A stretch of DNA of 33,793 bases. Origin: Chloroflexota bacterium. Its GTDB lineage: Bacteria > Chloroflexota > Anaerolineae > Anaerolineales > VGOW01. Numbering within the stretch: position 1 is the first letter of the stretch; the number at the start of each line of letters is the position of its first letter. Location: NCBI GenBank assembly GCA_016197225.1, contig JACPWC010000094.1, forward strand, positions 1 to 33,793. Direction: 5' to 3'. The notes under the pieces are model-generated. The model searched no databases. It saw only the letters and a list, made by a program, of their open reading frames with translations, and was not told where the DNA came from. The position numbers were made by a program, and so were the translations under genes. Below are positions 1 to 33,793 of the stretch, one piece after another.

Positions 1-2
1 AA

Positions 3-527
3 CACGATTCCATTGTCCACGATACGGCTCAGCTAGCCCGGCGGGTGGCTTAGGTGCGCGAACAGTACAATGACGACTCGCTCGTCGAGCCGTTTTTAGA
101 CTCGCGGGAGTTTCACGTTGGCATCCTGGGCAACGGCAACCCTGAAATCCTGCCGCCGGTGGAATATGATTACTCGGTTTTCACTGACTTGCACGACCGG
201 CTGTACACCTACCAGTGGAAGTACGATGGCGACTCTCGCGGCTACAAAGAGATCAAACTGCTTTGTCCTCTGCCAGCCGGTGACGGGTTGCTGGTGGAGA
301 AACTCAAGGCGACGGCGCTTGCGGCTTACAAGGCGTTTCAACTCAGCGATTATGGCCGGATCGATCTACGGATGCTGGGCGATGAGCCGCAAATCCTGGA
401 CATCAATCCCAACCCGGACATTGACTACACTTCGGCGCTGATGACAAGCGCCAGAGCCTGCGGGCTGACCTACAATCAGGTGGTGACTCGTATTGTCGAG
501 CTGGCCTCAGCCCGGATGCCGGGGTAG
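3..527 (+). pseudogene. D-Ala-D-Ala ligase-like ATP-grasp protein, 3' part, interrupted by an in-frame amber codon
   Basis: The C-terminal half of an ATP-grasp ligase resembling D-alanine-D-alanine ligase, which joins two D-alanines for peptidoglycan. The part after the stop carries the family pattern LVEPFLDSREFHVGILGNG (the 'VEEF-x-GREF' segment) and the metal/ATP-binding end DLRMLGDEPQILDINPNPD. The same frame is open from base 3 to 50 and reads HDSIVHDTAQLARRVA, which is exactly the stretch that precedes this point in the family. A TAG at 51-53 then interrupts it, followed at once by VREQYNDDSLVEPF. The homology is therefore continuous across the stop, and a GTG start at 54 would produce only a fragment. 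A single GAG-to-TAG change would explain it (inferred). The gene runs off the left edge. It converges on the recombinase gene with 10 bp between the stops. It could equally be another ATP-grasp ligase, or intact if the TAG is a sequencing error. Confidence 0.75.
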
Positions 528-537
528 GGTGGGGGGA

Positions 538-1530
538 TTACCGATTTTTGTTTTGATTGAAAATCTGGTAGTAGTCGCGATCCAAATCATCATCCGATAG
601 ATGAGCGTAACGCTGAGTGATGGCGATGTTTTTGTGCCGGGCCAACTCTTGAGCCAGCTTGAGGTTGCCGCCCGAAGCCCGTAACACGACCGTGACGAAG
701 TAATGGCGGAACGAGTGTGGGGTGATGGTTCCTTTGGCCTCCTCGCCCAGCGCGCCCACCACAGCCCGATCCACAATCTCTCTTGCCCCAACCGTATTCA
801 ACCGTAAAACTTTTTTGCCGGCGCCGTCGTCGTGGCGGGCGAAGATCGGCAGGGAACTGAGGGCGCGGCCTGTGCCGCCGTCCAGTTCAGCCCGCGCGTT
901 GAGGTAGGTCTTGATGGCCGATAGCGCCCGCGTTGAGAAGCGCACCACGCTTTCGCGGTCACCTTTGATGATGACGATGGCCCGATTCTCTGCCCAGTCA
1001 ATCTGGCCGCGCGTCAGGCGGCAGGCCTCGGAGATGCGAAGACCGGTGTCGGCCAATGTGCAGATAAAGGCCCGGTCACGGAGGCGGCGCAACCATTCGC
1101 GCTCGTCTTTCGATGGAGTCGAAGCCATCGAATTGACATAATCTGCCACCTGTTCAATTTGTTCACGAGGAAACTGGGGTAGCCGAGGCGCAACTTTTCG
1201 TTGTCGGCGTTTGAGGATGGTGTGAACCTGCGTCAGGTTGATGGGTGCGTTTTCTTCGGCCTGGAGGTATTCGTAGAAGCCGATGATGGCAGTGAGAAAG
1301 AGGCTCTCGGTGGCCGGGGCATAAGGCTTCAGGGCCGTGACGTACCAGCCCAGCCACTCTGAAGAGGTCTCGGCAGGGGCCATTGTGTCACTATTCATCC
1401 CGTGCTTTTTCAAAGTGGCGAGGAACTTGTGAACGGCCTGGGCGTAAGCGCGGTGTGTGCTTTCACTGCGGCTGTCGGCTACGATGCGAAGATAGCGTTC
1501 GGCGGCGGCCTGGAGGGTTGAGGTTGGCAT
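538..1530 (-). CDS. Tyrosine recombinase / integrase (XerC/XerD-like)
   Basis: A 330-residue site-specific recombinase that cuts and rejoins DNA through a phosphotyrosine. The N-terminal SAM-like core-binding domain spans about residues 5-110 and the catalytic domain about 120-320. The catalytic residues are visible: Arg165 in TGLRISEA, a lysine in IKGDRE, His272 and Arg275 in HSFRH, His299 in LARHKN and nucleophile Tyr308 in QRYAHL. The length is near the usual 300 of Xer proteins. The N-terminal part is unlike canonical XerC/XerD, so it may be a mobile-element or accessory recombinase rather than the dif resolvase. No phage genes, transposase or obvious attachment-site repeats flank it. It has its own promoter and a dyad in its leader, which suggests autoregulation. 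The ATG at 1530 starts at the proper N-terminal helix. Confidence 0.9.
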   Translation of the reverse strand: MPTSTLQAAAERYLRIVADSRSESTHRAYAQAVHKFLATLKKHGMNSDTMAPAETSSEWLGWYVTALKPYAPATESLFLTAIIGFYEYLQAEENAPINLTQVHTILKRRQRKVAPRLPQFPREQIEQVADYVNSMASTPSKDEREWLRRLRDRAFICTLADTGLRISEACRLTRGQIDWAENRAIVIIKGDRESVVRFSTRALSAIKTYLNARAELDGGTGRALSSLPIFARHDDGAGKKVLRLNTVGAREIVDRAVVGALGEEAKGTITPHSFRHYFVTVVLRASGGNLKLAQELARHKNIAITQRYAHLSDDDLDRDYYQIFNQNKNR

Positions 1531-1546
1531 AATCTGGCTCCGATTT

Positions 1547-1580
1547 TGTGGTTGTGATAATGATACTTATCAACACCACA
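1547..1580. promoter_or_regulatory. Imperfect 14-bp dyad in the recombinase leader, probable operator
   Basis: The arms TGTGGTTGTGATAA (1547-1560) and TTATCAACACCACA (1567-1580) are inverted repeats matching at 12 of 14 positions around a 6-bp centre. The dyad directly abuts the -10 box of the recombinase promoter and covers the predicted transcription start near 1574. That is a typical place for a repressor or autoregulatory site. Its binder is unknown; it could be the recombinase itself. Confidence 0.6.
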
Positions 1581-1609
1581 ATAATAGCCCCGATTGTTCA
1601 GCTTGTCAA
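1581..1609 (-). promoter_or_regulatory. Sigma-70-type promoter of the recombinase gene
   Basis: Read on the minus strand: TTGACA at 1609-1604, a 17-bp spacer, and TATTAT at 1586-1581. The -35 is a perfect match and the -10 matches 5 of 6. The predicted start near 1574 gives a leader of about 44 nt to the ATG at 1530. Confidence 0.8.
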
Positions 1610-1639
1610 CCAGGCCACAGAATCTGAGTGCCCGTTTTG

Positions 1640-1710
1640 GCCCTCGGCGATTGAAATCGCAGCAATGCAGGGCCAAGCCTGCGCAGGCTAAAACCGCAAT
1701 CGCTGAACGG
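1640..1710. repeat. Intergenic palindrome cluster
   Basis: The 1610-1786 gap between the recombinase promoter and the transpeptidase gene contains no convincing gene. It holds a short perfect inverted repeat GCGATT-GA-AATCGC (1647-1660), a perfect 14-bp palindrome AGCCTGCGCAGGCT (1676-1689), and a further AATCGC-bearing segment near 1698-1703 that could pair with the first repeat. It looks like a dispersed REP-type element, but only one copy is in the window. Confidence 0.45.
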
Positions 1711-1786
1711 TTATTTGGCCCCCCACCCTTCCGGCGGCCAACCCGTGCCGGGCCAGGCCAAGTAAGCAAAAGTGAACAGCGCAAAG

Positions 1787-1795
1787 TGATATACT
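1787..1795 (+). promoter_or_regulatory. Extended -10 promoter element of the L,D-transpeptidase gene
   Basis: TGATATACT, an extended -10 (TGn plus TATACT), ends 6 nt before the GTG start at 1802. A normal -10 to +1 distance puts transcription start on or next to the start codon, so the mRNA would be leaderless. No good -35 is seen at 17 bp, which fits the extended -10 class. Confidence 0.6.
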
Positions 1796-1801
1796 TTTCG
1801 C

Positions 1802-2803
1802 GTGTCCGCTCCCCTCTCTCGCCGCAACTTTTTACGGCTATCGTCCCTTTCGGCGCTAGGTCTGGCCTTCAAGCCTTTGCCTCTGGACGACCAGCCTGAG
1901 CCGATCTTTTGGGGCCGGGTGATTTTTGTTTACCTCACCGTCTACAGCCGCCCATCGGTTTACGGGCGCACCGTGGCGCTTTATGATTTGGAAACAGTCC
2001 TGCCGATCTATGAAGAAGTTGAAGGCCAGGATGCAGACGCCTACAACAAGAAATGGTATCAGACGCGGGACGGCTTCATTCACTCGACCAACGTCCAGCC
2101 GGTCGCCATTCGCCCCAACCTGCCCGCCGCCATCTCCGATTTGACTCTAGGTGAGGTTACGGTTCCGTCTGTCGTGGCCCGAGCCAGGCCCGGCTACCTT
2201 TCGACGGAACGGTATCGCCTCTACTACGGTTCAACTTACTGGATTCGTCAATCGCGTCAGGATCGGGATGGCCGGGTGTGGTACGAACTCTGGGACGAAC
2301 GCTACGACAACAGTTACTACGTTCCATCGTCCACCGTTCGCGTTATTCCCCCAGACGAGATTTCGCCGATCTCACCTGGGGTGAAAGATAAAACCATCCT
2401 GATTGACACGACGGCCCAAACCATCGCCGCGCTCGAAAACGGCCAGGTTGTGTTCAAAACGCGAACATCCTCCGGCGGCGTGTTCGGCATTGACAAAGAT
2501 TTCCGGACGCCGCTTGGCGATTACGTGATTGATCGCAAGCGACCCACTCGCCACATGGCCGCCGGCGACGGGGCCGCCGACGATGCTTATGATTTGCCCG
2601 GCGTGCCCTGGGTGAGCTACTTCAACGGCGGCATCGCCATTCATGGCACCTACTGGCACAACGACTATGGCCGCCCCTGGAGTCACGGGTGCATCAACGT
2701 CCTGCCCCAGGACGCCAAATGGCTTTATCGTTGGGTGTTGCCGGTTGCGCCTGCCGGCCAGCCTCTTGTTGAAGCTCGCGGCACGTCGGTTGTAGTCGTT
2801 TGA
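1802..2803 (+). CDS. Tat-exported L,D-transpeptidase (YkuD domain)
   Basis: A cell-envelope enzyme predicted to form 3-3 cross-links in peptidoglycan or attach proteins to it. The N-terminus has a twin-arginine signal (SRRNFLRL, residues 6-13) followed by a hydrophobic stretch, so it is likely exported folded by Tat. A middle region of about 30-190 contains two SH3-like repeats (around YSRPSVYGRTVALYD and VVARARPGY). The YkuD catalytic domain occupies about 195-325. Its signature is present: His near HGTYWH and SHGCIN with nucleophile Cys297. The start is GTG with no ribosome-binding site, consistent with a leaderless transcript. It sits 21 bp upstream of the CtpA-type protease, another envelope enzyme, in the same orientation. 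Confidence 0.9.
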   Translation: MSAPLSRRNFLRLSSLSALGLAFKPLPLDDQPEPIFWGRVIFVYLTVYSRPSVYGRTVALYDLETVLPIYEEVEGQDADAYNKKWYQTRDGFIHSTNVQPVAIRPNLPAAISDLTLGEVTVPSVVARARPGYLSTERYRLYYGSTYWIRQSRQDRDGRVWYELWDERYDNSYYVPSSTVRVIPPDEISPISPGVKDKTILIDTTAQTIAALENGQVVFKTRTSSGGVFGIDKDFRTPLGDYVIDRKRPTRHMAAGDGAADDAYDLPGVPWVSYFNGGIAIHGTYWHNDYGRPWSHGCINVLPQDAKWLYRWVLPVAPAGQPLVEARGTSVVVV

Positions 2804-2805
2804 CG

Positions 2806-2814
2806 TGCTATACT
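2806..2814 (+). promoter_or_regulatory. Extended -10 promoter element of ctpA
   Basis: TGCTATACT lies in the 21-bp gap after the transpeptidase stop and ends 10 nt before the ctpA ATG at 2825. Start of transcription is predicted near 2821, giving a leader of about 4 nt. No clear -35 is visible. It would let ctpA-smpB be expressed separately from the transpeptidase. Confidence 0.55.
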
Positions 2815-2824
2815 TCTCAAACTT

Positions 2825-3997
2825 ATGCGCCAAAAACAAAACTGGTTCTTCCTGGCTTCTTACATCCTCGTCACCGCCATTGCCTTCACCACGACCTACT
2901 TCGCCGGCTACTTCACGCGAGCGGCAGTGGAAAGAAATCAGACCGCGCGAGATGAGCGCTACCCGTTATTGGCCGAAGTCCACAACATCGTAGACACCAA
3001 CTTTCAAGGGCAAATGCCGACCGATACGCAACTGGAGTACGGCCTGATACGAGGCCTGCTTACAAGCTTAGGCGACCGGTACACAATTTTTCTGGAGCCG
3101 CCAGCGCAGGAACTTGAAACACAATCCTTGCAAGGTGAGTTTGGCGGTATTGGGGTAAATTTACGCCGCGACGAAGCAGGGGTCATCGTCATTTCTCCTT
3201 TCCCCGACTTGCCGGCGGCTGTGGCCGGGATTCAGGAAGGGGATGTCTTGGTCGCCATTGACGGCCAAACCATCACCCCCGAAACCTCACTCGACGAAGT
3301 CTCAGCGTTAATTCGCGGGCCAGTGGATACGGAAGTGACGGTCACCATCCAGCAAAGCGACGCCTTGCGCGACTTCAAACTCAAGCGGCAGAACTTTGAG
3401 ATCCCCTCCGTCACTTGGCGGGCGCTGGAACAGGACTCGACAATCGGCCTGGTATCGGTCAGCCGATTCAGCGACAAGACGCCTCTGGAAGTACAACGGG
3501 CGCTCGACGACTTGCAGGCCAAAGGGGTGGCGAGCATTGTGCTCGACCTGCGCGGCAACGGCGGCGGCCTGCTCGACTCGGCCATCAACACCGCCTACTT
3601 GTTTCTGGATGGCGGCGTGGTGATGATTGAAGACCGGCGCGGCGAAGCCGAGCAGACTTACACCGCGCCCGGCAAAGGGGTCGCCGCCGACCTGCCCCTG
3701 ACCGTGATCATTAATGGGGGCACGGCCAGCGCCGCCGAGATTCTGGCCGGCGCGCTTCGCGACCGGGGCCGCAGCCCCCTCATCGGCCAGACGAGTTTTG
3801 GCAAAGGCTCGGTGCAACTGATCTTCACCCTTTCCGACGGCTCGTCCATTCATGTGACTAACGCCCGCTGGTACACGCCCAACCACACCGGCATTGACGG
3901 CCTTGGACTCAAACCTGACATTGAAATTCAACCCGGCGCCGACGGCTCCGACCCGGAACTGAACCGGGCCGTCGAGTATTTGCAGTCATTACCTTGA
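2825..3997 (+). CDS. ctpA: Carboxy-terminal processing protease, S41 family
   Basis: A membrane-anchored serine protease that recognises C-terminal tails of exported proteins. A single N-terminal transmembrane segment (about residues 7-29) is followed by an N-terminal helical region, a PDZ domain (about 90-175, containing GIGVNLRRDE and the GDVLVAIDG turn) and the S41 catalytic domain. The catalytic dyad is Ser302 in GGTASAAEI and Lys327 in SFGKGSVQ, 25 residues apart as usual for this family. At 390 residues it has the normal length of bacterial CtpA proteins. Its stop codon is 2 bp before the smpB ATG, so the two are almost certainly cotranscribed. E. coli Prc/Tsp, a relative, degrades ssrA-tagged proteins in the periplasm, so the link to smpB/ssrA here may be functional (inference). 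Confidence 0.93.
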   Translation: MRQKQNWFFLASYILVTAIAFTTTYFAGYFTRAAVERNQTARDERYPLLAEVHNIVDTNFQGQMPTDTQLEYGLIRGLLTSLGDRYTIFLEPPAQELETQSLQGEFGGIGVNLRRDEAGVIVISPFPDLPAAVAGIQEGDVLVAIDGQTITPETSLDEVSALIRGPVDTEVTVTIQQSDALRDFKLKRQNFEIPSVTWRALEQDSTIGLVSVSRFSDKTPLEVQRALDDLQAKGVASIVLDLRGNGGGLLDSAINTAYLFLDGGVVMIEDRRGEAEQTYTAPGKGVAADLPLTVIINGGTASAAEILAGALRDRGRSPLIGQTSFGKGSVQLIFTLSDGSSIHVTNARWYTPNHTGIDGLGLKPDIEIQPGADGSDPELNRAVEYLQSLP

Positions 3998-3999
3998 TC

Positions 4000-4461
4000 A
4001 TGAGCGACGACAACAAAGTTCTCGCCTCCAACCGAAAGGCGACGCACGACTACTTTATAGAAGATAAGTTCGAGGCTGGTATTGCCCTGCGCGGCAGTGA
4101 GATCAAATCAATCCGCGAAGGGCGAATTCAACTGCGCGAGGCTTACGTCCGGGTTGATCAACGCGAAGTGTGGCTGATCAATGCCCACATCAGCATTTAC
4201 GACCCGGCGGCCAAACAGAACCACGATCCGCTTCGCCCGCGCAAGTTGCTCCTGCATCGTAAAGAGATCGGCAAGCTGATGGAGAAAGTAAAGCTCAAAG
4301 GATACACGGTTGTGCCGCTTGATGTGCATCTCTCAAAGGGGCGGGCCAAAGTGACGGTTGCTCTGGCCAAAGGCAAGCGTCAGTACGACAAGCGGCAGAC
4401 GATTGCCAAACGCGAGAGCGAGCGTGACATGGCGCGTGCGCTTGGACAGAAGGAGCGGTGA
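4000..4461 (+). CDS. smpB: SsrA-binding protein SmpB
   Basis: The 153-residue partner of tmRNA in trans-translation; it binds the tRNA-like domain of tmRNA and places it in the A site of stalled ribosomes. Family hallmarks are visible: the N-terminal NRKATHDYFIEDKFEAGI, GSEIKSIREG, the HLSKGRAKV loop (family form NxxGxAKV) and a basic tail with KRQYDKRQTIAKRE that would read the mRNA channel. The ATG at 4000 is chosen over an in-frame TTG at 3994 because the protein then begins with the usual short MSDDNKVL lead and clears the ctpA stop by 2 bp. The stop codon overlaps the ATG of the next gene. The tmRNA gene itself lies 869 bp downstream on the same strand. Confidence 0.97.
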   Translation: MSDDNKVLASNRKATHDYFIEDKFEAGIALRGSEIKSIREGRIQLREAYVRVDQREVWLINAHISIYDPAAKQNHDPLRPRKLLLHRKEIGKLMEKVKLKGYTVVPLDVHLSKGRAKVTVALAKGKRQYDKRQTIAKRESERDMARALGQKER

Positions 4462-5258
4462 TGACCGACCAGGACATTCACTCCATCGGCGGCTTGAACA
4501 AGCTTTCGCTCGAAGAGCGCCTTGACTATGCGCGAATGTTGATCCCCCCTGCCCTGCTGGAACGCTATAGCCTCAACCCGCAGACTCTGGCCGACGATCA
4601 GGGCCGCCCGTTGCTGGTCTGGGCCGGGCCGCCCGGCACTACCGCCGTCGAGCTGGCGCTCTATCATCAGCACAGCGCCCGCGATCCGCTAATGTATTTT
4701 CACATTACCGACACGATCAGCCAGCAGCTCCATGTTCTGCTCGCGGTCATCAACGATCCGGATGGCCCGCGCTTTGAGGTGGATAAAATGCCGGATGGTA
4801 GCAAAACGCATTTCGGCGTTTTCAAGCGCAATGTTGAGGCCGAGGCGGGGGCCATGCAGGCCGGCTTGGCCCCCGGGCAGATCAGGCGCGGCCTGCGGAT
4901 TTTGCGAAATGCAATGGAGTGTTTTGAGGATTTTGCCAAACGGCTGGGCCACGAGATGTATTTTGTGGAGCCGCTGTCCTACCACAACGCCGTGATTTTT
5001 GAACGTTACGGCTTTGCTTATCAACAGGGACGGCGCTGGATGCAAAGCCTCAACACCCGATTCTCGCCGGGCGGCGACCTTATCCCCCGCCTCGACGGTT
5101 CAACCGTCTTTCGTCAGCCCGAGGCCGTCCACAGCATCCGGGGCCGGAGTTGGGCCATTCACGATGGAATTTTGGGCGAGCCGTTCACCGGGGTGACGAT
5201 GTACAAACGGGTCGGCCAGAACGCCGAAACCTCAACTTTTCCTGATGGCGTGTGGTAA
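4461..5258 (+). CDS. Unrecognised protein translationally coupled to smpB
   Basis: A 265-residue soluble protein with no family I can name. Its ATG shares a base with the smpB stop (TGATG), and an AGGAG lies 5 nt upstream, so ATG 4461 is preferred over GTG 4458 and translation is coupled to SmpB. There is no signal peptide or membrane segment. The N-terminus (about 1-60) is helical and begins with a leucine-rich SLEERLDYARMLIPPALLERY. The middle segment contains YFHITDTISQQLHVLLAVINDPDGPRF in which long strands are likely. The stretch YHNAVIFERYGFAYQQGR (near 180) resembles the C-terminal 'N-x-x-FYxKxGF' motif of GNAT acetyltransferases, but the rest of that fold is not obvious. Its place between smpB and ssrA is the main clue to its role. 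Confidence 0.85.
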   Translation: MTDQDIHSIGGLNKLSLEERLDYARMLIPPALLERYSLNPQTLADDQGRPLLVWAGPPGTTAVELALYHQHSARDPLMYFHITDTISQQLHVLLAVINDPDGPRFEVDKMPDGSKTHFGVFKRNVEAEAGAMQAGLAPGQIRRGLRILRNAMECFEDFAKRLGHEMYFVEPLSYHNAVIFERYGFAYQQGRRWMQSLNTRFSPGGDLIPRLDGSTVFRQPEAVHSIRGRSWAIHDGILGEPFTGVTMYKRVGQNAETSTFPDGVW

Positions 5259-5267
5259 TTGTTGGTG

Positions 5268-5305
5268 AGACTTCCGAAATCTCGCGAAGCGGATCTCGGA
5301 AGTCT
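5268..5305. repeat. 10-bp inverted repeat upstream of ssrA
   Basis: AGACTTCCGA (5268-5277) and TCGGAAGTCT (5296-5305) are perfect inverted repeats separated by 18 bp, in the 72-bp gap between the unknown gene and tmRNA. No T-run follows, so it is a poor intrinsic terminator. It may be a dispersed palindromic element or a processing hairpin. A TAAAAT at 5312-5317 could be the ssrA -10, but no matching -35 is seen. Confidence 0.55.
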
Positions 5306-5330
5306 ATGTGGTAAAATCAAAACACAATCT

Positions 5331-5736
5331 GGGGATGACAGGCTTCGACGGATGAGGCTGGCATCGGATTGCAAGCCGGGAGGCTCCGACCCCGTAAAAT
5401 CAGAGCACAAGCTTAAGTGCCAACCGCACCAATGCTTACGCGGCTCTCCCGCTCGCGGCCTAATCTCCGCAAGTTAAGAGCCTGACCCTGTAAACCAGGG
5501 TCCGTCTGCCCCGAGCGCCTCCGACCGCGCGGGCCCCAGGCGACACAAAAGCCGGAGTGCCACCGGGTAATTTCTCTAGCCTGGTGAAAGAGGGGTCTTT
5601 GGACTCCAGAGGAGCGGCGGTTGCCCAACCCTGTCTGCCGGGGAGCAACTGCTAAGGCTAAAATAGGCGGGCTAAGCTTGTAGATATCTGCTGTCGAGTC
5701 ATTCGGACGCGGGTTCGACTCCCGCCATCTCCACCA
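5331..5736 (+). ncRNA. ssrA: Transfer-messenger RNA (tmRNA, SsrA)
   Basis: tmRNA rescues stalled ribosomes and tags the unfinished protein for degradation. The 5' end GGGGATG pairs (with a G-U pair) with the 3' CATCTCC ahead of an encoded CCA (CCACCA ends at 5736), forming the acceptor stem. A GGCTTCGACGG near the 5' end and the T-arm GCGGGTTCGACTCCCGC near the 3' end are typical. Between them lies the tag reading frame and a long structured region rich in paired GC segments (pseudoknots). The total of about 406 nt is slightly longer than the common 350-400. It is one-piece, not permuted. It ends 4 bp before a strong hairpin terminator. Protein-coding frames crossing this stretch are spurious. 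Confidence 0.96.
5419..5463 (+). other. tmRNA proteolysis-tag reading frame
   Basis: After the usual A-rich lead, codons GCC AAC ... GCG GCC TAA encode ANRTNAYAALPLAA followed by a stop. It begins with the near-universal Ala-Asn and ends in the hydrophobic LAA terminus recognised by ClpXP-type and Tsp-type proteases. The resume codon is GCC at 5419-5421. The 14-residue length is within the normal range. Confidence 0.93.
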
Positions 5737-5740
5737 ACGC

Positions 5741-5772
5741 AAAAGCCGACGAGGTCTCTCTCGTCGGCTTTT
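5741..5772. terminator. Bidirectional hairpin terminator between ssrA and the methyltransferase gene
   Basis: AAAAGCCGACGAG (5741-5753) and CTCGTCGGCTTTT (5760-5772) form a perfect 13-bp stem with a 6-nt loop. The ends provide A/T tracts on both strands, so it can end ssrA on the plus strand and the ligA-methyltransferase operon on the minus strand. Confidence 0.9.
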
Positions 5773-5775
5773 GAT

Positions 5776-6881
5776 TCACGACCACACCCTGCACACCAAT
5801 CCTTTTAGATACTCTCCCTCCGGAAAATTCAGCGCCACCGGATGATCACTGGCCTGGGTGAGGCGCTGGATGATTTGCGCCTCGCGGCCCGAGTCGAGCG
5901 CCGCGCCGGCCACCACTTTCTGAAACAGTTCCGGTTCGATCAGCCCCGAACACGAAAACGTGAACAGGATGCCGCCCGGCTTGAGCAGTTTGAAGGCCAG
6001 CAGGTTGATGTCTTTGTAGCCGCGAGTCGCGCCTTCGATCTGGATTCGCGACTCGGCGAACTTGGGCGGGTCAAGGATGATCAAGTCGAACTGGCGGCCT
6101 CGGTCGCGGTATTGACGCAGAACGTGAAACACGTCGCCAACAACATTTTCAACTTTCGAGTCATCCAGGCCGTTGCGTTCAACATTTTGCCGCGCCAGTT
6201 CCAGCGCCGGGGCCGAGGGCGGCCTTCGGCATAAGTCGCTACCAAAGCCCGATTGTCGCGCTGATCAAGATAAAATCCGGTCTTGTGGCCGCGATACACG
6301 TCCACTACAAACCGGCAAGCGCCCTCCTGAATTTCGATCAGGTCGGGCGGCGGACTCCCGGTCAGAATTCCGGTGACTGGCGGCAGGCCTTCCTTCTCAC
6401 GCACGTCCACATCTGATCGCTCGAACACACCCTTGATTCCAGGTTGGGCCGCCACTGTTTGGGCAACAGTTTCTTTCCACTTCTCGGCTCCGGCAGACAG
6501 AAACTGGCACACCGCAAAGTCGGCGTAGCGATCTACAACCACGCCGGGCAAGCCATCGCTCTCGGCGCTCACCCAGCGGAGCGCAGAGGTAGTTGCTTCA
6601 AGTGAAGCGCGGCCCGCAATCGCTTTTTCAATGCGTTGGCGAAAGAGGGCTTCATCAACGGCAGTTGGTTCGTCCCACGTCCAAACGCGGGCGACGATTT
6701 GTGAGTTGGGGCTGTAGGCGGCGCGGGCCAAAAACTTGCCGCCCGCCGAACGAACGACGAGGGTGTCGCCAGAGGCCGGGTTTCCCGTCACGTTGGCGGT
6801 TGCCCCGGCGAACACCCAGGGATGGCGGCGCAGGAGGGCTTTTTCGCGCTCCGGTTTGAGGAAGAGAGTCGGTTCGTTCAA
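5776..6881 (-). pseudogene. RlmI-type 23S rRNA (cytosine-5) methyltransferase, frameshifted with loss of SAM motif I
   Basis: Two frames together make one class I SAM-dependent rRNA methyltransferase. The first (6881 down to about 6219, roughly 221 residues) contains the PUA domain (RRHPWVFAGA) and the linker domain ending [21 protein letters not shown]. The second frame continues directly with [28 protein letters not shown], the catalytic-domain motif [11 protein letters not shown] and [10 protein letters not shown], ending at 5776. In the family about 28 residues should lie between these parts: the SAM-binding loop resembling VLNCFSYTGGF plus the acidic strand. They are missing, and the frame changes at the same spot (about 6215-6232). 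The two parts sum to about 368 residues, and adding 28 gives the usual 396. The start is a TTG overlapping the stop of the upstream gene (TTGA). As read, it cannot be functional; a collapsed assembly is the alternative. Confidence 0.85.
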
Positions 6882-8083
6882 ATGATCCCGATCTGCTTGC
6901 CCGCCATCTCAAACACATCCAGCGCCCGCTCAATCTCTTGTGAGGTGTGGCCCGCCGTCACCGTGGAGCGCAGGCGCGCCAGGCCCTGCGGCACCGCCGG
7001 AGACACGACTGGCATAACAAAAATGTCGTGATGCTGGCAATGTTGAACCATTTGATAAGCGCGCTCATCTTCGCCGCACAGGACAGGCACGATGGCGGTT
7101 TCGGTTCTCATGGTGTCGAAGCCGATCTGTTTGAGGCCGCTCATGAAGTGCCGGGTGTTGCGGTTCAAATTTTCCACCCGCTCCGGCTCGTCGGCGATCA
7201 CTTCAAAGGCGGCTTTGGCGGCGGCGGCCTGGGCCGGCGGCAGGGCCGCCGAAAAGATGAAGGCCCGCGAGGCATGCTTGAACATGTGAATGAGGTCTTT
7301 GCGCCCGGCCAGGTAGCCGCCCACGCTGGGGATGGTTTTGCTCAAGGTGCCCATTTTGATGTCAATGACATCGCCCAGTCCAAAATGCTCCTCGATGCCG
7401 CTCCCGGTCTTGCCGAGCACGCCCACCGAGTGCGCTTCGTCCACCATCAACCAGGCTTTGTATTTTTGGCAAAGCTCGACCAGCCGGGGCAAGTCAATGA
7501 TGTCGCCATCCATGCTAAAAACGGCGTCCACCACCACCAGCTTAACGCCGCCCGAGTCGCACCGTCCCAGAACGCGCTCCAGGTCACTCATGTCGTTGTG
7601 CTTGAAGCGGACGAACTTTGCGCCCGACAGCAAACAGCCGTCCACGATGCTGGCATGGTTCAACTTGTCGCAAATCACCGTGTCGTGCCGCCCCACCAGC
7701 GTCGAGACGGCAGTCAGGTTGGTTACGTAGCCGCTTGAAAAGGTGACAGCCGCCTCGGCGTGCTTGAAGCCGGCAATGGTCGTTTCCAGTTCTTCGTGGA
7801 GCGAGAGCGTCCCGGCTAACATGCGCACTCCATGCGTGCCTGTGCCATACTTGTCAATGGCGGCCTTGGCGGCCTCGTTGATGCGCGGATGTCCCAGCAG
7901 TCCCAGGTAGCTATACGAAGCAAACATCAACATCTCACGGCCATGCACGATGGCTCGTGCATTGCCGTTCAATTCGTCAACCGGCTGATTGAAAAAATAC
8001 AAGTCAGCCTCTTTGATGTCTTTCACCCGTTGTAGCCAGGCATTCACACGTTCGGTCAGGCCGTCGGTTGCCTTCCAGTCCAT
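6878..8083 (-). CDS. Alpha-oxoamine synthase (2-amino-3-ketobutyrate CoA ligase / BioF-like), PLP-dependent
   Basis: A 401-residue fold-type I PLP enzyme that condenses an amino acid with an acyl-CoA. The glycine-rich GTGTHGVRMLAGT segment (about 80-92), FSSGYVTN, HASIVDG, the PLP-ring aspartate in VDEAHSVG (Asp215, His218) and the Schiff-base lysine Lys249 in MGTLSKTIPSVGG are all present. The family includes threonine-catabolic Kbl, biotin-synthesis BioF and serine palmitoyltransferase; sequence alone does not decide the substrate. The start at 8083 (MDWKATDG) is chosen over an upstream in-frame ATG at 8143 because GGGGAG lies 8 nt before it. It is 63 bp downstream of ligA and its stop overlaps the methyltransferase start. 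No biotin or threonine genes are near, so the role is open. Confidence 0.88.
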   Translation of the reverse strand: MDWKATDGLTERVNAWLQRVKDIKEADLYFFNQPVDELNGNARAIVHGREMLMFASYSYLGLLGHPRINEAAKAAIDKYGTGTHGVRMLAGTLSLHEELETTIAGFKHAEAAVTFSSGYVTNLTAVSTLVGRHDTVICDKLNHASIVDGCLLSGAKFVRFKHNDMSDLERVLGRCDSGGVKLVVVDAVFSMDGDIIDLPRLVELCQKYKAWLMVDEAHSVGVLGKTGSGIEEHFGLGDVIDIKMGTLSKTIPSVGGYLAGRKDLIHMFKHASRAFIFSAALPPAQAAAAKAAFEVIADEPERVENLNRNTRHFMSGLKQIGFDTMRTETAIVPVLCGEDERAYQMVQHCQHHDIFVMPVVSPAVPQGLARLRSTVTAGHTSQEIERALDVFEMAGKQIGII

Positions 8084-8146
8084 TAAGGTAGTCTCCCCTC
8101 CAAAAAATACTGTAGCGCAAATTGATAATTCACGCGACAGCAACTT

Positions 8147-10624
<2,478 letters not shown>

Positions 10625-10662
10625 CATTCAGCGCCCGCTCTTTTTAGGAAACCCCAACAACT

Positions 10663-11625
10663 ATGACGATGCCGTTTCGGATGAAGCAAATTTTGCTGGT
10701 GGACGACAGCGCCGACACACGTGAAATTCTGGCCCGGTCACTGGAGTTGGAGCATTACACCGTCCACCAGGCCGCCGACGGCGTGGCCGCCCTCAAAGTT
10801 TTGCAAAATGCCACACCCGACATCATCATCTCCGATGTCAACATGCCGGAGATGAACGGCATTGAATTTTGCAAGGCTGTGCGCCAGAATGTGGCCTGGC
10901 TGGCTATTCCATTTGTCTTTCTCACCGGCAATAGTTCGCACGACGTTGTTCAAATGGGGCGGCAACTGGGCGTCGAAGATTATCTTACCAAGCCTATTGA
11001 TCCCAAAGAACTGCTGGCCATCATCAACGCCCGCCTGTTGCGCGCCGCCGAAGTGCAACGGGCGCAAATGGACCTGGCGTACTTTGAAACCGTCAACGTC
11101 ATTGCCAATACCATTGAAGGCCGCGATCCTTACACTTACGGCCACATTGATCGAGTGGCGACTTACGCCCGGCGCATGGGCGAAGAACTCAAGTGGCCGC
11201 TGGAGCATCTTCGCAATCTTGAATTCGGGGCGCGGCTTCACGACATTGGCAAGATTATTGTGCCGGAATATGTGCTCAAGAAAAGCGGCCCCCTCACCGA
11301 CACGGAATGGACGACGATGAAACAACATCCGGTGGTGGGCGCAAAAATTCTCCAGCAGATCAGCCATCTGCAAAACACAATTCCCTACGTCCTGTATCAT
11401 CACGAACGATGGGACGGCACGGGCTACCCGCGCGGCCTGCGCGGCAAAGGGATTCCGGTTGAAGGCCGCCTGCTGGCAGTGGTAGACGTTTACGACGCCC
11501 TGACCAGCGCCCGGCCCTATCACCCCGCCGGGACTCACAGTGAAGTGGCGCGTTATCTGGAAACCAAAGCCGGATCGCACTTTGACTCTGACATGGTCAA
11601 AGTTTTTTTGCGGGTGATGAAATAA
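10663..11625 (+). CDS. Two-component response regulator with HD-GYP domain
   Basis: A 320-residue regulator combining a receiver domain with a cyclic-di-GMP phosphodiesterase domain. Receiver (about 7-125): acidic pair Asp14-Asp15, phospho-acceptor Asp58 in ISDVNMPEMNG, and Lys110 in LTKP. HD-GYP (about 140-320): His193-Asp194 in RLHDIGKI, a histidine pair at 246-247 in YHHERWDGTGYP and the GYP triad at 254-256. The metal-binding set looks complete, so it should be active on c-di-GMP. Three in-frame ATGs compete (10663, 10669, 10681); the last gives the classic MKQILLVDD start, the first has AGGAAA about 12 nt upstream. No histidine kinase is near, so the input is unknown. The amidohydrolase starts 23 bp downstream. 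Confidence 0.92.
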   Translation: MTMPFRMKQILLVDDSADTREILARSLELEHYTVHQAADGVAALKVLQNATPDIIISDVNMPEMNGIEFCKAVRQNVAWLAIPFVFLTGNSSHDVVQMGRQLGVEDYLTKPIDPKELLAIINARLLRAAEVQRAQMDLAYFETVNVIANTIEGRDPYTYGHIDRVATYARRMGEELKWPLEHLRNLEFGARLHDIGKIIVPEYVLKKSGPLTDTEWTTMKQHPVVGAKILQQISHLQNTIPYVLYHHERWDGTGYPRGLRGKGIPVEGRLLAVVDVYDALTSARPYHPAGTHSEVARYLETKAGSHFDSDMVKVFLRVMK

Positions 11626-11648
11626 CCGAAGATTTCTCTGGAACAAAC

Positions 11649-13262
11649 ATGGCTCAGACTGCTGACCTTCTCATTGCCAACGCTCGATCCTTCACCTCTG
11701 ATCCCGATCACCCTCGCGCCGACGCGAACGCGGTAGCCGTCAAAGGCAACCGCATCGTCTTCGCCGGTTCAGCCGCCGAGGCGATGGGGTGGCGTGGTTC
11801 CAGCACTCGCGTTGTAGATGCTGAGGGCCGGACTCTGATGCCCGGCTTCATTGATTCGCATTTCCACTTCCTTCACGGCTCGCTCAGGCTTGACGGCATC
11901 CAGCTTGAAGGAGCCGCCGACTACGAGACGATGGCGCAGCACATCCAGGCCTTCGTCAGGCAACACCCCAACCGTCCCTGGTTGGACGGTTACGGCCTTC
12001 GTTACAACTTAGGCCCCGGCCATCAGCCTCTCACTCGCCACGATCTTGACGCCATCATCGCCGACCGGCCTCTCGTCGTCACCGCTTACGACTTTCACAC
12101 CGCCTGGGCCAACACGCTGGGCCTCAAACTGGCGGGCATTTTCAACGGCGGCGAGTGCGGCCCCAATAGCGAGATCGTGCTTGACGAGCGCGGCGAGGCA
12201 ACGGGCGAATTGCGTGAGGGTGCGCAAGGCCCCATCCACGAACTGCTTCCCAAACCCGACGCCGCCCGCAAGCGCGCCCTGCTCCACAAAGGCTTGCGGC
12301 AGGCCGCCGAACTGGGCGTGACCAGCGTTCACAACATGAACTGCGACTGGGAAGAGGCCGCGCTCTACGCCGCCCTCGAAGACGCGGGTGAGCTTACGGC
12401 GCGCGTTTACATGCCCTACGACATCAAGCCGCACACGCCGTTTGAAGCGCTGGCAGAAGACGCCGTTAAGTTCCGTCAGGCATATCAATCGGAAATGGTG
12501 CGCGCCGGAAGCGTCAAGTTTTTCATGGATGGCGTGATCGAGGCGTACACCGGCTTACTGGTGGAGCCTTACGCCGACAACCCGGCCACCTGCGGTGACG
12601 CCAACTTTACGCCCGAACACTTCACCCGCCTGGCCGTCGAAGCCGACCGGCTCGGCTTTCAGATCAAGGTTCACGCCACAGGCGACCTGGCCGTGCGGCG
12701 GGTGCTGGACGGCTACGAGGCGGCTCAACGTCTCAACGGCAAACGCGACAGCCGCCACCGCGTCGAACACGTCGAATTGATTCACCCGGATGATATAGGC
12801 CGCTTCAAACAACTCGAGGTGATCGCCTCGATGCAACCTCTGCATAACCCGCTCTCGCCGCAGGCCGGCGACGTGTGGCCGTCGCGGGTTGGGCTACGGC
12901 GCTGGGGACTCAGTTTCGCCTGGCAAACTTTGCGCGAGGCCGGCGCTCTGCTCACCTTTGGCAGTGACTGGCCCGTTGTCAGCCAGAACCCGATGCTCGG
13001 CGTGAACGCCGCCGTCAACCGCGAACTGTGGCAGGCCGGCCTGCCCGATCAACGCCAGACGCTGGCCAACACCCTCGTCGCTTACACTCGCGACGCCGCC
13101 TACGCCGAATTTCAGGAAGGCCAAAAGGGGCAACTGAAGGCCGGTTATCTGGCCGATATGGTGTTGTTGTCCGAAGACATCTTCAGCATTCCTAGCGAAC
13201 AGTTGGCGAGTGTGAAACCAGTGCTGACGGTGTGTGATGGACGGGTCGTGTACGAAGCGTAA
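11649..13262 (+). CDS. Amidohydrolase family protein (YtcJ-like, amidohydrolase 3)
   Basis: A 537-residue metal-dependent hydrolase of the YtcJ group. The N-terminal composite beta-sandwich (ADLLIANARSFTSD, VAVKGNRIVFAG) leads into the TIM barrel with the metal-binding HxH at His71/His73 in MPGFIDSHFHF. Further ligand histidines are visible in KVHATGDLAVRR and HRVEHVELIHPDD, and the late aspartate in FGSDWPV. The sequence then returns to the sandwich (KAGYLADMVLLSEDIF). Family members deformylate or hydrolyse amides and carbamates; the substrate is not predictable. The gene is cytoplasmic (no signal). It is 9 bp upstream of the permease genes, so it probably acts on the compound imported by that transporter (inference). 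Confidence 0.9.
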   Translation: MAQTADLLIANARSFTSDPDHPRADANAVAVKGNRIVFAGSAAEAMGWRGSSTRVVDAEGRTLMPGFIDSHFHFLHGSLRLDGIQLEGAADYETMAQHIQAFVRQHPNRPWLDGYGLRYNLGPGHQPLTRHDLDAIIADRPLVVTAYDFHTAWANTLGLKLAGIFNGGECGPNSEIVLDERGEATGELREGAQGPIHELLPKPDAARKRALLHKGLRQAAELGVTSVHNMNCDWEEAALYAALEDAGELTARVYMPYDIKPHTPFEALAEDAVKFRQAYQSEMVRAGSVKFFMDGVIEAYTGLLVEPYADNPATCGDANFTPEHFTRLAVEADRLGFQIKVHATGDLAVRRVLDGYEAAQRLNGKRDSRHRVEHVELIHPDDIGRFKQLEVIASMQPLHNPLSPQAGDVWPSRVGLRRWGLSFAWQTLREAGALLTFGSDWPVVSQNPMLGVNAAVNRELWQAGLPDQRQTLANTLVAYTRDAAYAEFQEGQKGQLKAGYLADMVLLSEDIFSIPSEQLASVKPVLTVCDGRVVYEA

Positions 13263-13271
13263 CTCTGCAAG

Positions 13272-14249
13272 ATGCTCACCTACGCCACTCGCCGCCTCCT
13301 GCAGGCCATTCCCATCCTGTTCATCCTCAGCGCCCTGCTGTTCTTCATGGTGCGCGCCGCGCCCGGCGGGCCACTGGCCGCCGCCCAGCGTAACCCCAAC
13401 GTCACCCCCGAGCAGATCGAACGGCTCAAAGTAAAACTCGGCCTCAACCGACCCCTGCCGGTGCAATACATCAAATGGCTGGGGGTGATCATCCTCGAAG
13501 GCGACTTTGGCGACTCGATCAAGTTTCGCCGGCCCGTCGCCGAGATGATTGCCGAGCGCATTCCCAACACGGTCTTGCTCGCCGGCGTAGGCTTTGTCCT
13601 CACCATTCTCCTCGCCGTCCCCGTCGGTGTGCTTTCTGCTCGCAAGCCTTACTCATTATTCGACTACATCGTCACCACCATCACCTTTATCGGCCAGTCC
13701 ATTCCGGTCTTCTGGCTCGGCCTCGGCTTGATTCTCATCTTCTACGTTGCCCTCAAAAACCCGCTCACCGGCGAGCCTTTCTTTCCACTGGGCGGTATGC
13801 ACACGCCCGGCAAAGAAGACGACTGGCTCGACCTGGCCTGGCATCTCGTCCTGCCCGTCGTCGCCCTCTCGTTTGGCTGGGTGGCCTGGTATTCGCGCTT
13901 TCTGCGCTCCACCATGCTCGACGTTCTGCACGAAGACTACATCCGCACCGCGCGCGCCAAAGGCCTGCAGGAACGCTTCGTGTATTACGATCATGCGCTT
14001 CGCAACGCCATCCTGCCGCTCGTCACCATGATGGCCCTTGATTTGCCCACCGTGTTTGCCGGGGCGCTGTTTGTCGAAACCATCTTTGCCTGGCCGGGCA
14101 TGGGCCGCCTCTTTTGGGACGCCGCCAATGGCCGCGACTACCCGGTTCTGCTGGCTGTGGTGATGATTGACGCCGTCATCATCGTCGCCTGCAACCTGCT
14201 CGCCGACCTGCTCTACGGCCTGCTCGATCCGAGAGTTCGATATGAATAA
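13272..14249 (+). CDS. Dipeptide/oligopeptide-type ABC transporter permease (DppB-like)
   Basis: A 325-residue inner-membrane permease. It begins with the family signature LTYATRRLLQAIPILFILSALLFFMVR, a first transmembrane helix followed by a periplasmic loop (APGGPLAA, LGLNRPLPVQYIKWL). Five more hydrophobic segments follow. The cytoplasmic EAA-type loop that docks to the ATPase is around RTARAKGLQERFVYYDHALRNAILP. The C-terminus LLYGLLDPRVRYE is typical of DppB. It is the first of two permeases and precedes a binding protein; substrate could be peptides, nickel or glutathione-like compounds. Confidence 0.94.
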   Translation: MLTYATRRLLQAIPILFILSALLFFMVRAAPGGPLAAAQRNPNVTPEQIERLKVKLGLNRPLPVQYIKWLGVIILEGDFGDSIKFRRPVAEMIAERIPNTVLLAGVGFVLTILLAVPVGVLSARKPYSLFDYIVTTITFIGQSIPVFWLGLGLILIFYVALKNPLTGEPFFPLGGMHTPGKEDDWLDLAWHLVLPVVALSFGWVAWYSRFLRSTMLDVLHEDYIRTARAKGLQERFVYYDHALRNAILPLVTMMALDLPTVFAGALFVETIFAWPGMGRLFWDAANGRDYPVLLAVVMIDAVIIVACNLLADLLYGLLDPRVRYE

Positions 14250-14262
14250 CAGCGGCTAAACC

Positions 14263-15180
14263 ATGACGACCGAAACCGTCGCCACTCTATCCCCGGCAAC
14301 GCCTCCCGAACCTGAAAGCCTTGGCCGCCTCATCCTGCGCCGCTTTCTCAAACACCGCCTCGCCGTTTTAGCCGTCGCCACACTCGGCCTAATGATCGCC
14401 AGCGTGGTGTTTGCCCCGCTCAGTTCCTACAGCCCCACCGAACAGAAGCCCGCCGAATACTTCAAGCCGCCCAGCGCCCAGCACTGGTTCGGCACCGACG
14501 AGCTGGGGCGCGACATCTTCACCCGCATCCTCTACGGCGGGCAAATCTCGCTCGCCGTTGGCCTGCTCTCCACCCTGCTCACCTTCACCATCGGCGTCAT
14601 CGTCGGCGCGCTCGCCGGTTACTATGGCGGCTGGCTCGACAACCTCCTCATGCGCCTCACCGACGCCTTCCTCACCTTCCCCACCATCTTCGTCCTCATC
14701 CTCCTCGGCGCCTTTCTGCGCGATCAACCAGTCCCCTGGCTCAAGAACAGCGTCCTGGTCGTCATCGTCATCATCGCCGCCCTGTCGTGGATGTGGCCGG
14801 CCCGGCTTGTGCGCGGCCTCTTCCTCGTCCTCCGCGAGCGCGACTTTGTCGCCGCCTCGCGCGCTCTCGGCGCCGACGATTGGCGACTCATCTTCTTTCA
14901 CATCCTCCCCAACTGCATCGGCCCCATCCTCGTCAACGCTACCCTGCAAATGGCCTTCGCCATCATCACCGAGTCCGGCCTGTCGTATCTTGGCTTCGGC
15001 GTCCAGCCGCCCACGCCAACCTGGGGTAACATTTTAGAGGCGGCCCAAAAGCAAGTCTTCCGCGCCCCCTGGCTGGCCGTCTTCCCCGGCCTCATGATCT
15101 TCATCACCGTCATGTCCATCAACTACATCGGCGACGGCTTGCGCGACGCGCTCGACCCGTACATCATTCATCCAAAATAG
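14263..15180 (+). CDS. Dipeptide/oligopeptide-type ABC transporter permease (DppC-like)
   Basis: The second, 305-residue permease of the transporter. Features of DppC: N-terminal RFLKHRLAVLAVATLGL helix, the conserved periplasmic motif HWFGTDELGRDIFTRILYG, then five hydrophobic segments, the EAA loop (ASRALGADDWRLIFFHILPNCIGPI) and the C-terminal GDGLRDALDP. It is 13 bp after the first permease and 9 bp before the binding-protein gene, in one operon. The region is strongly GC-biased at third positions, so large antisense frames appear but are not genes. Confidence 0.94.
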   Translation: MTTETVATLSPATPPEPESLGRLILRRFLKHRLAVLAVATLGLMIASVVFAPLSSYSPTEQKPAEYFKPPSAQHWFGTDELGRDIFTRILYGGQISLAVGLLSTLLTFTIGVIVGALAGYYGGWLDNLLMRLTDAFLTFPTIFVLILLGAFLRDQPVPWLKNSVLVVIVIIAALSWMWPARLVRGLFLVLRERDFVAASRALGADDWRLIFFHILPNCIGPILVNATLQMAFAIITESGLSYLGFGVQPPTPTWGNILEAAQKQVFRAPWLAVFPGLMIFITVMSINYIGDGLRDALDPYIIHPK

Positions 15181-15189
15181 GAGGAGACT

Positions 15190-16923
15190 ATGAAACTTAA
15201 ACTTGCGATACTAATTTTGATCTTCAGCCTGCTCGCCACTGCCTGTGGCTCAGGAGGCGCCGCCACCGTAGCCCCAACCCCGGCCCCGGTAGCGACTGTT
15301 GCTTCCGAGGCGACTGCCGCCGGGGGAACCGTCACCCTCGTCATTCCCGAAGAACCCGCCACCCTCAACTACTACACCGCCGACGCCGCCATCGTCCGGC
15401 AAGTGGCTGAAGCTACCAGCATGACCGGCCTGACCACTGTGGACGAAAAAGGCGAGTTCATTCCGGTGCTGGCCGCCGAACTGCCCACCCAGGCCAACGA
15501 CGGCCTCTCCGAGGATTTGAGCACCGTGACCTGGAAGCTCAGGCCTGATCTCAAATGGTCGGATGGCGAACCGCTCACCTCCGACGACATCAAATTTACG
15601 TGGGAGGCGATCTCGAATCCCGACGCCGGTGCGCTGGCCGGAACCGGCGGCTTCGCTTTGATCGAGTCCGTCGAAACGCCGGACGAGCTTACCGCCGTCG
15701 TGAAATACTCGACGCCCTCTCCCGGCTACCTCTCGCAATTCGCCTACGGTCTGCTTCCGCGCCACGCCACCGGCGCGCCCGCCGACATGGCAAACTGGGA
15801 GTGGAATCGCAAACCGGTCGGCGCCGGCCCGTTTATTCTCGCCGACTGGAAATCCGGCGAAAGCATCACCCTCGAGCGCAACCCGAATTATTTTGAGCCG
15901 GGCAAGCCGTATCTCGACAAGTTGATCTTCCGCGTCATCCCGGAAGCCGCCGCCCAAACGGCGCTCATGTTGCAGGGCGACGCCCAAGTGCATCTCTGGC
16001 CGGGCGAAGATCGAACTGACTATGATACGTTGCTGGCTGGCAAGGCCAAACAGGTGCTCGTTCCCGGTATCTGGAACATGGCCATTGATTTCAATCTCAG
16101 CCAGCCTTTCGACAAAGACCCCTCGGCCAGCGCCCCCCACCCCATCCTCGGTGACATCCGGGTGCGGCAGGCCATTGCCCACGCGATTGATTACGACACG
16201 CTGGTGCGCGACGTGATGCGCGGCTCGGTCAAACCGTCCACCAACCCGTTTGCGTATGGTTGGTACGAATGCAGCATTCCGCGCAAGTATGGATTCGATC
16301 CCGAAGCCGCCAAGAGCCTGCTGGCGGAGGCCGGTTGGGTTGAGGGCAGTGACGGCATCCGCGTGGCGCAGGGGGCAAAGTACGCCGAAGATGGCACGCG
16401 CCTGTCGCTCGAATTGCAGGGCTACACCAACTACGAGCCGCTCGACCGCACCGAACAGTTCATCGTCGAGAATCTCAAAGCCATCGGTGTCGAAGCCCGC
16501 ATTCAGAACTACGACTTCTCGATCATCTTTGGCTCCTACGAAGACGGCTCGCCGCGCCAGGTGGGCGACTACGACCTGCTGATTTTTGATCGCGGCTTTA
16601 CCATCGAGCCGCAAGGCGAAGTGGAAAATATCTGGCAATCAAATCAGATCCCGTCGCCTGATAACCCTTCCGGCGGCAACTACTTCCGTTGGGTCAATAC
16701 CAACGCCGACGCCGACATTACTGCCGCCGGTAGCACCTTTGATCTTGAGAAACGCAAAGAGGCCTATTGCCAGCTCGGCCAGGCAATTTCTGATGAACTG
16801 CCACAGATTTATCTCTACATCTTTCAGGATGGCTACGGCTTCTCGGACAAGCTAACGGGCTACACCGTGAGCACCTGGGGAAGCATGACCTGGGGCGCGC
16901 AGAACTGGAAGCTAAGTCCGTAA
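15190..16923 (+). CDS. Extracytoplasmic substrate-binding lipoprotein, family 5 (peptide-type)
   Basis: A 577-residue binding protein that delivers substrate to the two permeases. A lipoprotein signal peptide ends at LATAC with acylated Cys19, followed by a low-complexity Ala/Pro/Thr linker (to about residue 45). The mature part shows the SBP_bac_5 pattern: LNYYTADAA, WKLRPDLKWSDGEPLTSDDIKFTWE, GAGPFILADWKSGESITLERNPNYF, and RVRQAIAHAIDYDTLV. The start is secure: GGAGGAG lies 4 nt before the ATG. A perfect hairpin terminator follows immediately, so the operon ends here with no DppD/DppF ATPase genes. The ligand cannot be assigned. Confidence 0.94.
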   Translation: MKLKLAILILIFSLLATACGSGGAATVAPTPAPVATVASEATAAGGTVTLVIPEEPATLNYYTADAAIVRQVAEATSMTGLTTVDEKGEFIPVLAAELPTQANDGLSEDLSTVTWKLRPDLKWSDGEPLTSDDIKFTWEAISNPDAGALAGTGGFALIESVETPDELTAVVKYSTPSPGYLSQFAYGLLPRHATGAPADMANWEWNRKPVGAGPFILADWKSGESITLERNPNYFEPGKPYLDKLIFRVIPEAAAQTALMLQGDAQVHLWPGEDRTDYDTLLAGKAKQVLVPGIWNMAIDFNLSQPFDKDPSASAPHPILGDIRVRQAIAHAIDYDTLVRDVMRGSVKPSTNPFAYGWYECSIPRKYGFDPEAAKSLLAEAGWVEGSDGIRVAQGAKYAEDGTRLSLELQGYTNYEPLDRTEQFIVENLKAIGVEARIQNYDFSIIFGSYEDGSPRQVGDYDLLIFDRGFTIEPQGEVENIWQSNQIPSPDNPSGGNYFRWVNTNADADITAAGSTFDLEKRKEAYCQLGQAISDELPQIYLYIFQDGYGFSDKLTGYTVSTWGSMTWGAQNWKLSP

Positions 16924-16927
16924 CAAA

Positions 16928-16966
16928 AAAAGACCCTCAAGGTTTCAGAAACCTTGAGGGTCTTTT
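16928..16966. terminator. Perfect 18-bp stem terminator, bidirectional
   Basis: The arms 16928-16945 and 16949-16966 (core AGACCCTCAAGGTTT / AAACCTTGAGGGTCT) are perfectly complementary around a 3-nt loop, flanked by an A-run on the left and a T-run on the right. It lies between convergent operons and should end both the transporter operon (+) and the suf operon (-). Confidence 0.95.
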
Positions 16967-16981
16967 CTTGAATCAGGCACT

Positions 16982-17332
16982 CTAACTTTCCGGCGGCAAG
17001 CCCACCAGCAACTCGCCGTCTTCAATTTTTACTGGATAAGCAGGAATGTCCACAATCGCCGGGAAGGACAACACCTTGCCCGAACGCACGTCAAAGTGCG
17101 CCCCGTGGCGCGGACACTCGATCTCGTAGCCGCTCAGTTCCCCTTCCGCCACCGGCCCGTCGTCGTGCGAACACACGTCGGCAATGGCGTAAAACGTCCC
17201 GGCAATGTTGAATACGGCTATAGCCTGCCCGTCAATCTCTACAATTTTGCGCTGGCCGTTGCCCACTTCATCCGCCGGGCCAATTGCCACATAGTCGGCG
17301 GTGTCCGGGTCAATCTTCTTGTAAGAAAGCAT
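16982..17332 (-). CDS. Rieske-type [2Fe-2S] ferredoxin
   Basis: A 116-residue small Rieske protein. The cluster ligands are Cys54 and His56 in CSHDDGP and Cys73 and His76 in CPRHGAHFD, the exact CxH-(16)-CxxH pattern. It resembles the ferredoxin subunit of non-haem oxygenases (NirD/BphF type). It has no membrane anchor. It is the last gene of the suf operon, 84 bp after sufU. A similar small Rieske gene often follows sufBDSU in other bacteria, where it is thought to serve as an electron donor or test client of Fe-S assembly (role unproven). Confidence 0.93.
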   Translation of the reverse strand: MLSYKKIDPDTADYVAIGPADEVGNGQRKIVEIDGQAIAVFNIAGTFYAIADVCSHDDGPVAEGELSGYEIECPRHGAHFDVRSGKVLSFPAIVDIPAYPVKIEDGELLVGLPPES

Positions 17333-17364
17333 AAACGCTCCAAACTACTCAGTCGTGTTCGTTT

Positions 17365-17417
17365 ATCCACAGATTACGCAGATTTTCGCAGAACCCAATC
17401 TGTGAGAATCTGCGGAT
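17365..17417. repeat. Imperfect inverted-repeat element between sufU and the Rieske gene
   Basis: ATCCACAGATTACGCAGATT (from 17365) is matched by a near-inverted copy ending GAATCTGCGGAT (to 17417). The element fills most of the 84-bp gap and reaches into the sufU stop codon. The CAGAT/GCAGA vocabulary also appears in the element at 29582-29717. Confidence 0.6.
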
Positions 17418-17818
17418 CAATCCGTCAAATTCGGCTGATCCGTTGTTTTATCCAGGCCGTACACGCCCGCCTTGAGAACCTTCAGTGACAGCAGAGCGCA
17501 CTTGAGGCGCACCGGCCCCAGTTCAATGCCAAGCATCTCCAAAATATTTTCCTTGCCAATCTGCTTCAACTCGTCCAGCGACTTGCCCACGATTTCTTCC
17601 GTCAACATCGAAGCCGAGGCTTGCGAGATGGCGCAACCCTGGCCCGAAAACGCGGCCTCTTTGACGTGGTTGTTCTCGTCCAACCGGATGTCAATTCGAA
17701 TCCGGTCGCCGCAAAGCGGGTTATCGTCTTCGTATGAAATGTCCGCCGGTTCGAGCTTTCCTTTGTTGCGCGGGTTTTTGTAATGATCGAGGATTAACTC
17801 GCGATACATGTCGTCCAT
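17417..17818 (-). CDS. sufU: SufU-type Fe-S assembly / sulfur-transfer protein
   Basis: A 133-residue IscU-fold protein. The three cysteines and the aspartate that bind zinc or a nascent cluster are present: Cys36 and Asp38 in NPLCGD, Cys62 in GQGCAISQAS, and Cys107 in PVRLKCALL. In Bacillus, SufU takes persulfide sulfur from SufS by zinc-ligand swapping. The N-terminus MDDMYRELILDHYKNPRN is diagnostic. The last residues lie in the intergenic repeat. It starts 3 bp after the sufS stop, so sulfur donor and acceptor are coupled. It lacks IscU's LPPVK motif (PVRLK is at the place), which supports SufU over IscU. Confidence 0.94.
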   Translation of the reverse strand: MDDMYRELILDHYKNPRNKGKLEPADISYEDDNPLCGDRIRIDIRLDENNHVKEAAFSGQGCAISQASASMLTEEIVGKSLDELKQIGKENILEMLGIELGPVRLKCALLSLKVLKAGVYGLDKTTDQPNLTD

Positions 17819-17821
17819 AAG

Positions 17822-19060
17822 TCATCCAAACAGCTTCTTTACTTTGTACAGCCCTTCAATCAACTTATCCACTTCGGTAAAAGTATTATACAGATAAAAG
17901 CTGGCGCGGGCCGAAGCCGGAATCTGGAAGCGATCGTGCAGAGGCATGGCGCAGTGATGGCCGGCGCGCACGGCGATGCCGTCCGAGTCTAAAATTTGGG
18001 CGATGTCGTGCGGGTGAACGCCGTCCAGAGTAAAGGCGGCCACCCCGCCCTTCCCTTCAGCCTTCGGGCCGTACACCTTCACGCCCGGCACTTCTTCCAA
18101 TCTTTCTAATGCGTAGGCGATGATGGCTTGCTCGTGTTGATGGACGGCGGCCATGCCGACGGTAGATAAATAATCAACCGCCGCTCCCAGCCCGATGCCT
18201 TCGGCAATCGCCGGGGTGCCCGCCTCAAATTTGTTGGGCAGGTCGGCGGCTTTGAACTCGCGCAGATAGACGCGCCGGATCATATCGCCCCCGCCCAGAA
18301 ACGGCGGCATAGCCTCCAGCAACGACTGCCGCCCCCACAGCACGCCGATGCCGGTTGGCCCGCACATCTTATGGCTTGAAAACGCCAGAAAGTCCGCGCC
18401 CAGTGTCTGCACATCTACTGCAAAGTGCGGCACCGACTGCGCGCCATCCACCAGCACCAACGCTCCGGCGGCATGGGCTTTGGCGGCGATTTCGGTGACT
18501 GGGTTGATCGTCCCCAGCACGTTTGACATGTGAGTAAGACAGATGATCTTTGGCGATTTCTGAAGAATAGAGTCGAAGATGGGCAAGTCCAGTTCGCCGT
18601 CATCCGTCACCGGAATAATTTCGATGGTCGCCCCTTTTTCGGCGGCCAGCATCTGCCAGGGCACAAGGTTGGAGTGATGCTCCATCTCGGTCAGCACGAT
18701 CACATCGCCGGCCTTGAGGTTAGCCCGGCCCCAGGTGTTCGCCACCAGGTTGATCGACTCGGTGGTGTTGCGGGTGAAGATGATTTCTTTGCGAGAGTTG
18801 GCGTTGATAAACCGGCCCACCCGTTCACGGGCATTTTCGTAAAGCGCCGTTGCTTCTTCGGCCAGGGTATGCACGCCGCGGTGAATGTTGGCGTTGGAAT
18901 GGCGATAGTAGTGATCCATCGCCTCAATTACAGCCGTTGGCTTTTGCGCTGTGGCTGTCGAGTCGAGATAAACCAGCGGCACTCCGGACCTGACTTCGCG
19001 ACTGAGAATCGGGAAATCGGCGCGGATTTTGGCGGTATCCAGGGGAATGTTTGAGATCAT
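17822..19060 (-). CDS. sufS: Cysteine desulfurase SufS
   Basis: A 412-residue group II PLP-dependent desulfurase that produces persulfide sulfur from cysteine for Fe-S clusters. The Schiff-base lysine is Lys231 in SSHKMCGPTGIG, and the sulfur-accepting cysteine is Cys370 in RAGHHCAMPL. Other hallmarks are YLDSTATAQKP, ANIHRGVH and EMEHHSNLVPW. The ATG at 19060 (MISNIPLDTAKIRADFP) is chosen; a longer frame from 19135 would overlap sufD and has an unlikely N-terminus. The gene is 40 bp after sufD and 3 bp before sufU. Confidence 0.96.
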   Translation of the reverse strand: MISNIPLDTAKIRADFPILSREVRSGVPLVYLDSTATAQKPTAVIEAMDHYYRHSNANIHRGVHTLAEEATALYENARERVGRFINANSRKEIIFTRNTTESINLVANTWGRANLKAGDVIVLTEMEHHSNLVPWQMLAAEKGATIEIIPVTDDGELDLPIFDSILQKSPKIICLTHMSNVLGTINPVTEIAAKAHAAGALVLVDGAQSVPHFAVDVQTLGADFLAFSSHKMCGPTGIGVLWGRQSLLEAMPPFLGGGDMIRRVYLREFKAADLPNKFEAGTPAIAEGIGLGAAVDYLSTVGMAAVHQHEQAIIAYALERLEEVPGVKVYGPKAEGKGGVAAFTLDGVHPHDIAQILDSDGIAVRAGHHCAMPLHDRFQIPASARASFYLYNTFTEVDKLIEGLYKVKKLFG

Positions 19061-19100
19061 GTCAGCGCGTCGCGGTTGAAAACCGCTCTCACCAGTTGAA

Positions 19101-20495
19101 TCAGCCTCGCCCAGACCGGCCCATCTTTTTCTCAATATCCTTCTTCAACCGCGCAATCACGCCTTCAAATGGAATGCGTTGCATGATCGGATCGAAGAAG
19201 CCGTCTACCACCACCTTTTCGGCTTCCTCACGCGGCACGCCGCGTGACATGAGATAGAAGATGTGCTCCTGTTCCAATTGGCCGACGGTTGCCCCGTGGG
19301 TGCAGCGCACGTCGTCGGCCAGAATTTCAAGGCCGGGGATCGAGTCGGCGCGGGCTGATTTGGAAAGGACAAGGTTGCGGTTGGCCTGATAGCCGTCTGT
19401 CTTTTGCGCGCCGGGGGCCACGTAGATCATGCCCTGCCACACCGAGCGGCTCTGGTCGCGCAACGCGCCCTTGAATAGCAGATCGCTCGTCGTGTGCGGC
19501 GCATTGTGGTTCTGCTGGGTGTCGTGATCGAGATGCTGGTTGCCTTCGCCAAAATAGAAGCCGGACATTCGGCACCATGCCCCTTCACCGTCCAGATCGA
19601 TCTCGGAGAAGTTCTTGGTCAGGCGCGAGCCGATGGCGTCGAAGACCCAGTCCAGCTTTGCGTCCCGGCCAATTTTTGCCCGCTCGTGCGAAATGTGCCA
19701 GGTGTTCAAGCCCAGCGATTGCAGTTCGACAAATTTGAGGTTTGACTTCTTGCCGAGCACTAACTCGACAATTCCGGCATGCAGGTTTTCAGCCTTGCTA
19801 TCGGGTGAGCCAAGTTCGTGAACGTAAGTCGCTGAAGCGCCTTCTTCGAGAACAACCAACACGCGGGTGAAATGACTTGCGCCCGGAACCCAGGCGATAG
19901 AATGCAAGGGCAGTTCCACCTCGACGTTTTTGGGGATGTATAGAAATACGCCGCCGTCAGTCAGCGCCTCAGCCAGCGCCGCAAACTTGCCCTCTGATAT
20001 TTTCACGGCCCGGTTGAGATATTTCTTGAGCAGTTTCTCGTGTTTAGCCGCCGCTGTCTGGAAGTCGGTAAAGATTACGCCTTTGCGTTTGAGGGTCGCA
20101 GACAGTTCGCGAACTTCAATCCTGCCGCCGTTGATCACCAACTGGCCGCCTTGCTCTTTGCCTGCCAGCGGTTTCAAGAACGCCGCCGGGACAGCTTTGG
20201 TTCTGCCATTGCCGTTGAGAGCCGAAAGTTTGGTTTGCGCCCATTTGAACTGCCGGAGATCAGTGCGCCGCCAGACTTCGTCGTTCAGGGTCGGCATGGG
20301 CGTGGCTTGATAGGACTTCCAGGCTGTCAGGCGTTTCTTCACCAGCCAGGCCGGGTCTTTCTTCTTCTTGGAGAGTGCTTTTACATCCTCCACCGTCAGC
20401 TTTAATTCTGCGGGTGCCGCTGGTTCGGCTTTGCGCCGGGTGGCGATGACGGTTCGGGCATATGTCGGCTTGGGAGCCACAATTGCGTCAGTCAT
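19101..20495 (-). CDS. sufD: Fe-S cluster assembly protein SufD
   Basis: A 464-residue beta-helix scaffold subunit that forms the SufBCD complex. The C-terminal UPF0051 core is clear: LVLGKKSNLKFVELQSLG, WHISHERAKIGRDAKLDW, NAPHTTSDLLFKGAL, GYQANRNLVLSKSARADSIPGLEI, and the SufD/SufB ending CTHGATVGQLEQEHIFYLMSRG. The N-terminal region is variable and Ala/Lys-rich, with WLVKKRLTAWKSYQATPMP. It is shorter in its conserved core than SufB, as expected. It lies 79 bp after sufB, with a hairpin in the gap, and 40 bp before sufS. Confidence 0.95.
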   Translation of the reverse strand: MTDAIVAPKPTYARTVIATRRKAEPAAPAELKLTVEDVKALSKKKKDPAWLVKKRLTAWKSYQATPMPTLNDEVWRRTDLRQFKWAQTKLSALNGNGRTKAVPAAFLKPLAGKEQGGQLVINGGRIEVRELSATLKRKGVIFTDFQTAAAKHEKLLKKYLNRAVKISEGKFAALAEALTDGGVFLYIPKNVEVELPLHSIAWVPGASHFTRVLVVLEEGASATYVHELGSPDSKAENLHAGIVELVLGKKSNLKFVELQSLGLNTWHISHERAKIGRDAKLDWVFDAIGSRLTKNFSEIDLDGEGAWCRMSGFYFGEGNQHLDHDTQQNHNAPHTTSDLLFKGALRDQSRSVWQGMIYVAPGAQKTDGYQANRNLVLSKSARADSIPGLEILADDVRCTHGATVGQLEQEHIFYLMSRGVPREEAEKVVVDGFFDPIMQRIPFEGVIARLKKDIEKKMGRSGRG

Positions 20496-20528
20496 GTTCT
20501 CAAACAGTCCTGTATCAAATCAAGATAA

Positions 20529-20554
20529 GGGCGGGGTAATGATGCGCCCCGCCC
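20529..20554. other. GC-rich hairpin between sufB and sufD
   Basis: GGGCGGGG (20529-20536) and CCCCGCCC (20547-20554) form a perfect 8-bp stem with a 10-nt loop, in the only sizeable gap within sufCBD. There is no T-run on the minus strand. It may stabilise the upstream mRNA or adjust the SufB:SufD ratio (inference). Confidence 0.6.
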
Positions 20555-20574
20555 GGTAATTCAAAAGGTCCGGA

Positions 20575-21996
20575 TCAACCGACCGATCCTTCCATCTGGA
20601 GTTGCACCAGCCGATTAAGTTCGACGGCGTACTCCATCGGCAATTCCTTCACCAGCGGCTCGATGAAACCGGCGACGACCAGCCCGGCGGCTTGATCTTC
20701 GGGGATGCCGCGACTCATCAGGTAGAAGAGTTGCTCCTCGCCAACCTTTGACACCGAGGCTTCGTGGCCGATGGTTACATCGTCTTCGTCAATCTCAATC
20801 ACCGGGTAAGTGTCCGAGCGCGACTTGTCGTCAATCAACAGCGCATCGCAAACCACATTGGACTTGGAACCGGTTGCGCCCTTGTAGACTTTGAGCAGGC
20901 CACGATACGACGACCGACCGCCGCCCTTGCTGATGGACTTTGAGGTGATGACCGACGACGTGTTCGGTGCGCCGTGCACCACCTTGCCGCCGGCATCCAA
21001 CTGCTGGCCCGGCCCGGCAAAGGCAATGGACAGAATCTCGCCGTGAGCGCCCGGCTCCATCAAATAGACCGCCGGATATTTCATCGTCACTTTTGATCCC
21101 AGGTTACCATCCACCCATTCCATTGTGGCGTTTTCATAAGCGGCGGCGCGCTTGGTCACCAAATTATAAACGTTGGTTGACCAGTTCTGGATGGTTGTGT
21201 AGCGGCACCGCCCGCCTTTCTTGATGACAATCTCGACGACGGCGCTGTGCAGAGAGTCGGAGCTGTAAATCGGCGCTGTGCACCCTTCGACATAGTGAAC
21301 GTATGCGTCCTCGTCCACGATAATTAGCGTTCGCTCAAACTGGCCGACGTTCTTGGCGTTGATGCGGAAGTACGCCTGTAGAGGCATTTCGACGTGCACG
21401 CCCTTTGGAACGTAAACAAACGAGCCACCCGACCAGACGGCGCTGTTCAGGGCCGCAAACTTGTTGTCGGTTGAGGGGATGATGGCGCCAAAGTATTCTT
21501 TGACCAGATCGGGATGCTCACGCAGGCCGTCGTCCATCGAGAGGAAGATTACGCCCTTCTCCTCAAGGTCTTTGCGTACTGAGTGGTAGATCATCTCCGA
21601 CTCGTATTGCGCGCCAACCCCGGCCAGGAATTTTTGCTCGGCCTCGGGAATGCCCAGTTTGTCAAAGGTGTTCTTGACCTCGGGCGAGACATCGTCCCAT
21701 GAAGTTGCGCTGTCTTCAGATGGTTTGATATAGTAATAGATGTTATCGAAGTCAATGCCGCTCAGGTCGGCGCCCCAGGTAGGCATGGGCTTCTTGTAAA
21801 AGATGTCAAGCGCCTTGAGGCGGAAGTCGGTCATCCACTGCGGCTCGCCCTTCATCTTGGAAATCTGGGCGACAATTTCGTGATTGAGTCCTTTTTGCGC
21901 CTTGAAGGAGTAGTTCTCTTCCTCGTGGAAGCCGTAAGCTTCCTTGTAGCGATCTTTGGAATCGAATTCTTGGGCTTGTTCTACTTTTTCAGCCAT
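20575..21996 (-). CDS. sufB: Fe-S cluster assembly protein SufB
   Basis: A 473-residue scaffold subunit of SufBCD. Strong family blocks run throughout: [18 protein letters not shown] near the N-terminus, [67 protein letters not shown] (conserved cysteine), [14 protein letters not shown], and the end [21 protein letters not shown]. The ATG at 21996 ([11 protein letters not shown]) is chosen because GAGGAGA precedes it by about 10 nt; a frame opening at 22050 would lie inside sufC. The start overlaps the sufC stop by 8 nt, indicating coupled translation. Confidence 0.96.
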
Positions 21997-22771
21997 TTGG
22001 AACAGTCTCCTCGTATTTTTCGCGCACCCAATCGTAGCCCTTCTCTTCAAGGTGCAGGGCCAGCTCGGGGCCGCCAGTCTCCACTACATTGCCGTCAAGC
22101 ATAATGTGGACGAAGTGCGGTTTGATGTAGTTCAACAAGCGTTGATAGTGAGTGATGACCAGCGCGCCCATTTTGGGGCCGATGAGAGCATTCACGCCCT
22201 CGGCTACAATGCGCAGCGCGTCAATATCCAGCCCGGAGTCGGTTTCATCCAGCACGGCGATCTCCGGCTCCAGTGTCGCCATCTGCAAAATCTCGGCTCT
22301 TTTTTTCTCGCCGCCGGAGAAACCTTCGTTCAGATACCGACCGGCAAAATCGCTGGGCACTTTCAGCAATTCCATCTTGCCTTTGAGCAATTTGCGGAAT
22401 TCAGGGATTGGCATGCCTTTGTCAGCCGGATTGGTGGCGCGGCGGCGGGCGTTGAGTGCCGTGCGGAGGAAATTGGCGACTGACACGCCGGGGATGGCGA
22501 CGGGATATTGAAAAGCGAGAAAGAGGCCCAGTCGTGAACGCTCGTCAGGTTCAAGTTCCAGCAAATCTTCGCCTTTGAAAATAATTTGCCCAGCGGTCAC
22601 AGTATATGACGGATGCCCCATCAAAGCGTAAGCTAGAGTGCTCTTGCCGGTTCCGTTTGGCCCCATCAGGGCATGTACCTCACCCTGCTTCACCAGCAGG
22701 TTTACGCCTTTCAGAATCGGTTTGTGTTCTACATTGACATGCAGATTACGGATTTCGAGCGCAGTAGTCAT
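21989..22771 (-). CDS. sufC: Fe-S cluster assembly ATPase SufC
   Basis: A 260-residue ABC-type ATPase that drives conformational changes of SufB-SufD. Walker A is GPNGTGKS (37-44), the signature is [11 protein letters not shown], Walker B is [11 protein letters not shown], and the switch histidine is in VITHYQRLL. SufC has this unusual [10 protein letters not shown] signature, which separates it from transport ATPases. It is the first gene of the suf operon, transcribed from a consensus promoter 35 bp upstream. AAGGAG lies in the short leader. It is divergent from sufR. Confidence 0.97.
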
Positions 22772-22805
22772 TCAGAATCAAAGTCTCCTTTGTTATGCTG
22801 GCGCG

Positions 22806-22834
22806 ATTATACTACTTGTCACAAGTAGTGTCAA
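22806..22834 (-). promoter_or_regulatory. Exact-consensus sigma-70 promoter of the suf operon
   Basis: On the minus strand: TTGACA (22834-22829), a spacer of exactly 17 bp, TATAAT (22811-22806). Every hexamer base matches consensus. Start is predicted near 22799, with a leader of about 28 nt containing AAGGAG. An AT-rich stretch (22835-22860, 4 G/C in 26) lies upstream as a possible UP element. Such strength needs repression, which the overlapping palindrome can supply. Confidence 0.93.
22811..22829. promoter_or_regulatory. 19-bp perfect palindrome filling the suf promoter spacer, probable SufR operator
   Basis: ACTACTTGT-C-ACAAGTAGT is a perfect 9-bp inverted repeat about one base. It spans the whole 17-bp spacer and shares one base with each hexamer, so a bound dimer would block polymerase. 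The divergent gene next to it is sufR, whose known relatives repress suf when their Fe-S cluster is present. The SufR assignment is inferred from position. Confidence 0.85.
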
Positions 22835-22860
22835 TAATTCAGATAACTATATTCTTTATA

Positions 22861-22889
22861 TTGACATCTCAATCAACGGCTGTTATACT
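22861..22889 (+). promoter_or_regulatory. Sigma-70 promoter of sufR with extended -10
   Basis: TTGACA (22861-22866), 17-bp spacer, TATACT (22884-22889) preceded by TGT, an extended -10. The predicted start near 22896 is about 4 nt before the ATG at 22900, so the sufR mRNA should be nearly leaderless. Its -35 is separated from the suf -35 by 26 AT-rich base pairs. Confidence 0.88.
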
Positions 22890-22899
22890 CTTCGCTAAG

Positions 22900-23532
22900 A
22901 TGTCTGTGACTCGTGATTCTATTCTCAACATGCTCCGGCGACGCGGCCCTTTGAGTGTGAACGATTTGGCCGACGTGACGGGGGTAACTCCTGTTTCTGT
23001 CAGGCATCACCTCTCTGCCTTGCAAGCGGAAGGGTTGATAACCGCTACTGAGTCTCACTCCAGTGTTGGCCGCCCCAAGTTGATGTATTCGCTCACTCAA
23101 GCCGCTGTTGAACGCTTCCCTACCAAATATCTGCGCTTCACCGATCGCCTTTTGGATGAGTTGAAAACCGCCCTGCCCAGCCTGATGATTGAAAAGATTT
23201 TTGAGGCGATGGCTTATGATATTGCCTCGGGTCACGCCTCGCGGCTGGAGGGCAAGACGTTGGATGAGAAGTTGACCCTGCTCGCGGAGATCTTGGGCGA
23301 GGAGGGCTTTATGGCCGAGTGGAACAAAGTGGGTGAGGCTTACCAACTGACTGAGTATAATTGCCCTTACTTTATGATCGGCCAGCGTCACCCTGAAGTT
23401 TGCACGATTGATCAAACGCTGATTAGCAAGATGCTGTCGCGCCCGGTTGCTAAAAGCACCTGTCTGCTTAATGGCGATCAACGTTGTGTCTTTGTGATCG
23501 GCGGGGCTGAAAATACATCTATCAAAGGATAA
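22900..23532 (+). CDS. sufR: Fe-S-sensing transcriptional repressor SufR
   Basis: A 210-residue regulator of the suf operon. The N-terminal winged helix (about 5-75) is of the DeoR/ArsR-like SufR type: ILNMLRRRGPLSVNDLADVTG, the recognition helix TPVSVRHHLSALQAEG and the wing SSVGRPKLMYSLT. The C-terminal sensory part holds four cysteines: Cys155 in YNCPYF, Cys168 in PEVCTI, Cys188 in KSTCLL and Cys196 in QRCVFVI, which are expected to bind the Fe-S cluster. The ATG at 22900 is chosen: it sits about 11 bp after the -10, whereas an open frame from 22795 would run through both promoters. No ribosome-binding site precedes it. It is followed 2 bp later by a MIP18-family gene. Confidence 0.94.
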   Translation: MSVTRDSILNMLRRRGPLSVNDLADVTGVTPVSVRHHLSALQAEGLITATESHSSVGRPKLMYSLTQAAVERFPTKYLRFTDRLLDELKTALPSLMIEKIFEAMAYDIASGHASRLEGKTLDEKLTLLAEILGEEGFMAEWNKVGEAYQLTEYNCPYFMIGQRHPEVCTIDQTLISKMLSRPVAKSTCLLNGDQRCVFVIGGAENTSIKG

Positions 23533-23534
23533 TT

Positions 23535-23879
23535 ATGGCTGAAAATACTTCCTCAAAGCTTGTCTGGTTTTCTGAGGCCGATAAACCTGAACTCTCGGCG
23601 CGGGTGAAAGATGCTCTGCGTGAAGTGGTTGACCCGGAACTGGGGCTGAACATCATTGAGTTGGGCCTGATTCGCGACCTGGATGTTCAACCGGATCGGG
23701 CTATGGTGACAATGATCCTGACCACGCCGTTTTGCCCTTATGGTCCGGCCATTATGGAAGAGACGCGCAAAAAGATGCAAAGTGTTGTCGGCGTCCCGGT
23801 GGTGATGGAGATGGGGTTGGAGATGTGGAGCCCGGAATTGATGGAAGAAGGCGCAGGCGCGGATTGGGGCCTGTTTTAG
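23535..23879 (+). CDS. MIP18/DUF59-family Fe-S assembly factor (SufT-like)
   Basis: A 114-residue protein of the MIP18 (DUF59, PaaD/SufT) family. The conserved blocks are VKDALREVVDPELGLNIIELGLIRDL and MTMILTTPFCPYGPAIMEE, with the reactive cysteine in TPFCPY. Relatives help deliver clusters to client proteins. It starts 2 bp after sufR and has AAAGGA upstream, so it is cotranscribed with the regulator instead of with sufCBDSU. A hairpin terminator lies 48 bp downstream. Confidence 0.92.
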   Translation: MAENTSSKLVWFSEADKPELSARVKDALREVVDPELGLNIIELGLIRDLDVQPDRAMVTMILTTPFCPYGPAIMEETRKKMQSVVGVPVVMEMGLEMWSPELMEEGAGADWGLF

Positions 23880-23927
23880 TAATTTCTGTAGAGCGGATTG
23901 TTAATTCGCTTTAGTTGGAGATTGGGT

Positions 23928-23972
23928 GAGCCACAGGGTGGAATTGTTTCCACTATGTGGCTCGTTTTTTTT
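23928..23972 (+). terminator. Intrinsic terminator of the sufR operon
   Basis: GAGCCACA (23928-23935) pairs with TGTGGCTC (23956-23963), with an inner TGGAA/TTCCA pair and a TTGT loop, followed by G and eight T (23965-23972). It ends just before the stop codon of the convergent YHS gene. Confidence 0.93.
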
Positions 23973-23973
23973 G

Positions 23974-24171
23974 TCAGTCCATGGATGGCTTATAATCTGG
24001 CGCGAGATATTTCTCCGGGTCTTTCTTGAATGAGTGCATACAGCCCGGCCCGCAGAAGTAGTAGGTTGTGCCTTTGTGCTCGTGGCTTCCGGCGGCGTCG
24101 CTGGCTGTGACGGTCATTCCACAGACGGGGTCAATGTAGGTTTGCTCGTTGGCAGTGTTTTGGTTGTCCAT
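23974..24171 (-). CDS. YHS-domain protein
   Basis: A 65-residue protein made of one YHS domain, a small metal-binding fold found in copper ATPases and metal-trafficking proteins. The motifs are complete: DPVCGMTV near residue 15 and YYFCGPGCMHSFKKDPEKYL, so three cysteines could bind copper or another metal. AAAGGAG precedes the ATG by about 12 nt, and a TACAAT (-10 candidate, minus strand, 24201-24196) lies further upstream. It is divergent from the unknown gene at 24218 and convergent with the MIP18 gene. Its promoter region overlaps the start of the divergent gene. Confidence 0.93.
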   Translation of the reverse strand: MDNQNTANEQTYIDPVCGMTVTASDAAGSHEHKGTTYYFCGPGCMHSFKKDPEKYLAPDYKPSMD

Positions 24172-24217
24172 AGTTGCTTTTGCTCCTTTTGTGAAATTGT
24201 AGCACAGTGGAGGTGAT

Positions 24218-25126
24218 ATGACGGTTACTTCTGTTGTGTCGAGGGTGCGGCGGGTGTTGTTTATCGTTCATGATCCGGTTTCAGGTGGGCGTAAGTTGCA
24301 CCAGTTGTTTGGTTGGAATGATTCTGGTTTTTTGGGTGATCTCTATATTCGAGATGTTTGTGATTGCAGTCTTGCCTACGCGAATTTTGAGATCGTGGAA
24401 CGGGTTGAAGTTGACGGCTTCCCCGTGAAGCAGGATGGCTTTCGATATACCACCGATCAATACCTCAAATGTTGGCGCTCGCGTTCCGGGTTTCATCAGC
24501 CTGACCTGGTGGACTATCACCGTCTGCTCGACGAGTTTGACATCGTCTCCAAAATCAACAGCGGCGCGATTGACGAAGTGTGGTTGTTCGGCCCGCCTTA
24601 CGCCGGTTACTACGAGTCGATCATGGCCGGGCCGGGCGCGTTCTGGTGCAACGCGCCGCCGCTGACCGGCACGAAGGCCAACCGGCGCTTCATCATCATG
24701 GGCTTCAACTACGAGCGCGGCGTGGGTGAGATGCTGGAAGATTTGGGCCACCGCGCCGAGTCGATCATGAGCAAGGTGTTTGAAGGCAAGCGCGGCGAGG
24801 CGAATTTGTGGGAGCGATTCACCCGTTACGACAAAACGCACTCGGGCCGGGCCGAGTGCGGCAACGTCCATTTTGCGCCGAACAGTGAGCGCGATTACGA
24901 CTGGGGCAACCGCCGCAACGTCGTCAGCCGCTGTGACGACTGGCACAACTTTCCGAATTTCAAGGGCGCAACGCGAACGGTGAATTGCAGTGAGTGGGGC
25001 AACGGCGACATTCGCCAGCATCACCTGTGGTGGTTCAAGCACTTCCCGCACGCGGCAGGCGAGACGAACGGGATTTCGAATAATTGGTGGTCTTACATCA
25101 TTGACCCCAATTTGGTTGAAACATGA
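24218..25126 (+). CDS. Unrecognised protein coupled to an acetylpolyamine deacetylase
   Basis: A 302-residue protein whose family I do not recognise. The start is secure: GGAGG lies 4 nt before the ATG. The first part (about 12-45) reads like a beta strand and loop (RRVLFIVHDPVSGGRKL) and the protein has no signal peptide. The centre has YIRDVCDCSLAYANFEI and VWLFGPPYAGYYESIMAG, and the second half is rich in His, Trp and Asn with WHNFPNF, HHLWWFKHFPHAAG and NNWWSYIIDPN; several cysteines and histidines could bind metal. The WWFKHFPH and ISNNWW blocks look like the most conserved part. It overlaps the deacetylase start by 4 nt (ATGA), so the pair is translationally coupled. Its biochemical role is not predictable from the sequence. 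Confidence 0.85.
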   Translation: MTVTSVVSRVRRVLFIVHDPVSGGRKLHQLFGWNDSGFLGDLYIRDVCDCSLAYANFEIVERVEVDGFPVKQDGFRYTTDQYLKCWRSRSGFHQPDLVDYHRLLDEFDIVSKINSGAIDEVWLFGPPYAGYYESIMAGPGAFWCNAPPLTGTKANRRFIIMGFNYERGVGEMLEDLGHRAESIMSKVFEGKRGEANLWERFTRYDKTHSGRAECGNVHFAPNSERDYDWGNRRNVVSRCDDWHNFPNFKGATRTVNCSEWGNGDIRQHHLWWFKHFPHAAGETNGISNNWWSYIIDPNLVET

Positions 25127-26169
25127 AGGTCTTTTACTCCGAAGCCCACCGTGCCCACAACCCGCCTTTTGAAATTTTTGAGGGCGGCGTGAAGATACCC
25201 GTCTTTGAATGCCCGGAACGGATGGATCGGGTGCTGGCCGCGCTCCGCAAAACGGTTTGGGCGGAGATTGCGCCGCCGGAAGACTTCGGCCTGGAGCCGA
25301 TCCGCGCTGTCCACGCCGATGATTATTTGCAGTATCTCGAAAATGCCTTTGCTGATTGGAAGCGCGAGGGCGGTCAATCGGGCGGCCCGGAATTCGACAG
25401 CCCGCTGGTGATGCCGGCCACTTTCCCGCCGCGCCGTTGGAGCAACAAGCGCCCGACCTCGCTGGCAGGGCGTTCCGGTTTCTACACCATTGACCTCAAC
25501 GCGCCCATCGTCGCCGAAACGTATCAGGCCGCGCTCATGTCGGCCAACTGCGCGCTCTCAGGCGCAAAAGCGATTGTGAGCGGCGAGCGGGTTGCTTTTG
25601 CCCTCTGCCGCCCGCCGGGCCACCACGCCGGGCGCGACAACTGCGGCGGCTACTGTTACCTCAACAACGCCGCCATCGCCGCCAGGTGGCTCTCGAAACA
25701 TGGCAAGGTTGCTATTCTGGACATAGATTATCACGGCGGAAACGGCACGCAGGATATTTTCTACGAGTCGGCAGAGGTGTTGACGATCTCGATCCATGCT
25801 GATCCGAATTGGGAGTATCCGTTTTTCGCCGGGTATGCCGACGAGGCCGGGGCGGGCGCTGGACTCGGCTACCACCGTAACTTCCCCCTGCCCCCGCACA
25901 CCGACGACACCCACTACCTTGAAGCTTTGGGCGAAGCCATCGGCTTGATCAGGAAATTTAATCCAGCGCATTTGGTCATCTCAGCCGGCATGGATATTTA
26001 CAAAGGCGACCCGCTGGGGAAATTCGACGTGACGACAGACGGCATCCGCGAGATTGGGCAACGGATTGAAGGGATGGGCTTGCCGACTCTGGTGGTGATG
26101 GAGGGCGGTTATAACAACGAGGCGCTGGGGGAGAATGTGGTGGGATTGCTGTCGGCGTTTGCCAACTAA
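25123..26169 (+). CDS. Class II histone deacetylase-like / acetylpolyamine amidohydrolase
   Basis: A 348-residue zinc-dependent deacetylase of the arginase/HDAC fold, nearest in look to acetylpolyamine amidohydrolases. The catalytic histidines are His167-His168 in RPPGHHAG. Zinc ligands are Asp202 and His204 in DIDYHGGNGTQ and Asp291 in SAGMDIYKGDP. The catalytic tyrosine is Tyr330 in MEGGY. The N-terminal segment FECPERMDRVLAALR and the insertion with PATFPPRRW and RSGFYTIDLNAPIVAETYQAA are the layout of the polyamine group and differ from AcuC. It may hydrolyse acetylspermidine-type substrates or acetyl-lysine. The ATG overlaps the previous stop, pointing to a joint role. Confidence 0.92.
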   Translation: MKVFYSEAHRAHNPPFEIFEGGVKIPVFECPERMDRVLAALRKTVWAEIAPPEDFGLEPIRAVHADDYLQYLENAFADWKREGGQSGGPEFDSPLVMPATFPPRRWSNKRPTSLAGRSGFYTIDLNAPIVAETYQAALMSANCALSGAKAIVSGERVAFALCRPPGHHAGRDNCGGYCYLNNAAIAARWLSKHGKVAILDIDYHGGNGTQDIFYESAEVLTISIHADPNWEYPFFAGYADEAGAGAGLGYHRNFPLPPHTDDTHYLEALGEAIGLIRKFNPAHLVISAGMDIYKGDPLGKFDVTTDGIREIGQRIEGMGLPTLVVMEGGYNNEALGENVVGLLSAFAN

Positions 26170-26180
26170 GCCTGTTCGGG

Positions 26181-26225
26181 CGGCAGTTGTACTGCGCCCG
26201 CAGTCCAACTGCGGGCGAACTGCCG
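26181..26225. other. Long nested hairpin between two convergent genes
   Basis: CGGCAGTT (26181-26188) pairs with AACTGCCG (26218-26225). Inside it CGCCCGCAGT (26195-26204) pairs with ACTGCGGGCG (26208-26217) about a 3-nt loop. It is in the 60-bp gap between the deacetylase and the MBL-cNMP gene and probably acts as a transcription end or roadblock for both, but no T-run is present. Confidence 0.7.
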
Positions 26226-26229
26226 TTGC

Positions 26230-28428
26230 TTACGGCGCGTGGCTGGACGGCAACTGCCCGTGCCGTCCCGATTCGAGGACGCGCAGGTGAAGCAGGACGT
26301 TGGGATAAACCATTTGCAGGCGCTGCAAAGCCGGGGCAGGCAAAGCCCAAATCTCGGTTGGTTGGATGGCCTGGGCCGAGGCATTGCGCGGCTGGCCGAA
26401 CAGCGCCGCCCGAGCGCCAAAAAATTCGCCTGGCATCTTAATCTCGCCCAATTGTTCACCCTGCTGGTTCAACACCGAGATCGCACCCGACACCAGCAAG
26501 TAACACTCGTAGCCCGGCTCGCCAAACTCAAACAGATGATCGCCGGCCTGTAGCTTGCGCGGCTGAAAGTCGAGGGCCAGGTCTAACAGCGTTGCCCAGG
26601 GTAGTTGGCTGAACACGGGCCGCGTCCACAGCCAGTCGGCGCGGTTGAAGGCATCCACCAGGCCCAGGCTTTCGGCGATGGGCTTGAAGACGCTGCCCGT
26701 CAGGCTGAGCAATTGCACCTTCCCGCGCGCCACCAACATGCCGGAACGCGGGTCGCCCTGCAAAGCGCCGCGCTCGCCAATGCTGTTGCCGCGCCCGATC
26801 ACGCGCACTTGCTTGCCCTGCACCCAGACTTCCACCAGGCCGGAGTGAATGATGTAAGTCTTGCCGTCGGAGGCGTCGCCGTCGCGCATGATGATCTGGC
26901 CGTCGGCCCACTCGGCCAGAGAGGTTTGCTCGGCCAGGATGATGCGCTGGCCGACCGACAGCCGCGAGAACAACGGGCAGGCCGAAATGGTCTCGACGCG
27001 TTCGGCATATTGAAGCGCATGATGAGAGACGGTTTCGCCGAAGGCGGTGACGGTGCCGCTTCTGGCAAATTCCACTTTGGCGGCCAGGGCGGGGTCAGTG
27101 GTCGGGAGAGATTGTTTGTCGCCGGCGATGTGGGCCAGCACGAGATGCGGGCCTTTGGCCGTGAGCGATTTTAAGAGTGCCGGGGTGAGCGTCGTGTGGA
27201 TGCTGCCCCCGCCCACGTCCTGCACCAGCACTTCAGCGCCGTCGGCAAAGTGGACAAGTTCGGCGTGGCGTTCCGGCGAGAGCACGCCTTGTTGCTCCAA
27301 TTCGTTGAACCAGTCTTCGTCGTAGCGCATGTCGCCGGAATAACAAAGGGCATTGGCTCGCACGGCAATGGTCGGGATGGAATGAACGGCGTATATCGCC
27401 TCGAACCGGCGGCCATCCAGAACCAGCGGGTGGCCGGGGTTGAGAGGATAGTAGTCAAACAGGTTGGCGGCTTCACTTTCAGGGACGGCTAACATGGCGC
27501 TTAGCACGCGGAGCAGACCCCGATAAACAATGTCCGAAGTCAGCAAGCGCAGGCGATGATCGCCCATCAGGATCAATTCGGGCAAACCGGCCAGGTGATC
27601 TTCGTGCAGGTGCGAGAGCACCACTTCCGAGAGCTGGCTGGGCGAGACGCCGAGGTTGCCCAGGCGCAACCGCAGGTAAGCCGCCGCGTCGAACAACGTA
27701 GCCTGAGTTTGGACGGCTGAACCGAGATAGGCCAGGAAGCAGGTGGTGATTCCGGTCGGGTCGAAGCCGTCACTGCCGCCGATGAACTGCAAGGTGATCT
27801 CTTGTCGAAGGAGCGGGCGAGGCGGGGCCAGCACCAACGGCGCCGGCGACCCCTGGATCGCCGTTGAGAGAATAGCCACGTCTTCACCGTTCTCGGCGAA
27901 GACGAAACGATCATTCACCAGCCGGACACTGACGCCCTCGCCCAAATCGCCGCCATCAGCCTCAAGGCTGGTAATCTCGGCGAGGTCGTTCACCAGCGGC
28001 GGCCTTTTCAATGGCGGGTAATAGCCGACAGCGTCACACTCTTTCTGCAGCCAGCCGTAATTGCCGTAAGCGGCAACCTCTTCCGGGCCGTTGATGGTTT
28101 CGTCCAAAATCTGGCGCAGGCGGCGAGCTTGATCGGCAGTGGCGGTGATGAGGTGAGTGCGCTGACCGCTGCCGAAAAAGTTGGCGTAAAGCACAAATTC
28201 CACGCTGGCATAGTTGATGCCCTGGCGCACAAAACCCATTGAGCCAAGTTGTCGCCCGGCGGGCATGTCGGGCGGCAGGAGGAGGGTCTTGGGCGGTTTG
28301 AGGCCTTCGGCCAGCAAATATTTGAGGGCTTCCGGGGGGCAGTTGACCAACACGCTGCCGGCCAGCGTGTCCACGACGTACATGCTGTTCGGCAAGGGGC
28401 GAATGCGGTCAGAGTTGGCGGGGGTCAT
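26230..28428 (-). CDS. Metallo-beta-lactamase-fold protein with two cNMP-binding domains
   Basis: A 732-residue cytoplasmic fusion. Residues 1-150 look like an inactive relative of an MBL N-terminus (VVDTLAGSVLVNCPPEALKYL, with no HxHxDH). An active MBL domain spans about 205-440: His273, His275, Asp277 and His278 in SHLHEDH, His349 near AVHSIP, Asp366 in YSGDMRY and His433 in LAHIAGD. Two cyclic-nucleotide-binding domains follow (about 484-590 and 604-715). The phosphate-binding cassette of the first (IGERGALQGDPRS) keeps the Glu and Arg; the second (FGARAALFGQPRN) has Ala where the Glu should be. Binding of a cyclic nucleotide may gate the hydrolase. It is 16 bp downstream of the lysoplasmalogenase-like gene in the same orientation. 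The substrate is unknown; no ribosome-binding site is evident. Confidence 0.85.
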   Translation of the reverse strand: MTPANSDRIRPLPNSMYVVDTLAGSVLVNCPPEALKYLLAEGLKPPKTLLLPPDMPAGRQLGSMGFVRQGINYASVEFVLYANFFGSGQRTHLITATADQARRLRQILDETINGPEEVAAYGNYGWLQKECDAVGYYPPLKRPPLVNDLAEITSLEADGGDLGEGVSVRLVNDRFVFAENGEDVAILSTAIQGSPAPLVLAPPRPLLRQEITLQFIGGSDGFDPTGITTCFLAYLGSAVQTQATLFDAAAYLRLRLGNLGVSPSQLSEVVLSHLHEDHLAGLPELILMGDHRLRLLTSDIVYRGLLRVLSAMLAVPESEAANLFDYYPLNPGHPLVLDGRRFEAIYAVHSIPTIAVRANALCYSGDMRYDEDWFNELEQQGVLSPERHAELVHFADGAEVLVQDVGGGSIHTTLTPALLKSLTAKGPHLVLAHIAGDKQSLPTTDPALAAKVEFARSGTVTAFGETVSHHALQYAERVETISACPLFSRLSVGQRIILAEQTSLAEWADGQIIMRDGDASDGKTYIIHSGLVEVWVQGKQVRVIGRGNSIGERGALQGDPRSGMLVARGKVQLLSLTGSVFKPIAESLGLVDAFNRADWLWTRPVFSQLPWATLLDLALDFQPRKLQAGDHLFEFGEPGYECYLLVSGAISVLNQQGEQLGEIKMPGEFFGARAALFGQPRNASAQAIQPTEIWALPAPALQRLQMVYPNVLLHLRVLESGRHGQLPSSHAP

Positions 28429-28444
28429 TAGGATCGGAAGAAAA

Positions 28445-29176
28445 TCACAATATAGTCAGCGCGGGCAGGACGCTCCACACAATACCAGCCTGCCCCAGAA
28501 TGTAAGTGAGCCAGACCACTTCGCTCACATAAGGCCAGTTGTTCTGGCGGAAAATCTGATTACCCAATATTACATCCGAAATCAAAAATAGGAATGCCCC
28601 AACTGACAAAAGTCCCAACCGCCCATCAGCCAGGGACAGCGCCACGGCGGTGGAGACCATCACCGTGATGAGCAGAGTATATCCCAGAGCGCCGTAATTC
28701 AACAACTGCGGCGCGGCCGGGTTGTGAATGAGCGCCCGCCACAGCACCAGCCCCAATGCCAGAAAGCCTGCCACCGCCCCGCCCCAGAGCGGCGCCCGCA
28801 AAATGCCGAGCGCCTGCCCGCCGGCCACGTAGGCGGCGATGTAAGTGAGGTGCGCCAACCCAAAGACGACGATGCCGCCCAGCACCCGGTTTGGCAGGCG
28901 AATGATTTCGGCCATGATCAGGTCGGCGACGAATGAAATACTCATGCCGAAGGCGATGAGCAGGGCAAAGGTGGCGAGCGCCGTCCCCCGCGCCGCCAGC
29001 ACCCAGAAGAGCCAGGCCATGATCGCCAATTGCAACGAGGTGCTACGCTGAAGCCAGGGGATGGCTCGCCGGGTTCGATCCGGGCTGGGCTGGCCGAAGA
29101 GGATGGCGGCGATGTTGGAAAGGATGAAGAGAGCTAGAAGAGAGAAGAGGGTGAGAGAGGTTGTTGGAGAGAACAT
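28445..29176 (-). CDS. YhhN/TMEM86-family membrane protein (lysoplasmalogenase-like)
   Basis: A 243-residue integral membrane protein with about eight hydrophobic segments. YhhN-type features include GMSISFVADLIMA, PNRVLGGIVVFGLAHLTYI and the late motif GAFLFLISDVILGNQIF. The family includes TMEM86B lysoplasmalogenase, which cleaves the vinyl-ether bond of lysoplasmenyl lipids; bacterial members are poorly characterised. It precedes the MBL-cNMP protein in a two-gene unit and follows soxD after an intergenic repeat. Confidence 0.85.
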   Translation of the reverse strand: MFSPTTSLTLFSLLALFILSNIAAILFGQPSPDRTRRAIPWLQRSTSLQLAIMAWLFWVLAARGTALATFALLIAFGMSISFVADLIMAEIIRLPNRVLGGIVVFGLAHLTYIAAYVAGGQALGILRAPLWGGAVAGFLALGLVLWRALIHNPAAPQLLNYGALGYTLLITVMVSTAVALSLADGRLGLLSVGAFLFLISDVILGNQIFRQNNWPYVSEVVWLTYILGQAGIVWSVLPALTIL

Positions 29177-29237
29177 AATTTGGCAACGGGTTTTGCGAAT
29201 TGAACGGATTCTTTCACTTTGTCATGCCGATTTTTCT

Positions 29238-29303
29238 CCACGAAGTCCACGAAGGGACACGAAGGTTACCTTTATTTTCGTGTCCCTTCGTGTATCTTCG
29301 TGG
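29238..29303. repeat. Near-perfect 26-nt inverted repeat between soxD and the membrane-protein gene
   Basis: The left arm 29238-29263 (with CCACGAAG, then CACGAAGGGACACGAA) is matched in inverted orientation by 29277-29303 (TTCGTGTCCCTTCGTG and ATCTTCGTGG). Only two short differences occur and the loop is about 13 nt. It fills most of the 129-bp gap before soxD and may end the sox transcript. Confidence 0.8.
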
Positions 29304-29305
29304 AT

Positions 29306-29560
29306 CTAATAACCCCGCCACGATGTGCCAATGACTTCATCCGTCCTCGTATCCCGCCTCATCGTCAGCCAGCGCCGACAGCCAAAGACGTGAAACCAGC
29401 GCTCGATCTGCGCGCCTTCGGGGTTATTGTGCATGAAAGCGCGGTCAACGTCGCGAGCGTCGGCGTCGGTGATCGAATCCGGCACGGTTGAAATCTCGCC
29501 GTAGAGAAATTCTTCAACGGGCCGCGACCCGCAGTTGGGGCAAGGGATGTGAAGGCTCAT
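29306..29560 (-). CDS. soxD: Sarcosine oxidase delta subunit
   Basis: An 84-residue zinc-binding subunit of heterotetrameric sarcosine oxidase. The zinc-site pattern is present: CPNCG at residues 7-11 and later HVFGCRRWLTMRRDTRT, and the length is normal. CTGGAG precedes the ATG by about 9 nt. It is separated from soxB by a 162-bp gap that contains an inverted-repeat element, whereas in other bacteria soxD is usually packed directly with soxB and soxA. Confidence 0.93.
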   Translation of the reverse strand: MSLHIPCPNCGSRPVEEFLYGEISTVPDSITDADARDVDRAFMHNNPEGAQIERWFHVFGCRRWLTMRRDTRTDEVIGTSWRGY

Positions 29561-29581
29561 CGTTTTACTCCAGGTAGAAAC

Positions 29582-29717
29582 GGGAACGCAGATAAACGCT
29601 GATGAATCGCTGATTTTCGCTGATCATTTGTTTTGTCTATGTATAAAACACCTTTCGATTGAGCAAACTTCAAACAATCAGCGTTCATCATATCTTTTTC
29701 AGCGTCATCTGCGTCCC
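29582..29717. repeat. Long imperfect inverted-repeat element between soxB and soxD
   Basis: GGGAACGCAGATAAACGCTG (from 29582) and its continuation with CGCTGAT words are mirrored by an inverted copy ending CAGCGTCATCTGCGTCCC (29700-29717). The middle is AT-rich and has no coding signal. It occupies nearly the whole gap and belongs to the same style as the element at 17365. Confidence 0.75.
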
Positions 29718-29722
29718 AAATT

Positions 29723-30931
29723 CTAATGCGTTCCGGCTGACCCGCGATCGGCCATCGTCCGATCTTTGGCAAACCTGTCCAGCGCAAACGGGGCGATCAG
29801 TTCCGGCACTTTGCCCGTCGCCACCAATTCGGCCATCTGCTCGCCGCCGGCCGGAATGGCCTTGAAGCCCCACGTCCCCCAGCCGGTGGTGACGTAGAAC
29901 CCCTCGACGCCGGTCAGGCCCATGATGGGCGAGTAGTCAGGACTCATGTCGCACACGCCCGTCCACTGCCGCAAGACGCGCAAGTTCCGCATGAACGGGA
30001 ATAAGGTGAGGGCGCGCTGGGAGCAGTTCTGCAGGAAGTGATAGCCGGAGCGATACGAGTAGCTCGGCTGGCGATCAATTTCGGCCCCGATCAGCATCTC
30101 GCCGCGCGCCGTCTGCGACATGTAAAACAAGAGCGGCGGCGAAGCGGCGATGACGTTGAACGCCAATTCGTAATGATTGGTGACAAAGGCTTGCAAGGGA
30201 TGAGTGCGAATCGGGAGCCGCACCCCGGCCAGGGCCGCCAATGTGGTCACGTGGCCGCCCACCGCCCCCACCACAGCTTTGGCCGAGATCGGCCCGGCAG
30301 TCGTCTCCACGCCCGTCACTTTGTCACCCTCTTTCATCAACCCGGTGACGGCGACCTTTTGATGAACATGCACGCCGCGTCGCATCGCGCCTTCGGCGAA
30401 GGCCCACACCACCCGGTCGTGGCGGGCGGTTGCGCCCTCGTGATGATACGAGCCGCCCAGCACCGGCCAGACTCCGCCGCCGGTCAGGTCGAGTTGTGGG
30501 CAAATCTCTTTGCACTCCTTGGGCGTCACAAAATCGGTCCTGGCCCCGAAGGCCGCGTTCACGGCGGCCCGGGCGCGCTCGGTTCGCAGGCTGGCCTCGC
30601 TAACCGCCAGATTCAGCAGGCCCTTCTGCTTGTGCATCACCCAGCGTTCGGTCTCGGCCTCAAGTGATTGGTAGAGTTCGAGACTGCGCTGATAAAAACG
30701 CACCGCTTCGGGAATGCCGTAGTTGGAGCGAATGATGGTGGTGTTGCGCCCCGAATTTCCGGCCCCGATGTATTTGCGCTCCAGCACGGCCACGTTCGTG
30801 ATGCCGTGCCGCGTCGCCAGGTAATAGGCCGTCGCCAGGCCGTGCCCGCCGCCGCCCACGATCACCACGTCGTAACTGCGCTTGGGTTCGGGCCAGGTGA
30901 ACTTGATTTTCTTTTCCTGAAACTCATTCAT
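29723..30931 (-). CDS. soxB: Sarcosine oxidase beta subunit (FAD-dependent amine oxidase)
   Basis: A 402-residue flavoprotein of the D-amino-acid-oxidase family that carries the amine-oxidation site. The dinucleotide-binding motif DVVIVGGGGHGLATAYYLA lies at residues 21-39, followed by the adenine-side ELRKYIGAG-like segment (read here as LERKYIGAG), NSGRNTTIIRSNY, and the C-terminal GWGTWGFKAIPAGGEQMAELV typical of SoxB. The start overlaps the soxG stop (ATGA), so translation is coupled. It would demethylate sarcosine or a related N-methyl amino acid, with the C1 unit going to folate on SoxA. Confidence 0.94.
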   Translation of the reverse strand: MNEFQEKKIKFTWPEPKRSYDVVIVGGGGHGLATAYYLATRHGITNVAVLERKYIGAGNSGRNTTIIRSNYGIPEAVRFYQRSLELYQSLEAETERWVMHKQKGLLNLAVSEASLRTERARAAVNAAFGARTDFVTPKECKEICPQLDLTGGGVWPVLGGSYHHEGATARHDRVVWAFAEGAMRRGVHVHQKVAVTGLMKEGDKVTGVETTAGPISAKAVVGAVGGHVTTLAALAGVRLPIRTHPLQAFVTNHYELAFNVIAASPPLLFYMSQTARGEMLIGAEIDRQPSYSYRSGYHFLQNCSQRALTLFPFMRNLRVLRQWTGVCDMSPDYSPIMGLTGVEGFYVTTGWGTWGFKAIPAGGEQMAELVATGKVPELIAPFALDRFAKDRTMADRGSAGTH

Positions 30932-31311
30932 GTCATCCGCTCCTCAAAGTCGGCCACGAACGGCGCAGGCACGATGATCAGAACGCGATCGGACTCAAGC
31001 CACAGCTTGGCCGCGATTCCGGCGACCATTCCTTGAGCAAAGGCCGGTCGTTCCGCCGGCAGTTCCCACTCGCACTCGCGCTCCAAAAACTTCAGCGCCT
31101 CATCCGCCGCCAACCAGACGTCGGCAAAACCGGAATCCGGTTCGAAGATGGCGTGCGGGTCATTCAATTTGATCTCCGGCGCGGGCGGTGTGACCAGCAC
31201 TTCATCAGACGCGATTCGCAAGGCAAGAATATTCGCGGGCCACGCGGCGGCATCCAGAGCAGAGGGAGTGGCCACGATTCGGGTGGCGGGGAGACGATTA
31301 AGCGCGGGCAC
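30928..31311 (-). CDS. soxG: Sarcosine oxidase gamma subunit
   Basis: A 127-residue protein related to SoxG, the subunit that bridges the alpha and beta subunits. The typical segments DVWLAADEALKFLERECEWELP and FAQGMVAGIAAKLWLESDRVLIIV are present. The start is a GTG at 31311 with AAGGAG 7 nt upstream, so it begins 14 bp inside soxA; longer frames upstream in this phase would be antisense-like noise in soxA. The stop overlaps the soxB start. The sequence is weakly conserved in this family, so the name rests partly on gene order. Confidence 0.8.
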   Translation of the reverse strand: MPALNRLPATRIVATPSALDAAAWPANILALRIASDEVLVTPPAPEIKLNDPHAIFEPDSGFADVWLAADEALKFLERECEWELPAERPAFAQGMVAGIAAKLWLESDRVLIIVPAPFVADFEERMT

Positions 31312-33490
31312 GGTTGCTCTCCTTGTCGTAAAACGGGACGGCGGCTCGCCGGGCTGGCCGCCCCTCGATGACGACCTGGGCCGGTAATTCACCGTCGAAC
31401 AACTTTACCCAGCCCAGCATCACGGCCTTGCCCAAAACGGGCGAGTAAGCGCTTGAGGTGACGTAACCGGCGTACTCATCGCCGCGCCAGATCACCGCCC
31501 CTTCAAGCGGAGCCGGGCCGTCCATCTCCAATCCGGCCAGTTGCTTGTCGAGCAGTTCCTTGTTGGTTCGCAGAACGGCCTGGCGTCCGACAAAGTCGCC
31601 CTTGTCCAGCTTCAGCGCCCACTCCATATCAATTCGCCGGGCCGTCGTGTCAAAGTCCGTGTCCTGGCCCACGATGACGTGGCCTTTCTCCAGCCGCAAT
31701 TTGAGAAGCGTTTCGATGCCATGCGGCTTGATCCCAAGATCAGCGCCGAGTTCGAGCAAGCGCCGCCAGAGCGCCGCCGACTGATCAGCAGGGTGGTGCA
31801 GTTCGTAGGATTGTTCGCCGGTGAAGCTGAGGCGCAAGACCCGGCAGGCCACACCGCCGACTTCTGCCTTTGTGTGTTGCATATAGTTGAGCGGCGTAGT
31901 GAAGCCGGCTCGCGACAGCAGTTCCCGCGACAGCGGGCCGGTGACGTTGATCGCGCCGAGCGACATGGTTTGATACATCAAACGCGCGTCCAGCTTCAGG
32001 GCGTCGGCCCAGTCGCGCACCCACATCTCGGCAAAGCTGGAGCCGCCGCTAGTGAAGGTGAGATAGTAGCGGCCATCACCTTCGTTGCAGATCAAGCCGT
32101 CGTCAAAAACGTAGCCGCGCTCGTCGAGGATCAACACGTAGCGCGAGCGGCCAGGTCCGATGGTGGAAACTTTGGTGGGATAAAGATGCTCGAGCAGTTT
32201 GAGCGCGTCCGGCCCCGAAACCAGCATCTTGCCGAGCGTGCTCACGTCGCCAATGGAAACCGCCTCGCGCACCGCCCAGTATTCTTCGAGGACGTTGCCG
32301 TAGTTCCACGGACGCCACCACCCGCCGACTCGATCCATGTACGCCCCCAGCCGCCGGTGCTCGGCGTCGAGCGCCGTGCGCGGGGTTGGCCGGTGATGCG
32401 CCCCGGCGGCGGCTTCGGCCAGAGTGGGTTGGCGAGTGACGGGCCGGGCGGTAAAGGCGGGCTGTAATTCGCCGCCGCGCGCTTTGATGAAACTACGCAG
32501 ATAAGGCGTGCACATCCCGCCCTGGCACGTTCCGGTTCCGGCCAGCGTCGCCCGCTTGATCAGTTCCATTTCGCGAAAGCCGCTATTCCAGACTCGATCC
32601 AAATCTTCAACCGTGACGCCGGAGCATGAACACACTGTGCCGGACGTAGGACATATCGGCAAATCCGGTTCGCGCGCCGCCTCGCCGACGGCGCGAACGT
32701 TGAGGCCGTTGCCCATTCTAAGAAGCGTGTCTCGCGGGTTCAGGCCCAATCCAACCGAGACGGAGTCGCAGGCGAAGCGTTTTTCATTTCCATCCGGGCC
32801 GCGGACGACGACGGCTTCCACTTTCTTCTCGCCCTCAAAGCGGACGATCTGGCCCTGAACGTTTTCCGCCTCCACGCCTCTTGGCGGCTCGCCAATCGCC
32901 ACGACGCGGCCCAGGTTCACCCCGGCGGCGGCTAGCGTTTCGGTTGCTCTGGCGGTGAAAATTCCGGCCAGTTGATTTCCCGGCGCAACGGGTTGAATCT
33001 CGGCGGCTCCGGTGGCCACGATCACTTCGCGCGCGTGAACGTGCCACATGCCTTGAGAAGTTCGGGCGATCACCAGCGGCCCCTCGTAAATTCCGAGCGC
33101 CTCCTGGCCTTCTTTCTCGTCCAGGGTGACGACACGCTTGCCAGCTTGCTTTGCTTCTTCAGCCGCCGCCCTGCCCGACCGGCCCTGGCCGATAACGATC
33201 ACGTCGCAATGCAAGTGGCGGGTGCTAACTTCCGGGCCGGGCAAGTTGTTGGTAGGGAGAGGCGGGTAGCCGTTCGCAGGGTGGCGCTCGACGATCATGC
33301 CGGGCCGGGCCGGAGTCTGGCATGTTCGCGCATAAGACGCGCCGCCAATCGTCGCCAGGCAGTGGGGGCAGTCGCCGCCGCAACAGAGAGGGCCGCCGCC
33401 CGCCGGATGAATGCCCGCCTTGAGCAAGGCGGCCAGCACCGTGTCGCCGGCGTTGAACTCGATGGGTTTCCCGTCAAAGATTAGTCGCAT
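31298..33490 (-). CDS. soxA: Compact sarcosine oxidase alpha-like subunit with two [2Fe-2S] sites
   Basis: A 730-residue large subunit, much shorter than typical SoxA (about 950-1000). The order is: a ferredoxin-like N-terminus with Cys37 (or Cys36), Cys41, Cys44 and Cys57; an FAD/NAD-binding domain with IGQGRSG (GxGxxG); a BFD-like [2Fe-2S] segment (VCSCSGVT ... GTCQGGMC); and a GcvT-type folate-binding domain (about 380-730: YGNVLEEYWAVREAV, SLGAINVTGPLS). The second Rossmann region seen in long SoxA is largely missing (NLGRVVAIGEPPRGV has no GxGxxG). Eight cysteines in both cluster motifs suggest electron transfer instead of direct reduction of O2. GGAG lies 7 nt before the ATG. Confidence 0.85.
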   Translation of the reverse strand: MRLIFDGKPIEFNAGDTVLAALLKAGIHPAGGGPLCCGGDCPHCLATIGGASYARTCQTPARPGMIVERHPANGYPPLPTNNLPGPEVSTRHLHCDVIVIGQGRSGRAAAEEAKQAGKRVVTLDEKEGQEALGIYEGPLVIARTSQGMWHVHAREVIVATGAAEIQPVAPGNQLAGIFTARATETLAAAGVNLGRVVAIGEPPRGVEAENVQGQIVRFEGEKKVEAVVVRGPDGNEKRFACDSVSVGLGLNPRDTLLRMGNGLNVRAVGEAAREPDLPICPTSGTVCSCSGVTVEDLDRVWNSGFREMELIKRATLAGTGTCQGGMCTPYLRSFIKARGGELQPAFTARPVTRQPTLAEAAAGAHHRPTPRTALDAEHRRLGAYMDRVGGWWRPWNYGNVLEEYWAVREAVSIGDVSTLGKMLVSGPDALKLLEHLYPTKVSTIGPGRSRYVLILDERGYVFDDGLICNEGDGRYYLTFTSGGSSFAEMWVRDWADALKLDARLMYQTMSLGAINVTGPLSRELLSRAGFTTPLNYMQHTKAEVGGVACRVLRLSFTGEQSYELHHPADQSAALWRRLLELGADLGIKPHGIETLLKLRLEKGHVIVGQDTDFDTTARRIDMEWALKLDKGDFVGRQAVLRTNKELLDKQLAGLEMDGPAPLEGAVIWRGDEYAGYVTSSAYSPVLGKAVMLGWVKLFDGELPAQVVIEGRPARRAAVPFYDKESNRARA

Positions 33491-33493
33491 TCT

Positions 33494-33661
33494 TTAGCTC
33501 CTTTGAGTAATTGGCGGTTCTTTCCCAGTCAACTCTATTCCAACCACACTTTTACTATGCGGCGTGTAATACACCCTGTAGTGAAAATCGTCAAGCAACA
33601 CCTCATACTCAAAGTCACGCAACCAGAAAATGAGGTTGCCAATCCTATAATAGTAACTCAC
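33494..33661 (-). CDS. Small unrecognised protein upstream of soxA
   Basis: A 55-residue frame from a GTG at 33661 that ends 3 bp before the soxA ATG. The composition is protein-like (SYYYRIGNLIFWLRDFEYEV, then YRVYYTPHSKSVVGIEL). The ending SVVGIEL is reminiscent of small DUF2283-type proteins, but this is a weak impression. It begins one base after the stop of the frame at the right edge, so the two may be adjacent genes or one gene split by a frameshift. Confidence 0.45.
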   Translation of the reverse strand: MSYYYRIGNLIFWLRDFEYEVLLDDFHYRVYYTPHSKSVVGIELTGKEPPITQRS

Positions 33662-33662
33662 C

Positions 33663-33793
33663 TTACGCAGCCAAGCAGACGGGGTTGAGTTCGCGCAACT
33701 TGGCGTAAGCGGCTTGAATGGCTTGCAAATAGAGCTTGGCTTTGAGGGCAAAATGGTTGAGTTGGGTGTCGCCTTTGAGCAGTTCAAGTTTGA
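33663..33793 (-). CDS. C-terminal end of an unrecognised protein (right edge)
   Basis: The last 42 codons of a minus-strand gene, ending in TAA at 33665-33663. It reads LELLKGDTQLNHFALKAKLY, then AYAKLRELN, ending VCLAA: a lysine- and leucine-rich amphipathic helix region. The frame is open to the window edge, and I cannot name the family. The next small frame starts one base later, which is compatible with coupled small genes or a frameshift. Confidence 0.4.
   Translation of the reverse strand, partial: KLELLKGDTQLNHFALKAKLYLQAIQAAYAKLRELNPVCLAA

Follow-up and report, generated by a model that had tools for sequence, protein, structure and literature searches.

Which element between the divergently transcribed sufR and sufC genes serves as the operator of the suf operon is the question raised by the locus described here. 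Two candidates adjoin, a perfect palindrome that fills the spacer of the sufC promoter and an AT-rich dyad between the -35 hexamers of the two promoters, and a first-pass annotation of the letters had settled on the palindrome. The window, by which we mean the whole stretch of DNA that was analysed (33,793 nucleotides, positions 1 to 33,793 of contig JACPWC010000094.1, Chloroflexota bacterium assembly GCA_016197225.1), comes from a genome of 4.8 Mb in 126 contigs.

The operon is made up of sufCBDSU and a Rieske gene, with sufR divergent. All five suf genes lie on the minus strand and score above their profile cut-offs, bearing out the first-pass reading of a suf operon: sufC at 21989-22771 (TIGR01978, 354 bits, cut-off 213), sufB at 20575-22050 (TIGR01980, 726 bits, cut-off 346), sufD at 19101-20495 (TIGR01981, 265 bits, cut-off 222), sufS at 17822-19135 (TIGR01979, 606 bits, cut-off 475) and sufU at 17417-17818 (TIGR01994, 119 bits, cut-off 92.5). 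The sufB frame is given from its first possible start and overlaps the end of sufC; the true start is probably further in. The Rieske-type ferredoxin gene (16982-17332, minus strand; PF00355, 67 bits) is apparently the last of the operon. On the plus strand a sufT-like gene adjoins sufR (23535-23879; PF01883 FeS_assembly_P, under the NCBIfam SUF_assoc cut-off). Beyond it, at 24218-26169, a 302-aa ORF overlaps the start of a histone-deacetylase-family ORF by 4 bp; the 302-aa ORF has no Pfam or NCBIfam match at E values up to 0.001.

The regulator gene (22900-23532, plus strand) encodes a winged-helix protein whose N-terminal winged helix-turn-helix matches PF01022 HTH_5, of ArsR type, with an E value of 5e-10, and which carries Cys155, Cys168, Cys188 and Cys196. 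Residues 4-200 align to positions 2-208 of TIGR02702, a model named for cyanobacterial SufR, at 99.3 bits; because the equivalog cut-off of 178.8 is not reached we use the name SufR-like and leave the protein outside that equivalog. Orthologues were sought in the order, and upstream regions were read for the 90 best of the SufR matches, which occur in 180 genomes; one locus with only 4 nt of upstream sequence (L017) was dropped, leaving 89. Cys155, Cys168 and Cys196 are kept in all 89 orthologues and Cys188 in 84, the window included in both counts, and the recognition helix is well conserved across the set. In the window Cys155, Cys168 and Cys196 have the cluster-ligand spacing C-X12-C-X27-C, as in SufR of M. 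tuberculosis. The earlier identification of the divergent regulator as SufR holds in the form SufR-like. The gene stands beside the suf operon in the window, and sufC is divergent from it in 60 of the 89 upstream regions. Judged by SufR, Chloroflexi MAGs with 79% and 74% identity come nearest, and a search of the genome collection for species closer still yielded two loci that are apparently L003 and L004. A solved-structure search with SufR gave three weak matches, to the N-terminal part only, and no full-length SufR. A second SufR-like paralogue, about 30% identical, is found at 1477-2106 of L035 (genome G000, contig C40), with similar genes in L032, L033 and L034; the L035 protein keeps Cys at the three ligand positions, and its gene is followed, in the same orientation, by one for an A-type Fe-S carrier (PF01521). 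Such a paralogue is present in all four family genomes that have SufR.

The sufC promoter reads TTGACA CTACTTGTGACAAGTAG TATAAT on the minus strand (22834-22806), agreeing with the consensus at all 12 hexamer positions with a spacer of N17, as the first-pass annotation had claimed. The maximal strength that it ascribed to the promoter, and its complete occlusion by one dimer, are assumptions. It is the sole 12/12 match to TTGACA-N17-TATAAT in the window, where three promoter matches with at most two mismatches occur against a shuffle mean of 0.54 and a largest shuffled value of 3. Near-consensus quality of this promoter is a family trait: at least 11 of the 12 consensus bases are found at 59 of the 60 loci with a verified divergent sufC, the window included, and 20 of these 59 are exact with N17, the sole exception being L015, where no promoter was found. 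The sufR promoter, TTGACA-N17-TATACT, lies on the plus strand at 22861-22889, and the sufR start codon follows 10 nt past its -10 hexamer (22890-22900), which implies a near-leaderless mRNA; the distance from the -10 hexamer to the first aligned sufR codon is 7 to 11 nt in 22 of the 79 upstream regions in which a promoter was found.

As the first-pass annotation had seen, the sufC spacer is one perfect palindrome touching both hexamers. It runs from 22811 to 22829 as a 9-1-9 arrangement, ACTACTTGT-n-ACAAGTAGT, with 9+9 paired bases about one unpaired centre, and its 19 bp take up the entire 17-nt spacer together with one base from each hexamer. By our own estimate a perfect palindrome centred exactly in a given promoter spacer has a probability of about 1e-5 per promoter before selection; this one came to light in a scan over many sequences, which weakens the small nominal figure and leaves room for chance. 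An order-1 random model predicts 0.15 9-1-9 palindromes per window, against two observed. The second, at 16938-16956, is flanked on both sides by A and T runs and looks like a bidirectional terminator between the end of the suf operon and a convergent ORF; a terminator scan of the window does not list it.

The palindrome was then compared with its counterparts elsewhere, as the first-pass annotation had suggested in naming relatives without a palindrome at this position as grounds against its suggestion of a SufR site that may define a new class. The comparison set consists of 69 reverse-strand promoters from the 89 upstream regions, the window included, and 12 from sufC genes that lie apart from sufR. 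None of the 80 candidate promoters other than the window's is a perfect palindrome, with the proviso that a divergent sufC was confirmed for 60 of the 89 upstream regions, so that some of the 80 may belong to other genes; the window alone has all pairs, followed by L003 and L059 with 6/9 and L009 with 6/10, while the remaining candidates have 0 to 5. The four genus-mates likewise lack a perfect copy (L003 6/9, L004 3/9, L006 3/9 and L180 2/9 pairs). We reject the palindrome as an order-wide SufR site, as it is perfect in the window only among the candidate promoters compared, and the new class proposed for it is not supported. Nor do we accept that the palindrome marks a regulon: the window's genome holds no second copy within 3 mismatches, and the inner core ACTTGTnACAAGT occurs at three places with at most one mismatch against 24 for the reversed pattern, a control that is itself palindromic, may have sites of its own and is perhaps not neutral.

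The published type of SufR site fares no better as an operator for this order. CAAC-N6-GTTG is absent, within 1 mismatch, from the 260 nt upstream of sufR in the window, and at up to one mismatch it occurs in 6 of the 89 upstream regions against a shuffled mean of 6.7. There is thus no enrichment and we reject this motif as operator in these 89 upstream regions; the first-pass statement that the site here differs from the cyanobacterial one is upheld to that extent.

What the upstream regions do have in common is an AT-rich dyad of consensus ATATTTAnGATAnnTATCnnAnATAT followed by TTGACA, situated between the back-to-back -35 boxes. In 84 of the 89 regions its score on a 31-column model is greater than the maximum of 1780 shuffles, a figure that is partly circular as the model was trained on the sites scored. 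More telling are 12 genomes in which sufC is apart from sufR, eight of them with the two genes 1.9 to 194 kb apart on one contig and four with the genes on different contigs; these are 12 of the 29 loci without a visible divergent sufC, and 11 of them come from one family (f11). In each of the 12, sufC has a dyad of its own immediately upstream of its -35 box, with best scores of 28.2-36.9, in every case on the strand opposite sufC, against a control maximum of 16.2 in 1200 shuffles. Since a separate dyad accompanies a sufC gene distant from sufR, the element is no by-product of two facing -35 boxes; it follows the suf promoters, with both arms kept where only one adjoins, which speaks for an operator common to sufR and suf. 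Several family f4 genomes (G181:C68, G163:C1, G200:C244, G121:C274, G142:C181, G135:C31, G075:C321 and others) have two dyads about 50-75 bp apart near sufR.

Genome-wide searches with a strict pattern place the dyad predominantly at sufR. With a 31-bp pattern that includes the -35 box and up to 3 mismatches, 24 genomes gave 22 matches at 18 places, of which 17 are at sufR, each in a different genome, and one is not, and the reversed control gave none; seven of the 24 have no match at this stringency, including the window's genome and the nearby G003, G002, G024 and G069. Among 400 genomes of the phylum the dyad pattern was found in 28 of the 34 other same-order, 0 of the 20 other class and 1 of the 345 remaining genomes, and the dyad thus appears, as judged by pattern matching, to be restricted to the order. 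A looser 26-bp pattern, again with up to 3 mismatches, is matched in 117 of 201 order genomes, which by our tally are 107 of the 180 with a SufR match (reversed control 24) and 10 of the 21 without one (control 5); so loose a pattern is met outside suf as well, whether at other targets or through chance AT-rich matches. One genome without a SufR match, G067, has a copy with a single mismatch to the 26-bp pattern (L181 1761-1786, contig C390), and none of eight suf-region proteins sought in the 4.5 kb around it was found. The single place away from sufR matched by the 31-bp pattern, a 3-mismatch copy, is 1501-1531 of L118 (genome G193, contig C75), in front of a gene for an Fe/Mn superoxide dismutase (PF02777, PF00081). 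Its first base is the final base of a TACAAT -10-like hexamer that has TTGACA 17 nt upstream; a wider regulon is possible.

In the window itself the copy of the dyad, ATAATTCAGATAACTATATTCTTTAT at 22834-22859 with its centre at 22846/22847, is recognisable but weakened. Its 26-column score of 19.1 was not exceeded when its own upstream region was shuffled 5000 times, nor in 5000 local shuffles, and it ranks 83rd of 89 on these columns, where L006 is 17th, L003 52nd and L004 88th. On 31 columns it scores 13.0 against a control value of 13.04 and is among the five that do not exceed their shuffles, because the outer dyad formed by the two back-to-back -35 hexamers (TGTCAATA/TATTGACA, 22829-22866) is 2 bp longer than in seven aligned relatives. 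No match within 3 mismatches of the consensus is found in the window's genome, even with the looser 26-bp pattern. In the genus pair L006/L180 the dyad is identical and each of the two spacers keeps 14 of 17 bases.

We consider it likely that this divergent region controls sufR and sufCBDSU together, with cluster-bearing SufR bound to the AT-rich dyad (22834-22859 in the window) and repressing both until the cluster is lost. Holo-SufR, carrying its iron-sulfur cluster, would bind the dyad between the back-to-back -35 hexamers, a single bound complex would block access of sigma to both near-consensus promoters, suf and sufR would be repressed together, and loss of the cluster would release both. 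The palindrome of the sufC spacer would in this scheme be at most an added operator for sufC alone, perhaps offsetting the weakened dyad. The scheme builds on promoters that are near-consensus, on a dyad that is present at both of them even where the genes are apart and on a conserved spacing of Cys ligands; from these we infer SufR as the dyad-binding protein, repression as the effect of binding and the cluster as the signal. Measured from either predicted start the centre of the dyad lies near -47 to -50, an uncommon place for simple occlusion and one that would be suitable for an activator or for UP elements as well, and the near-match in the SufR-less genome G067 tells against strict specificity of the dyad. 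Also counting against the scheme are the weakness of the window's own copy, the genomes missed by the 31-bp pattern, the low TIGR02702 score of the regulator and the existence of a second SufR-like paralogue.

That the conserved block might be a pair of UP elements for the alpha subunits of RNA polymerase, and no operator at all, is suggested by its AT-richness and its place directly upstream of both -35 boxes. We regard this as quite improbable: the letters GATAnnTATC and both arms are kept over much of the order, both arms persist where a single suf promoter adjoins (12/12), and the 31-bp pattern occurs outside sufR only once in 24 genomes. A regulator other than the SufR studied here, Fur-like or the second SufR paralogue, could instead bind the dyad. 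GATA...TATC has what we take to be a resemblance to Fur hexamers, a 3-mismatch copy lies at the superoxide dismutase promoter, near-matches occur away from suf genes, and the paralogue is found in all four family genomes that have SufR; yet the spacing of the dyad presumably does not fit a 7-1-7 Fur site, strict matches are almost confined to sufR and the regions upstream of the paralogue, read by eye, have no obvious copy of the dyad. We therefore think this unlikely, and co-repression by SufR from the dyad is the explanation that we prefer for the order.

The palindrome is then either a young auxiliary operator restricted to the window's lineage or a coincidence. To our minds the chances are about even that an ordinary spacer drifted into mirror symmetry and came to notice through the number of promoters read: the other candidates are poor in pairs, only three spacer positions separate L003 from the window and a genome scan carries a large look-elsewhere effect. 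Against this stand the low probability per promoter before selection and the closeness of the window to L003, its nearest relative, with which it shares 14 of 17 bases of the sufC spacer but 5 of 17 of the sufR spacer (P of 9e-5 at a background identity of 35% and 6e-3 at 50%, for a comparison chosen post hoc). The same contrast, together with nine pairs of nine exactly centred in the spacer, the 6/9 pairs of L003 and the weakening of the AT-rich dyad in the window, lends some substance to a working operator that arose recently in this lineage, at which SufR or another dimeric regulator would directly block the sufC promoter alongside or instead of the dyad. The SufR wing, moreover, deviates in L002-L004 (SHSSVGRP, VHSAVGRP and SHSGVGRP, against the common RHGVGRP), and these changes and the spacer identity with L003 are hints, not proof, that the palindrome may matter. 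The recognition helix is nearly unchanged, though, the sufR promoter has no copy of the palindrome, none of the four genus-mates has it intact and the genome offers no second copy and few core matches, so that we see in a recent operator a serious possibility but would not assume it; it is compatible with co-repression from the dyad for the order as a whole. A doubtful extension is operator turnover, by which the ancestral SufR dyad of the lineage would have decayed through a 2-bp insertion and loss of the TATC half, the new palindrome would have taken over repression and the SufR wing would have changed to match; L003, with an intact dyad and an imperfect palindrome, would then represent an intermediate state. 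If the palindrome does work, the genus becomes a small natural series for watching operator replacement.

Iron-sulfur-linked control of suf genes is also exerted by IscR and RisR, which are of the Rrf2 family and thus of a different protein family from the regulator here, with its matches to HTH_5 and the SufR model. For SufR in Chloroflexi our search of an open library, with some titles judged from the listing, found nothing usable. Among the closest known systems is cyanobacterial SufR (Synechocystis sll0088), which has the general logic proposed here: sufR and the suf operon are divergent, as in the window (PMC6034842), the protein combines a winged helix with C-terminal Cys ligands, as found here, and action as holo-repressor and autoregulator (PMC8593673, PMC13421787) would be expected of the window's protein too. 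Unlike the cyanobacterial SufR, the window's protein is under the TIGR02702 cut-off, and, unlike the cyanobacterial system, sufC leads the operon. Our actinobacterial comparison group comprised M. tuberculosis Rv1460, S. avermitilis and C. glutamicum. In Rv1460, according to PMC6034842, Cys203, Cys216 and Cys244 form Cys-X12-Cys-X27-Cys, the ligand spacing of the window's protein, and leaderless initiation is proposed, the window's sufR being near-leaderless too, whereas in M. tuberculosis the suf operon begins with sufR. The S. avermitilis SufR site is given in PMC11995493 as CAAC-N6-GTTG overlapping the -10 hexamer, unlike the site proposed here. With its AT-rich GATAnnTATC, the proposed site departs from the cyanobacterial CAAC-N6-GTTG as well; a single box lies where it could serve both near-consensus promoters, and the dyad, rather than the palindrome, is the element to examine first. 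A concrete suf operator can thus be proposed for an order of Chloroflexota, and it is unlike the CAAC-N6-GTTG published for SufR elsewhere.
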